NCBI RefSeq assembly: GCF_006335145.1
Contig: NZ_VDMN01000001.1
Coordinates: 2,046,001 to 2,110,000, forward strand
From: Aliirhizobium smilacinae
Lineage (GTDB): Bacteria; Pseudomonadota; Alphaproteobacteria; Rhizobiales; Rhizobiaceae
Direction: 5' to 3'
Length of the DNA stretch: 64,000 nucleotides
The position numbers and the translations under genes were made by a program. The notes below the pieces were generated by a model, which saw only the letters and a list, made by a program, of their open reading frames with translations, made no database searches and was not told the DNA's origin. Position 1 is the stretch's first letter. Each line of letters starts with the position of its first letter. Below are positions 1 to 64,000 of this stretch, piece after piece.

Positions 1-587
1 GTGCCGAAATCCGAAATCCTCAAACCCGGCAAGGCCCGAAGTCGTTCGACCTTTTCCCACATCCGGGCCTTGGCGCGGGCATACAGTATATCGAGCGTGA
101 AATAGCCGAACGAGCGCATAACCGAGCGGGAGCGCATCTCGTTGATGATCGCGAGCGCCGGAATCTCCCACATCGTGGTGTCCATCCACTTGCCGTGGAA
201 ATTCAGCTCGTATTGCCCATCACGCTTGGACAATTCGTATTCCGGCAGTTTGTAGGTGGAAAGCCAGGTCAGGAATTCGGGCTCGAAAATCTGATTGCGG
301 CCATAAAAAGTATTACCCGCCAACCAGATCATCTCCTTTTTGGAGAGTCCTACGGTGCGGGCATGATCGAGCTGTTCACGCAAAGCCCCTTCATCTATCT
401 CCTCGGCCAGCTTGACGCTGGTCGTGCGATTGATGACGGAGAAGGTTGCATCGACATCTGGATAGAGTTTCCAGATCATCTGCAGCATCAGCAGCTTATA
501 AAAGTCGGTGTCGATCAGACTGCGGATGATCGGATCGAGTTTCCAGGTGTGGTTATAAACCCTGGTCGCGATATCGGTCTTGGTCAT
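1..587 (-). CDS. pncB: Nicotinate phosphoribosyltransferase, N-terminal part (cut by window edge)
   Basis: This enzyme joins nicotinate to PRPP to make nicotinate mononucleotide in NAD salvage, in the cytoplasm. The frame starts at the ATG complementary to 585-587 and stays open to base 1, giving 195 residues of a protein usually about 430 long; the stop lies outside the window. Residues 26-36 read [11 protein letters not shown], the conserved N-terminal motif of the family, and later [12 protein letters not shown] matches the next conserved block. A G-rich stretch precedes the start. About 210 bases separate it from the dehydrogenase gene upstream on the same strand, so it may have its own promoter. 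The identification is firm; only the length is unknown. Confidence 0.93.
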
Positions 588-800
588 TCCTGCCCCTGTC
601 CCGGTCGCATGTGACTGGTCGGCCTAAGTCGCTCAAGAGGCAAGCCATCCCCACCTCCCGGCAGCTTTATCGGGAAAAAAATCGATTAAGTCCAGACACA
701 GTTGGTCTGTCGCGGTACGGCGGCCGGCATGTGGTCCTGCCGGTCCGTGCAGAAAACGAGGGTCCGGCAGATCTTGTTCCCCCGGAACCGCTCGTGGCTG

Positions 801-1757
801 TCAGTAACCCGTCGCCCTGTCTACGACGTGCTGCAATGGCTCGCCCTTTTCGAAACGCTCCATCTGGACTTCCGCGTTGCGCAACAGCGCCCGGACATCC
901 GACGCGGAGGCCGCATGCGGTGTGACGATGACATTGTCCATGGACCAGAAAGGGCTGTCGGACGACAAAGGCTCACGTTCGAAGACATCGAGCGATGCTC
1001 CGCCGAGGGTACCACTTTCAAGAGCGGAAATCAGATCCTTTTCCACCTGACTGCCGCCTCGCCCGGCATTGATGAAAACGGGTGTTCCAAGCGCACCGCC
1101 CTGACGAAGCTTCGAGAAAAGCGAGGCATTGAAGATGCCGCGGGTCTCATCCGTGAGTGGCAGCAGCCCGACAAGGATATCGGTGCGTGCCAGAAAGGCA
1201 TCAAGTTCGGTGGCATCGTAGGTCTCGATGCTCTCAACGGTCTTGGCGGTCCGCGACCAGCCGATGACGTTGAAGCCCATGATCTTCAGCTTGCGGGCGG
1301 AGTCCTGCCCGAGCACGCCAAGTCCCATCACGCCGACCGTCAGCTCTCTTGCTTCCGGCTGGGAAATCTCGCGCCACGTGCGCGATCGTTGCTGGACGAG
1401 ATAGGCCGGTACCTGGCGCAGATGGCTGAGGCACTGGAGCACGACCCATTCGCTCATGCGGGTGGTCAGGCTCTGATCGACAAAACGAACGATCGGGATA
1501 TCCGGCAAGCCGGGAGTGGCGAGGATCGAATCGACACCGGCCCCACCCGAAAACAGTATCTTCAGGTTCGGGGCGCGTTGGAATAGGTCCGGGTCGGGCT
1601 TCCAGAGAAATGCATAGCTTGCACTAGAAAGATCGGTCGATTTGTCGGAGGCATGCAGGACCTGACGTCCGGCAAGAGATCCGGCCAACGCCTGATCCAC
1701 GTCACGACGTTCGAATTTCAGGTCAATGATGACCGCACCCTTATCCGACAATTGCAT
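801..1757 (-). CDS. GhrA-like D-2-hydroxyacid dehydrogenase (glyoxylate/hydroxypyruvate reductase family)
   Basis: The protein has 318 residues and belongs to the NAD(P)-dependent D-isomer 2-hydroxyacid dehydrogenases. The nucleotide-binding motif GLGVLG is near residues 145-150. The catalytic set is visible: Arg in AGRGG near 233, Glu in DVFEREPL near 262 and His in VTPHAAS near 281. The short, divergent N-terminal half resembles GhrA, which reduces glyoxylate and hydroxypyruvate, but the substrate cannot be read from sequence. The ATG at 1757 follows AAGGAAAA. It begins 14 bases after yejF stops and is probably the last gene of the yej operon. A role in keto-acid clearance alongside peptide uptake is only inferred. 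Confidence 0.85.
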   Translation of the reverse strand: MQLSDKGAVIIDLKFERRDVDQALAGSLAGRQVLHASDKSTDLSSASYAFLWKPDPDLFQRAPNLKILFSGGAGVDSILATPGLPDIPIVRFVDQSLTTRMSEWVVLQCLSHLRQVPAYLVQQRSRTWREISQPEARELTVGVMGLGVLGQDSARKLKIMGFNVIGWSRTAKTVESIETYDATELDAFLARTDILVGLLPLTDETRGIFNASLFSKLRQGGALGTPVFINAGRGGSQVEKDLISALESGTLGGASLDVFEREPLSSDSPFWSMDNVIVTPHAASASDVRALLRNAEVQMERFEKGEPLQHVVDRATGY

Positions 1758-1771
1758 TTTTCCTTTTTTGG

Positions 1772-3403
1772 TTATTGACCGACGGCATCGTTTTCGACGG
1801 CTTCCATCTTGAAGGCGGCCGCCATCAGAGCCTTCGTATAATCCTCTTTCGGCGCCCGAAAGATTTCTTCCGATGGTCCTTCTTCGACAACCTTGCCCAT
1901 GCGCATGACAATGACGTGGTTGGCGAGCGCCTTCACCACCTTCAGGTCATGGCTGATGAAGAGGTAGGCGAGATCGTGCCTGGCCTGCAGATCACGCAGG
2001 AGATCGACGACCTGCGCCTGCACGGTCATGTCGAGTGCCGATGTCGGCTCGTCGAGCATGACGAAACGTGGCTTCAGCACCATGGCGCGGGCGATCGCGA
2101 TACGCTGCCGCTGGCCGCCGGAAAATTCGTGCGGATACCGCCAGCGGGTTTCGGGATCGAGGCCCACTTCCTCCAAGGCCCAGGCAACACGCTGATCGCG
2201 CTCGTCGGCGGAAAGGGAGCGCTCGTGAACCTTCAAGCCTTCTGCGATGATTTCACCTACCGGCATGCGGGGGCTGAGCGAACCGAAGGGATCCTGGAAC
2301 ACCACCTGCAGGCGGCTGCGGTAAGGCAACATCTGCTTGAAGGAGTGACCGTTGATGGCATCACCGATAAAGACGATGCGCCCCTCCGATGCAATCAGGC
2401 GCGCCAGCGCGAGGCCGAGCGTGGTTTTGCCCGAGCCGGATTCTCCGACGATGCCGAGTGTTTCGCCCGCCCGAAGCGTCAGATCCACGCCATCGACCGC
2501 CTTCACGTGATCGACCACCTTGCGCATGAAACCGGCCTTGATCGGGAACCAGACGCGCAGATCCTTCGCTTCCATCACGACCGGACGCGCCGGATCGGCA
2601 ACCGGCGGTTCGCCCCTTGGTTCGGAGGCGAGGAGGTGCTGCGTATAGGGATGCTGCGGTCGCTTGAAAACCTCGGCGACCGTGCCCTCCTCGACAATTT
2701 TGCCCTTGGTCATGACGCAGACCCGGTCGGCAAATTTGCGGACGATGCCGAGATCATGGGTGATGAACAGCATGGACATGCCGTGATCGCCCTTCAGCGA
2801 GCGCAGCAATTCGAGGATCTGCGCCTGCACCGTCACATCGAGCGCCGTGGTCGGCTCGTCGGCGATCAGAAGTTTCGGTCGGTTGGCAAGCGCCATCGCA
2901 ATCATCACGCGCTGGCGCTGGCCGCCGGACAGCTCGTGCGGATATGCCGTCAGGCGCTTTTCCGGCTCGCGGATACCGACCTGATTGAGCAGTTCCAGTA
3001 TGCGGATGCGGGCGGCGCTGCCGGTTAACGCCTGGTGCATTTCGAGGATCTCACCGATCTGCCTCTCGATCGAGTGAAGCGGATTGAGCGAGGTCATCGG
3101 CTCTTGGAAGATCATCGTGATGTCGTTACCGCGGACACGCCGCAACTCCGGCTCGGATGTTTTCAGCAGATCCTTGCCGTCAAAGAGGATCTCACCCGAT
3201 GGATGACTTGCGGCCGGATAGGGCAGAAGTTTCAGCACCGAATTCGCCGTAACCGATTTGCCCGAACCGGATTCGCCGACCAGGGCGACCACTTCGCCCG
3301 GCCGGATATCGAAGGAGACATGATCGACGGCAAGCGTTTCCGCATCCCCCTGATGGAAGGCGACGGACAGGTTCCGGACGGAGAGAAGAGCATCTGTCAT
3401 CAT
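1772..3403 (-). CDS. yejF: Peptide ABC transporter ATP-binding protein YejF (two fused ATPase domains)
   Basis: This is the energy-coupling subunit of the YejABEF oligopeptide/microcin C importer, with two nucleotide-binding domains in one chain of about 543 residues. The first Walker A, GESGSGKS, lies near residues 43-50 and the second, GESGSGKT, in the middle of the protein. Both halves contain LSGGQ-type signatures ([12 protein letters not shown] and [12 protein letters not shown]) and Walker B segments ([12 protein letters not shown] and [12 protein letters not shown]), plus the C-terminal extensions of Opp/Dpp ATPases. Adjacent ATGs at 3403 and 3400 directly follow the yejE stop, so translational coupling is likely. 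An upstream ATG at 3436 would lie inside yejE and is less likely. Confidence 0.93.
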
Positions 3404-3404
3404 A

Positions 3405-4553
3405 TCACCGGAACGTCTTGCGGGGGTCAAAGGCATCGCGCACCGCCTCGCCGACGAAGATCAGCAGCGACAACATGATCGACATGGTGAAGAAGGCCGT
3501 CAGCCCGAGCCAGGGCGCCTGAAGGTTGTTCTTGCCCTGTGCGATCATTTCACCCAGCGACGGCGAGCCGGGCGGCATGCCGAAACCGAGGAAATCGAGT
3601 GAAGTCAGGGTCGCAATCGAGCCTGACAGGATGAAGGGCAGGAAGGTGAGCGTTGCGACCATCGCATTGGGCAGAAGGTGGCGATACATGATCGTCCAGT
3701 TGCCGACGCCGAGCGCACGCGCCGCTCTCACATATTCGAAGTTTCGGGCGCGCAAAAATTCCGCCCGAACCACACCGACGAGGCTGACCCAGGAGAAAAG
3801 CAGCAATATGCCGAGCAGGATGAAGAAACCGGGCGGCAGAATAGAAGCGATAATCAGCAGGATGTAGAGGACCGGCATGGCCGACCAGATCTCGATGAAA
3901 CGCTGCATTAGAAGATCGGTCCAGCCGCCGAAATACCCCTGTACCGCACCGGCACCGACACCGATGACGGCCGAGCAGATGGTCAGGACGAGGCCGAAGA
4001 GGATGGATATGCGGAAACCGTAAATCATCCGCGCCATGACATCGCGCGCCTGATCGTCGGTGCCTAGCCAATTCAGGTTGCCAAGACGGCAATTCGGGTC
4101 CTGATCCCCTTGTGGATAGGCCGTGCAGCGGTCGGCTTTCGCCATCAGCCAAAAGGGTTCGGTCGGCGCCGAATGAGGGATTTGCGAGTTGACTGTCTGA
4201 TAGGAGTAGCGGATCGGCGGCCAGACCATCCAGCCATTGGCGTCGATCTCCTGCTGAATGAAATCGGAGCGGTAATCGGTCGTCGCCAGAAAGCCGCCGA
4301 ACTTTTCTTCCGGATAATCGATGAGAACCGGATAGAGGATCTCGCCCTTGTAGGAGGCGACGATCGGCCGATCGTTGGCGATGAATTCGGCAAACAGGCT
4401 TGCCACGAACAGGACCATGAAGATCCAGAAGGACCAGTAGCCGCGCTTGTTTGCCTTGAAATTGGCGAGCCGGCGCTTGCTGGTGGGCGACAGGAACGGG
4501 CGTTTTGCCGGCGCTGTCACGCCGGCTGCAACTGTTGAAGCGGGCGCGTTCAT
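3405..4553 (-). CDS. yejE: Peptide ABC transporter permease YejE
   Basis: This is a 382-residue inner-membrane permease of the DppC/OppC type. A cytoplasmic N-terminus precedes a first membrane span (YWSFWIFMVLFVASLFAEFI). A long periplasmic segment follows with the family pattern around NWLGTDDQARD, then a five-span core and the EAA loop (EYVRAARALGVGNWTIMYRH) that contacts the ATPase. It pairs with YejB to form the channel. Its start overlaps the yejB stop by one base (TGATG) and its own stop abuts yejF, the tight packing of an operon. YejE is longer than ordinary DppC because of the enlarged first periplasmic loop, as is normal for this subfamily. Confidence 0.93.
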   Translation of the reverse strand: MNAPASTVAAGVTAPAKRPFLSPTSKRRLANFKANKRGYWSFWIFMVLFVASLFAEFIANDRPIVASYKGEILYPVLIDYPEEKFGGFLATTDYRSDFIQQEIDANGWMVWPPIRYSYQTVNSQIPHSAPTEPFWLMAKADRCTAYPQGDQDPNCRLGNLNWLGTDDQARDVMARMIYGFRISILFGLVLTICSAVIGVGAGAVQGYFGGWTDLLMQRFIEIWSAMPVLYILLIIASILPPGFFILLGILLLFSWVSLVGVVRAEFLRARNFEYVRAARALGVGNWTIMYRHLLPNAMVATLTFLPFILSGSIATLTSLDFLGFGMPPGSPSLGEMIAQGKNNLQAPWLGLTAFFTMSIMLSLLIFVGEAVRDAFDPRKTFR

Positions 4554-5641
4554 CAGACGTCCCTCCGCTCGAAATCGATGCGCGGGTCGATCCAGGTATA
4601 GATCAGATCCGAGATGAGGTTCACCACAAGGCCCATCAGCGAGAAGATGTAGAGCGTACCGAAGACGATTGGGTAGTCACGATTGACGATCGAAAGGTAA
4701 CCGAGCCTTCCCAGTCCATCGAGCGAGAATATGTATTCGATTAGCAGCGAACCGGTGAAAAAAGCCGAGATGAAAGCGCCCGGAAAACCGGCGATGACGA
4801 TCAGCATCGCATTGCGGAAGACATGGCCGTAAAGCACCTGGCGTTCGTTGAGACCCTTGGCGCGTGCGGTCGTCACATACTGCTTCTTGATCTCGTCGAT
4901 GAAGGAGTTTTTCGTCAGCAGCGTCGTGGTTGCAAAGGCGGAGACCGCCATGGCGATCAGCGGCAATGTCAGATGCCAGAAATAATCGCCGATCTTCTGC
5001 CACCAGGTGAGATCGTCGAAATTGTCCGAAACCAGACCGCGCAACGGGAACCAGTCGAGGAAAGATCCGCCAGCGAACATGACGATCAGCAGAATACCGA
5101 AAAGGAAGCTCGGTACGGCATAACCGACGATAATGACGCCGGAGGTCCAGATATCAAAGGTCGAGCCGTCCTTGACCGCCTTGCGAATGCCGAGCGGTAT
5201 GGAGATGAGGTAGGAAACGATCAGAATCCAAAAGCCGAGCGACATGGAAACCGGCAACTTGTCGATGATCAGGTCGATCACCGATGTATTGCGGAAGAAG
5301 CTCTCGCCGAAATCGAAGCGTATATAATTCCACATCATGTCGAGGAAACGGGTGAGCGGCGGCTTGTCGAAGCCGAACTGCTTTTCGAGTTTCTTGATCA
5401 AATCGGGATCCAGCCCCTGGGCACCGCGATAACTCGAATCGCCGCCGCCCTGTTGGCCGAACAAATCACCACCCGATCCGCTCAGACGATCGGACGCGCT
5501 CTCCCCTTGACCTTGAAGCTGAGCCACGACCTGTTCGACCGGGCCACCCGGCGCGAACTGAACGACAACAAAGGAAATCGCCATGATGCCGACGATGGTC
5601 GGAATCATCAGCAGCAGGCGGCGAAGGATGTAGGCGCCCAT
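4553..5641 (-). CDS. yejB: Peptide ABC transporter permease YejB
   Basis: This 362-residue permease of the DppB/OppB family forms a heterodimer with YejE in the inner membrane. The N-terminus begins with the conserved first span [21 protein letters not shown] Ser/Gly/Gln-rich linker follows (about residues 40-70, containing [12 protein letters not shown]), then the motif [19 protein letters not shown], five more spans and the EAA loop ([19 protein letters not shown]). The disordered linker is longer than in DppB and typical of Yej permeases. About 146 bases separate it from yejA, with no clear terminator, so it probably belongs to the same transcript. Confidence 0.93.
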
Positions 5642-5787
5642 CAGAATTCCCTACCTGAAGGCTCAGGCTTCATTTCACCGCGGGTCTGCGCAAGGAGCAA
5701 ACGATTTTCCCTTGTTTTGTGGCATTCAGGCGAATCAATCGCGCCTTCATATGGACCAGTTCGAACCAGGCTTCGCAAGCCTTCCTC

Positions 5788-7632
5788 TTATTCGGCAGCT
5801 TTGGTCGACCACCATGTCGATGGAAGACCTATCGAATATTCCGGCAAGGGATCGGGATGGGCAACCGTGTCCCAATAGGCGATGCGCGACGTCTTGGAGC
5901 TGTAGCTTGGCACGATGATGTGATTGGCAAGCAGAACGCGATCCAACGCCTTGATCGCAGCGACCTGTTCGTCCCGATTTGCGGCAAAGATGACCTTGCG
6001 AACCAGCGCGTCTACAGCGGGATCGCTTATGCCACTGTAATTGGGCGAACCTTCCGTGCCGGCAGATTGCGAACCCCAGAATGCGCTCTGCTCATTGCCA
6101 GGATTGAGCGTTTCGCCCCAGCCATTATACATGACATCGAAATCTCTCGATCGCCAGCGGTTTGCAAATTGCGCCTGCTCGACGCTTCTTACCGTCGCTT
6201 CCACCCCGATCAGCTTGAGATTGCGAACAAAGGAAAGCGCGACAGGCTCGATCGTCGGTCCGCCAAGCATGATCTCGAATGAAAGCGGCTGACCGGTCTT
6301 GGCGTTGACCATGCGGTTGCCCTTCAACTCATAACCGGCCTCCCGAAGCATGCCGACGGCCTTGCGCAAATTTTCCCGCAACTTTGCAGGATCGCCGTTC
6401 ACCGGATTGGCGTAAGGCTTGGCGAGAACCTCGGCCGGGACCTTGTCCTTCAACTCGTTGAGGATTTCCAGTTCCCTTCCTTGCGGAAGCCCTGACGACG
6501 CGAGTTCCGTGCCGAAAAAGAAGCTGTCGATCCTGTCATAGGAATTATAAAAAATCGTCCGCCTCAGTTCCTCGAAGTCGAACGCGTAGTTGAGAGCTTC
6601 CCGCACTTTGGGATCGGCAAACTTGTCCCGGCGGAGATTGAAGATGAAGCCGACCATCACGCCTTGTTTGCGATTCTCATTGGCGATTTCTTCACGTTTG
6701 ACCCGCCCTTGCTGGACAGCCGGGAAATTATAAGCGGTCGCCCAACGCTGCGCGCGGTTCTCCCACCAGTAGTCTTCGTTACCCGACCGGAAGGATTCGA
6801 ACATGACTTCTCGATCGGCGTAATAACGGTAGATCAGATTACGGAAGTTGTGCCGGCCGATGTTGACGTTGACTTGCTTGCCCCAATAATCGTCACGCAA
6901 CTGATATGCGATCGACGAACCGGCGGTCATCGCGGAGATTCGATAGGGACCGGAGCCCATGGGGATTTCCAGCGTGGTGCGAGAAATATCTCTCTGCCGC
7001 CCCTGCGCATCGTTTCCCTCCCACCAATGCTTCGGAACGATCACAAGCTGGCCCATGATTTGCGGCAGCTCCCGATTGCCGGGTTCGTCGAAAGCGAATG
7101 TGACCTCTCGTTCGCCCGTCTTCGATGCACCGGTGACGTGCTTGTAATATTCCCCCTGTTGAGGACTTCCGGCTTTTGCCTTCTCGAAACTGAAGATCAC
7201 GTCTTCAGGGGTGACGGGCTTTCCGTCTGCCCATTTTGCCTCGGCTCGCAGGCGAAATGTGACCGAGGAGTAATCGGATGGATACTTCATTGCCTCTGCG
7301 AGAAGACCATACATGGCCGATATCTCGTCTTCCGATGCGACCATCAGCGGTTCAAAAACCTGGCTCAGTCCGCTGGCAGCCTCGCCGCGTTCCAGCAAAG
7401 GGTTCAAAGTATCGAAATTGCCTTCCACGGAAAGCCGAAACGTCCCGCCTTTTGGAGCTTCGGGATTGACGTATGCGAAATGAGGGAAATTAGCGGGATA
7501 TTTCAGATCCCCGATTGTCGCCATGCCATTTTTCCATTGGCTGTCGTCCTGGGAAAAAGCCTCTGGCGCAACCGAGAAGGTGACGCCGGCAAACACGAGA
7601 AGCGTTGCCGCGAACCGGTGAGCCAAATCCAT
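5788..7632 (-). CDS. yejA: Periplasmic peptide-binding protein YejA
   Basis: This is the solute-binding protein (SBP_bac_5 family, 614 residues) that captures peptides in the periplasm for YejBEF. The chosen ATG at 7632 gives a clean signal peptide ending in EAFSQ and is preceded by AAAAGGG at a spacing of 7; an upstream ATG at 7671 would add 13 residues before the signal and lacks such a site. Conserved family segments include YPANFPHFAYVNPEAPKGG and the C-terminal YNGWGETLNPGNEQSAFWG. In Sinorhizobium meliloti the homologous system handles host NCR peptides; whether that applies here depends on whether this bacterium is a symbiont, which the window does not show. Confidence 0.93.
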   Translation of the reverse strand: MDLAHRFAATLLVFAGVTFSVAPEAFSQDDSQWKNGMATIGDLKYPANFPHFAYVNPEAPKGGTFRLSVEGNFDTLNPLLERGEAASGLSQVFEPLMVASEDEISAMYGLLAEAMKYPSDYSSVTFRLRAEAKWADGKPVTPEDVIFSFEKAKAGSPQQGEYYKHVTGASKTGEREVTFAFDEPGNRELPQIMGQLVIVPKHWWEGNDAQGRQRDISRTTLEIPMGSGPYRISAMTAGSSIAYQLRDDYWGKQVNVNIGRHNFRNLIYRYYADREVMFESFRSGNEDYWWENRAQRWATAYNFPAVQQGRVKREEIANENRKQGVMVGFIFNLRRDKFADPKVREALNYAFDFEELRRTIFYNSYDRIDSFFFGTELASSGLPQGRELEILNELKDKVPAEVLAKPYANPVNGDPAKLRENLRKAVGMLREAGYELKGNRMVNAKTGQPLSFEIMLGGPTIEPVALSFVRNLKLIGVEATVRSVEQAQFANRWRSRDFDVMYNGWGETLNPGNEQSAFWGSQSAGTEGSPNYSGISDPAVDALVRKVIFAANRDEQVAAIKALDRVLLANHIIVPSYSSKTSRIAYWDTVAHPDPLPEYSIGLPSTWWSTKAAE

Positions 7633-7809
7633 GCAATATCCCTTTTCGTTATCCTTGTTGCAGCGAAGCATAGAGCAAAAGCAGGCAAAAAACAGGAGAG
7701 GCCGGTCACAAGCGATTTATCGCACGCGTTCGTTGAAGGGAGATCTCCATTTCACCAAAATCGCAATTCAGACTAAGCTTGCAGTACAAGTGATTTGCGG
7801 CGGATGTTC

Positions 7810-8868
7810 ATGAAATCGATTTCGAAGATGGTCCTCGGACTGGCAGCAACGGCCCTGTTGTGCGGTTCCCTGGCGGATCCGTCGATTGCGCAGGACGGCA
7901 CACCGGCCAAGCAGCTCTTCGGTGCCGTCCAGTTGCCCAATGCAGCATCTCCCGCACCTCTCGGCTTTTATGCCAAGGGCTGCATGTCCGGCGCCGTCGC
8001 GCTGCCGACGGACGGGCCGACCTGGCAGGCCATGCGCCTTTCGCGCAACCGGCGCTGGGGCAACCCGGCGATGATCGACCTGCTCGAACAGTTTTCCCGC
8101 GATGCCGCGCGTCTCGGCTGGGGCAGCGGCATCCTGGTGGGCGATATTTCCCAACCGCGCGGCGGGCCGATGATCAACGGCCACGCGTCGCACCAGATCG
8201 GCCTCGATGCCGACGTCTGGTTTACACCGAAACCCGTGCAGGCGATGACGGTCCAGCAGCGGGAAGACATGCCGTTTACCTCCATGCTCGACAAGAGCAA
8301 GTTCCTTACAGTCGATTCACGCAAGTGGACGGGTACACATGCCCGTCTCGTGATGCAGGCGGCAAGCTATCCCCAGGTCCAGCGCGTTTTCGTCAATCCC
8401 GCAATCAAGAAGAAGCTCTGCCAGACTTGGACCGGCGACCGGAGCCTGCTCGGCAAGGTGCGGCCCGTCTACGGCCATGACGAGCATTTCCATATCCGCA
8501 TGAACTGCCCGCCGGGCGCCGCAGGTTGCGAGCGGCAGGCGGCAACGCCGGTCACAGATGATTGCGACAGCAAGGCACTTGCCTGGTGGTTCACCAAGGA
8601 GCCCTGGGCTCCGCCGAAGCCGGCCGATCCCAATAAAAAGCCGGTGAAGCCGCGTCAGGTCATGCTGTCCGACCTTCCGAAAGCATGCTCTGCCGTTCTT
8701 GCCGGGCCATCCCGCTCGGAGGCTGAGGCGACCTATGGCGGCGAACCGGTCGCCTATTCGAGCCAGCCGGCTGCACCTGCGGCCGTGGGGCAGATCGATG
8801 CAATCACGTCCAACCCTGCCAATGTCCCTGCGGACGTGCCGGTGCCACGGGAACGCCCTTTCCGTTAA
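7810..8868 (+). CDS. mepA: Penicillin-insensitive murein endopeptidase MepA
   Basis: MepA is a LAS-type zinc endopeptidase that cuts the D-Ala-mDAP cross-links of peptidoglycan in the periplasm. The 352-residue product has a signal peptide (MKSISKMVLGLAATALLCGS, cleaved near PSIAQ). It shows the metal and catalytic motifs HASHQIGLDADVW and GHDEHFHIRMNC. The start at 7810 places GGCGGA six bases upstream; 7795 and 7804 are in-frame alternatives. The C-terminal third after the HFHIRMNC motif is Pro/Ala rich, longer than in Escherichia coli, and probably unstructured. The gene is divergent from yejA with about 180 bases between them. Confidence 0.92.
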   Translation: MKSISKMVLGLAATALLCGSLADPSIAQDGTPAKQLFGAVQLPNAASPAPLGFYAKGCMSGAVALPTDGPTWQAMRLSRNRRWGNPAMIDLLEQFSRDAARLGWGSGILVGDISQPRGGPMINGHASHQIGLDADVWFTPKPVQAMTVQQREDMPFTSMLDKSKFLTVDSRKWTGTHARLVMQAASYPQVQRVFVNPAIKKKLCQTWTGDRSLLGKVRPVYGHDEHFHIRMNCPPGAAGCERQAATPVTDDCDSKALAWWFTKEPWAPPKPADPNKKPVKPRQVMLSDLPKACSAVLAGPSRSEAEATYGGEPVAYSSQPAAPAAVGQIDAITSNPANVPADVPVPRERPFR

Positions 8869-8985
8869 TCCCGTTCGGCAAGTGAGCTTTGCAGCGACAA
8901 CGCCGAGACTTCCCTTATCGATAACAGCAGGATAGAACGCCAAGGCAAATCGAGGTGGTCCGCCAGGACCGGATGGAGGAATGCC

Positions 8986-9363
8986 TTGGAACCGGCCAAG
9001 CCGTGCATAGCGCTGATCGCTCATGATCTGAAAAAAGACGATATGGCGGATTTTGCCCGTCAGCGTCAGACGGCATTATCGAAATTCCGCATCGTCGCGA
9101 CAGGCACGACCGGTGGTCGTGTGCTGGAGGCCGCCCCCGACCTTGATGTCACGCGGCTGAAAAGCGGACCGCTCGGTGGTGACCAGCAGATCGGTGCGAT
9201 GATCGCTACCGGCGAAGTCAGCATGCTGGTCTTCTTCATCGATCCTCTCTCTGCGCTGCCTCACGATGTAGACGTCAAGGCGCTGACACGACTTGCAACC
9301 GTCTATGACATTCCGATGGCGCTCAATCGCGCCACTGCAGAACATCTCATCGACTTTCAGTAA
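8986..9363 (+). CDS. mgsA: Methylglyoxal synthase
   Basis: MgsA converts dihydroxyacetone phosphate to methylglyoxal and phosphate, a bypass of lower glycolysis that relieves sugar-phosphate stress. The 125-residue product carries the phosphate-binding segment GTTGG and the catalytic [11 protein letters not shown] block, whose Asp is the catalytic base. IALIAHD near the N-terminus is the usual opening. No in-frame ATG exists upstream; the start is a TTG at 8986 with GGAGGA five bases before it, a very good ribosome site. glk begins 19 bases downstream, so the two glycolytic enzymes are probably co-transcribed. Confidence 0.93.
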
Positions 9364-9382
9364 TCCGCGAGATCCGCTCATC

Positions 9383-10405
9383 ATGGCCAATGTTCCTTCC
9401 GAAGCACTGCCCTTTCCTATCCTGATCGGAGATATCGGCGGCACCAATGCCCGCTTCTCCATTCTCGTCGATGCCGAGAGCAAGGCGACGGATTTCGTTC
9501 ATGTGCAGACGGCAGATTACGAAACGATCGATGATGCGATCATCGACAAGGTTTTCAACAATCCCGACCTTCCCAAGCCGCGTTCGACAATCCTTGCCAT
9601 TGCAGGTCCGATCGACGGCGACGAGATCGACCTGACCAATTGCGACTGGGTCGTACGGCCGAAAAAAATGATCGGCGAGCTCGGCTTCGACGCCGTACTC
9701 GTGCTCAATGACTTCGAGGCACAGGCGCTTGCCGTGGCGACCTTGACGGACAACGACCGCGAGCCGATAGGTCCAACTGTGCCTGCCATCGATGCAACGC
9801 GCGTTGTCCTCGGGCCAGGCACCGGCCTTGGTGTTGCAGGCGTACTTCATGCCCACGACACATGGTTCCCGGTGCCAGGAGAGGGCGGCCACGTCGATAT
9901 CGGGCCGCGCACGCCGCGCGATCTCGAAATCTTTCCGCATCTCGCTACCATCGAGGGGCGGGTTTCGGCCGAGGAAGTCATTTCCGGGCGCGGGCTTCTG
10001 CATATCTACAATGCTGTCTGCGCGGCCGATGGCGTCGCGCCGAGCATCAAGCTTCCAGCCGAAGTGACCGAAGAAGGATTAGGCGGGAAGAATGCCCAGG
10101 CCGCTGAAGCGCTCGAACTGTTCGTGACTTATCTCGGTCGGCTTGCCGGCGATCTTGCCCTTATCTTCATGGCACGCGGCGGTGTTTTCCTCGGCGGCGG
10201 CATCTCACCGAAGATCCTGCCAGAGCTGAAGAAACCGTTGTTCCGCGCAGCCTTCGAGGACAAGGCACCGCATAAGGAACTGATGAAGACGATCCCGACT
10301 TTTGTCGTCACGCATCCGCAGGCGGCACTTGCCGGTCTTGCCAGCTATGCCCGCACACCAGCTTCTTACGGTATTGCGACGGAAGGTCGGTGCTGGCGCC
10401 GATGA
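9383..10405 (+). CDS. glk: Glucokinase (Glk family)
   Basis: Glucokinase phosphorylates glucose with ATP in the cytoplasm and feeds the Entner-Doudoroff pathway. The 340-residue protein has the ATP-binding [14 protein letters not shown] motif (residues 17-30) and the catalytic Asp in LNDFEAQAL (Asp110). Further conserved blocks are [10 protein letters not shown] and [14 protein letters not shown] longer frame opens at 9293 but would overlap mgsA, and the ATG at 9383 matches the family N-terminus. It follows mgsA closely and is followed by about 90 bases of leader before the msbA-like gene. Confidence 0.94.
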
Positions 10406-10463
10406 ATGCCGGAAAGTCACACCGTTAACGAATCCGGCAGGGTTGACTGGCAAAACCAAAGCC

Positions 10464-10483
10464 AAGGGGTTAACAAGCCCCTT
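10464..10483 (+). promoter_or_regulatory. Small hairpin in the msbA-like gene leader
   Basis: AAGGGG and CCCCTT form a 6-bp stem around the loop TTAACAAG, 14 bases before the GTG start of the exporter gene. A TTGAC hexamer lies about 25 bases upstream (from 10442) and could be a -35 element, but no convincing -10 is visible. The hairpin could sit at the 5' end of the mRNA or simply be chance. Confidence 0.3.
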
Positions 10484-10497
10484 CTAAATACTGTGCA

Positions 10498-12327
10498 GTG
10501 ACCCTGCCGAATTGGGACTTTCCATTGAAGGCTGAAAAAGAAAAAAAACGCCACGTTGATTCCGGCACCGTCGTCAGCGTGCTGAAGCGCATCATCTCGG
10601 AAAACGGCCGCGACCATATCCGAGGCTACGCGTTTGCGATCGGCTGTCTCATTGCCGTGGCGCTGTCGACGGCCTTTACGGCGTGGATCATGGAAAAGGT
10701 AGTCAACGAGGCCTTTGCCAACCGTCGGGCCGATATCGTCTGGCTGATCTGCGGCTCGATCCTCGCTGCCTTTGTGCTGCGCGGCTTCGCCACCTATGGC
10801 CAAGCGGTCGCGTTATCGAAGATCAGCAACAACATCGTGGCGCGCTACCAGCGCCGGCTCTACAGCCATATGATGACGCTGTCGGTCGGCTTCTTTGCCG
10901 AAGCCCGATCATCGCATCTGGCAGCTCAGGTCAGCCAGAACATTTCCGGCATCCGCGACGTTATGAACCTGACGGTCACCTCGACCGCCCGAGATCTTCT
11001 GACGCTGGTGGCGCTTATCGGCGTCATGGTGTCGAAGGACTGGGTGCTGTCTTTGATCGTCTTCGCGGTCGCGCCGCCGCTTCTTTATGCGCTGCGCTAC
11101 GTGTCGCGCCGGCTACGGCTGGCGACCCGGGAATCGGTCGAGATCAATAGCCGCGTTCTTGGCGCCATGCAGGAAACGGTCCAGGGCATTGCCGTGGTCA
11201 AGGCCTTCACCATGGAGCAGGAGCTCGAGAATAAGGTCAACAAGATCATTGTGACGGCCGAAGCCCGCTCCAATCGCATCGCACGGCTTTCCGAGCGCAC
11301 CTCACCGCTGACGGAAACCTTTGCCGGTTTTGCCATATCGAGCGTACTTGCCTATGCCGCGTTCCGTTCGATCTACGACAACGTGCCGCCCGGAGCTTTC
11401 TTCGCCTTCGTCACGGCGCTGCTGATGGCCTATGATCCGGCCCGCAGGCTTGCCAAGCTGCAGGTGCAGATGGATCGCGCGGTGGTCAATGCCCAGATGA
11501 TCTACGCACTTCTCGATCTTCAGCCGGCGCAGCGGGAAAAGCCCGATGCCGCCGACCTTGCGATCACCGAGGCGAAGGTCGAGCTGAAGGACGTCGTCTT
11601 CTCCTACGCCGCGGGCGCGCCTATCCTGCGGGGTGTCAATCTCGTTGCCGAAGGCGGCAAGACAACTGCCCTTGTCGGTCCATCCGGCGCCGGCAAGTCG
11701 ACCATCATCAATCTCATTCCGCGCTTCTACGATCCGGCCGAGGGGCAGATCCTGATCGACGGGCAGGACATAGCCCTCGTGACCAAATCCTCGCTGCGCC
11801 ACCAGCTCGCCTATGTATCCCAGCAGCCCTATATGTTTGAAGGTTCGATCCGCGACAACATCCGCTACGGACGTCCGGATGCGACCGATGCGGAAGTCGA
11901 GGACGCCGCCAAGCTGGCTTATGCGCATGATTTCATCATCGCTCAGCCGCAAGGTTACGAGACGCCGGTGGGCGAGAATGGCGTGACCCTTTCCGGCGGA
12001 CAGAGGCAGCGGCTTTCTATCGCCCGCGCCCTGGTGCGCAACGCACCGATCCTGCTGCTCGACGAAGCGACCTCCGCGCTCGACAACGAGTCGGAAGCTG
12101 CGGTGCAGAAGGCGCTCGATTCGGCCATGCGCGGCCGCACCGTGATCGTCATCGCCCACCGCCTTTCGACGGTCGTCAATGCCGACAAGATCGTCGTCAT
12201 GCAGGACGGACGCGTTGTCGAAGAAGGCTCCCATGAGGAGCTTGCGCAGCGCAAACAGGGTCTCTACGCTCGCCTCAACAATCTGCAGGCACCGGAACAC
12301 AGTCAGGCAGGAACAGACCAATTATGA
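10498..12327 (+). CDS. msbA: MsbA-like ABC exporter (lipid A flippase family)
   Basis: This is a half-transporter of 609 residues with six membrane spans followed by an ATPase domain. Walker [10 protein letters not shown] is near residue 394, the signature [15 protein letters not shown] near 499, and Walker [12 protein letters not shown] follows. It is most like MsbA, which flips lipid A-core across the inner membrane as a homodimer. NdvA glucan exporters and other lipid exporters share the architecture, so the cargo is inferred. The reading frame opens with GTG at 10498, and the N-terminal 20 residues are Lys/Glu rich. It overlaps dapB by the ATGA at 12324-12327, which couples their translation. 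Confidence 0.82.
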
Positions 12328-13148
12328 GTGAAAGTGACATGAAACTCGTCGTGGTGGGCGCGGGCGGACGGATGGGCCAGACGCTGATCCGCGTGATCCA
12401 CGAAACGCCCGGCGTCACTCTTCATGCAGCGATCGAGCGCGAGGGTTCCCCCTTCCTCGGCAAGGATGCCGGCGAACTTTCGGGCGTCGGACCTATCGGC
12501 ATCGCGGTAACCAGCGATCCGCTCGAAGCCTTCCTCAATGCGGAAGGCGTGGTCGATTTCACCGCACCGGCCGCAAGCGTTACCTTTGCCGGCCTCGCCG
12601 CTCAGGCGCGGATCGTGCACGTGATCGGCACGACCGGTTGCTCGACTGCGGACGAGGAAAAATTCGCAGCCGCCGGCCGTCATGCGCGCGTCGTCAAATC
12701 GGGCAATATGAGCCTCGGCGTCAATCTTCTCAGCGTATTGGCCAAACAGGCCGCCCGCGCGCTTCCCGCGGATGGCTGGGATATCGAAATCATCGAGATG
12801 CATCACAAACATAAGGTCGATGCGCCATCCGGCACCGCACTTCTGCTGGGTGAGGCTGCGGCCGAAGGGCGTGGTATCGATCTGGAAAGCCAGTCCGTGC
12901 GCGTTCGCGATGGCCATACCGGCCCGCGACCCGCGGGTACGATCGGCTTTGCGACACTGCGCGGCGGTTCGGTCGTCGGCGATCATTCGGTCATTCTGGC
13001 CGGCGAAGGTGAGCTGGTTACATTGTCGCACAGTGCCCGTGATCGCTCGATTTTCGCACGCGGGGCAGTTGCAGCGGCGCTTTGGGCGCGCGATAAGAAG
13101 CCCGGTCAATATTCGATGCTCGACGTGCTCGGGCTCTCAAATCAATAA
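12324..13148 (+). CDS. dapB: 4-hydroxy-tetrahydrodipicolinate reductase
   Basis: DapB reduces hydroxytetrahydrodipicolinate with NAD(P)H on the way to meso-diaminopimelate and lysine. The 274-residue product has the dinucleotide motif [10 protein letters not shown] near residue 10. The catalytic block [13 protein letters not shown] lies near residues 160-172, with the paired His and Lys that donate protons. The C-terminal segment [11 protein letters not shown] is also conserved. The start overlaps the exporter stop (ATGA). Diaminopimelate is needed for cell-wall peptides, which gives a loose functional link to mepA and the exporter. Confidence 0.95.
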
Positions 13149-13163
13149 TATCGGAGGTCATTC

Positions 13164-13799
13164 ATGAGCGGTACCCTCGTCCTCGTTCGCCACGGCCAGA
13201 GCGACTGGAATCTCAAAAACCTTTTCACCGGCTGGAAGGACCCAGACCTCACCCCGCTCGGCATTCAGGAAGCCGAAACCGGTGGTCAGGCCCTGGCCGA
13301 CACAGGCATCAAATTCGATATCGCCTTCACCTCCGACCTGAAGCGCGCGCAGAACACGTTGAAGATCGTGCTCGGCAAACTCGGCCAGCCCGATCTCGAA
13401 ACGATCCGCGACCAAGCACTCAACGAGCGCGACTATGGCGATCTTTCCGGCCTCAACAAGGACGATGCCCGCGCCAAGTGGGGCGAGGAGCAGGTTCATA
13501 TCTGGCGCCGTTCCTATGACGTGCCGCCTCCGGGTGGCGAAAGCCTGCGTGATACCGGTGCCCGCGTTTGGCCCTATTATCTGACGGAAATCCTGCCACG
13601 CGTGCTGCGCGGCGAAAAGGTGCTGGTTGCCGCCCACGGCAATTCGCTGCGCTCGCTGGTCATGGTGCTCGACAAGCTGACCAAGGAAGAGATCCTAGGC
13701 GTCAACCTCGCAACCGGCGTACCGATGGTCTACGTCCTCAACGCTGACTCGACGGTTGCTTCCAAGGATGTGCTCGGCGACATGTCCGGTGCGCACTAA
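13164..13799 (+). CDS. gpmA: 2,3-bisphosphoglycerate-dependent phosphoglycerate mutase
   Basis: GpmA interconverts 3- and 2-phosphoglycerate in lower glycolysis and gluconeogenesis. The 211-residue protein starts with [12 protein letters not shown], containing the phospho-accepting His10 of the RHG motif. It also shows the conserved [14 protein letters not shown] loop and the second active-site His in VAAHGNSLR. It is shorter than the 250-residue E. coli enzyme, as usual for alphaproteobacterial forms. A GGAGG site stands before the ATG. It is the last gene of the msbA-dapB-gpmA group and is closed by a strong terminator. Confidence 0.95.
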
Positions 13800-13824
13800 G
13801 CTTTAAAACGAACTGATCGGTTTG

Positions 13825-13858
13825 ACGCCAGCCGGCAGGATACTGCGGCTGGCGTTTT
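13825..13858 (+). terminator. Intrinsic terminator after gpmA
   Basis: A perfect 10-bp stem, ACGCCAGCCG (13825-13834) with CGGCTGGCGT (13846-13855), encloses an 11-base loop and is followed by TTTTGCGTTT. It lies between the ends of the convergent genes gpmA and phnF. The T-run favours gpmA, though the stem could also slow transcription from phnF. Confidence 0.85.
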
Positions 13859-13872
13859 GCGTTTCCGCCTCG

Positions 13873-14613
13873 TTAGTTCTCAATGGTGAACTGCACCGCA
13901 TCGGCCGGAAAGCGACTGACGGCGTATTGGACGGGGACCCCATCCGCATCCGCGTTCAGCGCGCGCGTCACCAGCACGATTGCGCCGGGTGACAATTCGA
14001 GCGCCGACAGATCGTCGTTGTCGGCATGGACGGCGGTAATCTCTGTCGAAACGCGAATATAATCCGGCAATCCGACAGTGCCGAATGCGGTCGTGATCGA
14101 GCCGCTGTCACGATAGGCATCGGCAATTCCTGCAAAACGATCGGCCGGGAACCATGCGGTTGCCCGTGAGACGGGACGGCGGTCGGCCTTTCTCAGCGTC
14201 TCCAGACGGATGAGCGGCGCACCGACAGACAGTTTCAACCGGCTAGCCAGATCCGCAGTCGCGGCCTCTTCGGCCGAAGCCAGAAGCAGGCCTTCCTTTT
14301 CGCGCGCCTGATCGCCGATGCCCTGATTGAAGCGCGTGCGTCGCGAAATCGGAAAATTCAGCCTTTCCTTGCGCAGAATGAGAGTGCCCCGCCCCTGCAC
14401 GGCCTGAACGATGCCTTCCTGTGCAAGGGCCGCGAGCGCGCTGCGAACCGTATGCCGGTTAACGCCGAACTGCTCCGCAAGAACCATTTCGGGCGGCACC
14501 TTGCCGATCGCATCATAATCACCGCCGGCGATGGCCGAGCGTATCCGATCGGCGATCTGTCGCCACAAGGCCACCCCGTTTTGCCGGCGAACCGCTGCTT
14601 CCTGCATATCCAT
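13873..14613 (-). CDS. phnF: PhnF, GntR/HutC-family regulator of phosphonate genes
   Basis: PhnF is a transcription regulator with an N-terminal winged helix (about residues 12-80, including EQFGVNRHTVRSALAALAQEG) and a C-terminal UTRA ligand-binding domain. At 246 residues it has normal length. It is divergent from phnG, the usual arrangement for a local repressor of C-P lyase genes. ATGs at 14613 and 14607 are both possible starts. The first places the start codon inside a Pho-box-like repeat, so PhoB binding there could also block phnF expression. Inverted repeats typical of HutC-family operators lie in the 83-base gap to phnG. Confidence 0.9.
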   Translation of the reverse strand: MDMQEAAVRRQNGVALWRQIADRIRSAIAGGDYDAIGKVPPEMVLAEQFGVNRHTVRSALAALAQEGIVQAVQGRGTLILRKERLNFPISRRTRFNQGIGDQAREKEGLLLASAEEAATADLASRLKLSVGAPLIRLETLRKADRRPVSRATAWFPADRFAGIADAYRDSGSITTAFGTVGLPDYIRVSTEITAVHADNDDLSALELSPGAIVLVTRALNADADGVPVQYAVSRFPADAVQFTIEN

Positions 14614-14629
14614 GTCACACGCTTGTTAT
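14612..14629 (+). promoter_or_regulatory. Candidate Pho box before phnG
   Basis: Two 7-mers, ATGTCAC (14612-14618) and TTGTTAT (14623-14629), are spaced by four bases. They match the alphaproteobacterial PhoB pattern CTGTCAT-N4-CTGTCAT at 6/7 (with CTGTCAC) and 5/7 positions. The repeat is about 70 bases before phnG and points toward it. It also overlaps the phnF start. Confidence 0.45.
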
Positions 14630-14657
14630 ATCCAAAAGTTATGGCTAAGTTATCTTG

Positions 14658-14681
14658 TATAGTTGTCTATATCAATAGACA
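14658..14681. promoter_or_regulatory. Candidate PhnF operator (overlapping inverted repeats)
   Basis: TGTCTAT-ATCA-ATAGACA (14664-14681) is a perfect 7-bp inverted repeat. A second one, TATAG-TTGT-CTATA (14658-14671), overlaps it. Both contain the TATAGAC/GTCTATA core known for HutC-subfamily GntR regulators such as mycobacterial PhnF. The element ends 15 bases before the phnG start and covers its ribosome-site region, a position suited to repression. Confidence 0.6.
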
Positions 14682-14696
14682 TTTTGGAGACTGGCC

Positions 14697-15170
14697 ATGG
14701 ATCTTGCAGCGCATACCGTGCCGGACACGGAAACATCCGGACGCCGCCGTTGTGCCGGACTTCTCGCCGGTTCGACGCTTATCGAACTTCACTCCGCGTG
14801 GGATGCCTTGACGGATAAACCGGAAACAAAGCCGGTTCGCGGGCCTGAAACCGGGCTCGTTATGGTGCGTGGACGGATCGGCGGCGGCGGAAGTCCGTTC
14901 AACCTGGGAGAAGCGACGGTGACGCGGGCGACGATCGCACTTGCGTCCGGCACGATCGGCCATGCGCAGGCACTTGGCACGGACAAGAAAAAAGTTCGGC
15001 TTGCCGCGATCTTCGATGCGCTGTGGCAGGAAGAAACTACACGCGACGCCGTCGAACGCACCCTGCTCTCCCCCGTCGAAATGCGCATCGCGACACAGGA
15101 CAAGGCGAGGGCCGAGGAGACCGCTGCAACCCGCGTCGACTTCTTTACCATGGTACGGGGAGACGACTGA
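14697..15170 (+). CDS. phnG: C-P lyase core subunit PhnG
   Basis: PhnG (157 residues) is one of the four core subunits (PhnG2H2I2J2) of the C-P lyase complex. With PhnI, PhnH and PhnL it helps attach the phosphonate to the 1-position of the ribose of ATP, releasing adenine. Conserved segments visible are RGPETGLVMVRGRIGGGG and FNLGEATVTRA. GGAG stands nine bases before the ATG at 14697. The stop overlaps phnH by one base. This is the first gene of the main phn operon. Confidence 0.95.
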   Translation: MDLAAHTVPDTETSGRRRCAGLLAGSTLIELHSAWDALTDKPETKPVRGPETGLVMVRGRIGGGGSPFNLGEATVTRATIALASGTIGHAQALGTDKKKVRLAAIFDALWQEETTRDAVERTLLSPVEMRIATQDKARAEETAATRVDFFTMVRGDD

Positions 15171-15769
15171 TGGCGACCAATACAGAAGCTTTCTCCGGTG
15201 GTTTTTCCAACCCGGTCTTCGAATCCCAGAGCATTTTCCGCATGCTGATGGACGGCATGGCACGGCCGGGCACGGTTCGCGACGTGGAACATGACGCCGG
15301 TCAGCCCGAGCCGCTCGGCCAGGCTGCCGGCGCGATCGCGCTGACCTTGTGCGACCACGACACACCGGTCTGGCTGAGCGCAGGTTACGCCAAATCGTCC
15401 GTGGCGGACTGGATCGGTTTCCATTCCGGCGCCCCGATGACACGCGAGAAGGCCGAAGCGCGTTTCGCCTTTGTCGAAGCCGGAGCAGCCCTGTCCTCCT
15501 TCGGTCTCTTCTCCGCCGGAACCCAGGAATATCCCGATCGTTCGACCACGCTTGTCATCGAAGTGGCCGGGCTGGACGAAGGCCAGAGTTTTACGCTTTC
15601 CGGACCGGGTATCCTTCAAACCAGATCGGTGGAAATCAGCGGGCTTCCTGAAGCCTTCCTGCGTCTCTGGGCCGACAATCGTCCGCTTTTCCCACGCGGC
15701 ATTGACGTGATCCTGACCGCAGGCCGGCGCTTCATCTGCCTGCCGCGCACCACGCGGATCACGGCTTAA
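15170..15769 (+). CDS. phnH: C-P lyase core subunit PhnH
   Basis: PhnH (199 residues) binds PhnJ in the C-P lyase core and is related to PLP transferases without using PLP. The N-terminal FSNPVFESQSIFRMLMDGMA and the C-terminal PLFPRGIDVILTAG are the family hallmarks. The ATG at 15170 shares its A with the phnG stop (TGATG). Longer frames starting at 15023 run inside phnG and are not plausible. phnI follows after 19 bases that contain an AAGGAG site. Confidence 0.95.
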   Translation: MATNTEAFSGGFSNPVFESQSIFRMLMDGMARPGTVRDVEHDAGQPEPLGQAAGAIALTLCDHDTPVWLSAGYAKSSVADWIGFHSGAPMTREKAEARFAFVEAGAALSSFGLFSAGTQEYPDRSTTLVIEVAGLDEGQSFTLSGPGILQTRSVEISGLPEAFLRLWADNRPLFPRGIDVILTAGRRFICLPRTTRITA

Positions 15770-15788
15770 GCCTGAAGGAGATCAAACC

Positions 15789-16895
15789 ATGTATGTTGCC
15801 GTCAAGGGTGGCGAAGCTGCCATCACCAACGCTCACAGGCTTCTCGCGGATCGCCGCCGAGGCGATCGCACGCTTCCTTCCATCACCATCGAACAGGTTG
15901 CCGAACAGCTGGGCCTGGCCGTCGACCGGGTGATGGCCGAGGCCTCGCTTCATGATCGCTCGCTTGCAGCACTTGCCGTGCGCCAGTCGCGCGGTGACCT
16001 GATCGAGGCGATCTTCCTGCTGCGCGCCTATCGCACCACCCTGCCCCGCTTCGGCAGTTCTGTTCCGCTCGACACGGCAACGATGCAGGTCGAGCGCCGC
16101 GTCTCGGCGACTTACAAGGATCTTCCGGGCGGCCAGCTGCTTGGTCCGACCTTCGATTATACGCACCGTCTGCTCGACCCATCCCTGCTTGCCGACGAGG
16201 CCGTTGACGAACCTGCCAGCAGGGAAGCCGGCGGTGAGGAGGTCATGCGGGTCTCCGACATCCTCGCCCATGAGGGCCTGATCGAACCGGACGGAGACCT
16301 GCCGCAGGATCATGAAGCCGGCGACCTGACACGCGAACCGATGGAATTTCCGATGGGTCGCGACCTGCGCCTGCAGGCGCTTGCCCGCGGCGACGAAGGC
16401 TTTCTGCTGGCACTCGGTTACTCCACCCAGCGCGGTTATGGCCGTAACCACCCGTTCGTCGGCGAGATCCGTATCGGCGAGGTCGAGGTAGAGATGGACA
16501 TTCCCGAACTTGGCTTTGCCGTCTCGCTCGGCCGCATCCGCGTCACCGAATGCCAGATGGTCAACCAGTTCAAGGGCTCATCCAAGGCACCGCCGCAGTT
16601 TACCCGCGGTTACGGCCTCGTCTTCGGCCAGAGCGAACGCAAGGCGATGTCGATGTCACTGGTCGACCGGGCGCTGCGTGCGGAAGAGCTTGGCGAGGAC
16701 ATCACCGCGCCGGCTCAGGACGAGGAATTCGTCATTTCCCATTCCGACAATGTGCAGGCGACAGGCTTCGTCGAACACCTGAAGCTTCCCCATTACGTCG
16801 ACTTCCAGGCGGAACTTGCGATGGTGCGCAGGATGCGTGCCGATATCGAGGCCGCCCGTAACGGCGAAACCGAGATGAAGGATGCTGCCGAATGA
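15789..16895 (+). CDS. phnI: C-P lyase core subunit PhnI
   Basis: PhnI (368 residues) is the nucleosidase-like subunit. Alone it can hydrolyse ATP or GTP to ribose triphosphate and base, and with PhnG, PhnH and PhnL it makes alpha-D-ribose 1-methylphosphonate 5-triphosphate. Family segments seen are MYVAVKGGEAAITNAHRLL at the N-terminus, HPFVGEIRIGEVEVE in the middle and HVDY-like HYVDFQAEL near the C-terminus. The strong site AAGGAG is about 8 bases before the ATG. The stop overlaps the phnJ start in ATGA. Confidence 0.95.
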   Translation: MYVAVKGGEAAITNAHRLLADRRRGDRTLPSITIEQVAEQLGLAVDRVMAEASLHDRSLAALAVRQSRGDLIEAIFLLRAYRTTLPRFGSSVPLDTATMQVERRVSATYKDLPGGQLLGPTFDYTHRLLDPSLLADEAVDEPASREAGGEEVMRVSDILAHEGLIEPDGDLPQDHEAGDLTREPMEFPMGRDLRLQALARGDEGFLLALGYSTQRGYGRNHPFVGEIRIGEVEVEMDIPELGFAVSLGRIRVTECQMVNQFKGSSKAPPQFTRGYGLVFGQSERKAMSMSLVDRALRAEELGEDITAPAQDEEFVISHSDNVQATGFVEHLKLPHYVDFQAELAMVRRMRADIEAARNGETEMKDAAE

Positions 16896-17788
16896 GTGCC
16901 GATCTCGCCACCTACAATTTCGCCTATCTGGACGAACAGACGAAACGGATGATCCGCCGGGCTATCCTGAAGGCAATCGCCATTCCGGGTTATCAGGTGC
17001 CTTTTGCCTCCAGAGAGATGCCGATGCCCTATGGCTGGGGCACAGGCGGCGTGCAGGTCACCGCCTCGATCATCGGCCCGGACGACGTGCTGAAGGTCAT
17101 CGATCAGGGTGCCGACGACACAACCAATGCGGTCTCGATCCGCGCCTTCTTCCAGAAGGTCGCCGATGTCGCGGTGACGACGCATACCAAGGACGCGACA
17201 ATCATCCAGACGCGCCATCGCATTCCGGAACAGAAGCTCACCGAGGGCCAGGTCCTCGTCTATCAGGTGCCGATCCCGGAACCTTTGCGCTTCCTCGAGC
17301 CGCGCGAAACCGAAACGCGAAAAATGCATGCGCTGGAAGAATACGGCCTCATGCATGTGAAGCTTTACGAGGACATCGCCATCAACGGCCGCATCTCGAA
17401 GACCTATGCCTATCCGGTGAAGGTCGATGGCCGCTACGTGATGGACCCGTCACCGACGCCGAAATTCGACAATCCGAAAATGCACATGTCGGATGCGCTG
17501 CAGCTGTTCGGCGCGGGCCGCGAAAAACGCATCTATGCGGTACCGCCGCACACTGAAGTCGTCAGCCTCGATTTCGAGGATTATCCGTTCGAGATCCAGA
17601 CATTCGAGCAGGATTGCGCGCTCTGCGGCGCGCATGGCGTCTATCTCGACGAGGTGGTGCTCGACGACAAGGGCGGACGGATGTTCGTCTGCTCCGATAC
17701 CGATCATTGCGAGGATCGCCGCGAACACGGCCATGTCGGCGCGATGCTGGCCCAGGATTCAGTTAAGGGCCAGGAGGCTGCGGAATGA
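16892..17788 (+). CDS. phnJ: C-P lyase radical-SAM catalytic subunit PhnJ
   Basis: PhnJ cleaves the carbon-phosphorus bond of ribose 1-phosphonate 5-phosphate using S-adenosylmethionine and an iron-sulfur cluster, releasing the alkane and a 1,2-cyclic ribose phosphate. In this 298-residue chain the four conserved cysteines are Cys242 and Cys245 (CALCGAHG), Cys267 and Cys273 (CSDTDHC). They match E. coli Cys241, 244, 266 and 272. The catalytic machinery therefore looks intact. It overlaps phnI and phnK by ATGA on both sides, which suggests fixed stoichiometry through coupled translation. Confidence 0.97.
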   Translation: MSADLATYNFAYLDEQTKRMIRRAILKAIAIPGYQVPFASREMPMPYGWGTGGVQVTASIIGPDDVLKVIDQGADDTTNAVSIRAFFQKVADVAVTTHTKDATIIQTRHRIPEQKLTEGQVLVYQVPIPEPLRFLEPRETETRKMHALEEYGLMHVKLYEDIAINGRISKTYAYPVKVDGRYVMDPSPTPKFDNPKMHMSDALQLFGAGREKRIYAVPPHTEVVSLDFEDYPFEIQTFEQDCALCGAHGVYLDEVVLDDKGGRMFVCSDTDHCEDRREHGHVGAMLAQDSVKGQEAAE

Positions 17789-18561
17789 CCGATACCCCTC
17801 TTCTCAAAGTCAGCGGCGTCTCGAAATTCTACGGCAGCCGGATCGGCTGCAAGGATGTCAATTTCGAGCTGTGGCCGGGCGAAGTGCTCGCCATCGTCGG
17901 TGAATCCGGCTCAGGCAAGACCACGCTCCTGAACTGCCTTTCGACCCGGCTTATGCCGACGGCCGGCAGCGTCGAATACCGGATGCGCGATGGCAATTTC
18001 CGCGACCTCTATCACATGAGTGAGGCGGAGCGGCGGTTCCTGATGCGCACCGACTGGGGTTTCGTTCACCAGAATCCGGCAGACGGTTTGCGCATGACGG
18101 TTTCGGCCGGTGCCAATGTCGGCGAACGACTGATGGCGGTCGGCGACCGGCATTACGGAAAGATCCGCGAGACGGCGACCGACTGGCTGGGCCGGGTGGA
18201 AATTTCCGCAGACCGGATCGACGACCAGCCCCGCGCGTTTTCCGGCGGCATGCGCCAGCGCTTGCAGATCGCCCGCAATCTCGTCACCGGCCCACGCCTC
18301 GTCTTCATGGACGAGCCGACCGGGGGTCTCGACGTCTCGGTTCAGGCGCGCCTGCTCGATCTGGTGCGCGGCCTCGTCAACGATCTGGGCTTGGCCGCCA
18401 TTGTGGTGACCCATGACCTCGCAGTTGCCCGGCTTCTTTCGCACCGGATGATAGTGATGAAGGACGGTCACGTGATCGAACACGGGCTTACCGACCGGGT
18501 GCTCGACGATCCGCGCGAGCCTTACACCCAGCTTCTCGTTTCCTCGATCCTGCAAGTATAG
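17785..18561 (+). CDS. phnK: C-P lyase ABC-type ATPase PhnK
   Basis: PhnK (258 residues) looks like an ABC transporter ATPase but binds the PhnGHIJ core through PhnJ rather than a membrane permease. Walker A GESGSGKT is near residues 39-46, the signature FSGGMRQRLQIARN near 152, and Walker B LVFMDEPTGGLD follows. The C-terminal DDPREPYTQLLVSSILQV is typical of Opp/Dpp-like ATPases. Its start overlaps the phnJ stop. phnL follows after 9 bases. Confidence 0.95.
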   Translation: MTDTPLLKVSGVSKFYGSRIGCKDVNFELWPGEVLAIVGESGSGKTTLLNCLSTRLMPTAGSVEYRMRDGNFRDLYHMSEAERRFLMRTDWGFVHQNPADGLRMTVSAGANVGERLMAVGDRHYGKIRETATDWLGRVEISADRIDDQPRAFSGGMRQRLQIARNLVTGPRLVFMDEPTGGLDVSVQARLLDLVRGLVNDLGLAAIVVTHDLAVARLLSHRMIVMKDGHVIEHGLTDRVLDDPREPYTQLLVSSILQV

Positions 18562-18570
18562 GAGATCCAG

Positions 18571-19281
18571 ATGGCCACTCCTCTCGTCGTCTCGGAAGTT
18601 TTCAAGAGCTTCACCATGCACCTGCGCGACGGCATCAAGCTGCCGGTCGTCAAGGATGTGAATTTTTCCGTTGCCAGCGGCGAATGCGTCGTGCTGGGCG
18701 GGCCGTCGGGCATCGGCAAGAGCTCGATCCTGAAAATGCTGTACGGCAATTATGCCGTCGATGCCGGCCAGATCCTGGTGGATCACAAAGAGCGGATCGT
18801 CGATATCGCCAGTACCGATCCGCGCACGATCATCGACGTGCGCCGTCACACGATGGGTTATGTCAGCCAGTTCCTGCGCACCGTGCCGCGCGTGGCGGCC
18901 ATCGACGTTGTCGCCGAACCGCTGGTCGCGCGTGGGATCGAGGCAACCGAGGCCAAGGAAAAGGCTGCAGGACTGCTGGCGAAGCTCAACCTGCCGCGCG
19001 AACTCTGGTCGTTGCCGCCCGCCACCTTCTCCGGCGGCGAGCAACAGCGCGTCAATATCGCCCGCGGTTTCATCACCAGCCATCGCATCCTGCTTCTCGA
19101 CGAGCCTACGGCCTCGCTGGACGCCACCAATCGTCGCGTCGTCGTCGAGATGATTGCGGCGAAGAAGCAAGAGGGCGTCGCAATGCTCGGCATCTTCCAT
19201 GACGAGGAAGTGCGCGAAGCGGTGGCCGATCGAATTCTCGACGTCAGTGCATTTTCTCCCCGAAAGGCCATCGCAGCATGA
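18571..19281 (+). CDS. phnL: C-P lyase ABC-type ATPase PhnL
   Basis: PhnL (236 residues) is the second non-transport ABC ATPase of the pathway. It associates with the core on top of PhnK and is needed for formation of the ribosyl phosphonate. Walker [13 protein letters not shown] lies near residues 43-54, the signature [14 protein letters not shown] follows, and Walker B is [11 protein letters not shown]. The ATG has an AGGAG site. Its stop overlaps the next gene by four bases (ATGA at 19278-19281), placing the acetyltransferase in the same operon. Confidence 0.94.
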
Positions 19282-19895
19282 ATGCCAAGGTAGGGCTCGA
19301 GCCCGTTATCCACTCGACGGCCAGCGTCAGCAACTCGACGATCGGCCGCTATACCGAAGTCGCCGAGCGCTGCCGCATCGACGAAGCCGAGATCGGCGAC
19401 TATTCCTACATCATGCAGGATGGCTCCATCTGGTGCGCGACGATCGGCAAGTTCGTCAACATGGCGGCGTCGGTGCGTATCAATGCGACCAACCATCCGA
19501 CATGGCGCGCGACGCTGCATCACTTCACCTATCGTGCCGCCAACTACTGGGACGATGCCGAAAACGAGCAGGATTTTTTCGAATGGCGTCGCGACAACCG
19601 CGTCACGATCGGCCATGACGTGTGGATCGGCCATGGCGCGACCGTGTTGCCCGGCGTGACCGTCGGCAATGGTGCGGTGATCGGAGCAGGTGCGGTCGTC
19701 TCCAAGGATGTCGCGCCTTACACGATCGTCGGCGGCGTTCCCGCCAAGCTGATCCGCGAACGGTTCACCAGGGAGGTCGGCGAAGGAATGGACCGGCTCG
19801 CCTGGTGGGATTGGGATCATCTGAAGCTGCGCCATGCGCTGGATGACTTCAGGGCGCTTTCGGCCGAGGATTTCCTCTCGCGCTATGCGTTGTAA
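19278..19895 (+). CDS. Hexapeptide-repeat acetyltransferase of the phosphonate operon
   Basis: This 205-residue protein is a left-handed beta-helix acyltransferase (LacA/CAT xenobiotic type). Repeats of the [LIV]-G-x4 kind run through [20 protein letters not shown] and [16 protein letters not shown], and the [11 protein letters not shown] segment resembles the CoA/acceptor site of this subfamily. Such proteins are recurrent members of alphaproteobacterial phn operons. They may acetylate aminoalkylphosphonates, the role of the unrelated GNAT enzyme PhnO in enterobacteria; that substrate is inferred. It is translationally coupled to phnL and its stop codon lies inside the palindrome at 19891-19908. 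Confidence 0.85.
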
Positions 19896-19908
19896 CGAAA
19901 GCGTTACA
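19891..19908. repeat. Perfect inverted repeat at the end of the acetyltransferase gene
   Basis: TGTAACG-AAAG-CGTTACA is a perfect 7-bp inverted repeat that includes the TAA stop codon (19893-19895). The half-site TGTAAC recurs at 19922-19927 just upstream of the Pho-type repeats. No T-run follows, so it is not a standard terminator. It could be a protein-binding site or an mRNA 3' end hairpin. Confidence 0.5.
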
Positions 19909-19920
19909 GAAGCGTCATGC

Positions 19921-19949
19921 ATGTAACAAAACTGACATCGAATCGACAT
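19921..19949 (+). promoter_or_regulatory. Candidate Pho box (three 7-mers) before phnC
   Basis: CTGACAT (19932-19938) and TCGACAT (19943-19949), spaced by four bases, match the PhoB 7-mer CTGTCAT at 6/7 and 5/7. A third, weaker unit, ATGTAAC (19921-19927), keeps the same 11-base period. The array is about 60 bases before phnC and faces it, so the transporter genes may have their own phosphate-starvation promoter inside the larger operon. Confidence 0.6.
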
Positions 19950-20009
19950 TCAGGCTTCATCAACCACGTCTAATCCCATCGGCACCAGGGGATTGGACGG
20001 GTTGAAAAC

Positions 20010-20864
20010 ATGAAGTTTGAACTGAGGAACATTACCCGGCGTTTCGGCGATCGCATCGCGGTCAATGCCGTCAACGTGGAAATTCCCCAGGGCCAGATGG
20101 TCGGCATCATTGGCCGTTCCGGCGCCGGCAAGTCCACTCTCCTTCGCATGATCAACCGCCTGCAGGAACCGAGCTCAGGCTCGATCCACTTCAACGGCGC
20201 CGAGGTCTCGTCGCTGAAGGGTGCGGGCCTGCGAAACTGGCAGCGCGACTGCGCGATGATCTTCCAGCAGTTCAATCTCGTGCCCCGCCTCGACGTTTTG
20301 ACCAATGTCATGCTCGGCCGGCTGAACCATCGCTCGACGCTGATGAGCCTGTTCAGCATCTTTTCCGACGATGAGCGTCTGGCGGCTCTTGCAGCCCTTG
20401 AGCGTCTCGGCATCGAACAGACCGCGATGCAGCGCGCCGGCACGCTTTCGGGCGGCCAGCAACAGCGTGTCGCCATCGCCCGCGCATTGATGCAATCACC
20501 GAAGATGCTGCTTGCCGACGAGCCGATCGCCTCGCTCGATCCGCTGAACGCCAAGATCGTGATGGACGCGCTGCGTGACATCAACGAGCGCGAAGGCATC
20601 ACCGTCGTCACCAACCTGCACACGCTCGATACCGCCCGCAGCTATTGCGAACGGATAATCGGCATGGCGCATGGCAGCGTCGTCTTCGACGGTCCGCCGT
20701 CCGAACTCACCGCTGCGGCTGTTCAGGAGATCTACGGCTCCGACAGGGATGGCGCAGGCATAGACGAGACGATGACCTCGACCAGCATCAACATTCCCGC
20801 TGCTCAGACGAGCACGGAAAAGCAATCGGGCGGTATCGGCACGCTGGCAAGCGCCAGGGCGTGA
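20010..20864 (+). CDS. phnC: Phosphonate ABC transporter ATP-binding protein PhnC
   Basis: PhnC (284 residues) powers phosphonate import through PhnE1/PhnE2. Walker [10 protein letters not shown] is near residues 35-43, the signature [15 protein letters not shown] near 153, and Walker [12 protein letters not shown] follows. The Q-loop [19 protein letters not shown] is that of the PhnC family. A C-terminal tail of about 30 residues rich in Ser, Thr and Ala extends past the usual end. The gene begins a second transcription block preceded by Pho-type repeats. Confidence 0.95.
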
Positions 20865-20950
20865 CACCCGCACTTGACGATCGTCTGCCCGCGTAAAGGG
20901 CACCATTTTTCATGACCCAACTCCGGATAATCCGGAAACAGGAGATCACC

Positions 20951-21856
20951 ATGCTGAAGAAAGTTCTTCTTGCTGCCGTCGCCATGAGCGTCGTTGCAGG
21001 TTCCGCAATGGCACAGGACGTCAAGGTCCTGCGCATCGGTCTCGACGGCTCGGAAAACGAAGCCGACCAGATCCGCAACACCCAGTGTGTCGCCGATGGC
21101 CTGAAGGCTGCGACCGGCGTTCCGGAAGTTCAGATTTTCCCGTCGCCTGACTATAACGGCGTCATCCAGGGCCTGCTTGGCGGCACGATCGACATCGCTT
21201 CGATGGGCGCTTCTTCCTACGCTGCTATCGCGATCAAGGACCCGAAGGCCGTCGACCCGATCCTGACCTACACGCAGTCGGACGGCTCCAGCGGTTATTA
21301 CTCGATCATGGTCGCCCGCAAGGATTCGGGCATCAAGACGCTTGCCGACCTCAAGGGCAAGAAGCTCGGCTTCGCCGACCCGGACTCGACGTCCGGCTAC
21401 CTCGTCCCGAACGTCGCGCTGCCTAAGGAAATCGGCTCTTCGGTCAAGGAATATTTCTCTGAAACCGGCTTCGGCGGCGGCCACGAGAACCTCGTTCTCG
21501 CCGTTCTCGACAAGAAGTTCGATGCCGGCACGACATTCGGTTCGGGCGTCGGCAAGTGGGAAGAAGGCTATACCGGTGGCAACCTGCACCAGATGGTCAA
21601 CAAGGGCATCCTCGACATGGACGATATCGTCGAAGTCTGGAAGTCGCCGCTGATCCCGAACGGCCCGTTGATGGTCAACAACAAGCTGCCGGCCGAGATG
21701 CGCGCCAAGGTCGAAGCCTACTTCATGGACCTTCCCAAGAAGGACCACGATTGCTTCAAGTCCTACACCCAGGGCGACAACAAGGACTACATCAAGGTCG
21801 ATCCGTCTTTCTACCAGACGATTGTCGACGCTCGTAAGTCCGTCATCGGCGGCTGA
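20951..21856 (+). CDS. phnD: Phosphonate-binding periplasmic protein PhnD
   Basis: PhnD (301 residues) captures phosphonates in the periplasm. The ATG at 20951 follows CAGGAG by about seven bases and gives a clean signal peptide, MLKKVLLAAVAMSVVAGSAM, cleaved at AMA-Q; the upstream ATG at 20912 would spoil it. Family segments include PDYNGVIQGLLGGTIDIASM, where the binding pocket lies, and the conserved GKKLGFADPDSTSGYLVP. A hairpin with T-run directly after the stop probably raises PhnD mRNA over that of the permeases. Confidence 0.95.
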   Translation: MLKKVLLAAVAMSVVAGSAMAQDVKVLRIGLDGSENEADQIRNTQCVADGLKAATGVPEVQIFPSPDYNGVIQGLLGGTIDIASMGASSYAAIAIKDPKAVDPILTYTQSDGSSGYYSIMVARKDSGIKTLADLKGKKLGFADPDSTSGYLVPNVALPKEIGSSVKEYFSETGFGGGHENLVLAVLDKKFDAGTTFGSGVGKWEEGYTGGNLHQMVNKGILDMDDIVEVWKSPLIPNGPLMVNNKLPAEMRAKVEAYFMDLPKKDHDCFKSYTQGDNKDYIKVDPSFYQTIVDARKSVIGG

Positions 21857-21875
21857 TCTTTCTCACCATAATCTG

Positions 21876-21904
21876 ACGGCGGCGTCGAAAGATGCCGCCG
21901 TTTT
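21876..21904 (+). terminator. Hairpin with GAAA tetraloop and T-run between phnD and phnE1
   Basis: ACGGCGGCGTC (21876-21886) pairs with GATGCCGCCGT (21891-21901), 11 bp with one G-T pair. It encloses GAAA, a very stable tetraloop, and is followed by TTTT. Its position inside the transporter operon suggests a partial terminator or 3' stabiliser rather than the end of the operon. Confidence 0.75.
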
Positions 21905-21924
21905 GTCAACCGAGAGTGCGGATC

Positions 21925-22914
21925 ATGGCGACCATCAGCGAACAGAATAATGGCAGCCGAAGAGGCGAACTCGGCCCTGCAGCATCGATGATGATGCAGC
22001 ACTACCGGCAGCAACTTCGCACACGCCGGATCTATACCGCGATCTCGATCGGCATTTTCCTCGTCGTGCTTTTCTATTCGCTGCAATTCGCCAATGATGC
22101 GAATGCCGGCAAATTCTTCGAACGCTTGCCGTATTTCTTCGATTTCATCCGCAGCTTCGTGCCGGACAGCCCGATGGAAATCTTCCGGGCGATGTTCGAC
22201 CTGCCTTCGCCTTATGCCGACGGCTCGCTCAAATACAATTATACTGCCGACCGCCATTACATCACCGACACGCTGTATATCCCGAACTTCATCTACCAGC
22301 TGGTGATCACCATCAACATCGCGCTGGTTTCGACGATTATCGGTTCGGCCTTAGCCTTCCTGCTCTGTTTCTTCGCTTCGACCAATCTCGTCGGGGCCGG
22401 CATCACCCGTTTCGTCGTGCGCCGCATCATGGAAGTGCTGCGCGCCTTTCCGGAAATCGTCATTGCCGGCCTTCTGACTGCCATTCTCTCTATTGGCCCG
22501 ATTGCGGCAATCATCGCGATCACCGTCCATACGATCGGCGCGCTCGGAAAACTGTTCTTCGAAGTGGTCGAAAATTCCGACATGAAGCCGGACGAAGGCC
22601 TGCGTGCCGCGGGTGCAAGCTGGGTCGAGCGGGTGCGTTTCGCCATCGTTCCCCAGGTCCTGCCGAATTTCGTCTCCTACACGCTGCTGCGCGCCGAGAT
22701 CAATGTGCGCGCCTCGACCATCATCGGCGCGGTCGGCGGTGGCGGCATCGGCGAAGTATTCCGCCTGGCGATCGGCCGTGACCACGCCGCCAAGACCTAT
22801 GCGATCATCATCCTTTTGCTCGTCAGCATCATCATCATCGACCAGTTTTCCGCCTGGCTTCGCCGCCGGCTGATCGGCCAACAGTCCTTCGAATTCGGCA
22901 GGGGAGCAGCCTGA
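21925..22914 (+). CDS. phnE: Phosphonate ABC transporter permease PhnE1
   Basis: This is a 329-residue inner-membrane permease. Spans include YTAISIGIFLVVLFYSLQFA near residues 38-57, and the C-terminal core contains the EAA-type loop GLRAAGASWVERVRFAIVPQ and the conserved TIIGAVGGGGIGEVFRLAIG. The ATG at 21925 agrees with the family start; an upstream ATG at 21892 lies in the terminator hairpin and is unlikely. It overlaps phnE2 by one base (TGATG). It forms a heterodimer with PhnE2. Confidence 0.94.
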   Translation: MATISEQNNGSRRGELGPAASMMMQHYRQQLRTRRIYTAISIGIFLVVLFYSLQFANDANAGKFFERLPYFFDFIRSFVPDSPMEIFRAMFDLPSPYADGSLKYNYTADRHYITDTLYIPNFIYQLVITINIALVSTIIGSALAFLLCFFASTNLVGAGITRFVVRRIMEVLRAFPEIVIAGLLTAILSIGPIAAIIAITVHTIGALGKLFFEVVENSDMKPDEGLRAAGASWVERVRFAIVPQVLPNFVSYTLLRAEINVRASTIIGAVGGGGIGEVFRLAIGRDHAAKTYAIIILLLVSIIIIDQFSAWLRRRLIGQQSFEFGRGAA

Positions 22915-24269
22915 TGACGTCTTCGGTTCCAACCATCAACGCGTCCGATCGCGAACGCCTACGGGAAGCTCATCCAGAGGTTTTCCATCGTTCCATCATG
23001 AAGCGCTACGGGCTGCTCGTCGGGTCGGGCATCGTGACGCTCTACCTCGTGATCTGTTTCTTCGCCTTCAATGTCGGCCCCGCTTTCATGAACGGGCAAT
23101 GGGACCGTGCTTCGCTCTACATTCAGGACTGGTATTCCTGGCGCGCCCAGCCACGTCTGCGTTTCGAGGACAACGGAACTGTCAAGGCACAATGGTCGAG
23201 CCGCGGGCAATATGCGCAGGGTGCGGATATCTTCTGGCTCAAGCCCACCGAAACCGGTGGCTATACGGTTACATATGGCAGCGACGCCGATCGTCTCGAC
23301 GTCACGACCAGCCGCGTCGATGTATATCTGAATGGCACGGCCTATCCGGTAACGATCTCCGAGGATGCCGCGACAGCGCCGGCTGATGCACCTGCCGCCA
23401 TTCGGCAGGACGGCAACAAGGTGCTGGTGAACTACGGCTATGAGGGCCAGGCCGAGATCCGCACAAGCCAGGTCTATGTACAGCGCCGCTTCCTCGGCTG
23501 GGCCAATTTTCTGTTCGACACCAAGTCCGATTTCTGGGGCAAGAGCTGGGGCCAACTCGCAGCACTTGCGACCATCGGCGAGCGGCTCGATCCGGCCCGC
23601 TCGAATATCGGCCACATGGTCGATGATTTCCTCGGCAACAATGTCTGGCAGCATGCAGACATTCTGTCGAAGCTGTTGCAGACGCTGGTTATGGCTTTTG
23701 TCGGCACGCTGCTCGGCACGCTCTTCGCCTTTCCGCTCGCCTTCATCGCCGCGCGCAACATCACCCGGAGCCGTGCTGCCAACTGGGGCATGAAGCGACT
23801 GTTCGATTTTCTGCGCTCGGTCGACATGCTGATCTGGGCCCTGTTCTTCACCCGCTCCTTCGGCCCCGGACCGATCCCCGGTATCGCGGCGATCTTCTTC
23901 ACCGATGCCGGTGCGCTCGGAAAGGTCTATGCGGAAGCGGTCGAGAATGTCGACGACAAGCAGCGCGAGGGCGTCAAATCGGTCGGTGCGCCTCCGGTCA
24001 TCGTCAACCGCTTCGGCGTCGTGCCGCAGGTCCTGCCAGTGTTCATCTCGCAGTCGCTGTATTTCTGGGAATCCAACACCCGTTCGGCCACCGTCATCGG
24101 CGCCGTCGGTGCAGGCGGCATCGGTCTCAAGCTCTTGGAAGCGATGGGCACGAATGCCGATTGGGACAAGGTCGCCTATATGGTGTTGCTCATCCTTCTC
24201 GTCGTCTTCCTGTTCGACGCGATATCAAACGCGATCCGTTCGCGGCTGATCGGCGGGCCGACGCACTAA
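22914..24269 (+). CDS. phnE: Phosphonate ABC transporter permease PhnE2 with large periplasmic insert
   Basis: This is the second permease, 451 residues long against about 260-330 for ordinary PhnE. A first span (about residues 32-58) is followed by roughly 190 residues without a membrane span, rich in beta-type sequence such as TETGGYTVTYGSDADRLDV. The canonical permease core starts near residue 252 (TLVMAFVGTLLGTLFAFPLA). The EAA-like loop GVKSVGAPPVIVNRFGVVPQ and the end motif ATVIGAVGAGGIGLKLLEAM are intact. The insert is known in rhizobial PhnE2/PhnT-like permeases; its function is unclear but it should face the periplasm beside PhnD. Confidence 0.92.
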   Translation: MTSSVPTINASDRERLREAHPEVFHRSIMKRYGLLVGSGIVTLYLVICFFAFNVGPAFMNGQWDRASLYIQDWYSWRAQPRLRFEDNGTVKAQWSSRGQYAQGADIFWLKPTETGGYTVTYGSDADRLDVTTSRVDVYLNGTAYPVTISEDAATAPADAPAAIRQDGNKVLVNYGYEGQAEIRTSQVYVQRRFLGWANFLFDTKSDFWGKSWGQLAALATIGERLDPARSNIGHMVDDFLGNNVWQHADILSKLLQTLVMAFVGTLLGTLFAFPLAFIAARNITRSRAANWGMKRLFDFLRSVDMLIWALFFTRSFGPGPIPGIAAIFFTDAGALGKVYAEAVENVDDKQREGVKSVGAPPVIVNRFGVVPQVLPVFISQSLYFWESNTRSATVIGAVGAGGIGLKLLEAMGTNADWDKVAYMVLLILLVVFLFDAISNAIRSRLIGGPTH

Positions 24270-24278
24270 TCGGCGTCG

Positions 24279-24296
24279 GCATCATCATTCTGTCAT
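24279..24296 (+). promoter_or_regulatory. Weak Pho-box-like repeat before the DUF1045 gene
   Basis: A perfect PhoB 7-mer CTGTCAT (24290-24296) is preceded at the right 11-base period by GCATCAT (4/7). It lies about 90 bases before the TTG start of the DUF1045 gene and downstream of phnE2. The upstream half is poor, so this may be chance. Confidence 0.3.
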
Positions 24297-24384
24297 GGAA
24301 ATCTTTTAGGCGCAGGGCCTGTCTTCGGACGCGGCGGATGTCTACACTTCCGTCTCCGCCCCTTCCTCATTCCGGAATGATGCC

Positions 24385-25098
24385 TTGCGTTACGCCCTTT
24401 ATTTTTCGCCCGCCGCGGACCATTCGCTGACGAAGACCGCATCCCGCTGGCTCGGCCGCGACGCCTTTACCGGCGAGACGTTTCCGACGCCTAGTGCAGA
24501 GGGTCTTTCGAGCGAAGAAATTCATGCGCTAACCGCTGATCCGCGCCGCTACGCCTTCCATGCGACGCTGAAAGCGCCATTCGAACTGGCGGAAGGACGA
24601 AGCGAAGAGGAACTGATCGAGGCTTTCGAGCGATTGGCTGCATCGACGACTGGCTTCGACATCCCGAACCTCGTGATCGGCCAGCTTGGCCGTTTCTTCG
24701 CGCTGGTGCCGGATCAGGTCTACCCCGAACTGCAGGCCTTTGCCGCCCGCATCGTCGAAGAATTTGAACCGTTCCGGGCGCCGCTTTCCGAACCGGACAT
24801 CGCCCGCCGCAAGCCCGAGACGCTTTCACCCGAACACCGCGCCAATCTGATGCGCTGGGGTTATCCGCATGTGATGGACGAGTTCCGTTTCCACATGACG
24901 CTCTCCGGTCCCGTGCCGCCCGAACAGGCCCCTGCGATGCGCGCTGCGATCGAACCGCGATTTTCCGATTTCACCAACAAGCCGCTTTCCATCGACGGGC
25001 TCGCGCTTTTCGTCGAGCCCACCCGCGGCGCAGATTTCATCGCCCATCGCTGGCTCCCCCTGAAGCCGGCCTCCGAGACCAGAAAGACCGGCACATGA
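24385..25098 (+). CDS. DUF1045 phosphonate-operon protein, 2H phosphoesterase family
   Basis: This 237-residue protein belongs to the 2H phosphoesterase superfamily. Two HxT motifs are clear: FHATLKAPF near residue 54 and FHMTLSGPV near 172, the pair that hydrolyses cyclic phosphodiesters in related enzymes. It is a frequent C-P lyase neighbour (DUF1045). Because phnP is absent here and this gene is coupled by ATGA to phnM, it may open the 1,2-cyclic ribose phosphate made by PhnJ; that role is inference. The start is TTG at 24385 since no in-frame ATG is available. About 115 bases separate it from phnE2. Confidence 0.85.
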   Translation: MRYALYFSPAADHSLTKTASRWLGRDAFTGETFPTPSAEGLSSEEIHALTADPRRYAFHATLKAPFELAEGRSEEELIEAFERLAASTTGFDIPNLVIGQLGRFFALVPDQVYPELQAFAARIVEEFEPFRAPLSEPDIARRKPETLSPEHRANLMRWGYPHVMDEFRFHMTLSGPVPPEQAPAMRAAIEPRFSDFTNKPLSIDGLALFVEPTRGADFIAHRWLPLKPASETRKTGT

Positions 25099-26234
25099 CC
25101 ACCGAGACCGTATTCACCAATGCCCGTATCGTGCTGGAAGACAGCATGATCTCCGGCTCCGTCCAGATCCGCGACGGCAAGATCGCCGACATTTCCGAAG
25201 GCAATGTCCATGTCGGCGAGGATTTCGAGGGCGACTACCTGATCCCCGGCCTGGTTGAGCTTCATACCGACCATCTCGAACAGCATTATTCTCCGCGTCC
25301 CGGCGTGCGTTGGAATGCAACAGCTGCAATCCAGGCGCATGACGCCCAGATCGCATCTTCCGGGATCACCACCGTTTTCGACTGCCTACGCATGGGATCC
25401 GACGAGGATGGCGGCTTCGAACATGGCGAGATGCGCGACATGGCCGACGCCATACAAGCCGCCGAACGCGACGGGCGCCTGCGCTCCGAGCATCTCATCC
25501 ACCTGCGCTGCGAGGTTTCGGCCGACAACGTGCTGGAGCACTTTGCCGATTTCGAAAACGACAGCCATGTGCGGCTGGTCTCCTTGATGGACCATGCGCC
25601 GGGCCAGCGGCAGTTCCAGACGATGGACCAATACATATTCTATTACCAGAAGAAGCGCGGCCTTTCCGACGAGGTATTCAAAGCCTTCATCGACAAGCGG
25701 GTGGCGGAATCACAGCGCAATTCGACGCCGCACCGGCTTGCGATCGCAAAACACTGCGCCGAGCGTGGCATCACGGTCGCGAGCCACGACGATGCAACGC
25801 TTGCGCATGTGGACGAGGCGATCGAGAACGGCGTGAAGCTTGCCGAATTCCCGACCAGCTTCGAGGCCGCAGCGGCTTCGCACAAGGCCGGCATGAGCGT
25901 CCTGATGGGCGCGCCGAACGTGGTGCGGGGCAAGTCGCATTCCGGCAATATCGCTGCCCGCGATCTTGCCGCCAATGGCGTTCTCGACGTTCTTTCCTCC
26001 GACTACGTGCCGCTCAGCCTGCTTTATGCGCCCTTCATTCTTGCAGACGACGTTGACGGCATCTCTCTTCCCAAGGCGATCTCGATGGTGACTGCCACGC
26101 CTGCCCGCACTGCCGGTCTTGCCGATCGCGGCCGGATCGCAACGGGGCTGCGCGCCGATCTCGTGCGGGTTCACCGGGAGGCCGGAGTACCCGTATCGCG
26201 CGCCGTGTGGCGGCAGGGGCGTCGGGTGGCGTAA
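25095..26234 (+). CDS. phnM: Alpha-D-ribose 1-methylphosphonate 5-triphosphate diphosphatase PhnM
   Basis: PhnM (379 residues) is an amidohydrolase-fold enzyme that removes pyrophosphate from ribose 1-phosphonate 5-triphosphate, producing the substrate of PhnJ. Metal ligands sit in GLVELHTDHLEQHYSPRPGV near residue 54, and further conserved His/Asp residues occur in SHDDATLAHVDEA and SSDYVPLSLL. It overlaps the DUF1045 gene by ATGA and phnN by TAATG, so all three are translated as a unit. The length is normal for the family. Confidence 0.95.
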   Translation: MTTETVFTNARIVLEDSMISGSVQIRDGKIADISEGNVHVGEDFEGDYLIPGLVELHTDHLEQHYSPRPGVRWNATAAIQAHDAQIASSGITTVFDCLRMGSDEDGGFEHGEMRDMADAIQAAERDGRLRSEHLIHLRCEVSADNVLEHFADFENDSHVRLVSLMDHAPGQRQFQTMDQYIFYYQKKRGLSDEVFKAFIDKRVAESQRNSTPHRLAIAKHCAERGITVASHDDATLAHVDEAIENGVKLAEFPTSFEAAAASHKAGMSVLMGAPNVVRGKSHSGNIAARDLAANGVLDVLSSDYVPLSLLYAPFILADDVDGISLPKAISMVTATPARTAGLADRGRIATGLRADLVRVHREAGVPVSRAVWRQGRRVA

Positions 26235-26842
26235 TGGACGGATCATCCGAACCTCGCAGAGATGTCGGTGAAGGCTGCATGGTCGCGGTCGTCGGCCCAA
26301 GCGGCGCCGGCAAGGACACGCTGATGGCCTATGCCGCCCGTGCCTTCTCCAACCGTTCCGACGTGGTTTTCGCCCGCCGTGTGATCACCCGTGACGCCAA
26401 TGCGGGTGGTGAGGATCATGACGGCGTCTGCGAGGCCGAGTTTGAAAAGCTTGAGGCAGATGGCCGCTTTGCCGTCTGCTGGAAGGCTCACGGCTTGCAC
26501 TACGCCATACCCATCGAGACGAAGGATGCCGTTTCCAAGGGAGCAATCGTGATTGCAAACGGATCGCGCTCGGCGCTCGGTCTGTTCAGGGACGCATACC
26601 CCAACCTTGTCGTCGTCAATGTGACGGCGCGACCGGAGGTACTTGCTGCACGGCTTGAGGCGCGCGGGCGAGAAAGCAGGGAAGATATTCTGCGCAGGCT
26701 GGAGCGGAGTTCGCTTGGCGTGATCGGCGACTACAAGGTCGTTACGATCGACAACAGCGGCGAAATAGAAATTTCGGGCCGCGCCATTGTCGATGCCGTT
26801 TCGACTTTATTATCCCAGTCTTTTATCCCCAAGGAAAAATAA
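26234..26842 (+). CDS. phnN: Ribose 1,5-bisphosphate phosphokinase PhnN
   Basis: PhnN (202 residues) phosphorylates ribose 1,5-bisphosphate to PRPP and so links phosphonate breakdown to nucleotide and NAD synthesis. It is a guanylate-kinase-like P-loop protein: Walker [11 protein letters not shown] lies near residues 20-29, followed by the RRVITRDANAGGEDHDGV segment that replaces the GMP site. The ATG at 26234 overlaps the phnM stop (TAATG). It is the last phn gene; no classic terminator follows, but a long palindrome begins 32 bases downstream. Confidence 0.94.
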   Translation: MDGSSEPRRDVGEGCMVAVVGPSGAGKDTLMAYAARAFSNRSDVVFARRVITRDANAGGEDHDGVCEAEFEKLEADGRFAVCWKAHGLHYAIPIETKDAVSKGAIVIANGSRSALGLFRDAYPNLVVVNVTARPEVLAARLEARGRESREDILRRLERSSLGVIGDYKVVTIDNSGEIEISGRAIVDAVSTLLSQSFIPKEK

Positions 26843-26873
26843 AACCTGACACGCTTTAAAGTTCCAACGGTTC

Positions 26874-26912
26874 CCCTACCTGATCTATTCGGTATACCTA
26901 ATAGAGGTAGGG
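26874..26912. repeat. 39-base composite palindrome between phnN and a small gene
   Basis: CCCTACCT (26874-26881) pairs with AGGTAGGG (26905-26912), inside it CTATT (26885-26889) pairs with AATAG (26900-26904), and the centre is the perfect palindrome GGTATACC (26891-26898). Only the GAT bulge and one mismatch break the symmetry. No T-run follows on either strand. It ends six bases before the ribosome-site region of the next gene and looks like an operator or a structured leader. Confidence 0.65.
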
Positions 26913-26930
26913 CCGAATGGAGCTGGGGCT

Positions 26931-27233
26931 TTGATTGAAACACGAACAAAGGATGGAGCAGACCCTGACCGCAGTACGGATGCGGATCTCGAGGCACGGA
27001 TTGTCGTGCTGGAGATCGTGGCTATGACTGCGTTGGCGTTGACGCTCGATACGTCCGACAATGGCAATGCCGATCAGGCCCGCGGTATAGCGGCATTGAT
27101 CCAGGACACCGTGCGACAACGATCGCGAGAGGTTGGCCTGACCAAAGCTGCACAGGAAACTGCCGATACCTATGCCGAGGAGCTGCTCTCCACGGCACTG
27201 GTCTCCCTTTACCCGGATAGCGGGACTGCCTGA
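26931..27233 (+). CDS. Hypothetical protein, 100 residues
   Basis: I do not recognise this protein. It starts with TTG at 26931, eight bases after GGAG; no in-frame ATG exists upstream. The sequence is acidic with an Asp-rich N-terminus, a hydrophobic helix (IVVLEIVAMTALALTL, about residues 24-39) that could be amphipathic, and an Ala/Glu-rich helical C-terminus, with no Cys or His. Codon use resembles neighbouring genes. A 39-base palindrome lies directly upstream. It is convergent with polA, 44 bases apart. It may be a small regulatory or helical protein; the coding call itself is moderately secure. Confidence 0.6.
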   Translation: MIETRTKDGADPDRSTDADLEARIVVLEIVAMTALALTLDTSDNGNADQARGIAALIQDTVRQRSREVGLTKAAQETADTYAEELLSTALVSLYPDSGTA

Positions 27234-27277
27234 CCGAAAGTTTTGCGGTCAAATCGAAATACGGGATCGGGCGCGCG

Positions 27278-30262
27278 TCAGTGCGCCTCGTCCCAGTTTG
27301 CGGCCGCGCGCGCATCCACCTTGAGCGGTACTTTCATCGAAATGGCGGGCATGGCTGCCTGTTCCATGGTCGAGACGATGATCGGCATCGCTTTTTCGAC
27401 GTCCGCGTCTTCCACCTCGAAGATCAGTTCGTCATGGACCTGAAGCAGCATGCGAACGCGCTCGCCCAGCCCGGCATCGCCAAGCACCTTTTCCATCTTC
27501 ACCATAGCCCGGCGAATGATATCCGCAGCCGAGCCCTGGATGGGGGCGTTGATCGCGGCGCGTTCGTTGAAGGCGCGCATCGAGGGGTTGGAGGACTTGA
27601 TCTCCGGATAATGCGCCCGACGACCGAAGATCGTTTCCACATAGCCATGTTCGCGGGCAAAGGCCTTGGTTGAATCCATGTAGTCGCGGATGCCGGGGAA
27701 ACGTTCGAAATACTTCTTGATGTAATCGCCTGCCTCCGACCGCTCGATCGACAGCTGGTTAGCAAGACCGAAGGCCGAAATGCCGTAGATGATGCCGAAA
27801 TTGATCGCCTTCGCACGACGGCGGATATCGCTCGGCATGCCTTCCACCGGCACGCCGAACATTTCGGATGCCGTCATCGCATGAATGTCGATCCCGTCGG
27901 CAAAGGCCTGGCGAAGCTGCGGGATGTCCGCGACATGGGCCAGAACACGCAATTCGATCTGGCTGTAGTCGGCGGACAGAAGCTTGTGGCCGGGAGACGC
28001 GATGAAGGCGGTGCGGATCTTGCGACCTTCCGCCGTTCTTACCGGAATGTTCTGCAGGTTCGGTTCGGAGGACGACAGGCGGCCGGTCGTGGTCGAGGCC
28101 AGCGAATAGGACGTGTGGACCCGCTTCGTTTCGGGATGGACATAACCCGGCAGCGCATCGGTATAGGTGGACTTCAGCTTGGTCAGCTGGCGCCAGTCGA
28201 CGATCTTGCGCGGCAGCGCGGCACCTTCGGCCGCGAGGTCTTCCAGAACCTGCGCCGATGTAGACCACTGCCCGGTCTTGGTCTTGGAGCCGCCCGGCAG
28301 GCCCATCTTGCCGAACAGGATATCGCCGAGCTGTTTGGGCGAACCGATGGTGAACTTCTCGCCGGCGAGTTCGTAGATCTCGTCCTCGAAGGCGGCGGCC
28401 TTCTGCGCCAGTTCGCCGGAAAGGCGCGAAAGAATCTGTCGGTCGATGGAGATGCCACGTTCTTCCATGCGCGCCAGGACTTCAACGAGAGGCCGCTCCA
28501 GCCGCTCGTAGATCCGGGTCAGGCCCATTGCCGCCAGCTGCGGCTTCAGCACCATCCACAGCCTGAGCGTCACATCCGCATCTTCTGCCGCGTAAGTCGC
28601 GGCGCGATCGATATCGACGAAATCAAACGTGACGCCGCTCTTGCCCGAGCCCGCAACATCCTTGAAGGCGATCGGCTTATGGTTCAGCCAGCGTTCGGAC
28701 AATGTGTCCATGCCATGCGTCGTCTTGCCGGCGTCCAGAACATAGGACATCAGCATGGTATCGTCATAACTCTTCACGGTGATGCCGTGGCGCTTCATGA
28801 CGAGGTAATCGAATTTCAGGTTCTGCGCGACCTTCAGCACCGACGGGTCTTCCAGTAGCGGCTTCAAGCGATCCAACGCCTGCCTGGGCGAAAGCTGATT
28901 TTCAGCCAGTCCGCCGCCGAGAAGATCGCCGACGCCCGTCTTGTGCGTGAGCGGCACGTAGGCGGCACGCACTTCAAGCCCGGACGGATTACCGGTGTTA
29001 TCTGCAATAGCCAGCGAGAAACCGACCAGTTCCGCCTGCATCGGATCGAGCGAATTGGTTTCGGTGTCGAAACCGACAAGTCCCGTCTCGCGGGCTGCCT
29101 TGATCCAATCGTCGAGGACTTCGATATCGCGGATCGTCACATAACTCGTCGTATCGATCTTCGCATTGGCGAAAGATGCGATGCGCGTGTCGGCAAGTTC
29201 TGCCGGCGTCGCTCCATCGGTGCTTTTGGCGACAACCGCCTTGGCGGGGTTTGCCGGTGCGTCTGCAGCAGCTTCTCCGGTATCTGCGGACGATGCGGCA
29301 TCCAGATCAGGACCTCGCGCCTCGGCACCCCATTCGACTTCGATGGTGACCGGCTCGATGGCATTTGCATCGCAATCGCAGGCAGCTGCAACACGGCGCA
29401 TCAAGGTGCCGAATTCCATTGCCTTGAGGAAGCCGATCAGCTTCGGCCCGTCCTGTGGCTCCAGAAGCAATGCTCCGAGGTCGAGTTCCAAGGGAACGTC
29501 GGTCCTCAGCTCCACCAGCTGGCGGGAAAGGCGGGCCTGTTCGGCAAAGGCCTGGATATTTTCGCGGCGCTTGACCTGCTTGATCTCGCCGGCACGCGCG
29601 AGAAGCGATTCGAGATCGCCGAATTCCTCCAGCAACTGGGCAGCCGTCTTCGGCCCAATTCCCGGAATACCGGGCACGTTATCGACGGAATCGCCGACCA
29701 GCGCCTGCAGGTCGATCATCTTTTCCGGCGACACGCCCCATTTTTCGATGACATCGGGAACCCCGATCTGCTTGTCCTTCATGCTGTCATACATGTGGAC
29801 CATCGGCGTCACGAGCTGCATCAGGTCCTTGTCGGACGACACGATGGTGACATCGGCACCCACGGCCTCGGCCTGGCGGGCATAGGTGGCGATGATATCG
29901 TCGGCCTCGAAACCTTCCGTCTCGATGCAGGGCAGGTTGAAGGCACGCGTCGCCTGGCGGATCAGGCCGAATTGCGGAACGAGTTCTTCCGGAGGGGCCG
30001 AACGGTTCGCCTTGTAGGCGTCGTAGATTTCCTTGCGGAAGGTTTTCGACGAATAGTCGAAGATGACCGCGAAATGGGTCGGCGTCACACCGACGGATGT
30101 ATCACGCGCATCGGTCAGCAGCTTCCAGAGCATATTGCAGAAACCGGACACGGCACCGATCGGCAGGCCATCCGATTTGCGCGTCAACGGCGGCAATGCG
30201 TGGAAGGCGCGGAAGATGAATCCGGACCCGTCGATGAGGAAGAGGTGATCGCCTTTTTTCAT
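27278..30262 (-). CDS. polA: DNA polymerase I
   Basis: PolA fills gaps and removes RNA primers during replication and repair. The 994-residue chain starts MKKGDHLFLIDGSGFIFRAF with the 5' nuclease domain (about residues 1-300). A DnaQ-type 3'-5' exonuclease follows with intact DxE (GFDTETNSLDP), AQNLKFDY and YAAEDADVTLRLW motifs. The polymerase domain has motif A SADYSQIELRVLAH, motif B RRAKAINFGIIYGISAFG and motif C LLQVHDELIFEV. Proofreading should therefore be active. An Ala/Asp-rich linker of about 60 residues separates the nuclease and proofreading parts. The ATG at 30262 fits the family; the frame extends 25 codons further upstream without support. Confidence 0.97.
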   Translation of the reverse strand: MKKGDHLFLIDGSGFIFRAFHALPPLTRKSDGLPIGAVSGFCNMLWKLLTDARDTSVGVTPTHFAVIFDYSSKTFRKEIYDAYKANRSAPPEELVPQFGLIRQATRAFNLPCIETEGFEADDIIATYARQAEAVGADVTIVSSDKDLMQLVTPMVHMYDSMKDKQIGVPDVIEKWGVSPEKMIDLQALVGDSVDNVPGIPGIGPKTAAQLLEEFGDLESLLARAGEIKQVKRRENIQAFAEQARLSRQLVELRTDVPLELDLGALLLEPQDGPKLIGFLKAMEFGTLMRRVAAACDCDANAIEPVTIEVEWGAEARGPDLDAASSADTGEAAADAPANPAKAVVAKSTDGATPAELADTRIASFANAKIDTTSYVTIRDIEVLDDWIKAARETGLVGFDTETNSLDPMQAELVGFSLAIADNTGNPSGLEVRAAYVPLTHKTGVGDLLGGGLAENQLSPRQALDRLKPLLEDPSVLKVAQNLKFDYLVMKRHGITVKSYDDTMLMSYVLDAGKTTHGMDTLSERWLNHKPIAFKDVAGSGKSGVTFDFVDIDRAATYAAEDADVTLRLWMVLKPQLAAMGLTRIYERLERPLVEVLARMEERGISIDRQILSRLSGELAQKAAAFEDEIYELAGEKFTIGSPKQLGDILFGKMGLPGGSKTKTGQWSTSAQVLEDLAAEGAALPRKIVDWRQLTKLKSTYTDALPGYVHPETKRVHTSYSLASTTTGRLSSSEPNLQNIPVRTAEGRKIRTAFIASPGHKLLSADYSQIELRVLAHVADIPQLRQAFADGIDIHAMTASEMFGVPVEGMPSDIRRRAKAINFGIIYGISAFGLANQLSIERSEAGDYIKKYFERFPGIRDYMDSTKAFAREHGYVETIFGRRAHYPEIKSSNPSMRAFNERAAINAPIQGSAADIIRRAMVKMEKVLGDAGLGERVRMLLQVHDELIFEVEDADVEKAMPIIVSTMEQAAMPAISMKVPLKVDARAAANWDEAH

Positions 30263-30419
30263 GCGAATGGAATAACGTGGCACATGCGCGGCGTCCACGA
30301 AAACTTGTCGGGAACCAAGCCTGCAGCAGTGCAGCACCTTACCGAATTGTAATCTGCCTTTCCCTTGAAAAGCCGCAATCCGCCCCTCATTTCAAGCTTA
30401 CCGGCGATTGATAACGCCG

Positions 30420-30543
30420 CAGTCTGGCAGTAGGCCCGTCCCCCGCCTCACCAGACCGGGCAAAGACCCATCCCCCTCTCCGGGTCTTTGTCCTTCTATA
30501 AGAAACGTCACGGCCGTCCCCTCCCGGCCGTGGCGTTTTTGTT
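30420..30543 (+). ncRNA. AbcR-type (alpha-r15-like) small RNA between polA and marR
   Basis: Three hairpins occur in a row. GTCTGG/CCAGAC (30422-30427/30451-30456) has a large loop containing GTCCCCC. CAAAGACCC/GGGTCTTTG (30461-30469/30482-30490) has loop ATCCCCCTCTCC. The terminator is CACGGCCG/CGGCCGTG (30509-30516/30525-30532), extended by outer pairs, with loop TCCCCTCC and a T-run to 30543. C-rich loops of this kind pair with ribosome sites of transporter mRNAs in the AbcR family. From memory, the Sinorhizobium AbcR genes also lie between polA and a marR-type gene. A possible promoter has CTTGAA at 30364. Only one copy is visible, where some relatives have two. Confidence 0.8.
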
Positions 30544-30660
30544 TGCAGCTGGCTCAATTATCGGCAGGCACCTTGCCAATCTTACGCCTGTGCCCCAATC
30601 TCATAAACACATCGCCTGATATCGATTATCGTCTGCCAGTTAAGCTGGCTCCCCGGGAAA

Positions 30661-31107
30661 GTGGTGGCGGAGGCCATGGGATTCGATCGCTCGCAGTCGG
30701 CTACCTATCTGGCCGGTCAGCTCGCCAGGGTGTTTTCACGATCGCTGCAGAAGCGGGCGGCTTCGCTCGGCTTTTCTCCCGGCCAGTTTCCCGTCCTACT
30801 TGAGCTCTGGCAGGAAGATGGCCTGACCCAGAAACAGCTTCTGGACAAGCTCGAGGTCGAGCAGGCAACGCTTGCCAATACGCTTTCGCGGATGGAGCGT
30901 GACGGACTGATCGCACGGACACCGCACCCAAGCGACAGACGTGCGCAGATCATCAACCTGACGGAACTCGGCAGGTCCCTGGAAACGCGCGCGGTCGACG
31001 CGGCGGCCGAGGCCGACAGCGCACTCTTTTTCGGCTTCCGTTCATTCGAGCGGGAGCTGATGATGGAATATATGCGCCTCATCATCGGCAACAGCCGGAA
31101 GGTGTGA
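30661..31107 (+). CDS. MarR-family transcription regulator
   Basis: This is a winged-helix dimeric regulator of 148 residues if the GTG at 30661 is used, or 143 from the ATG at 30676, which has GGAGG only two bases away. The DNA-binding region contains LTQKQLLDKLEVEQATLANTLSRM, and the wing contains RTPHPSDRRAQIINLTELG, the DxRxxxxxLT signature of the family. The ligand and targets are unknown. It lies downstream of the AbcR-type RNA in the same orientation; the two are separated by the RNA's own terminator. Confidence 0.88.
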   Translation: MVAEAMGFDRSQSATYLAGQLARVFSRSLQKRAASLGFSPGQFPVLLELWQEDGLTQKQLLDKLEVEQATLANTLSRMERDGLIARTPHPSDRRAQIINLTELGRSLETRAVDAAAEADSALFFGFRSFERELMMEYMRLIIGNSRKV

Positions 31108-31255
31108 ACGACACGCCCAGCGTGCTGCCCACGCGAAGTAAACGACTTGAAGCGCGTGCAGCATTTGCCATTGTGCCGCCCTCCTCTTGCTTGCTAACAG
31201 TTCAAGGCAAGTTGGCCGCCCGCGTGTGCGACCGCTCAAAGACAAGGTGATTTCC

Positions 31256-32647
31256 ATGACCGATATTTCCGCCGTTCTCGATCGCGCCGACCAGAACCTT
31301 CAAGACAGCATCGACCGCCTCTTTTCGCTCGTCCGCATACAGTCCATCTCTACCGATCCGGCTTACAAGGCTGAATGCCGCAAGGCTGCCGAATGGCTGG
31401 TGGTGGAATTGAAGGGCATCGGCTTCGATGCTTCCGTGCGCGATACCGCCGGCCATCCGATGGTCGTTGCCCATCACGACGGCGCCAGCCCTGACGCCCC
31501 GCATGTGCTTTTCTACGGCCATTACGACGTGCAGCCGGTCGATCCGATCGAGCTGTGGGAGGACTCGCCGTTCGAGCCGAAGATCAAGGAGATCTCGCCC
31601 GGCCGCAAGGTTCTGACCGGCCGCGGCACGGCCGACGACAAGGGCCAGCTGATGACCTTCGTCGAAGCCTGCCGCGCCTATAAGGAGATCAACGGTTCGC
31701 TGCCGATCCGCGTCACCATCCTGTTCGAAGGCGAAGAGGAATCCGGTTCGCCGTCACTGAAACCCTTCCTCGATGCCAATGCCGCCGAGCTGAAGGCCGA
31801 ATATGCGCTGGTCTGCGATACCGGCATGTGGGACGGCGATACGCCGGCAATCGCTGCTGCCCTGCGTGGTCTCGTCGGCGAGGAGATCGTCGTCAAGGCG
31901 GCCGACCGTGACCTGCATTCGGGCCTGTTCGGCGGCGCCGCCGCCAATCCGATCCATATCCTCACCGACATTCTTGCCGGCCTGCATGACGAGACCGGCC
32001 GGGTGACGCTCGAAGGTTTCTATGAGGGCGTCGAGGAAACCCCGACGAATATCAAGGAAGGCTGGGAAGCGCTCGGCCGCAATTCCGAAAGTTTCCTTGG
32101 TGGAGTCGGCCTTTCCATCCCGTCCGGCGAAAAGGGCCGCTCGGTGCTCGAACTCACCTGGGCTCGCCCGACAGCCGAAATCAACGGCATCACCGGTGGC
32201 TATACGGGTGAAGGTTTTAAAACCGTGATTGCCGCGCAGGCTTCCGCCAAGATCTCGTTCCGTCTGGTGGGAGATCAGAACCCGGCGAAGATCCGCGAAG
32301 CATTTCGCGCTTATGTGCGTTCAAAAATCCCTGCTGATTGCACCGTGGAATTCCACGAGCACGGCGCATCGCCTGCGATCCAGCTTTCGTATGATTCTCC
32401 TGAGCTGACAAAGGCAAAGGGTGCGCTTTCGGAAGAATGGAAGAACCCGGCCGTGATCATCGGCATGGGCGGCTCGATCCCGATCGTCGGCGATTTCCAG
32501 AAACAGCTCGGCATGGATTCGCTGCTGGTCGGCTTCGGCCTCGTCGATGACCGCATTCATTCTCCGAACGAGAAATACGACCTGAAGTCGTACCACAAGG
32601 GCATCCGCTCCTGGGCGCGGATCATGACGGCGCTGGCTACGAAGTAA
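31256..32647 (+). CDS. M20-family metallopeptidase (dipeptidase/ArgE-DapE type)
   Basis: This is a cytoplasmic zinc hydrolase of 463 residues in the M20 family. Metal and catalytic motifs are FYGHYDVQPVDP (first His, and Asp two residues later), GRGTADDKGQ (bridging Asp), FEGEEESGSPS (general base Glu), CDTGMWDGDTP and the final His region DDRIHSPNEKYD. The dimerisation insert lies between about residues 200 and 360. Sequence does not decide between peptidase, carboxypeptidase and deacylase activity. The ATG at 31256 has AAGGTGA upstream; an earlier ATG at 31187 is not supported. A bidirectional terminator separates it from dnaJ. Confidence 0.88.
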   Translation: MTDISAVLDRADQNLQDSIDRLFSLVRIQSISTDPAYKAECRKAAEWLVVELKGIGFDASVRDTAGHPMVVAHHDGASPDAPHVLFYGHYDVQPVDPIELWEDSPFEPKIKEISPGRKVLTGRGTADDKGQLMTFVEACRAYKEINGSLPIRVTILFEGEEESGSPSLKPFLDANAAELKAEYALVCDTGMWDGDTPAIAAALRGLVGEEIVVKAADRDLHSGLFGGAAANPIHILTDILAGLHDETGRVTLEGFYEGVEETPTNIKEGWEALGRNSESFLGGVGLSIPSGEKGRSVLELTWARPTAEINGITGGYTGEGFKTVIAAQASAKISFRLVGDQNPAKIREAFRAYVRSKIPADCTVEFHEHGASPAIQLSYDSPELTKAKGALSEEWKNPAVIIGMGGSIPIVGDFQKQLGMDSLLVGFGLVDDRIHSPNEKYDLKSYHKGIRSWARIMTALATK

Positions 32648-32666
32648 GCTGGACACATACAAACGC

Positions 32667-32694
32667 AAAACGCCGGCTTTTCAGCCGGCGTTTT
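32667..32694. terminator. Bidirectional intrinsic terminator between the M20 gene and dnaJ
   Basis: AACGCCGGCT (32669-32678) and AGCCGGCGTT (32683-32692) form a perfect 10-bp stem with loop TTTC. A T-run follows on the plus strand and an A-run precedes, so it can end transcription of both convergent genes. Confidence 0.85.
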
Positions 32695-32715
32695 AATTTC
32701 GAGATCGGAAATCGA

Positions 32716-33843
32716 TCAGTTGTCGAAAAATTCCTTCATCCGGGCAAAGAAACCGGTCGATTCCGGGTTGTTCTCCTTGGACGAGCTTTCCTCGAATTCC
32801 TGCAGCAGTTCGCGCTGACGTTTGGTCAGTTTCTGCGGCGTTTCGATGCCGATCTGGATGTAGAGATCACCCGTCTGCGACGAGCGCAGAACCGGCATGC
32901 CCTTGCCCTTGAGGCGGAACTGCTTGCCGGCCTGGGTGCCTTCCGGCACCGAGACGCGCGACTTCGATCCATCGAGCGTGCCGACATCGAACGTGCCGCC
33001 AAGCGCTGCCGTCGTCATCGAGATCGGCACGGCGCAATAAAGATCGGCGCCATCACGCTGGAAGAATTCGTGCGGCGTCACCGACAGGAAGATGTAGAGA
33101 TCACCGGCCGGGCCGCCACGGGCTCCGGCTTCGCCCTCGCCCTGCAGGCGGATACGGGTGCCATCTTCAATGCCGGCCGGGATGTTGACCGAGAGCGAAC
33201 GCTCTTCGGTGACGCGGCCCTGGCCGTGGCACTTGTCGCAGGGATCGGAAATCGTCTGGCCGCGGCCATGGCAGGTCGGGCAGGTGCGTTCGACGGAAAA
33301 GAACCCCTGAGAGGCGCGCACGCGGCCCGAGCCCTGGCAGGTGCCACAGGTTTTCGGCTGCGTGCCGGGCTTGGCGCCCGAACCGGAACAGACGTCGCAG
33401 GTGATCGACGTCGGAACCCGGATCTGCGCCGTCTTGCCGTTATAGGCCTCTTCCAGCGAAATTTCCATGTTGTAGCGAAGATCGGCGCCGCGTTCGCGGC
33501 CGCCTGCGGAACGGCGCGCACGACCGCCCCCCATCATCTCGCCGAAAATATCTTCGAAAATGTCGGAGAAACCGCCTTGGGCTCCACCGAAACCACCGCC
33601 GCCGCCCATGCCGCCCTGTTCGAAGGCCGCATGGCCGTAACGATCATAGGCCGCGCGCTTCTGCGGATCCTTGAGGGTTTCGTAGGCCTCGTTCAGTTCC
33701 TTGAACTTCTTTTCGGCTTCCGCATCACCAGGATTTTTGTCCGGATGATATTTCATTGCCATCTTACGGAAGGCGCTCTTCAGCTCCTTCTCGTCAGCCG
33801 ACTTGGCGACACCGAGGATTTCGTAAAAGTCTGCTTTGGCCAT
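32716..33843 (-). CDS. dnaJ: Chaperone protein DnaJ
   Basis: DnaJ delivers unfolded proteins to DnaK and stimulates its ATPase. The 375-residue chain has the J domain with the HPD motif ([18 protein letters not shown], about residues 30-47), a Gly/Phe-rich linker ([16 protein letters not shown]), and four zinc modules [24 protein letters not shown] and CDKCHGQG between about residues 145 and 210. The C-terminal substrate-binding domains follow. It is complete and class I. It follows dnaK by 89 bases that contain a strong hairpin. Confidence 0.97.
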
Positions 33844-33869
33844 TCAGGTATCCGGCTCCGGAAACGTAG

Positions 33870-33892
33870 TCCGGCTGCACGAGGCAGCCGGA
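33870..33892 (-). other. Hairpin in the dnaK-dnaJ spacer
   Basis: TCCGGCTGC (33870-33878) and GCAGCCGGA (33884-33892) make a perfect 9-bp stem with a 5-base loop. In the direction of dnaKJ transcription no T-run follows, so a processing site, an mRNA stabiliser for dnaK or an attenuator is more likely than a terminator. Confidence 0.65.
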
Positions 33893-33932
33893 TTCTTAGT
33901 CGACTATCTTGAGGCTCGCGTCAACGAACCGA

Positions 33933-35831
<1,899 letters not shown>

Positions 35832-35945
35832 TTCTTCTCTCTCCTTTAAGCGAACCGTCCGGACCCCGAGAGGCATTCCGCTGACAGTTCCTCGACTGGG
35901 ATGGTCTTTGAATTTTTCGCAGCATCGGCTGCGGTCATGCGGCGT

Positions 35946-35974
35946 ATATAAGGACGGCTTTTTCCGACTGCAAG
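35946..35974 (-). promoter_or_regulatory. Candidate RpoH (sigma-32) promoter of dnaK
   Basis: On the minus strand CTTGCAG (35974-35968), 14 bases, then CCTTATAT (35953-35946) resemble the heat-shock pattern CTTGAAA and CCCCATAT. It lies about 115 bases before the dnaK ATG. A GGCAGG/CCTGCC stem (35975-35992) sits directly upstream of the -35. Confidence 0.5.
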
Positions 35975-36047
35975 GCAGGAAATCGCCTGCCTTCCGGCAA
36001 AAAACGCGTTTCGTGGTCTGGTGCGTCAAGCCATGCGGCTCAAGGTG

Positions 36048-38672
36048 CTATTGACCCATGATAACATCGAGCAAGGTCGTCCTGCGCGCCTGCTGCGGCT
36101 GATAGACCTGCCCCCCATCGGCGCCGACCTCTCCGGGAGGCAAAGGCCCGCCACCGACGCTGCCCGGCGGGACCGGACCTTGCGAATCATAGGGACCGCG
36201 ATATTGACGATAATCGCGATATCCACCCGCTTGTTCGGCTTCCGGATTGCCCCGGTTCTGGCGCGCAGGCCGGTTGTCATAGGCCGTGCCGCCATTGCCG
36301 TTATTGCAGATCGCATTGTCTCCATAAGCGCACGGGATGGCGCCGGGAGGTTGCGGGCCTGGCTGCTGCGCACGACCGCGACCCGGCTGCAACGCGGCCT
36401 CTCCCTGGGACGGCACAGGCTGCAGCGGACGGGAGCGAACGATATCCGAACCTGTCGGGGCCTGCGGCGCCGGCGGAAAGCTGTCCTGCCCCAACGAGCC
36501 CGATTGCTCCGCGCCCGTTCCCGGCAATATTCCGGAAATAATGTCGCCGATCGAGGTGGAGGGCGATTGCGGCTGATCCGCAGCAGGCGGCGGCTGGACG
36601 CCATTGCTGAAGCCGAACAGCGGCGTCGGCGTATAACCCTTCATCGCCGCGGTCATATATTCCTTCCAGGCCTTGGCCGGCAGCGTACCGCCAGTGACCT
36701 TCTTCATGTAACTGCCGTCATCGTTGCCGAACCAAACACCGGTCGTCAGGATGCTGGTGAAACCGACAAACAGCGCATCGCGGGAATTCTGCGTCGTTCC
36801 GGACTTGCCAGCCGCCTGCCAGCCATCGAGACGGGCAGCCTTACCGGTGCCTTCGCGGATCACGCCCGACATCATGCTGTTCATCGTGGCGGCGATCGGC
36901 TCACTCAGGACACGCGGCGGATTGCTGTAATCCGCCTCATAAAGAACCTTGCCATCCGGATCGACGATCCTTTTGACGATATGCGGGGTCGCCTTGTAGC
37001 CGCCGTTCATGAAAGCTGCGTAGGACGAGGTGAGCTCCACAAGGGAAACTTCGGACGTGCCGAGCGCAATCGAGGCATTCGGCTGGATATCCGAATCAAT
37101 CCCAAGCCGATGCGCCATAGCGACCACCTTGTCCGGCCCGACGGCCACGACCAACTGGGCTGCAACCGTGTTCAGGGAGCGTGACAGTGCGTAGGAGAGC
37201 GGAACCGGCCCCTTGTATTCCTTCTCGTAGTTTTCCGGCGTCCAGTTGCCGATCCTCACCGGCGCATCGTTGACGATCGTATCGGGACCATAACCTGCCT
37301 CGAGCGCCGAGGCATAAACGAACGGCTTGAATGCCGAACCCGGCTGGCGTTTGGCCTTGAAGGCCCGGTTGAACTGGCTCTGCGCATAATCGCGCCCGCC
37401 GACCACAGCACGGATCGCCCCCGTCGCATCGACGGAGACGAGTGCCGCCTGCGAGGCGTTCAACTTGCCGCCTTCCTTTTTCAGGATGTCGTTCAGCGAC
37501 TTGTCGGCCGCGTCCTCAAGCTTGACGTCGATCGTCGTTTCGACGGTAACATCGACCTTCGGCTCGCCGATCAGGCTTTTCACCTCGTCGACCACCATGT
37601 CGGCGGCATAATGCTGCGGGCCGGACCAATAGCTTTTCGCATTCGACGGCGGCTGTGCCATCGCCTTGTTGAAGTCGCTATCGGTAATGTAGCCTTCTTC
37701 ACGCATCGTGCCGAGGACGACCTGAGCACGCTCTTCGGCCGCTTTCGGATCGCGGGCGGGAGACAGACGTGATGGCGCTTTCAGGAGGCCGGCGAGTGTT
37801 GCCGCTTCGCCGAGATTAACATCGCGGGCGGACTTGTTGAAATAACGCCGGGATGCGGCTTCTACACCATAGGCGTTCGAGCCGAAAAACACCCGGTTCA
37901 GATACATGGCAAGGATCTGGTCCTTGGTGAACTTGTGTTCCAGCCAGAAAGACAGGAGCACTTCCTGGATTTTTCGCTCGAAAGTGCGATCCGGCGACAG
38001 GAACAGGTTTTTTGCCAGCTGTTGGGTAATCGTCGAGCCGCCCTGAATCGGCTGGCCTGTGAGATTGTTGACGAAGGCGCGCGCCAGACCGAGCGGGTCG
38101 ACGCCGAAATGCGAATAAAAACGACGGTCTTCGATCGAAATCACAGCCTGGGGCAGATAGGGGGACATATCCTCCAGCGCCAGCGCTTCACCACCGGTCG
38201 TGCCGCGATTGGCAATCACCGAACCGTCGATCGCGGTGATCTTCATATTTGGCGGACGAGCAGGGATCGACCAGCTGCTGGCCGCCGGCATCTGCGCGCC
38301 GTAATAAAGGACAAGCCCGCCGATGCCGATCACGCCCCATATGCCGAGGACGATGCACCAGTAGATCAGTCTGCGCAACGGGGCGAACAAGCCGCCACCC
38401 GAGGTGTCGCGCCCTTTGCGGGAAGCGGATTTCGCGGATCCTTTTTTCCCACGGCGACCAGTGTCGACGTTCGCGCCAGCCTTCGACGCACGTTTGGACG
38501 CCTTGCGATGACCGACAATACGATCGTCGGCCTCAAGGCGAAACTCTTCTTCATCGTCATCGTGCGATGCTTCGAAGGAAGGTTCAACGCGCTTATCTGA
38601 TTTGCCTCTGGCTGCCATGCGAGCAGGCGGTCCCCCGTCTTGTGCCTGCTCAAACAGCGGGCCTTTTGCCAT
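36048..38672 (-). CDS. Class A penicillin-binding protein (PBP1A/PBP1C-like transglycosylase-transpeptidase)
   Basis: This bifunctional cell-wall synthase has 874 residues. The basic N-terminal tail of about 95 residues precedes one membrane anchor (LIYWCIVLGIWGVIGIGGLV). The glycosyltransferase domain shows SIEDRRFYSHFGVDPLG and GGSTITQQLAKNLFL. The transpeptidase domain has the SxxK motif in PGSAFKPFVYAS, SxN in SRSLNTVAAQL and KSGTTQNSRDALFVG. The last 190 residues are Pro/Gly/Gln rich and low-complexity, with two cysteines in CAYGDNAIC that might pair in the periplasm. It is transcribed toward dnaK but about 200 bases separate them. Confidence 0.93.
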   Translation of the reverse strand: MAKGPLFEQAQDGGPPARMAARGKSDKRVEPSFEASHDDDEEEFRLEADDRIVGHRKASKRASKAGANVDTGRRGKKGSAKSASRKGRDTSGGGLFAPLRRLIYWCIVLGIWGVIGIGGLVLYYGAQMPAASSWSIPARPPNMKITAIDGSVIANRGTTGGEALALEDMSPYLPQAVISIEDRRFYSHFGVDPLGLARAFVNNLTGQPIQGGSTITQQLAKNLFLSPDRTFERKIQEVLLSFWLEHKFTKDQILAMYLNRVFFGSNAYGVEAASRRYFNKSARDVNLGEAATLAGLLKAPSRLSPARDPKAAEERAQVVLGTMREEGYITDSDFNKAMAQPPSNAKSYWSGPQHYAADMVVDEVKSLIGEPKVDVTVETTIDVKLEDAADKSLNDILKKEGGKLNASQAALVSVDATGAIRAVVGGRDYAQSQFNRAFKAKRQPGSAFKPFVYASALEAGYGPDTIVNDAPVRIGNWTPENYEKEYKGPVPLSYALSRSLNTVAAQLVVAVGPDKVVAMAHRLGIDSDIQPNASIALGTSEVSLVELTSSYAAFMNGGYKATPHIVKRIVDPDGKVLYEADYSNPPRVLSEPIAATMNSMMSGVIREGTGKAARLDGWQAAGKSGTTQNSRDALFVGFTSILTTGVWFGNDDGSYMKKVTGGTLPAKAWKEYMTAAMKGYTPTPLFGFSNGVQPPPAADQPQSPSTSIGDIISGILPGTGAEQSGSLGQDSFPPAPQAPTGSDIVRSRPLQPVPSQGEAALQPGRGRAQQPGPQPPGAIPCAYGDNAICNNGNGGTAYDNRPARQNRGNPEAEQAGGYRDYRQYRGPYDSQGPVPPGSVGGGPLPPGEVGADGGQVYQPQQARRTTLLDVIMGQ

Positions 38673-38731
38673 CAGGTTTCCGCTGGACTTTAAATACGGC
38701 GATTTAAGGAGGGGTAAAAGGCAAACAGAAC

Positions 38732-38830
38732 ATGAAGAAGATAGCTAGATGTTCGGCAATTTGTTTCGTGATGTGGCTCTTTAGCCTGAAAACCATGGGT
38801 TTCCAGGTTATTCCGGATTTGGTAATATGA
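38732..38830 (+). CDS. Possible 32-residue secreted or membrane peptide
   Basis: An ATG at 38732 opens a 32-codon frame: a Lys-Lys start, a hydrophobic stretch (CSAICFVMWLFSL) and a short end, like a signal peptide with little behind it. AAGGAGGGG lies about 17 bases upstream and AAAGG about 8 bases upstream. Base composition is more A+T rich than nearby genes. It is in the gap between the divergent PBP gene and the next small gene. It may be a leader peptide, a small membrane protein or noise. Confidence 0.25.
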   Translation: MKKIARCSAICFVMWLFSLKTMGFQVIPDLVI

Positions 38831-38851
38831 GTAGATACTAAAGTTATAGAT

Positions 38852-38886
38852 CCGGCAGACAAAAAGGGGGAATTCCCCACTGCCGG
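38852..38886 (+). promoter_or_regulatory. Nested hairpin in the leader of the 60-residue gene
   Basis: CCGGCAG (38852-38858) pairs with CTGCCGG (38880-38886) and encloses the palindrome GGGGAATTCCCC (38867-38878). It ends 23 bases before the ATG at 38910 and just before the ribosome site GGGAGGGAG. It may be a structured leader or a protein-binding palindrome. Confidence 0.5.
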
Positions 38887-38909
38887 GTTCAGCGCTCGGG
38901 GAGGGAGCC

Positions 38910-39092
38910 ATGAACAAGATCTTCGAAGCGGTCGTCCGTAATGGCGACCAGCGGGTACCGGTCGGCCTCGTCAACCTGAAGCAGGCGCTGGAGATGTCCG
39001 AGAAACTTTTCTTCGAGTTCAGCCATCCGGAGCATGAGGCTGGCAGGACGGACATCTTCGTCGGTCGCGAGGTTCTGCAGAAACTGATGTGA
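38910..39092 (+). CDS. Small hypothetical protein, 60 residues
   Basis: I do not recognise the family. The product is MNKIFEAVVRNGDQRVPVGL followed by a helical stretch NLKQALEMSEKLFFEFSHPE and an end IFVGREVLQKLM. It looks like a compact soluble alpha/beta protein with no membrane span. The start has a very strong ribosome site (GGGAGGGAG, 4 bases away), which supports real translation. A nested hairpin lies directly upstream. It is the first of a series of tiny genes reaching to 41.0 kb. Confidence 0.6.
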   Translation: MNKIFEAVVRNGDQRVPVGLVNLKQALEMSEKLFFEFSHPEHEAGRTDIFVGREVLQKLM

Positions 39093-39193
39093 GCAACTCG
39101 TCACCGAAACACAAGTCTTACGCGTATTCGTGATTTGGGCGGATACGCATTGCTTGTTATCCTCCTTGGCGCAACAAGCGAAAGGAGAATGAC

Positions 39194-39403
39194 ATGAAGA
39201 CATTTCTCGTCGTAGCTGCCGTCATCGGCCTTACGTCATCCGCTGCTCTTGCGGATTGCGCCGGCCACAAGGTGACGGCCTCGAATGAGGTGGACAAGGA
39301 ATTCACCACTGCGAGCATCGCGGCACCTCCTGTCCAAGAGGAGTTGAAGCAAGCAGGCAAGCCGAGCGAGCCTTTTGCGGAAAGCCGGGCTGCCACTCCA
39401 TAA
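39194..39403 (+). CDS. Small exported protein, 69 residues
   Basis: The product has an evident signal peptide (MKTFLVVAAVIGLTSSAALA, cut before DCAGHK), leaving about 49 residues in the periplasm. These include one Cys, an acidic centre and a Pro/Ala-rich end. The residue before the Cys is Asp, so it is not a typical lipoprotein. AAAGGAGAA lies about six bases before the ATG. No function can be assigned; it sits among other small genes with stress-type promoters but shows no such promoter itself. Confidence 0.7.
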   Translation: MKTFLVVAAVIGLTSSAALADCAGHKVTASNEVDKEFTTASIAAPPVQEELKQAGKPSEPFAESRAATP

Positions 39404-39460
39404 ACGAACCGACTCCGCGTCGGGCATTCGTTTGGCGCGGAGTTGCGACCGATCGAGGTT

Positions 39461-39485
39461 GGAACCTCTCGGGCCTGGCCGGATT
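39461..39485 (+). promoter_or_regulatory. Candidate EcfG/RpoE2 promoter before the 78-residue gene
   Basis: GGAAC (39461-39465), 16 bases, then GATT (39482-39485) matches GGAAC-N16/17-CGTT except for two bases of the -10 (GATT against CGTT). It lies 26 bases before the ATG at 39512. Confidence 0.45.
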
Positions 39486-39511
39486 TTCCTCTCGCAACTG
39501 AGGAGACAGAT

Positions 39512-39748
39512 ATGGCCAAAAAATCCCTGAGTGCCGGCTTTACCGGCGATATTGAAGAGGGTCAGCGCGTATCAACGAAGGCAAAAAGCGCGCTTGCCAC
39601 CGCAAAAGATGAGGCTGGAATGGTCGCAGCACATGCGTTCGACCATCCGACAGCGACGGGATCCGCCGCTTTGGTCTTTGGGGCACTGGGGCTTGCGGTC
39701 GGATATCTGCTCGGATCCGCCTCGGCTTCCCGCACCCGCCGCTTCTGA
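39512..39748 (+). CDS. Small membrane-anchored protein, ElaB/YqjD-like layout
   Basis: This 78-residue protein has a polar helical N-terminal half (EGQRVSTKAKSALATAKDEA) and a C-terminal membrane span with Gly-rich packing (ALVFGALGLAVGYLLGSASA), ending in Arg-Arg. This resembles the DUF883/ElaB/YqjD type of tail-anchored stress proteins that bind ribosomes in enterobacteria. The similarity is architectural and the family is not proven. The ATG has GAGGAG about 7 bases upstream, and an EcfG-like promoter lies just before it. A related layout occurs in the protein at 40626. Confidence 0.72.
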   Translation: MAKKSLSAGFTGDIEEGQRVSTKAKSALATAKDEAGMVAAHAFDHPTATGSAALVFGALGLAVGYLLGSASASRTRRF

Positions 39749-39766
39749 TCCCTGGATAGAGGCCGT

Positions 39767-39791
39767 GGAACCTAGCAAGCCGATCTCCGTT
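39767..39791 (+). promoter_or_regulatory. Perfect EcfG/RpoE2-type promoter before the Pro-rich gene
   Basis: GGAAC (39767-39771), exactly 16 bases, then CGTT (39788-39791) matches the general-stress sigma factor consensus of Alphaproteobacteria at every position. It lies about 30 bases before the ATG at 39823. Confidence 0.75.
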
Positions 39792-39822
39792 GGGTCTTCA
39801 GGAACCCGAAAAGGAGACCATG

Positions 39823-40020
39823 ATGCCGAATAGAGACCCGATCCCTACTCCGACATCCGATACGCCGCGCGGGCCGATCGCGACTGACGGCGTGCCGGAC
39901 AGGACCCAGGAAAAGCCGCCACTGACGCCGGCGCAGGACAAGGGTGACAGCAAGAACCCGCAGGACCCGACGCTTGATCCGGCACTGTTGCCGACAGGCG
40001 ATCCGGCGGGCATGGCCTGA
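39823..40020 (+). CDS. Small Pro-rich hydrophilic protein, 65 residues
   Basis: The product is very rich in Pro, Asp, Thr and Gly (for example PIPTPTSDTPRGPIATDGVP) and has no hydrophobic core, so it should be intrinsically disordered, like some desiccation or stress proteins. Two adjacent ATGs are possible; 39823 is six bases after GGAG (39813-39816) and is preferred. A perfect general-stress promoter precedes it and a GCGAGGC/GCCTCGC hairpin follows. No function can be assigned. Confidence 0.62.
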   Translation: MPNRDPIPTPTSDTPRGPIATDGVPDRTQEKPPLTPAQDKGDSKNPQDPTLDPALLPTGDPAGMA

Positions 40021-40042
40021 ACCTGTCGCAAATGGCGGTAAA

Positions 40043-40093
40043 GCGAGGCGGGACTAACCATTGCCTCGCCTCGTAACGCGATCATATATCGCG
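40043..40093 (+). other. Two hairpins after the Pro-rich gene
   Basis: GCGAGGC (40043-40049) pairs with GCCTCGC (40063-40069), and CGCGAT-CATAT-ATCGCG (40077-40093) is a second inverted repeat. No T-run follows the first, so it is at most a weak terminator. The remaining 200 bases to the next gene show no further gene that I can support. Confidence 0.4.
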
Positions 40094-40310
40094 ATAGGGA
40101 GTAGACGACGGTTTTGAACCCTCAAATTACACCCGCGTTAACTTGTTGTTGCCATTTCATTAACCGGATTCCAGATTGCCGCTTGGGTAAGGACACTTGA
40201 ACAACACGGGCCTGTGCAGGATTGCGCAGGTTTCGTGCTTTTTGACCTGCCCGGGCAAAGTCGGAAACGGACTGTCTGCCATTGGGTCCCAACCGTGACG
40301 TGAGGGTTTG

Positions 40311-40523
40311 ATGCCGACGCAGTTGATCCGAAATCCAGTCAATCCGGAACAGCTTATGCTGCTTCAGCAGGTCTTCGACGAGACATGCACCGAGCATGGC
40401 ATCGACAAGGCCAGTCCGGACGGCGAGGCGCTCGCTTTCATTCTGGTAAATTCGCTCCAGAAAGGGTCCGCCGACAAGGAACAGTTGGAAGCGCTGGCAG
40501 GAGCCCTGATACAGACGCGGTGA
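40311..40523 (+). CDS. Small hypothetical protein, 70 residues
   Basis: This is a soluble helical protein, starting MPTQLIRNPVNPEQLMLLQQ and containing VFDETCTEHGIDKASPDGEA, with one Cys and no membrane span. The ATG at 40311 follows GAGGG by about five bases; an adjacent TTG at 40308 is an alternative. The composition, with the pattern of a long helix, a Pro/Asp turn and a second helix, suggests a compact two-helix protein. It shows no EcfG motif upstream. The function is unknown. Confidence 0.6.
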   Translation: MPTQLIRNPVNPEQLMLLQQVFDETCTEHGIDKASPDGEALAFILVNSLQKGSADKEQLEALAGALIQTR

Positions 40524-40564
40524 TTTGCGTCTTTCACCCTTTCTCGACATCTTTGACTGACGGC

Positions 40565-40590
40565 GGAACCTAATTACCTCTTCGAAAGTT
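40565..40590 (+). promoter_or_regulatory. Candidate EcfG/RpoE2 promoter before the 122-residue gene
   Basis: GGAAC (40565-40569), 17 bases, then AGTT (40587-40590) matches the general-stress promoter except for one -10 base. The ATG at 40626 is 35 bases downstream. Confidence 0.6.
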
Positions 40591-40625
40591 GAACGGGCTC
40601 CAAGATCAACATGATGGAGGCCGGC

Positions 40626-40994
40626 ATGGCAGAATCAGTGAAAAGCTTTACCCCAGGCAACGCGGTTGCGTCCTTCGATCATCAACCGAGCGACAGCGCG
40701 ATCGCCAACGAGATCCAGGTCCTGCGCTCTGAGATTTCGCGACTGAGTTCCCTGATGTCGGAAAAGACCGGCGAAGTGTACGAGCGGGTTGCAGATCGCG
40801 CCAGCAGTGCTGCCAGCTACGTTTCGTCGGAAGCCAGCACGGTTGCCGGTACAATCAAGGAACACCCGGCAGCCACAACCACCCTATTTACCCTCATCGG
40901 CGCAGTGGGCTTTGCTATTGGATACGCCGTTGCTACAGCGACCGCTGATAGCAAGCAGGCATGGTACCAGCGGTATCTCGGCGATCGCTTCTGA
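40626..40994 (+). CDS. Membrane-anchored helical protein, ElaB/YqjD-like layout
   Basis: This 122-residue protein has a long heptad-like helix (AIANEIQVLRSEISRLSSLM), an Ala/Ser-rich helix (ADRASSAASYVSSEAS) and a C-terminal membrane span (LFTLIGAVGFAIGYAVATAT), then a short basic tail. The order soluble coil, span, short tail is that of DUF883-type proteins such as ElaB and YqjD; whether it is a true homologue is uncertain. Starts at 40611 and 40614 are possible, but 40626 has GGAGG at a good distance. It is preceded by an EcfG-type promoter and probably belongs to the general stress response. Confidence 0.72.
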   Translation: MAESVKSFTPGNAVASFDHQPSDSAIANEIQVLRSEISRLSSLMSEKTGEVYERVADRASSAASYVSSEASTVAGTIKEHPAATTTLFTLIGAVGFAIGYAVATATADSKQAWYQRYLGDRF

Positions 40995-41000
40995 TCGTAT

Positions 41001-41492
41001 CTATGACGACGCGGCTGCATCAGCCCCGACGACATTCTGGGCGACGTCTATCCAGACGGCGCCCGTCAATCTCGCCATATGCATCGGATTGATTCGTACA
41101 GCTGCATTGGTATCGCCGGCGGCCGGGACCACTTCATCAAAGCGCTGCAGCGACACGTCGCAATAGACCGGCAAATCAGAGGTCAGACCGAACGGGCAGA
41201 CGCCTCCCACCGGATGGCTCGTGATCTCAACCACATCCTCACCGCCCAGCATGCGTGGCTTGGTACCGAATCGAGACCGGAATTTCTTGTTATCAAGACG
41301 AGCGGTGCCGGCCATGACGACGATCATCGTTTCGTCGCCGGCGCGTAAACATATGCTTTTGGCGATCTGATCGGGTTCGACCCCATGGGCGGCAGCGGCC
41401 AACGGCACCGTCGCGGAACTGGCTTCGGTGACGATCACCTCAATATCGGGGGCGTGTTCGGCGAAAAATGCCTGGACGGAAGAAAGACTCAT
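41001..41492 (-). CDS. YbaK/EbsC-family aminoacyl-tRNA deacylase
   Basis: This 163-residue protein of the YbaK/ProX family hydrolyses mischarged tRNA in trans (for example Cys-tRNA-Pro). Family features are the Lys in DQIAKSICL, the GTARLDNKKFRSRFG segment and GGVCPFGL, which forms the active-site loop. The exact misacylated tRNA cannot be told. ATGs at 41510 and 41492 are possible; MSLSSVQAFF at 41492 matches the usual N-terminus. It is convergent with the small membrane-protein gene, only six bases apart, with no terminator between. Confidence 0.85.
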   Translation of the reverse strand: MSLSSVQAFFAEHAPDIEVIVTEASSATVPLAAAAHGVEPDQIAKSICLRAGDETMIVVMAGTARLDNKKFRSRFGTKPRMLGGEDVVEITSHPVGGVCPFGLTSDLPVYCDVSLQRFDEVVPAAGDTNAAVRINPMHMARLTGAVWIDVAQNVVGADAAASS

Positions 41493-41611
41493 TTCGCAAA
41501 GATCGCGCATGTGTCGTTTTTAGGCAAGCCCACTCAAAGCCATGCGCCGAACGCATCACTGCGCTGCAAAACCGTGGCTGTTTTTTAGGCTCGCCTCCTG
41601 TATAGTCAAAT

Positions 41612-41727
41612 CATCGACGGACGCACTCCTCCTCCCAGTGTCCTCGATGGGACCAGCAACACCTCCTCCTCCCGGTTGTTGGTCAGTTTCAGAAGCCCGG
41701 CGCACCTCCTCCCGCGCCGGGTTTTCT
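41612..41727 (+). ncRNA. Triple-hairpin anti-Shine-Dalgarno small RNA (alpha-r14/CcsR-like)
   Basis: Three hairpins each display CCTCCTCCC-type loops. The first is CATCGA/TCGATG with inner CACT/AGTG and loop CCTCCTCCC (41628-41636). The second is GACCAGCAAC/GTTGTTGGTC around ACCTCCTCCTCCCG (41661-41674). The third is the terminator CCCGGCGC/GCGCCGGG (41696-41703/41714-41721) around ACCTCCTCCC, followed by TTTT. TATAGT at 41601-41606 is a good -10 six bases before the first stem. The loops are complementary to ribosome sites, as in the CcsR (cuckoo) and alpha-r14 RNAs of Alphaproteobacteria, which are stress-linked. No protein frame overlaps. Confidence 0.88.
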
Positions 41728-41883
41728 GTATTTTAATCCCTCACGCATGAAAATCTAAAGCCTCAGGCAGCATTAACAGTGGCTGCCATCTCAACCTATG
41801 GCGTTGATATTGCTTTATCTTTTGAAATTACCCTTTAAGATTGCATAGCTCACGCGGATCGCACCCGAAGCGTAGCAGCAATC

Positions 41884-41912
41884 TTGACGAACATTGGGCC
41901 AAGCCCTAAGTG
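41884..41912 (+). promoter_or_regulatory. Candidate promoter of the cold-shock gene with long leader
   Basis: TTGACG (41884-41889), 17 bases, then TAAGTG (41907-41912) resembles a rhizobial housekeeping promoter with a strong -35 and weak -10. It would give a leader of about 135 bases, typical for csp genes. The rest of the gap from 41730 to 42054 shows no gene that I can support. Confidence 0.35.
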
Positions 41913-42054
41913 CGTATGGATCGAAATTTGTCTGATGGCCAGCACCGGGCTATTGCCACGCTTGCGACGTTCTACTCTGCAAAGTTCGAAGTTCAATCTG
42001 TTCCTTCCGGACTTCCGGGAGGAGCTGTCGGTCATTGCAAAGAAAGGCATCGAT

Positions 42055-42264
42055 ATGGCGACGGGTACAGTTAAGTGGTTCAATGCGACCAAGGGTTACG
42101 GCTTCATTTCGCCTGACGATGGCGGTGCGGACGTTTTCGTTCACATCTCCGCTGTTGAGCGCGCAGGCCTAGGCCAGCTTCAGGACGGCCAGAAGCTCTC
42201 CTTCGAGCTGGTAACGGATCGCCGTTCCGGCAAGGTTGCAGCTGACCAGCTGCAGGCCGCTTAA
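42055..42264 (+). CDS. cspA: Cold-shock protein (CspA family)
   Basis: This is a 69-residue single cold-shock domain that binds single-stranded RNA and DNA and melts RNA structure. RNP1 is seen in [11 protein letters not shown] and RNP2 in [28 protein letters not shown] is the classic N-terminus, so the ATG at 42055 is preferred over the longer frame opening at 41884. AAAGG lies about nine bases before it. A 12-bp G+C-rich hairpin follows the stop. It is preceded by an anti-SD small RNA, so the locus holds two RNA-level regulators side by side. Confidence 0.95.
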
Positions 42265-42272
42265 TAAAATTC

Positions 42273-42302
42273 AGCTCGCGGCGGCCTCTGCCGCCGCGAG
42301 CT
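42273..42302 (+). terminator. Strong hairpin after the cold-shock gene
   Basis: AGCTCGCGGCGG (42273-42284) and CCGCCGCGAGCT (42291-42302) form a perfect 12-bp stem with loop CCTCTG, 8 bases after the stop. There is no T-run, so termination may be Rho-assisted or the hairpin may protect the mRNA end. Confidence 0.6.
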
Positions 42303-42479
42303 TCCAGATGACCGTCACTTATCGGTCCCGGCGACAGTCTTGAAACGACCGGAACGCCTCCCCATATCAAGCTCAACAGCATTTCCGGCGAACATCTGTC
42401 ACACACCGTTATCGTGTAACGGCGAATGATGAGGCGAATACGGGAAACCGTGCCATTTCGACACAGACAGCAAGTCCTT

Positions 42480-42495
42480 TTAACGGTCTGTTAAC
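42480..42495. promoter_or_regulatory. Candidate CtrA box
   Basis: TTAA-CGGTCTG-TTAAC matches the CtrA pattern TTAA-N7-TTAA(C). It lies about 100 bases before the candidate RNA at 42583 and 270 bases before the ltrA-like gene. The target is not obvious. Confidence 0.4.
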
Positions 42496-42582
42496 CTGCC
42501 TGAGAGATGATGAATGCCACAGAGTTGCATGGATCATATCGATCCTTAACGCAGCCGCGACGGAATGCTTGACCCGTTTGTA

Positions 42583-42650
42583 GTGACCACGGATGTACTG
42601 GCACAGTGAGCGGGATTGGAAAGGTCGGGCTTGCCCGGCCTTTTTGTTTT
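42583..42650 (+). ncRNA. Candidate small RNA A with CGGATGTAC loop and terminator
   Basis: GTG-A-CCA / TGG-CAC (42583-42589/42599-42604) forms a short stem around the loop CGGATGTAC. It is followed 15 bases later by a strong terminator AAAGGTCGGG/CCCGGCCTTT (42620-42629/42634-42643) with loop CTTG and a T-rich tail to 42650. The same loop occurs on another stem at 51294. A CTTGAC -35-like hexamer lies at 42569-42574. No supported protein frame overlaps; the rest of the 460-base gap shows no gene. Confidence 0.45.
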
Positions 42651-42766
42651 CCAGCACATGTCTGCGCCCACATCAAATATTCCCGGCCATCCGCTCCTTT
42701 TATCATCCCGCGCCCTAAATCCGTCCTCCAGTTTGCCGGACACGGCCAAAGCACAGGAAATATGGA

Positions 42767-43948
42767 ATGGCCGAAGGCAAACATCACTGGCTACGCAAGG
42801 AAGACACCGAATCAACCAAGGCGAGCTTTCCCGAACTGTTTTTCGATCTCGTCTTCGTCTTCGCGCTGATCCAGCTTTCGGAAACCCTGGCGTCCGATTT
42901 TTCCCTAGGAATCGCCTTCGACGCGCTGATTTTCATCCTCGCGCTCTGGTGGGTGTGGATCCATACGACCTGGGTGACAAACCTGCTCGATGCCGAAGTC
43001 GTTGCAGTCAGATTGCTGCTGTTCGGGCTGATGTTTCTCGGTATCGTGCTGGCAATTGCTCTTCCCAAGGCCTTTGACGAGGCAGGGCTCGTTTTTGCAT
43101 TGGCCTATGCGGCGATGCAGCTCAGCCGTTCGCTGTTTGCACTCTATGCCTTCAGAGGAGTCGACACCGAATCGTTCATGACTTTCGCGCGGATCACGGT
43201 GTGGCTGCTTGTCTCCAGCGCGTTCTGGGTCGCCGGCGGGCTTGTCAGTCCGGAAAGCCGCGCCCTGTTCTGGCTTGTGGCGCTGGCGATCGAATATGTC
43301 GCGCCGCTGCTGCGCTACTGGACACCGGGCGTGGGTGCCTCACCTGCCGAGACGCTCGACGTCAACGGCGAACATCTTGCCGAACGATGCGCCTTGTTCG
43401 TCATCATCGCACTCGGCGAAACGATCATCACAACAGGCAAGACCGCCTCTGATCACGCCGACGAAGGCGGCATCATATTCCTCGTCCTCGTCGCTGCCTT
43501 CCTGTCGACGGTGCTGATGTGGTGGATCTATTTCCACGACGGGCAGGAACGCGCCGCCGATACCGCAGAAGACACGACCGAGCCGCAAAGCACGGCGGAT
43601 CATCTTTTCACCTATGGGCATCTGCCGATCGTCGCCGGCATCATTCTGACCGCAGTCGGCGAGGATTTCACGCTCACCCATCCCCATGACGAAGGCGGCT
43701 ACGCCAACGCGTTGGCTATTCTCGGCGGTCCCATCCTGTTTCTCGCAGGAACCTTGTGGATGAAGACAGTATCATCACGCATGGTGCCGTGGTCGCATTG
43801 CCTCGGCGTTGCTGCCGCTCTAGCAGGCTTCCTTCTCGTCCCCCATGTGGAGAATGTCCTGATCCAGCTCATGGCCGTGACCATTCTTCTGGCCGTCGCT
43901 CTCTGGGAATATATCGCGCTCAGGCTTTTCCGCCGCGCCGCCGCCTGA
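42767..43948 (+). CDS. LtrA-family low-temperature requirement membrane protein
   Basis: This 393-residue integral membrane protein has about ten spans. The family motif SFPELFFDLVFVFALIQLSE stands near residue 20, followed by WVWIHTTWVTN and a later conserved FVIIALGETIITTG. LtrA was named in Listeria for growth at low temperature, but its biochemical role is unknown. The ATG at 42767 follows AGGAAAT. It is followed directly by the convergent slyX gene, the two stops abutting. Placement near a cold-shock gene is suggestive but may be chance. Confidence 0.82.
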   Translation: MAEGKHHWLRKEDTESTKASFPELFFDLVFVFALIQLSETLASDFSLGIAFDALIFILALWWVWIHTTWVTNLLDAEVVAVRLLLFGLMFLGIVLAIALPKAFDEAGLVFALAYAAMQLSRSLFALYAFRGVDTESFMTFARITVWLLVSSAFWVAGGLVSPESRALFWLVALAIEYVAPLLRYWTPGVGASPAETLDVNGEHLAERCALFVIIALGETIITTGKTASDHADEGGIIFLVLVAAFLSTVLMWWIYFHDGQERAADTAEDTTEPQSTADHLFTYGHLPIVAGIILTAVGEDFTLTHPHDEGGYANALAILGGPILFLAGTLWMKTVSSRMVPWSHCLGVAAALAGFLLVPHVENVLIQLMAVTILLAVALWEYIALRLFRRAAA

Positions 43949-44155
43949 TCAATAGTGCGGAGGCCGGGTGACCGGTACGGCCTCGCCTGTCGATTCCTCA
44001 AGCGTCAGAAACCGTTCGGTCAGCCGGTCGAGCTTGGCGCGGGTCTGTTCGACCACCTTCCATTGTTCGGCGAGCTGGTCGGACAGTTCATCGATCACCT
44101 TGGCCTGATGGGCCGCGAGCTCTTCCAGCTGCACCAGTCTCGACTCGTCACTCAC
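43949..44155 (-). CDS. slyX: SlyX family protein
   Basis: SlyX is a small coiled-coil protein of unknown function found next to slyD in enterobacteria. The 68-residue product from the GTG at 44155 (preceded by GAGAGGAT) has a heptad pattern (VQLEELAAHQAKVIDELSDQ) and ends in the family tail PVTRPPHY. A longer frame from a TTG at 44182 adds nine residues without support. It lies tail to tail with the LtrA gene and 81 bases downstream of the chemoreceptor gene on the same strand. Confidence 0.85.
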   Translation of the reverse strand: MSDESRLVQLEELAAHQAKVIDELSDQLAEQWKVVEQTRAKLDRLTERFLTLEESTGEAVPVTRPPHY

Positions 44156-44236
44156 GGCGGCATCCTCTCGATGATCTTGCAAACCTGCATATAGGTCGGG
44201 ATTTAGAGGATGCCCGTGATCCGGTCCAGCCTTCGA

Positions 44237-45736
44237 TCAGGCGCTGAGCCTTGGGCGGTCCTGATAGGCGCTTGCGGAACCGCTCGTCCTGAAACGTGCC
44301 ACGGATGTTGCAAGGCTGTGGCTGATGCCGACAAGGCTCTGCGCTGCGGCATTCGTTTCCTCCATCAGCGCGGCATTCTGCTGGGTGATCTGATCCATGC
44401 TGCGGACGGAGGCGTTGATTTCGTCGATGCCGGAAGCCTGCTCCTGCGCCGAATGCGCGATCGATGTTATATGCGTGTCGATTGCCTTCACCCGCGTGCC
44501 GATGCCGGTCAGCGCTTCACCAGCGCGGTTGACGAGACTGACGCCGCGCTGCACGTCGCCGGCGGAACGGTCAATCAGTTCCTTGATTTCCTTGGCGGCT
44601 GCGGCCGATCGTTGTGCCAGTTCGCGCACTTCCTGGGCGACGACGGCAAACCCCTTGCCCTGCTCGCCCGCACGCGCCGCCTCGACACCGGCGTTCAGTG
44701 CCAGCAGATTGGTCTGAAAGGCTATCTCGTCGATGGCACCGATGATCTGGGTCATCTTCTGGGACGATTCGGCTATATCACCCATGGCAGAGATCGCCTG
44801 ATCGACAACCTCGCCGTTCTTCTTTGTCTCTGCAGCCGATTCCCGGATGATGCTCTGTACTTCCTGCGTTCGCCGTGCCGCCTGGCCGGAGAGCACGGTG
44901 ATCTGCTCAAGCGCTGCCGCAGTCTGTTCGAGCGATGCCGCCTGCTGCTCGGTGCGCTTCGCCATATTGTCGGCCGCAGACGAAATATCGCCGACTTCCG
45001 CGCGCACCCGACCAACAGACTGATTGATCTCTCCGAGTGCCGCATCGAGCGCCGCGACGGAGGAATTGTAATTCGCCTTCAGGCCATGGAAATTCGGCGC
45101 CAGTTCCTGACGCAGATCTGCCGTCAGATCACCATCCGCAAGATTCTTCAGCGCCTGACCCAGAGCCTCAAGAGCCTCGTCCTGCTCCTGCTTGGCAGCG
45201 ACACGCTCGGCCTCCACTTTTTTGCGGCCGTCTTCCAGGGCTTCCAGATAGACGGAGATGGCGTAATCCATATCGACCATCGCCGCCTTGAGCACAGCCG
45301 AAAGGTGATCGGCCAGCACACCGGCCTTCTTTTCCAGGAAAAAGCCCTTCATTTCCCCGGCGATAACAGCGCGGATGATGCCATCGAGAATGAGAACATA
45401 GCCACCGATATACCAGCGCGGCTCCAGACCAAGCCGGGCATGGGTCTTGCCGATGGCTGAAACCGCATCGACATAACCGCCATCGTAACGGCCCGACGAG
45501 ATGACGTCCCAATGGCTGGCCTGACGTTCCTTTGCATGGGTGACATGCGCTTCGCTGGCGAAGAACTTTGCGGTGTGAGGATGCGCTTTCGCCTTGCGAT
45601 AGAAGGCATCGAGCGCCGGGCCAACGGCATCCTTGACGATCGGCCGCACGTCCGCGAGATGGTTGCGCTCGGTTTCGCCCAGCCCGACGAAATTCAGGCG
45701 ATCGGCGAGTGCGGCCTTCTGATCTTGGCTTGTCAT
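44237..45736 (-). CDS. Soluble globin-coupled methyl-accepting chemoreceptor (HemAT-like)
   Basis: This 499-residue protein has no membrane span. The first 170 residues are a protoglobin sensor domain with the proximal haem His in [13 protein letters not shown] (His99). A HAMP-like segment ([19 protein letters not shown]) follows. The C-terminal two-thirds is a methyl-accepting signalling helix pair whose tip [20 protein letters not shown] binds CheA/CheW. No C-terminal NWETF-type CheR tether is present. Such receptors sense oxygen for aerotaxis. A CtrA-type site lies about 75 bases before the start, as in other alphaproteobacterial motility genes. Confidence 0.93.
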
Positions 45737-45811
45737 AGTTTCCCCCTGTCCGGTGTTGAGCCGCCCTGCAGGAGGACGGAATCATTCTCGACAAGGTCTA
45801 CACGCTAAAAT

Positions 45812-45826
45812 TTAACGCCTCATTAG
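45812..45826. promoter_or_regulatory. Candidate CtrA box before the chemoreceptor gene
   Basis: TTAA-CGCCTCA-TTAG fits the CtrA pattern TTAA-N7-TTAA with one mismatch. It is about 75 bases upstream of the minus-strand chemoreceptor start at 45736 and 155 bases from recF. Confidence 0.35.
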
Positions 45827-45982
45827 CCACCCACCCTAGGTTTTCATTAATCATAACTTGTTGTCGATGTTCTAAATGATGGTCGCCTCCAGTTCGTGTG
45901 ACGGACTGCTACTTCGAGCCCGGCGCTTGCGTTCTGCAATGCAACTCCTTAGCTCCTGTGCAACGACAAACCGCGATTCCCT

Positions 45983-47116
45983 ATGGCGCAAAAGACCTCA
46001 ATCTCCCGGCTCAAGCTTACCGACTTCCGCAACTATGCGGCGGCTTCGCTTGTGCTCGACAGCAGGCATGTGGTGCTGACGGGAGAAAACGGTGCCGGCA
46101 AAACCAATCTGATGGAGGCCATATCCTTCCTTTCGCCGGGACGCGGCTTCAGGCGGGCGGTCCTGACCGATGTAACGCGGGTCGGCGCGGACGGTGGCTT
46201 TACGATATTCGCCGATCTCGACGGCATGGAGGGCGAGGTTGCGATCGGCACCGGCATAGAACCCGGCGACGGCGAGAGTGTCAGCCGCAAGGTCAGGATC
46301 AACAGTACCCCCGCCAAATCCACCGAGGAGCTTTCCGACCATTTGAACGTATTGTGGCTGACGCCGTCGATGGACGGGCTGTTTACCGGTTCCTCGTCGG
46401 ACCGGCGGCGGTTTCTCGACCGGCTGGTCCTGTCGCTCGATCCTGCCCACGGTCGGAGGGCAAGCGATTTCGAGCGCGCCATGCGCAGTCGCAACAGGCT
46501 CCTCTCGGAAGGCCGGTTTGATCCTTCCTGGTTGACCGGCATCGAGACGCAGATGGCCGAGCTCGGGATTTCCATGGCCGCCGCAAGACATGAAATGCTG
46601 GGTCTCCTGCAATCCCTGTCGGTGAATTCGGCAGAGACCCCGTTTCCGACTCCCGCCCTGACACTCGAGGGTTTCATGGATGGCGGCATGGACCGCCCGG
46701 CCGCGGATCTCGAAGACGATTATCTCGAAGCTTTGCGCAACGGGCGCGGACGCGATGCCGCCGCCGGGCGCACGCTGGAAGGCCCGCACCGTGTCGATCT
46801 TCTCGTGCGCCATCACGAGAAGAATATCGAGGCTGCGCGATGCTCGACCGGAGAGCAGAAGGCATTGCTGATCGGCCTCATTCTCGCGCATGCAAGATTG
46901 ACGGCCGACATGACAGGCTTTGCGCCGATCCTGCTGCTCGACGAAATCGCAGCGCATCTCGACGAGGGACGACGGGCGACCCTGTTCGATCTGGTGGATG
47001 GGCTCGGCGGCCAGGCATTCATGACCGGCACCGACCAATCGATGTTTGCCGCGCTCGGCGACCGCGCCCAGTTCTTCACGGTTACCCACGGAAGCGTGAC
47101 ACCGGGAACCGTGTGA
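45983..47116 (+). CDS. recF: Recombination mediator RecF
   Basis: RecF, an SMC-like ATPase, helps load RecA at single-strand gaps with RecO and RecR; recR is also in this window (62016). The 377-residue protein shows Walker A TGENGAGKTNLMEA near residue 33, the signature CSTGEQKALLIGLILAHA and Walker B PILLLDEIAAHLD. It is complete. It starts at ATG 45983; no strong ribosome site is visible. It is followed by moeB-like gene 33 bases later on the same strand. Confidence 0.94.
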   Translation: MAQKTSISRLKLTDFRNYAAASLVLDSRHVVLTGENGAGKTNLMEAISFLSPGRGFRRAVLTDVTRVGADGGFTIFADLDGMEGEVAIGTGIEPGDGESVSRKVRINSTPAKSTEELSDHLNVLWLTPSMDGLFTGSSSDRRRFLDRLVLSLDPAHGRRASDFERAMRSRNRLLSEGRFDPSWLTGIETQMAELGISMAAARHEMLGLLQSLSVNSAETPFPTPALTLEGFMDGGMDRPAADLEDDYLEALRNGRGRDAAAGRTLEGPHRVDLLVRHHEKNIEAARCSTGEQKALLIGLILAHARLTADMTGFAPILLLDEIAAHLDEGRRATLFDLVDGLGGQAFMTGTDQSMFAALGDRAQFFTVTHGSVTPGTV

Positions 47117-47149
47117 CGAACACGCTTAACTGCCGCAGGCAGTAATGAT

Positions 47150-47944
47150 ATGAAAACGGACATGGAAACCCAACCTTCGCAATCACTGACGCAGGAAGAA
47201 ATCGAGCGTTATCGACGCCATATCCTGCTGCCGGAAATCGGCGGGACCGGCCAGCAGAAGCTGAAAAATGCGCGTGTGCTGGTGATCGGCGCCGGTGGGC
47301 TTGGTGCTCCGGTGCTCGAATATCTCGCGGCAGCCGGCATCGGCACGATCGGTATCGCCGACGATGACCGTGTCTCGCTCTCCAACCTGCAGCGTCAGGT
47401 GATCCACGATTCCGGCACGATCGGCGAGATGAAAACGAGAAGTGCGCGCGAAAAGATCGCCCGTCTCAATCCGCATGTCCGGGTCGTTGATTTCGAGGAG
47501 CGGTTTTCGGCCGAATGGGCAACACGGCATCTGCCGCGTTTCAGCCTTCTCGTCGATGGCTCCGATAATTCCGATACCCGTTATGCCGCCGCCGACGCGG
47601 CAGAGGCGGCGAAAATGCCACTCGTCACCGGCGCCGTGGGGCGCTTCGATGGCTCCGTCACCGTGCTCAAGCCCTACGAGGCCAGCGCAGATGGCATGCT
47701 CAATCCGGGTTATCGCGACCTGTTTCCGGAAAAGCCGCCGGAAGGCCTGATCCCAGCATGTGCGGAAACCGGTGTGGTCGGCGCGCTGACGGGTGTCATC
47801 GGCACCTTGATGGCGATGGAGGTGATCAAACTTGTCACCGGCATCGGCGAACCACTGGTCGGTCGCCTTATGCTCTATGACGCGCTGTCCGCCCGTTTCG
47901 ACACCATCAAATACAAACGCAGAAAAAGGCCTGCCTCCGAATGA
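47150..47944 (+). CDS. MoeB/ThiF-family adenylyltransferase lacking the zinc cysteines
   Basis: This E1-like enzyme (264 residues) adenylates the C-terminus of a ubiquitin-fold sulfur carrier such as MoaD or ThiS. The nucleotide motif VIGAGGLGAPVLEYLAAAG lies near residue 43, DDDRVSLSNLQRQVIH holds the conserved Arg, and the Asp loop VDGSDNSDTRY is present. The E. coli MoeB zinc cysteines (CxxC before LFPEP, and a C-terminal CxxC) are replaced: the first pair position reads GYRDLFPEKP. One Cys remains in IPACAETGV. Molybdopterin or thiamine partner cannot be decided. The start could also be ATG 47162. It overlaps the next gene by ATGA. Confidence 0.82.
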   Translation: MKTDMETQPSQSLTQEEIERYRRHILLPEIGGTGQQKLKNARVLVIGAGGLGAPVLEYLAAAGIGTIGIADDDRVSLSNLQRQVIHDSGTIGEMKTRSAREKIARLNPHVRVVDFEERFSAEWATRHLPRFSLLVDGSDNSDTRYAAADAAEAAKMPLVTGAVGRFDGSVTVLKPYEASADGMLNPGYRDLFPEKPPEGLIPACAETGVVGALTGVIGTLMAMEVIKLVTGIGEPLVGRLMLYDALSARFDTIKYKRRKRPASE

Positions 47945-48426
47945 TCGACATTGTCAGGATCAATGGCGGCTTCGGGAGTTGGGACGAATTGCTCGCCCTG
48001 ATTCTTTCTTCCTTTTCCTACATGGACGACCTCATCGATCCGCCCTCCTCCGCGCATCGGCTGACTCCTGCGTCGCTTGCGCAAAAGGCATCCGACGAGA
48101 TCGCCTTCGTCGCCGTCGAGGACGGCAGGCTTCTCGGTTGCGTTTTCCTGAGGCCCGAGGCTGAGTGCCTTTATGTCGGAAAACTGGCCGTGGCGCCCGG
48201 TCTGCAGGGGAAAGGCATCGGCCGCCGGCTGCTCGATGTCACGGAAAAGACCGCACAGGATCTCGGGTTATCAACGCTCAGGCTGGAGACGCGGATCGAG
48301 CTGGTCGGCAATCACACGACTTTTGGTCGCTGGGGATTTCGAAAGACTGCCGAAAAATCCCATCCGGGTTTCGAGCGGATCACCTACATCGAGATGTGCA
48401 AGGAGCTGGAACGCATTCCGGCCTGA
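47941..48426 (+). CDS. GNAT-family N-acetyltransferase
   Basis: This 161-residue protein has the GNAT fold. Acetyl-CoA motif A is VAPGLQGKGIGRRLLD near residues 84-99, preceded by strand ECLYVGKLAV and followed by GLSTLRLETRIE and the typical FGRWGFRKTAE end. The acceptor substrate cannot be predicted. It is coupled to the MoeB-like gene by a four-base overlap and ends two bases before the convergent dehydrogenase gene. Confidence 0.88.
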   Translation: MIDIVRINGGFGSWDELLALILSSFSYMDDLIDPPSSAHRLTPASLAQKASDEIAFVAVEDGRLLGCVFLRPEAECLYVGKLAVAPGLQGKGIGRRLLDVTEKTAQDLGLSTLRLETRIELVGNHTTFGRWGFRKTAEKSHPGFERITYIEMCKELERIPA

Positions 48427-48428
48427 AA

Positions 48429-49433
48429 TCAGTTCCGGCCCGGCAGAACGCGGTTCGGCGGACGGTGCCCGTCGAAAAAAGCCCTGATATTGATGATCAC
48501 CTTGTCGCCCATATCGATCCGGCCCTCGATCGTGGCCGATCCCATATGCGGCAACAGGACCACCTTGCCCTCATTGGCGAGCTTGACGAGCTTCGGATTG
48601 ATCGTCGGCTCGTTCTGGTAGACGTCGAGACCGGCACCGGCAATCTTGTCTTCGCGCAGCAGCTTGATCATCGCCATCTCGTCGATGATGTCACCACGGG
48701 CAGTGTTGACGATGATCGCCGTCGGCTGCATCAACGCCAAGCGCCGGGCCGAAACCAGATGGAAGGTTCCGGGCGTTGACGGGCAATTGACCGAAACGAT
48801 GTCGACGCGGGCCAGCATCTGATCGAGACTGTCCCAGTAAGTCGCTTCCAGTTCGCTCTCGGTTGCCTGATTTACCGGCTTGCGATTATGATAGTGGATC
48901 GCCAAACCGAAAGCCTTGGCGCGTCTCGCGACCGCCGTGCCGATCCGGCCCATTCCGATGATGCCGATCCGTTTGCCCCAAATCCGGCGCCCAAGCATCC
49001 AGGTCGGGCTCCAGCCACCCCATTCACCGGGATTGTCGGTGAGGATGCGCGAGCCTTCCGCAAGTCGTCGATTGACTGCGAGAATCAGCGCCATCGTCAT
49101 GTCCGCCGTGTCCTCGGTCAGCACGTTCGGCGTATTGGTAACGGTGATGCCCTTTTCGGCGGCGGCATCGACATCGATATGATCCGTACCGTTGGAAAAA
49201 CCGGCGATCAGTTTCATCTGCGGGCCTGCAGCGCTCAAAAGCTCCGCATCGATCTTGTCCGCGATTGTCGGCACAAGCACATCGACACTCGCCAGCGCTG
49301 CTGCAAGCTCTTCACGCGAACGCGGCCGGTCATCGATGTTCAGCTCGGCGTCGAAAAGTTCGCGCATCCGCGTCTCGACCGCATCCGGCAGCTTGCGCGT
49401 GATATAAACCCTGGGTCTTTTCTTCGCAGTCAT
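48429..49433 (-). CDS. D-2-hydroxyacid dehydrogenase (glyoxylate reductase-like)
   Basis: This 334-residue NAD(P)-dependent enzyme is of the D-isomer hydroxyacid dehydrogenase type and closer to GyaR/glyoxylate reductase than the one at 801-1757. The Rossmann motif IIGMGRIGTAVARRAKAFG lies near residue 157. The catalytic residues are Arg in VNTARGD, Glu in VYQNEP and His in PHMGSATIEGR. The substrate is inferred only. It has the ATG at 49433 and runs tail to tail with the GNAT gene. Confidence 0.9.
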   Translation of the reverse strand: MTAKKRPRVYITRKLPDAVETRMRELFDAELNIDDRPRSREELAAALASVDVLVPTIADKIDAELLSAAGPQMKLIAGFSNGTDHIDVDAAAEKGITVTNTPNVLTEDTADMTMALILAVNRRLAEGSRILTDNPGEWGGWSPTWMLGRRIWGKRIGIIGMGRIGTAVARRAKAFGLAIHYHNRKPVNQATESELEATYWDSLDQMLARVDIVSVNCPSTPGTFHLVSARRLALMQPTAIIVNTARGDIIDEMAMIKLLREDKIAGAGLDVYQNEPTINPKLVKLANEGKVVLLPHMGSATIEGRIDMGDKVIINIRAFFDGHRPPNRVLPGRN

Positions 49434-49588
49434 CGCTCCGCCACCGCAATTTTAGCAGGTCATTAACCAAGTCGCGCGATAGTCGATCCTATCCTTGGGC
49501 GTTCTAGCAGACCCACCGGCGAAGACAAACAAAACCTCGCAAGTGAGCCTTGAAGCACCTCCGCGGATCGTCAGTCAGGATCCCTACA

Positions 49589-50128
49589 ATGCGCCGCCTC
49601 ATCATCGTCATCGTCGCCATCTTCTTTCCCCTGATCGCAACGCTTTCCGCTATCGTCCCCGTCTATGCACAGGGCGCTGCCAAGGGCGCAAGCGGCCTGC
49701 CTCTGCCGCGGTTTGCCAGCCTGAAATCCAAAAAGGTCAACATCCGCATCGGCCCGAGCACCGATTACGCAGTCTCCTGGATGTACATGAAGGCAGGTAC
49801 GCCCATGGAGATTATCCAGGAATACGATAACTGGCGGCGGGTGCGTGATGCCGACGGTACGGAAGGCTGGGTAAACCAGGCGCTGCTTTCCGGCGAGCGC
49901 ACCGCCGTTGCCGCACCGTGGATGCGCGGCAAGGGTCAGGACATTTACGTCAACATGCGCCGCGACCCGCAAAGCTCGGCCGCAATCACTGCCAAGCTTC
50001 AGCCCGGTGTCCAGCTTACAGTCAAGGAATGCAACGGGGACTGGTGCCAAGCGGAAACCGGTGGCGCCGAGGGCTGGGTAGCCCAGGGCGAGGTCTGGGG
50101 CGTCTATCCCGGCGAGGCCTTCAGATAA
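49589..50128 (+). CDS. Exported SH3-domain protein
   Basis: This 179-residue protein has a signal peptide (MRRLIIVIVAIFFPLIATLS, cut near VYAQG) and two bacterial SH3-like repeats: KSKKVNIRIGPSTDYAVSWM to EGWVNQALLSG, and GQDIYVNMRRDPQSSAAITA to EGWVAQGEVWG. Such domains bind peptidoglycan peptides, so a periplasmic cell-wall role is likely. The ATG at 49589 gives a clean signal peptide; a start at 49550 is less likely. Its last eight bases overlap the end of the adenosine kinase gene on the other strand. Confidence 0.85.
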   Translation: MRRLIIVIVAIFFPLIATLSAIVPVYAQGAAKGASGLPLPRFASLKSKKVNIRIGPSTDYAVSWMYMKAGTPMEIIQEYDNWRRVRDADGTEGWVNQALLSGERTAVAAPWMRGKGQDIYVNMRRDPQSSAAITAKLQPGVQLTVKECNGDWCQAETGGAEGWVAQGEVWGVYPGEAFR

Positions 50129-51113
50129 GGCCTGCCTCGACTGCCGCGTCTTTCAACGACACCAACGGGCGCGGGCCGAGCTGCTGGATCACCACGGCTG
50201 CCGCGAGGCAACCGAGTTTGCCGCAATCTTCCAGCGACCGGTCCTGGGTGTAGCCATAAAGGAAGCCGGAGGCGAAGAGGTCGCCAGCACCTGTCGTATC
50301 GACCAGTTCGTCGATCGCATAGGCATCGATCTTCATTCGCTCTTTGCCGCGGACGATGACAGCTCCCTCTCCACTCAAAGTAACCGCCGCCAGCTTGCAG
50401 TCCACCGCAATCTTGCCGAGAGCAAGTTCGAAATCTTCCGTTTCGTAGAGCGACAGCAGTTCATGCTTGTTGGCAAAAACGATGTCGACGGTGCCCGACC
50501 TCATCAGATCGAGGAATTCCGCGCGATAACGGCCGACACAGAAGGGATCGGAAAGCGTCATCGAGACTTCACGGCCGTTTGCATGGGCGATACGGGCTGC
50601 TGCGCGGATGGCATCCTTGGCGCGCGGCGGATCCCATAGATAACCTTCGAAATAGGTGACCCTGGCTTCGGCGACGACTTCTTCCTCGACATGCTCGGGA
50701 CCAAGCTCGACGCAGGCGCCGAGATAGGTATTCATCGAACGCTCCCCATCGGGCGTGACGAAGATCATCGAGCGGGCAGTCGGCGGATGCAGGCCTTCCG
50801 GCGTGGTCTGGTAATGTACGCCCTGAGCGCGGATATCATGCTGGAAGATCTGCCCCAGCTGATCTTCGGCCACCTTGCCGAAATAGGCTGCCTTGCCGCC
50901 GAAACCGGCAATGCCGGCGGCGGTGTTGCCAGCCGAACCGCCTGAGGCTTCCACCGCAGGGCCCATCTTGGAATAGAGAAGTTCGGCGCGCTCGGCATCG
51001 ATCAGGTTCATGGCGCCCTTGATGATCGCGTTTTCTTCGAGAAACGTATCCTCGCAGCGGGCAAGGATATCAACGATGGCATTGCCGATGGTCAGCACGT
51101 CGAACTTTGGCAT
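50121..51113 (-). CDS. adoK: Adenosine kinase (PfkB family)
   Basis: This ribokinase-family sugar/nucleoside kinase has 330 residues. The N-terminal block VLTIGNAIVDILA and the glycines of EASGGSAGNTAAGIAGFGGK (about residue 57) bind the ribose. The second PfkB signature VDTTGAGDLFASGFLYG contains the catalytic Asp near the C-terminus. Alphaproteobacterial proteins of this type are annotated as adenosine kinases; activity on other nucleosides or sugars cannot be excluded. Its start is 120 bases from a Pho-box-like repeat that points the other way. Confidence 0.87.
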   Translation of the reverse strand: MPKFDVLTIGNAIVDILARCEDTFLEENAIIKGAMNLIDAERAELLYSKMGPAVEASGGSAGNTAAGIAGFGGKAAYFGKVAEDQLGQIFQHDIRAQGVHYQTTPEGLHPPTARSMIFVTPDGERSMNTYLGACVELGPEHVEEEVVAEARVTYFEGYLWDPPRAKDAIRAAARIAHANGREVSMTLSDPFCVGRYRAEFLDLMRSGTVDIVFANKHELLSLYETEDFELALGKIAVDCKLAAVTLSGEGAVIVRGKERMKIDAYAIDELVDTTGAGDLFASGFLYGYTQDRSLEDCGKLGCLAAAVVIQQLGPRPLVSLKDAAVEAGLI

Positions 51114-51232
51114 TCACTCTTCATCCTGGTCTATTGGAAGCTGCGTCATGGGTAGTGACCTTTTCCGCCCAAGGAAAGAAGAAATATATGCCCGGCAAAC
51201 CCGTTCTCGCCGCAGATCATCGAGATTATCAT

Positions 51233-51266
51233 CTGTCATCCGGCCGTCACGGTTTCTGCCTATGTT
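51233..51266 (+). promoter_or_regulatory. Near-perfect Pho box with -10 in the adoK-AEC gap
   Basis: CTGTCAT (51233-51239), CCGG, CCGTCAC (51244-51250) matches the PhoB pattern CTGTCAT-N4-CTGTCAC at 13 of 14 positions. TATGTT at 51261-51266 is in the right place for a -10. It is directed toward the hairpin RNA at 51273 and the AEC carrier gene at 51432, not toward adoK. Confidence 0.65.
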
Positions 51267-51272
51267 GCCCAT

Positions 51273-51337
51273 GTCCGGTACGGTTGGCTGCCACGGATGT
51301 ACTGGCGGCTGGCTGCCGGATTTTTCTTTTTCCGGCA
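51273..51337 (+). ncRNA. Candidate small RNA B (or leader) with CGGATGTAC loop
   Basis: CGGTTGGCTGCCA (51281-51293) pairs with TGGCGGCTGGCTG (51303-51315), 13 bp including five G-T pairs that only work as RNA, around the loop CGGATGTAC. GCCGGATTTTTCTTTTT follows, and TGCCGGA/TCCGGCA (51314-51320/51331-51337) is an alternative hairpin. The loop is identical to that of candidate A at 42590, while the stem differs. The Pho box above would start transcription near 51273. It may end at the T-run or read into the AEC gene. The rest of the 318-base gap shows no gene. Confidence 0.5.
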
Positions 51338-51431
51338 TAGGACAGGACAAGAGCAGAGTTGCATATCTGCATTTGTTGCTCGCGGCCTTATGCGTTAGAC
51401 GCATGGGATCAGAATATTCCAAGGTCCTCCC

Positions 51432-52376
51432 GTGTCACTCGTCCTCGCAAACGTTCTTCCCGTCTTCATTCTCATTCTGCTCGGCTGGCTGATTGCCAAA
51501 TCCGGCCTTCTCAAAGCGGAAACGGGAGATGCGCTCGGCGAATTCGTCTTCAAGATCGCCGTTCCAATGTTGATCTTCCGGACATTGGCAACGGCGCATT
51601 TCGAAGGTGTTTCCCCCTTCAGATTGTGGACGGCCTATTTTATCGGCGTTGCGGTCACCTGGACCATAGGATCCCTTCTTGCCAGGCGCGCCTTCGGACG
51701 CGATGCCAAGGTTGCGGTGATTGCCGGCATGTCGGCGAGTTTCGCCAACAATGTCTTCATCGGCCTGCCGCTTGTCGATCATATCGTCGGGCAGGACGGT
51801 CTCGTGGCAATCTCCATCCTTCTCGCCATTCACCTGCCGATCATGATGATCGTCGGCACGATCCTGATGGAGAGCGCCTCGGCCAAAGTGGACGGCACGG
51901 CTGCCCGCGGCATACCCGCCGTGCTGAAACAGGTCGGATCGAACCTTGCACGCAATCCGCTCGTGATCGCGTTGACACTCGGGCTTGCCTTCAACCTTTC
52001 CGGCCTGTCGATGAACGCGCCCGTAGCTCTCGTCGTCGATCAGATCGCCGGCTCTGCCAGCCCGGCTGCGCTGATTTCGATCGGCATGGCGCTGACACGG
52101 TATCAGATCAAGGGCGATCTCGGGCTCTCCTCCACCGCAGCCGTCCTCAAGCTATTCCTTATGCCGGCGTCCGTGTTTGCGGCCTGCAGGCTGCTCGACC
52201 TGCGGCCGGACTGGACCGCCGCGCTGGTTTTGACCTCTTCGGTTCCGACAGGCATCAATGCCTGGTTGATTGCACAGCGTTTCCGCACCAGCCAAAGCCT
52301 CGCCGCCTCGGTTATCAGCATCACAACGGCCTTCGGCGTCATCTCCGTCAGCATGTGGGCCTGGTTGCTCTCCTGA
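51432..52376 (+). CDS. AEC-family transporter (auxin efflux carrier type)
   Basis: This 314-residue membrane protein has about ten spans in two halves. Typical segments are FVFKIAVPMLIFRTLATAHF, SASFANNVFIGLPLVDHIVG (the conserved Asn/Gly break) and SSVPTGINAWLIAQRFRTS. AEC carriers move organic acids such as malate or malonate; the substrate here is unknown. The start is GTG at 51432 with AAGG upstream. A Pho-type promoter lies about 165 bases before it, so phosphate control is possible. A hairpin follows the stop. Confidence 0.88.
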   Translation: MSLVLANVLPVFILILLGWLIAKSGLLKAETGDALGEFVFKIAVPMLIFRTLATAHFEGVSPFRLWTAYFIGVAVTWTIGSLLARRAFGRDAKVAVIAGMSASFANNVFIGLPLVDHIVGQDGLVAISILLAIHLPIMMIVGTILMESASAKVDGTAARGIPAVLKQVGSNLARNPLVIALTLGLAFNLSGLSMNAPVALVVDQIAGSASPAALISIGMALTRYQIKGDLGLSSTAAVLKLFLMPASVFAACRLLDLRPDWTAALVLTSSVPTGINAWLIAQRFRTSQSLAASVISITTAFGVISVSMWAWLLS

Positions 52377-52394
52377 CAGACGCTCGAACGCATA

Positions 52395-52415
52395 ACGCCC
52401 GGCAGAACCGGGCGT
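52395..52415. terminator. Hairpin between AEC carrier and cycM genes
   Basis: ACGCCCGG (52395-52402) and CCGGGCGT (52408-52415) make a perfect 8-bp stem with loop CAGAA between two convergent genes. The T-tract is weak, so termination strength is uncertain. Confidence 0.55.
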
Positions 52416-52458
52416 CATCGCTTTAACAATTCAAGCTTTGCAATTCGGCAGCACCGAA

Positions 52459-53040
52459 TCAATTGGTCGCCGGCTCGGGTGCGTTCGGATCCGGTAGCGG
52501 TGCCGGGCTATCGGACTGTTCGCGGATATAGGCGAGCAGATTGGCGCGTTCCTTGTCGTTCTTGATACCGGCAAAGCCCATGGCGGTTCCCTTCACGTAA
52601 GCTTTCGGGCCGGACAGGAAGTGGTTCAGGTGATCGAAGGTCCAGGTTTCCTGGCCCCCCTTGGAAAAGTCCTTCATCCCGGCCGAATAAGAAAAGCCCT
52701 CATGCGTGGCAACCGGACGGTTCACCAGACCCCAGAGATCGGGGCCGACCTTGTTTGGCCCGCCCTTCTCGATCGAATGACAGCTTTGACACTTCTTGAA
52801 AACGGCAGCACCGGCGGTGGCATCCGCACTCGCCAGGAGTTGCCCAACCGGAACAGCTGCAGGCGCAGCCCCGGCGCCAGCCGCTTCACCACCAGCCGGC
52901 TCCTCAGCGGCGGCGATGGCGAAACCTGCCTTTTCGGGCACAGGCGAATGAAAAATACCTTCCGAGGCGATCGACACAGACATCATCACGAAAACCGTGG
53001 CGAGCAATGCACCGACCGACATATTGACATAGGGGTTCAT
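52459..53040 (-). CDS. cycM: Membrane-anchored cytochrome c (CycM type)
   Basis: This 193-residue c-type cytochrome is held to the inner membrane by an uncleaved N-terminal anchor ([20 protein letters not shown]). An Ala/Gly/Pro-rich linker precedes a class I haem domain with CQSCH near residue 91, [13 protein letters not shown], and the axial Met in [12 protein letters not shown]. In rhizobia CycM carries electrons between the bc1 complex and aa3 oxidase. The ATG at 53040 follows AAGGAG by seven bases; the longer open frame upstream (to 53427) is a shadow of kdsB. Confidence 0.92.
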
Positions 53041-53209
53041 CAAGAGCTCCTTCCCAACCCGTTGGCTTCCCTTTGACCCAACTTGCGGTACAAACGGCCA
53101 TCTTGCAATCGCGCGGAAGCTATGTCTTTTGCCAAATCGTTGCAATTGGAAACAAAATGCGCGGCATGAGACTATTTGACACTCTTGACGCGGGAATAGA
53201 AGGCTTTCG

Positions 53210-53968
53210 ATGACACAACTGGTCTCGACAAAAACACTGGTCCTTATCCCGGCCCGCATGGCCTCGACGCGCCTGCCGAACAAGCCGCTCGCCGATATCG
53301 CCGGGTTGCCGATGATCGTGCAGGTGGCAAAACGTGCGCAAGAAGCACAGGTCGGCCGCGTTGTCGTGGCCGTCGACGAGCAGGTCGTTTTCGATGTCGT
53401 CAAGGCCGCCGGTTTCGATGTCGTCATGACCCGCCAGGATCACCAGTCCGGTTCCGACCGCATTTACGAGGCGCTGCAGAAAGCCGATCCCGACGCGAGG
53501 GCGGAATTCGTCATCAACGTTCAGGGCGACCTGCCGACGGTCGAGCCGGACGTGGTTCGTGCGTCGCTGCGCCCGTTGCTCGAAAATGCCTCGACCGACA
53601 TCGCGACACTGACCGTCGAGATTACCGACGAACATGAAAAGACCAATCCCAACGTAGTGAAGATCGTCGGCTCGCCGATCTCCGACACGCGGCTGAAAGC
53701 GCTCTACTTTACCCGCGCAACCGCCCCTTATGGCGATGGGCCGCTTTACCATCATATCGGCCTCTATACCTACCGGCGTGCGGCACTGGAAAAATTCGTG
53801 TCGCTCGGACCGTCGCCATTGGAAATGCGTGAGAAGCTGGAGCAGCTGAGAGCGCTCGAGGCCGGAATGCGCATCGATGCGGAAATCGTCCATTCGATCC
53901 CGCTCGGCGTCGATACGCAGGCCGATCTCGACAAAGCCCGCGCGATCCTGACGTCGCGCCAATCCTGA
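53210..53968 (+). CDS. kdsB: 3-deoxy-manno-octulosonate cytidylyltransferase
   Basis: KdsB activates Kdo with CTP to CMP-Kdo for the inner core of lipopolysaccharide. The 252-residue protein shows [20 protein letters not shown] with the CTP-binding loop near residue 15, [12 protein letters not shown] holding the metal-binding Asp, and the C-terminal [15 protein letters not shown]. pheA starts 11 bases after the stop, so the two form an operon. Divergent from cycM. Confidence 0.95.
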
Positions 53969-53979
53969 AGAGGCACCAG

Positions 53980-54846
53980 ATGACGACCACGCCTACCAAT
54001 CGCATCGCCTTCCAGGGTGACTACGGCGCCAATTCCGACATGGCCTGCCGCGACATGTTTCCGGATATGGAACCCCTGCCCTGCGCCACCTTCGAGGATG
54101 CATTCCAGGCGCTTGAAAGCGGCGAAGCGGATCTTGCGATGATCCCGATCGAGAACACGATCGCCGGGCGCGTGGCGGACATCCATACCCTGCTGCCGGA
54201 ATCGCGCCTGCATATCATCGGCGAATATTTCATGCCAATCCGCTTCCAGCTGATGGTGATGCCTGGCGTCAAGCATGACGAAATCCGTACCGTACACAGC
54301 CATATCCATGCGCTCGGCCAGTGCCGCAAGATCATCCGCTCGAACGGCTGGAAGGCCGTCGTTGCCGGAGATACGGCGGGAGCCGCCAAGATGGTGGCGG
54401 AAAAGGGCGATCGGACAATGGCAGCGCTTGCCCCGCGGCTCGCTGCCGATCTCTACAAGCTCGAGATTCTGGCCGAAAATGTCGAAGACACGGAAAACAA
54501 CGTGACACGCTTCGTCGTTCTCTCGCGGGACGAGAGGTGGGTGCAGCGGAACGATTTGGACGACATGATCGTCACGACCTTCGTGTTCAACGTCCGCAAC
54601 ATTCCCGCCGCGCTCTACAAGGCGATGGGCGGATTTGCGACCAACGGCATCAACATGACGAAGCTCGAAAGCTACCAGCTGGGCGGCAAGTTCGTCGCAA
54701 CGCAGTTCTATGCGGATATCGAAGGCCATCCGGATGACGCGCCGGTACGCCGGGCACTGGAAGAGCTGCGGTTCTTCTCGGAAAAGGTCCGCATCCTCGG
54801 CACCTACAAGGGCCACCCGATGCGCGGGACATTGCAGAAGGCGTAA
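53980..54846 (+). CDS. pheA: Prephenate dehydratase
   Basis: This enzyme decarboxylates and dehydrates prephenate to phenylpyruvate in phenylalanine synthesis. The 288-residue protein lacks a chorismate mutase domain, as usual in this class. RIAFQGDYGANSDMA opens the catalytic domain, and the signature Thr-Arg-Phe lies in NNVTRFVVLS. The C-terminal ACT domain (GGFATNGINMTKLESYQLGG) binds phenylalanine for feedback inhibition. It follows kdsB by 11 bases. Confidence 0.95.
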   Translation: MTTTPTNRIAFQGDYGANSDMACRDMFPDMEPLPCATFEDAFQALESGEADLAMIPIENTIAGRVADIHTLLPESRLHIIGEYFMPIRFQLMVMPGVKHDEIRTVHSHIHALGQCRKIIRSNGWKAVVAGDTAGAAKMVAEKGDRTMAALAPRLAADLYKLEILAENVEDTENNVTRFVVLSRDERWVQRNDLDDMIVTTFVFNVRNIPAALYKAMGGFATNGINMTKLESYQLGGKFVATQFYADIEGHPDDAPVRRALEELRFFSEKVRILGTYKGHPMRGTLQKA

Positions 54847-54901
54847 TTCAGGAAGTCTCGGCGTGAGGTAAGGCGGCGTATTGAACGCCGCCCTACCGGT
54901 T

Positions 54902-55276
54902 TCATGCAGCGCCGCTCATGGCGTAAACACGCAGGCGATGGCCATCGGGATCTGTAACGGCGAAAGTGTAGCCGAAATCCATCTCTGCCGGTGTCTGTAA
55001 CACCCGCAAGCCGCGCTTCGCCCAATCGGCATAGATCCGATCGACGTCTGTGGCATTTTCGAGCCGAAAGCAGACCTCTGCGCCGCCGGTCTGCCCCGTC
55101 ACTGTGGGTAGCGCCGTGTGGCGGGACCAGAGGCCGAGTTTCATGCCGGTGGACAGCACGAACAATGCGAATGTGGGAGAATTTTCGACAGGTTCCGCAC
55201 CCAGCAGGTCGCGATAGAATGCGGCACTTGCAGTCGGATTGTCGACGAAGAGAATGATGAAATCAGGATGGGTCAT
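54902..55276 (-). CDS. VOC-family (glyoxalase-like) protein
   Basis: This 124-residue protein has the paired beta-alpha-beta-beta-beta modules of the vicinal oxygen chelate fold: FIILFVDNPTASAAFYRDLL at the N-terminus and FGYTFAVTDPDGHRLRVYAM at the C-terminus. Members include glyoxalases, dioxygenases and antibiotic-binding proteins; the substrate is unknown. The ATG at 55276 has AAGGAG six bases upstream. It lies 68 bases downstream of a YafY-type regulator gene, with a strong operator-like repeat between. Confidence 0.87.
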   Translation of the reverse strand: MTHPDFIILFVDNPTASAAFYRDLLGAEPVENSPTFALFVLSTGMKLGLWSRHTALPTVTGQTGGAEVCFRLENATDVDRIYADWAKRGLRVLQTPAEMDFGYTFAVTDPDGHRLRVYAMSGAA

Positions 55277-55317
55277 GTCAGCTCCTTTGTTTGGGACTGA
55301 CCGGAGCCTATCGTGCT

Positions 55318-55340
55318 CTACTGTCAAATTCTGTCAGTAG
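55318..55340. promoter_or_regulatory. Operator-like repeat between the YafY regulator and VOC genes
   Basis: CTACTG (55318-55323) and CAGTAG (55335-55340) form an inverted repeat whose interior holds two direct copies of CTGTCA exactly 10 bases apart (55321 and 55331). The 10-base spacing places both copies on the same DNA face. It lies between the regulator stop and the VOC start and is a likely regulator site. Confidence 0.6.
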
Positions 55341-55344
55341 CAAT

Positions 55345-56040
55345 CTAGCCGGGCGCAGCAATGCCTTCCTCTTTCCGCCATTCCTTGAGCAATACCAGAC
55401 GCCGACGCGTATAACGTTCTCCCGTCGAAACAGCAGAAATTATGCGGTCCGTGCGGAAATGGCGAAATCCCCGTCGCATCTCGCACCAGGCGACCACAAC
55501 CCGAACGCTATCGAAAAAACCGAGCGCAAAAGGCCAGATACGGCGTTGCGTGATTGTACCTTTTTCATCCTCGTAGGCGAGGTCGAGCATGTGCTCGGCG
55601 CGGATCGCGTTGCGGATCATCGCCAGATCGGTCTTGTCCTCCCTGCTCCGCGGTGTGGCAACCAGCAAGGTGGAATTGTCGATCTCCTCCTTGAGTTCCG
55701 GTGGCAATACAGCAGCAATCTTTTGCAACGCGTCCACGGCACCGGCGGCAAGTCTGGGGTCAGCCATCTTCGCAACCCAGCGGGAGCCGAGCACCAGCGC
55801 TTCGATCTCCTCCTGTGAAAACATCATGGGCGGCAGCATGAAGCCCGGCTTCAGGACATAACCAAGCCCGGCCTCGCCTTCGATCAACGCGCCCTGCGCC
55901 TGCAGGCTGGCTATGTCTCGATAGAGAGTACGAAGGCTGACGCCTGTTTCCACGGCAAGGATCGCACCGCTTACCGGCTGCCGATAACGCCGCAGGACCT
56001 GCAGCAGGATCAGAAGACGTTCCGAGCGGGCCACGGTCAT
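55345..56040 (-). CDS. YafY-family transcription regulator with WYL domain
   Basis: This 231-residue regulator has an N-terminal HTH_11 winged helix (ILAVETGVSLRTLYRDIASL, about residues 26-45) and a WYL domain (YEDEKGTITQRRIWPFALGFF), which senses small ligands or nucleic acid. The preferred start is ATG 56040 (MTVARSERLL); ATG 56052 adds four residues. The neighbouring VOC gene downstream on the same strand is a likely target through the repeat at 55318-55340. Confidence 0.87.
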   Translation of the reverse strand: MTVARSERLLILLQVLRRYRQPVSGAILAVETGVSLRTLYRDIASLQAQGALIEGEAGLGYVLKPGFMLPPMMFSQEEIEALVLGSRWVAKMADPRLAAGAVDALQKIAAVLPPELKEEIDNSTLLVATPRSREDKTDLAMIRNAIRAEHMLDLAYEDEKGTITQRRIWPFALGFFDSVRVVVAWCEMRRGFRHFRTDRIISAVSTGERYTRRRLVLLKEWRKEEGIAAPG

Positions 56041-56090
56041 GAAAATCTCCATTCTGCGGCGGCACGCAACAGTGTCATCGGCCGGAGAGC

Positions 56091-57068
56091 TCAGGCATCG
56101 CCCGCCCCCTCATCCGCCCAGTCGATCCAGTCCTTCATCAGCCGGTAGGCGATCGCCCCATGGGCGGGACCGTAAGGTTTTACGTCAGGACCGGCATCGA
56201 GCATGGCGCGCACCTCGTCACGGGTGAACCAGCGCACGTCCGACATTTCCTGCGTATCGATGGTGATCTCAGTCGAGACCGCCTCGGAATAGCAGCCGAT
56301 CATCAGGGAATGCGGCATTGGCCAAGGCTGCGACGCGTGATAGCGCACGCGGCCGACCTCGATACCGGATTCCTCGACCGTCTCGCGGCGGACCGCAGCC
56401 TCGATCGTCTCTCCCGGCTCGACGAAGCCCGCGAGACAGGAATACATACCCTCCTGGAAATGGTGGCTGCGTCCGAGCAGGCAACGGTCGTTGTCGATAT
56501 CGACGGTCAGCATGATCACGACCGGGTCGGTACGCGGGAACATCATATGCTCGCACGCGGTGCAGACGCGCTTGTAGCCGCCGATCTTGGTTTCCGTCGG
56601 CGCGCCGCATTTGCCGCAGAAGCGGTTGGCCGCGTTCCAGGCCAGAAGCGAAACGGCCTGGGCGACTTCCCCCTGCAGCTCGCCATCGATCAGCGCCTCG
56701 CGGTAAAGCGCGCGGGCATCCGTCGGCTTGTACTGGCCCGTCAGTTCATCGGCTGCGACCTGAACCGGTACGGCGACACGCGGTTCACCCGTTTCGCGGT
56801 AACCAAGCAGGACGGCATTGTCGAAATCCGGCTTGAATTCGGCAAGCTCGTAGACCGAAAACAGCGGATCGAGAATCTGCCCGTCATGTTTGAGGATGAG
56901 CTTGCCCGCCGCAAAAGCGAGGATATGCATGCCTTCGATGGCAAGCGCCTGCTCGACGCAGTCATCGGCGCGATATTCCGCACGGCGATCGAGCCTGTTG
57001 CCGGCAAAGGCCGTCAGGCTGCTGGGCTCCGGATGGGGAGCATTCGATTCGAAAAGGTCTTTCGTCAT
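56091..57068 (-). CDS. nudC: NAD-capped RNA hydrolase / NADH pyrophosphatase NudC
   Basis: NudC hydrolyses NADH to NMNH and AMP and removes NAD caps from RNA. The 325-residue protein has the zinc ribbon FCGKCGAP and RVCTACEHMMFP (four Cys). It has the Nudix box GFVEPGETIEAAVRRETVEE with its metal-binding Glu residues, and the NADH-specific segment SQPWPMPHSLM. The ATG at 57068 overlaps the HIT-gene stop by four bases, so the two are translated together. Confidence 0.94.
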   Translation of the reverse strand: MTKDLFESNAPHPEPSSLTAFAGNRLDRRAEYRADDCVEQALAIEGMHILAFAAGKLILKHDGQILDPLFSVYELAEFKPDFDNAVLLGYRETGEPRVAVPVQVAADELTGQYKPTDARALYREALIDGELQGEVAQAVSLLAWNAANRFCGKCGAPTETKIGGYKRVCTACEHMMFPRTDPVVIMLTVDIDNDRCLLGRSHHFQEGMYSCLAGFVEPGETIEAAVRRETVEESGIEVGRVRYHASQPWPMPHSLMIGCYSEAVSTEITIDTQEMSDVRWFTRDEVRAMLDAGPDVKPYGPAHGAIAYRLMKDWIDWADEGAGDA

Positions 57069-57490
57069 GATGCGAGATTTTCCGTCAACCTGTCGATGAG
57101 GATTTGCCGTGCGGCATCGTCGTAGGATTCGGCCTGGCCGAATCCCCATATGGGGCCGGGCCAGTTCGGGTCACCTTCGGAACGTGCGACGATATGGACA
57201 TGCAGCTGTCGGACGATATTGCCGATGGCCGCAACATTGGTCTTTTCGGCACCGGTCGCCTTTTTCAAGGCAGCCGCTACCGTATTGGTCTCGAATGTCA
57301 GTATCGCCTGATCGAGCGGCGTCAGCTCGAAAACTTCGCTGACGCCATTGCGTTGCGGCACCAGCATGAACCAGGGCCAGCGACTGTCCTTCATCATCCG
57401 AAGCTGACAGAGCCCGAGGCTCGCGACGAGTTCGGTATCCCTGGCAAGCCGTGCGTCCAGTTCGAATTCGCTCAAGCGTTCCTCCTGCAT
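57065..57490 (-). CDS. HIT-family nucleotide hydrolase
   Basis: This 141-residue histidine-triad protein has the signature RQLHVHIVARSEGDPNWPGP, where the paired His residues form the hydrolase site for AMP derivatives or dinucleotides. The preferred ATG is 57490 (MQEERLSEFELD). The extended frame upstream, back to 57592, would run into the SRP RNA gene. It is the first gene of a pair with nudC, divergent from ffs, which suggests both clear nucleotide by-products. Confidence 0.9.
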   Translation of the reverse strand: MQEERLSEFELDARLARDTELVASLGLCQLRMMKDSRWPWFMLVPQRNGVSEVFELTPLDQAILTFETNTVAAALKKATGAEKTNVAAIGNIVRQLHVHIVARSEGDPNWPGPIWGFGQAESYDDAARQILIDRLTENLAS

Positions 57491-57524
57491 TTTTTTATTT
57501 CGATAGCATTTTTTACAGGGTTGG

Positions 57525-57553
57525 CTTGCATTTGGAAGCATTATTGCCGATAT
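57525..57553 (+). promoter_or_regulatory. Promoter of the SRP RNA gene
   Basis: CTTGCA (57525-57530), 17 bases, then CGATAT (57548-57553) closely matches the rhizobial housekeeping pattern CTTGAC-N17-CTATAT (5/6 in the -10). It predicts a transcription start a few bases downstream, exactly where the SRP RNA stem begins. Confidence 0.65.
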
Positions 57554-57557
57554 GTGC

Positions 57558-57660
57558 GGCGGGAGGTTGGTGGTGGACGAGCCACTCGCCAACCGGGTCA
57601 GGTCCGGAAGGAAGCAGCCCTAACGAGCCAGGCACGGGTCGCCGTGCCAGCCTCCCACCT
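57558..57660 (+). ncRNA. ffs: Signal recognition particle 4.5S RNA
   Basis: The SRP RNA targets ribosomes making membrane proteins to the translocon together with Ffh. The universally conserved tip GTCAGGTCCGGAAGGAAGCA is present around 57597-57616 with the GGAA tetraloop, followed by the asymmetric loop sequence. The terminal stem is formed by GGGAGG (57561-57566) and CCTCCC (57651-57656). The whole is a single hairpin of about 100 bases. It lies upstream of dnaX; no protein start should be placed across it. Ends are estimated to within a few bases. Confidence 0.96.
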
Positions 57661-57751
57661 TCTCATCTTGGTCAACATCCGGCCCGGTCAAGATCGCCTG
57701 ACAGCCGGAATGGCCCGTACAGGCGGCCGATCGGCCTATAGTCAGGACCTT

Positions 57752-59641
57752 ATGAGCGACAGCGGGCCGACATCATCCACTCCTTCTACGCCGGCCTCGG
57801 CTGGCAGCGCCTACCGGGTGCTTGCCCGTAAATATCGCCCGAAGGATTTCTCCGATCTGATGGTCGGCCAGGAGCCGATGGTCCGTACGTTGACCAACGC
57901 GTTCGAGACCGGCCGTATCGCCCAGGCCTATATGCTGACCGGCGTTCGCGGGGTCGGCAAAACGACGACTGCCCGCATTCTTGCCCGCGGGCTCAACTAC
58001 AAGACACCGGAGATCGACCGTCCGACGATCGACCTGCGTGAACCCGGCGAACATTGCCAGGCGATCATGGAAGGCCGGCATGTCGACGTGATCGAGATGG
58101 ACGCCGCCTCCCATACTGGCATCGACGATATAAGAGAGATCATCGAGCAGGTACGCTACCGCCCGGTTTCGGCCCGCTACAAGGTCTATATCATCGACGA
58201 AGTGCACATGCTTTCGACGCAGGCCTTCAACGGCCTGCTGAAGACGCTCGAAGAGCCGCCCGAGCATGTGAAGTTCATCTTCGCGACGACCGAAATCCGG
58301 AAAGTTCCGATCACCGTCCTGTCGCGCTGCCAGCGTTTCGACCTGCGCCGGATCAGCGCCGCCGATCTCGTCGGCCTGTTTACCACCATTCTCGAAAAGG
58401 AAGGCGTTCCCGCGGAGCAGGAAGCGCTTGCGATGATCGCGCGTGCCGCCGAAGGCTCTGCCCGTGACGGCCTCTCCTTGCTCGACCAGTCGATCGCCCA
58501 TGGCGGCGGCAGCGTGCATGCGGATACCGTGCGCGGCATGCTGGGTCTTGCCGACCGTGCGCGTATCGTCGACCTGTTCGAACATATCGTGCGTGGCGAC
58601 GTGACCGCTGCACTTTCGGAATTCAACACGCAATACGAGGCCGGCGCCAATCCGGTTGTCGTGCTGACGGATCTTGCCGACTTCACCCATCTTGTCACCC
58701 GGTTCAAATATATTCCCGAAGCCGCCGACGATCCTTCGCTGAGCGAAGTCGAGCGCCTGCGCGGCCGGGAGTTCTCCGAAACCGTGGCCGTCAGCGCCCT
58801 TTCGCGTATCTGGCAGATGCTGCTCAAGGGTATTCCCGAGGCAGAAAACTCCTCGCGTCCTGCCGGTGCTGCCGAAATGGTACTGATCCGGCTGACCCAT
58901 GCGGCATCGTTGCCTTCTCCGGAAGACGCGGCCCGCAAGCTTGCCGACTTCGCCAATGGCGACATCCAGGGTATGCCGAACGGCGGCGGTGGCGGAAACG
59001 GCACCGGACGCGGGACACCGATGGCCCAGCAGGCATCCGTCAATGCCCGCGGTTTCGACGGCGGCGGTCAGCGATCCCCATCCGGCGGGCCGACGGCAAT
59101 GCTGAAGGCGGTGCCCAACACGACGCCGCGGGAGATGCCGGTCGGTCATGCCGAGACGCGCCCTTCCGAACGGCCCGAACCGAAAGTTCCGGTCCGGTCG
59201 CTGCATGACATCGTCGATCTCTGCACCCAGAACCGCGATCCGCGGCTGAAGGCGCTGCTGCGCAACTTCGTCCGTCTGGTGAAGATAGAGCCCGGCCGGC
59301 TCGATATCCGCATGACCGATGGCGGTCCCGGCACGCTGCCCGGCGAACTCGGCGTCAAGCTGAAGGAATGGACCGGTATTCACTGGATCGTCTCGCTCAG
59401 CAAGGACGAGGGCGAACCGACGCTGGTGGAAGCCGATGCCAGCGCCCGCGAAGCACGTTTGACCGACGCACGATCCGACCCGGATGTCGCGGCCATCCTA
59501 TCGCAGTTTCCGGGTGCGAAGATCACCGACGTCCGTATCCGCGTCCTTGAGGACGACAACGAAATCGAGGATGCACCGGCTCCGGCCGTTGCGGAATCCG
59601 CCGAGGGCGACATCCTGCCCGGCGACGACATCGAGTTTTAA
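57752..59641 (+). CDS. dnaX: DNA polymerase III subunits gamma and tau
   Basis: DnaX is the clamp-loader ATPase. The 629-residue protein starts at ATG 57752 after CAGGA; longer frames would run through ffs. Walker A GVRGVGKTTTARILARG lies near residue 64, Walker B IIDEVHMLS follows, then the sensor region and the SRC motif VLSRCQRFDLRR. The zinc module of E. coli DnaX (four Cys) is reduced to a single Cys in GEHCQAIMEG. The C-terminal 230 residues contain a Gly-rich linker and the tau domain. I saw no obvious slippery site that would make a short gamma form. Confidence 0.95.
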   Translation: MSDSGPTSSTPSTPASAGSAYRVLARKYRPKDFSDLMVGQEPMVRTLTNAFETGRIAQAYMLTGVRGVGKTTTARILARGLNYKTPEIDRPTIDLREPGEHCQAIMEGRHVDVIEMDAASHTGIDDIREIIEQVRYRPVSARYKVYIIDEVHMLSTQAFNGLLKTLEEPPEHVKFIFATTEIRKVPITVLSRCQRFDLRRISAADLVGLFTTILEKEGVPAEQEALAMIARAAEGSARDGLSLLDQSIAHGGGSVHADTVRGMLGLADRARIVDLFEHIVRGDVTAALSEFNTQYEAGANPVVVLTDLADFTHLVTRFKYIPEAADDPSLSEVERLRGREFSETVAVSALSRIWQMLLKGIPEAENSSRPAGAAEMVLIRLTHAASLPSPEDAARKLADFANGDIQGMPNGGGGGNGTGRGTPMAQQASVNARGFDGGGQRSPSGGPTAMLKAVPNTTPREMPVGHAETRPSERPEPKVPVRSLHDIVDLCTQNRDPRLKALLRNFVRLVKIEPGRLDIRMTDGGPGTLPGELGVKLKEWTGIHWIVSLSKDEGEPTLVEADASAREARLTDARSDPDVAAILSQFPGAKITDVRIRVLEDDNEIEDAPAPAVAESAEGDILPGDDIEF

Positions 59642-59659
59642 GAGAAGAGGACAAAGACG

Positions 59660-59983
59660 ATGCGCGACATCATGGGCATGATGGGCAAGGTCAAGGAAAT
59701 GCAGGCCAAGATGGAGAAGATGCAGGCGGATATCGCTGCTGTCGAAGTCGAAGGTGCTGCCGGCGGCGGACTCGTCACCGTCAAGATGAACGGCAAGGGC
59801 GAAATGCTCGGCCTGAAGATCGATCCGTCGTTGTTCAAGGAAGACGATATCGAAATCCTCGAAGACCTGATCGTTGCTGCCCACAAATCTGCCAAGGACC
59901 GGGCCGAACAGATCACGGCCGAAAAGACCAAGGAACTGACCGCCGGCCTGCCGATCCCACCCGGCATGAAGCTGCCGTTCTAG
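59660..59983 (+). CDS. YbaB/EbfC-family nucleoid-associated protein
   Basis: This 107-residue DNA-binding protein of the YbaB/EbfC family forms dimers and is nearly always next to dnaX and recR. It has an N-terminal helix [20 protein letters not shown], the strand region [20 protein letters not shown] and the C-terminal [14 protein letters not shown] motif of the family. It starts 18 bases after dnaX, whose transcript it probably shares. recR is about 2 kb away here because four other genes intervene. Confidence 0.94.
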
Positions 59984-60008
59984 GTCCCGTTTCTAAAAGG
60001 CCGCTCCG

Positions 60009-60620
60009 ATGACATTGGCTTCCGTGCTCGTATTCGCCGCCGCGCTGTTTGTCGCAGCGGGTTCTCCCGGCCCCAGCATCGCAGCGCTCGTTTCGCGCGT
60101 GCTGACCAAGGGCTGGCGCGACGTGCTGCCCTTCCTCGTGGCGATGTGGGTGGGCGAGACCGTCTGGCTGTCCTTTGCGGTTGCCGGTCTTTCCGCCATC
60201 GCCGAAAGTTTTCATGTCGTCTTCATCGCGATCAAGTGGATCGGCGTTGCCTACCTTCTCTATCTCGCATGGAAGATGTGGTTTGCCGGAACGGATGGCA
60301 CCGATGGCGAACTGCCGGAAAGCCGCTCTGCGACAAGGATGTTTTTCGCCGGGCTGACGGTGACGCTCGGCAACCCGAAGATCATGATGTTCTACGTGGC
60401 GCTTTTACCATCGATCATCGATCTCAATGGGGTAACGGTGACCGGCTGGCTGGAACTGATCGCCGCGATGCTGATCGTGCTTGCCACCGTTCAGATCGGC
60501 TGGATGGTGCTGGCCAACAAGGCGCGGCAATTCCTGAAAAGCCCGCGTGCGTTGTGCATCGCCAACCGGGTTTCGGCCGGGACGATGGCAGGGGCTGCCG
60601 CGGCGATCGCGACCCGATAA
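60009..60620 (+). CDS. LysE/RhtB-family amino-acid exporter
   Basis: This 203-residue membrane protein has five to six spans. The N-terminal AAALFVAAGSPGPSIAALVS carries the Pro-Gly-Pro signature of the family, and later FFAGLTVTLGNPKIMMFYVA is the second conserved block (GNPK). Family members export amino acids or homoserine lactones; the substrate is unknown. It follows the YbaB gene by 25 bases and ends eight bases before the convergent lipid A deacylase gene. Confidence 0.9.
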   Translation: MTLASVLVFAAALFVAAGSPGPSIAALVSRVLTKGWRDVLPFLVAMWVGETVWLSFAVAGLSAIAESFHVVFIAIKWIGVAYLLYLAWKMWFAGTDGTDGELPESRSATRMFFAGLTVTLGNPKIMMFYVALLPSIIDLNGVTVTGWLELIAAMLIVLATVQIGWMVLANKARQFLKSPRALCIANRVSAGTMAGAAAAIATR

Positions 60621-60627
60621 AATCCGC

Positions 60628-61239
60628 TCAGAAGTTATATCTGACGCCAACGACATTGGCGTTGGACCCGCCATGCATGTCGCCAAGGGTGCCCCAAGCG
60701 CCGGAGCGGTGGTGCAGGCGCCAGAAAACCTCAAGCTCCGGCCGTGAGACCGCACTGAAGCTGAGTTCCGGCCCGAGATAGAAGAGCGTCGAGGCATTGC
60801 CTTTGCGCGCGTCTTCATTGTTCTTTTCGCGACCGTCCATGGTTTCGGTCACATGGCTGAGGCCGAAGGTGAAGGACGGGATGATACGGATCGTATTGGC
60901 GATCTCGATCGCATCATAGCGGCCGACCACGCCACCCCAGATCTCGGCATTGGCGTTGCCGCCAAACCGCCCGGCAAGGCCCGCCTCGAGGCCGAGCTTC
61001 ACGGAGCCGATGCTGTAGGGAAAGAACTGATAGCCGATACCGAAGATCGGGTGATCCTCGTAATCGACGCCGAAGGGATTAGCCGATTCGGCCATATCGC
61101 CATCGACCATCGCACCACCAAAGGTGAAGAGCGAATGTTCGACATCGGTCCCTTCGGCCACGGCAGCACCCGCTGTCACGAGCTGTACGATCAGCGCGCC
61201 GGAAAGAAACCCGAAGGGGATGCGTCTCAGAAAACTCAT
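60628..61239 (-). CDS. PagL-like lipid A 3-O-deacylase (outer-membrane beta-barrel)
   Basis: This 203-residue outer-membrane enzyme has a signal peptide (MSFLRRIPFGFLSGALIVQL, cut near AVAEG) and an eight-strand barrel pattern. Near the C-terminus is VFWRLHHRSGAWGTLGD, which holds the catalytic His and Ser of PagL-type enzymes. It removes the 3-O acyl chain of lipid A. The ATG at 61239 has GGAG six bases upstream; the open frame above it (to 61305) is not supported. Lipid A changes fit with the MsbA-like and KdsB genes in the window. Confidence 0.85.
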   Translation of the reverse strand: MSFLRRIPFGFLSGALIVQLVTAGAAVAEGTDVEHSLFTFGGAMVDGDMAESANPFGVDYEDHPIFGIGYQFFPYSIGSVKLGLEAGLAGRFGGNANAEIWGGVVGRYDAIEIANTIRIIPSFTFGLSHVTETMDGREKNNEDARKGNASTLFYLGPELSFSAVSRPELEVFWRLHHRSGAWGTLGDMHGGSNANVVGVRYNF

Positions 61240-61340
61240 ACAAAGCTCCGCATAGCCATCATTCATGCGGTATAGGGCCTGAAACCTAAGCAACCATATC
61301 ACCAAACATCACGGTTTCGTGAGATACGCCTAATGGATGC

Positions 61341-61946
61341 CTAAAGCTTTTCTCTCCAGCGGCTGCCGATCGGCACCGAAAGGAAGCGGGTTCTCTCGGC
61401 ATCCGATATCCTTCGTCCAATCGAAGCCAGCAAATCGGCAACGGGCACACGCTCGCCAATATGGAGCTTGTGCTCCACAACATCTGCGGGGTGAAGGGTG
61501 CCCGGCCGAATGATCCTGCAATAGATGCCGGGACGGCCAGCCGTGAGAAATGCCCGGGAAAATCCCGGATCGCCCATGCGGGCAGCAAGCGTGTTGCAGG
61601 GCGAACGGGGAGAGGTGGCTTCGAGCACAATCTCACCAATGTGAAACCGGTCACCCACTGCCACGTCCCGATTGTCAAGATTTTCGATGACGAGGTTTTC
61701 GCCGAATGTGCCGAACGGCATGTCGCGACCGAGTTCGGCCGACCACCAGTCGAGGGTCAGCGATCCCTCGAGAAGGACCGCCTGATCCGGCCCGCCGTGA
61801 TGTTTTTTGTTGCAGACGGCATCTCCGACCAGACCAAGCGCATCGACCATTACGGCAGCATTGACCACGGCCTTGTTGATGCCGGTCTTGTAGCTCTTGC
61901 CGGGCAGCTTTTCCGCATGGCCGGTGCAGATCGCAAGAAGTTTCAT
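61341..61946 (-). CDS. MOSC-domain protein (YiiM-like)
   Basis: This 201-residue protein has a MOSC domain, the C-terminal beta-barrel of molybdenum-cofactor sulfurases. MOSC core features are the Cys in [17 protein letters not shown], which may bind the sulfur or metal, and LVENLD-like [15 protein letters not shown]. YiiM relatives act in detoxification of N-hydroxylated compounds with molybdenum cofactor; the partner here is not visible. It is 101 bases upstream of the deacylase gene on the same strand and divergent from recR. Confidence 0.85.
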
Positions 61947-62015
61947 CGAACCGCTATCCTTGGTGATGGCTTTCAGTCTTTCCGTCTACCGGGCATATGG
62001 GCTAAAGGGGACGAT

Positions 62016-62621
62016 ATGGCAAAGCGAGTCACCGGACCAGAAATCGAAAAACTCATCCAGCTGCTGGCAAAGGTCCCGGGCCTTGGTCCGCGGTCGGCAC
62101 GGCGTGCGGCGCTGCATTTGATCAAGAAGAAGGACCAGTTGCTCGGTCCCTTGTCGCATGCGATGGGCGAGGCCTATGACAAGGTGAAGATCTGTTCGCG
62201 CTGCGGCAATGTCGATACGTCCGATCCCTGCACCGTCTGCACCGATATCCGCCGTGACCACTCGATGCTGATCGTCTGTGAAGACGTCTCCGACCTCTGG
62301 GCGCTGGAGCGCGCCGGCGCGATGAATGCGGCCTATCACGTTCTTGGCGGTACGTTGTCGCCGCTTGACGGCGTCGGCCCCGACGATCTCAACATCCGCA
62401 CGCTTGTGGATCGCGTCAGCGAAGGGACGGTGAAGGAGATCATCATCGCGGTCAACGCGACCGTCGAGGGGCAGACGACCGCGCATTACATCACCGACCA
62501 GCTTTCCGATTTCGGCGTCAAGATCACGAGGCTCGCCCATGGCGTGCCGGTCGGTGGCGAACTCGATTATCTCGATGAGGGCACGCTGACGGCAGCGCTT
62601 CGGGCACGAACGGCGATCTGA
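62016..62621 (+). CDS. recR: Recombination protein RecR
   Basis: RecR acts with RecF and RecO at gaps and stalled forks. The 201-residue protein has an N-terminal helix-hairpin-helix ([18 protein letters not shown]), the four-Cys zinc finger [16 protein letters not shown] (about residues 57-72) and a Toprim domain ([13 protein letters not shown] and [17 protein letters not shown]). The ATG at 62016 follows AAGGGGA. It is usually close to dnaX and ybaB; here four genes lie between. Confidence 0.95.
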
Positions 62622-62641
62622 CGTTTTTGAGGAGGACGACA

Positions 62642-63898
62642 ATGGAAAAGCCTGCCCGCCGCCATGCAACAGCCTTGCTTGCAGTTCTGGCAGCCGCCCT
62701 CCTTCCCCTCCCCGCTTTCGCCCAGAACAAACCGGATGTCGAACGCCAGTTCCAGCAATGGATCGCAAGCGATCTTGGCCCGGAGGCACACAAGGCGGGG
62801 ATTTCGGAAAAAACGCTGAATGCGGCATTCGACGGGCTGAAGCTCAACTGGAGCCTGCCGGATCTGGTGCCGCCCGGTTCCAAACCGCCAAAACAGCAGG
62901 ACCAGAGCCAGGCGGAATTTTCCTCTCCCGGCGCCTATTTCAACGAGAACCGGCTTCAGACGCTGGGCTTGGCTGGGCGCGGGCTGGCCGGGACCTATGC
63001 TGCGGGTCTCAAGAAGATCGAAGCCACTTACGGCGTTCCGGGTGAGATCATCATTGCGATCTGGGGTCGGGAATCCGGTTTCGGAAAAGCTAAACTGCCC
63101 TATTCGGCGATCGAGGTGCTGGCGACCAAGGCCTTCATGTCGACCCGCAAGCCGATGTTTCGCGAGGAGTTGATCGCCGCGCTCACCATGATCGAACGTG
63201 GAGATGTCAGCGCCTCGACGATGAAAGGGTCATGGGCCGGTGCGCTCGGCCAGCCGCAATTCATGCCGACGAGCTATCTGAAATATGCCGTCGATTTCGA
63301 CAAGGACGGGCATCCGGATATCTGGAATTCGGTGCCGGACACACTTGCTTCCATAGCCAACTATCTGAAGCACGAGGGCTGGAGCCGAGGCCGCGACTGG
63401 GGCTTCGAAGTGTCGATTCCCGCCAATGTCTCTTGCGCACAGGAAGGTCCAGATCTTGCCAAACCGATCTCCTCATGGGCGGCGACAGGGATCACACGCA
63501 TTTCCGGCAAGGCGTTTCCCGCTCCCGAGATGAAGGCCCAGGGTATGATGCTTCTGCCGGCTGGCAGAAACGGGCCGGAATTCATCGTCACGCCGAATTT
63601 CTACGTGCTGAAGGAATATAACAATTCCGACCTCTATGCGCTGTTCATCGGCAATCTGGCCGATCGCATCGCTTCTGGCGGCGGGCCGTTCGAGGCCAAA
63701 TGGGGCGATGTCGGGAAGATGCTGCGTTCCGACGTGCTTTCGATGCAGAAGGCTCTGGTCACCAAGGGATATGACGTCGGCAATGTCGACGGGCTACCGG
63801 GCTTCAAGACCCGCCGCTCGCTGGGTGACTGGCAGGCGAAGGCAGGAATTTCACCCACCTGCTATCCGGATGCATCGTTAAAGGCAAAACTTAGATAG
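62642..63898 (+). CDS. Lytic murein transglycosylase (MltB-like) with peptidoglycan-binding domain
   Basis: This exported lytic transglycosylase has 418 residues. After a signal peptide (ATALLAVLAAALLPLPAFAQ) comes an SLT_2 domain with the catalytic Glu in IIAIWGRESGFGKAKLPYSA and the signature GSWAGALGQPQFMPTSYLKY. The C-terminal 65 residues form a PG_binding_1 domain (MLRSDVLSMQKALVTKGYDV). It cleaves glycan strands to give 1,6-anhydro ends. No lipobox Cys follows the signal, so it is soluble in the periplasm. GAGGAGGA stands before the ATG at 62642, 20 bases after recR. Confidence 0.93.
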   Translation: MEKPARRHATALLAVLAAALLPLPAFAQNKPDVERQFQQWIASDLGPEAHKAGISEKTLNAAFDGLKLNWSLPDLVPPGSKPPKQQDQSQAEFSSPGAYFNENRLQTLGLAGRGLAGTYAAGLKKIEATYGVPGEIIIAIWGRESGFGKAKLPYSAIEVLATKAFMSTRKPMFREELIAALTMIERGDVSASTMKGSWAGALGQPQFMPTSYLKYAVDFDKDGHPDIWNSVPDTLASIANYLKHEGWSRGRDWGFEVSIPANVSCAQEGPDLAKPISSWAATGITRISGKAFPAPEMKAQGMMLLPAGRNGPEFIVTPNFYVLKEYNNSDLYALFIGNLADRIASGGGPFEAKWGDVGKMLRSDVLSMQKALVTKGYDVGNVDGLPGFKTRRSLGDWQAKAGISPTCYPDASLKAKLR

Positions 63899-63905
63899 CG
63901 ATCTG

Positions 63906-63924
63906 CCTGCATCAATGATGCAGG
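63906..63924. terminator. Hairpin between the transglycosylase gene and the last gene
   Basis: CCTGCATC (63906-63913) and GATGCAGG (63917-63924) form a perfect 8-bp stem with loop AAT. It includes the stop codon of the minus-strand gene. There is no T-run on either side, so the terminator role is uncertain. Confidence 0.45.
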
Positions 63925-64000
63925 TCGACATGGTGTTTGTGGAAGATATCGTCGCTCGGCGGGATCGTCTGGCGCTCGATCATGCGGTGGACACGCGGTC
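63912..64000 (-). CDS. C-terminal end of an unidentified gene (cut by window edge)
   Basis: On the minus strand the frame open from the right edge reads RVHRMIERQTIPPSDDIFHK and ends with a His-rich tail (HHVDLHH) before a TGA at 63914-63912. Only 29 residues are visible, too few to name the family. Its codon use fits the window, and the convergent hairpin supports a real gene end. The rest of the gene lies to the right of the window. Confidence 0.55.
   Translation of the reverse strand, partial: PRVHRMIERQTIPPSDDIFHKHHVDLHH

Follow-up and report, generated by a model that had tools for sequence, protein, structure and literature searches.

A small RNA gene of Aliirhizobium smilacinae, very probably conserved and Pho-box-driven, as a reduced variant of the SmelB053/alpha-r35 family

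Small RNAs of the SmelB053 family are found in several copies per genome; their first stem-loop is variable, the second carries the conserved loop GGAUGUA, and a terminator follows (Reinkensmeier et al. 2011, PMC3927594). The family list comprises SmelB050, SmelB053 (= SmrB35) and SmelC691, for which a role as 'interceptor transcripts' is proposed, and the same hairpin is present in related 3'UTRs, 29 of 33 of which are at cold-shock genes (PMC3927594). SmrB35 is raised moderately by luteolin (PMC2780559), and the section of PMC2573895 that discusses smrB35 does so without a predicted PhoB site. SmelC691 is an 83-nt transcript, 3048822-3048904, detected by RNA-seq (PMC2873474).

The window analysed here is a stretch of 64,000 nucleotides from Aliirhizobium smilacinae. 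Between a kinase gene and a carrier gene it holds an element which, judged by sequence comparison, has the loop of a known family, SmelB053/alpha-r35 (Rfam RF02346, ar35). The best explanation, which we hold to be highly probable, is that 51274-51331 encodes a small Pho-regulon RNA that stands alone and would act in trans through this shared loop. The features of the region are as follows.

50121-51113, minus strand: pfkB-family kinase gene (PF00294)
51233-51250, plus strand: Pho box CTGTCAT-CCGG-CCGTCAC (CTGTCAT-N4-CCGTCAC), from sequence, kept in same-genus loci
51261-51266, plus strand: -10 element TATGTT, 10 nt 3' of the Pho box and 7 nt before the hairpin
51274-51331, plus strand: predicted sRNA of ~58 nt, from a predicted start 7 nt behind the -10 element to the final T of the tract
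51274-51320, plus strand: 18-pair hairpin interrupted by a 2-nt bulge, from the fold and model R1
51294-51302, plus strand: loop CGGATGTAC, conserved family core, from sequence comparison
51321-51331, plus strand: T tract TTTTTCTTTTT immediately 3' of the loop hairpin, where Rho-independent termination probably takes place
51432-52376, plus strand: AEC-type carrier gene (PF03547)
42548-42649, plus strand: sibling, RF02346 ar35 member (49.3 bits, cut-off 45) with the same 15-base core at 42588-42602 and a separate terminator

The promoter has two 7-nt half-sites 11 nt apart, placed 10 nt before the -10 element, as in the Pho regulon. A sequence-only reading of this DNA had described a near-perfect Pho box (13/14) followed by TATGTT in the -10 position, and both are present; within 2 mismatches of CTGTCAT-N4-CTGTCAY the sole place in the 64 kb is 51233-51250, with 1 mismatch. 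At least one such place also occurs in 31/100 shuffles, so the Pho box match alone is weak evidence. The box joined to a TA at the right spacing (YGTCAYN5YGTCAYN10TA) is found once in the window and in 0/100 shuffles. A simple sigma-70 scan finds no plus-strand promoter at the element, which fits a promoter with a Pho box in place of the -35.

The hairpin has a minimum free energy of -29.1 kcal/mol (z = -3.7), and the loop bases are predicted to be free of pairing save for one G-C pair. The earlier reading had given a 13-bp stem, which corresponds to the 12 inner pairs but falls short of the full stem of 18 pairs with its bulge; the T-rich tract that it placed after the stem is there. Two terminator-like sites are predicted here, 51302-51319 and 51353-51370. 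The loop sequence occurs at exactly two places in the window, 42590 and 51294, a number reached in 2/100 shuffles, and the two stems differ in sequence, both as previously reported. The identity between the two places runs beyond the nine bases then noticed to the stretch CACGGATGTACTGGC (15/15 identical), for which 0/100 shuffles have two matches within 2 mismatches.

In the genus, blastn with 51215-51350 matches 12 of 57 genomes, the own one included; ten of the matches are this locus and two (L021, L023) are other core copies. The half-sites, the TA of the -10 and the hairpin from its predicted start are conserved in the alignment of the orthologs, and the sequence between them is variable. 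Model R1, a covariance model of the 47-base hairpin alone with no promoter sequence, matches 24 of the 57 genomes at E<=2.8e-7, including 14 outside the model; two weaker matches (L054, L057) share this locus layout, and the pattern search gives one further same-genus genome (G023). In all 24 loci, the 14 outside the model among them, GTCAY-N6-GTCAY precedes the core by 41-43 nt and a TA follows the box after ten bases. For the 19 loci with 41- or 42-nt spacing, the 5/24 loci with 43-nt spacing being left out, the half-sites average 0.92 and 0.97 in column identity, against 0.58 for the spacer and 0.49 for the sequence upstream. Outside the genus R1 has five matches, of which L030 and L031 are without the core and L032 is a csp 3'UTR. 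The other two, L028 and L029, have Pho-like boxes and an RNA longer than the collection pattern allows, so that the pattern counts (71 stretches; 25/394) are undercounts.

This pattern, GTCAY-N6-GTHAY-N{35,64}-CACGGATGWACTGGC, finds 71 stretches with Pho box and core in 84,980 species genomes, mostly of Rhizobiaceae and with two in some genomes. They belong to Ensifer/Sinorhizobium (18), Rhizobium (13), Shinella (12), Neorhizobium (11), Rhizobiales isolates (7) and Pleomorphomonas (5), with one each in Aliirhizobium, Aureimonas, a Rhizobiaceae MAG, a Beijerinckiaceae MAG and a Proteobacteria MAG. The 72 distinct promoter windows of this set share features that the pattern does not demand, namely a pyrimidine before each half-site (71/72) and T (69/72) and A (71/72) at the -10, and these extra conserved features fit a Pho promoter. 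The promoter window that lacks A at the -10 belongs to a tandem in L097 (Rhizobium sp. CF080), where it is the outer box; L097 has a third Pho half-site. Sinorhizobium shofinae (L086) has two Pho-type copies ~0.5 kb apart, and one genome of Ensifer sesbaniae (L078, L122) has a T-loop and an A-loop Pho copy.

The core is common and the Pho form is a minority. Among the family genomes, 318/394 (91/109 genera) have the core and 25/394 (6/109 genera) have it with a Pho box, and the own genome has a Pho box at one of its three exact core copies only. Since the core without Pho box is far commoner, phosphate control would be a property of the clade and not of the family. The Pho box is beyond chance, as a box with its spacing shifted by 2 nt (N8, not N6) together with the core is found in 0/394 family genomes.

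The stem is kept by covariation beneath a fixed loop. The loop-closing pairs are formed in the minimum free energy fold at 72/72 collection places, where arms shuffled around the fixed core fold worse than the real ones (mean z -2.5). Covariation was counted in 51 distinct windows that have GACC ahead of the core, a set that leaves out loci without GACC, the window's own clade included. Outer pairs 1-5 are formed in 46, 42, 40, 35 and 38 of these windows, with 3, 5, 5, 5 and 5 pair types, each count above all 500 shuffles; pairs 4 and 5 top them by one only, and the shuffles ignore kinship. Pairs 6-8 of the 51 windows are within the shuffle range, in 27 windows taken for comparison from 30 loci that lack a Pho box pair 2 alone exceeds all shuffles, and no double changes of the stem are found among 10 close orthologs. 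A search of relatives for the loop with complementary arms and Pho box, with covariation, is the check that the earlier reading had proposed, and the element passes it.

The loop is CGGATGTAC at 42/72 places and CGGATGAAC at 30/72, the two variants that the pattern allows; L048 has CGGATGGAC, with G at the variable place. A T run lies within 115 nt downstream at 66/72 collection places, versus 2 in a control stretch. In subfamily 2, which has 15 same-genus loci, CCTGGACGAGACCAGG or a variant of it comes after the loop hairpin and is succeeded by the terminator AGCGGGG...CCCCGCTTTTT, and Sinorhizobium and Pleomorphomonas have a GGTCGGG-type terminator after the loop hairpin. In the window's clade (subfamily 1, nine genomes) the separate terminators are gone and the T tract comes directly after the loop hairpin in 6/9, the tract being poor in L018-L020.

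The sequence-only reading spotted the loop repeat but recognised neither the known sRNA family nor the membership of the copy at 42590. This sibling lies downstream of a cold-shock gene, the frame 41884-42264 ending in cold-shock protein sequence, and has no Pho box before it, as a pattern search of the own genome gives the 51233 place only. An ar14-type sRNA (RF02344, 105 bits, cut-off 58.8) with three CCUCCUCCC loops, at 41609-41729 on the plus strand, directly precedes the cold-shock gene and the ar35 copy. The own genome has three exact CGGATGTACTGGC copies and four matches above the RF02346 cut-off. The element at 51274 does not reach the gathering score of 45 bits and is unreported up to E = 1 in 41000-54000; its orthologs L012, L024, L037, L039, L040 and L026 are unreported up to E = 5, and the ortholog L027 has 23.8 bits. 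The Pho-type loci of S. meliloti and Pleomorphomonas score 46.0 and 66.3 bits. In Sinorhizobium kostiense, L068:1892-2035 is a second, sub-threshold ar35 match (41.1 bits), located directly behind a tRNA gene and 1.2 kb before the Pho-type copy. In two same-genus genomes (L053, L058) a frame ending KFDYDKMKK has the core a short way past its stop codon, which suggests that 3'UTR copies are not confined to cold-shock genes.

In the proposed mechanism, phosphorylated PhoB would occupy the Pho box under low phosphate and recruit sigma-70 RNA polymerase to the -10 at 51261-51266; induction of the RNA by low phosphate is what general knowledge of Pho promoters leads one to expect. The RNA of ~58 nt would fold to one hairpin that exposes the loop CGGAUGUAC, which would be its working part, and this hairpin would double as its own terminator. 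As the loop is common to SmelB053/alpha-r35 RNAs and cold-shock 3'UTRs, the Pho RNA most likely joins, under phosphate starvation only, a pool of RNAs that act via the same loop. Its loop would bind target mRNAs by pairing with a complement of the UACAUCC type. This pairing step and the targets are the least certain parts; pairing has about an even chance of being right, and we rank it first, with a decoy for a protein second.

As a decoy, the PhoB-driven RNA would offer its loop as the landing site of a protein, such as an RNase, Hfq or a cold-shock protein, and would draw this protein off mRNAs with the same hairpin, comparable to the 'interceptor transcripts' proposed for SmelB053 (Reinkensmeier et al.). 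This is possible, though clearly the less probable reading. It would suit a loop that is retained on freely varying stems and in 3'UTRs, 29/33 at cold-shock genes (PMC3927594), and that tolerates T or A at one place (72/72 loci, by pattern) and G in L048. The lack of a conserved mRNA complement speaks for it too, but the target search is narrow and its failure weighs little; moreover, no protein partner is known, and CsrA is absent from the own genome. A wider and rather more speculative idea, doubtful at present, is a one-loop (GGAUGWA) RNA system of freely varying stems and cold-shock 3'UTRs, in which the PhoB-driven RNA would be a condition-specific switch that sequesters an RNA-binding protein or shared mRNAs; in the window's clade a single hairpin would then be interaction site, stability element and terminator.

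For the preferred reading, pairing with mRNA, the target pattern GTWCATCC-N{0,30}-RGGA-N{4,10}-ATG was searched in 12 genomes, with 2 to 13 matches per genome, and the translations of 30 loci were read. Recurring target strings among these loci either fall within coding frames or yield short ones, and no conserved mRNA target was found by this search and the checks of single sites. A seemingly intergenic target in three genomes (L161-L163) was rejected, being the same RNA's copy in reverse reading with closing pairs CCA/TGG changed to CCG/CGG. These are further core copies with altered closing pairs (CCGCGGATGTACCGGC in the three genomes), and another, CCATGGATGTACCGGC, is in the own genome (L001). 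Exact GTACATCCG occurs at 20 places in the own genome versus 29 for the reversed control; three of these 20 places are themselves RNA genes. The strongest candidate site spans codons 10-12 of an nlpD-like gene with M23 and LysM domains (own genome, C1:334024, minus strand, L164), which would form a 12-pair duplex with the loop at -20.2 kcal/mol. The site is in 8/9 genomes of the window's clade with equally conserved flanking codons, and GTACATCC or GTTCATCC stands at it in none of the 18 readable among the other 21 of 30 genomes; this gene is not claimed as a target. A candidate site in the pdhA leader would give a duplex of -16.6, and shuffles of that stretch reach -27.6.

The loop also resembles the CsrA binding motif. 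Sequestration of CsrA was rejected: PF02599 is absent from the own genome, and 3/14 control genomes match.

The sequence-only reading had left the choice between a small RNA and a leader of the AEC gene; the small RNA is supported, but the leader is not. The element shares its strand with the AEC gene and lies ~100 nt upstream of where that gene starts, and its hairpin and T tract could serve as an attenuator of 51432-52376, but strong separate terminators in the 15 same-genus subfamily-2 loci and other neighbours in other genera, such as the annotated cpdR1 and ilvD in S. meliloti, make a leader or attenuator very unlikely. Among the 20 loci whose surrounding frames were read by eye, relatives such as L083 and L095 have pfkB and AEC near the element, and two Shinella loci adjoin frames of >1400 aa. 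The Pho box and the -10 spacing are conserved, the loop is fixed and the element is independent of neighbouring genes. The covarying arms, the neighbours that differ by genus and the separate terminators argue for a trans-acting RNA, as which we infer it to be transcribed under PhoB dependence. A second conserved block at 51350-51425, between the RNA and the AEC start, contains TTGCATATCTGCATTTGTTGC and the inverted repeat ATGCGTTAGACGCAT and is probably the AEC gene's own control region.

A very small peptide encoded from the ATG in the loop is hardly credible, for although frames begin with MYW or MNW in the scanned loci, these first codons are dictated by loop and stem, and the frames diverge beyond them, with ends from 4 codons to past the 60 examined. 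Chance, that is, a Pho-box look-alike next to an ordinary terminator, is just as improbable: 31/100 shuffles have such a box, but box, spacing, -10, stem and loop are retained together across many species.

The S. meliloti Ak57 locus has GTCAC-N6-TTCAT, a Pho box with one mismatch in its second half-site, followed by ten bases, TAAGAG, the core and a terminator. MmgR (RF00519) starts at 411 of this locus and at 3046712 in the reference strain (PMC7143759), which places the expected SmelC691 at ~2521 to 2603 of the locus; judged by its promoter and T run, the RNA should span ~2513 to 2588. The Pho-type RNA of S. meliloti is probably SmelC691, the 8- and 15-nt offsets being likely strain differences. 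SmelC691 may be among the 45 sRNAs altered by nitrogen or phosphate stress, of which the pertinent part of PMC8829014 names only abcR1. Phosphate control of this RNA was not found in the open-access main texts searched.

The observation itself is confirmed, and the earlier interpretation is supported as largely right. The element is very probably a conserved, Pho-box-driven small RNA gene that adds a new variant, reduced in structure, to a known sRNA family; what is new is the Pho-box-driven clade and its single-hairpin form, the loop family being already known. The core is widespread (318/394 family genomes), often with several copies per genome, and no established function of the SmelB053/alpha-r35 core was found. 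The Pho clade has a clear candidate inducer, phosphate starvation via PhoB, and offers a defined condition under which such an RNA can be studied. The natural T/A swap of one loop base between clades could help to separate pairing from protein binding.

In comparison with SmelB053/ar35, the window element has the same GGAUGUA loop motif on a variable stem and several copies per genome. It differs in its layout, as the family has up to three stem-loops with a separate terminator last, still present in the subfamily-2 relatives and in other genera, whereas the element has one hairpin and a T tract. It differs also in its Pho box, of which the accessible descriptions of the family make no mention. 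The cold-shock 3'UTRs (e.g. SmelC521), found here behind csp-like frames in L004 and L032, have the same core and a terminator; they are part of an mRNA, whereas the window element would be a gene with its own promoter. S. meliloti smrC15/16, sm25 and sm30 are also sRNA candidates with a predicted PhoB site, at other loci (PMC2573895), and PhoB-dependent sRNAs elsewhere, such as the E. coli case cited in PMC8829014, are by their description alike in being small RNAs under PhoB.
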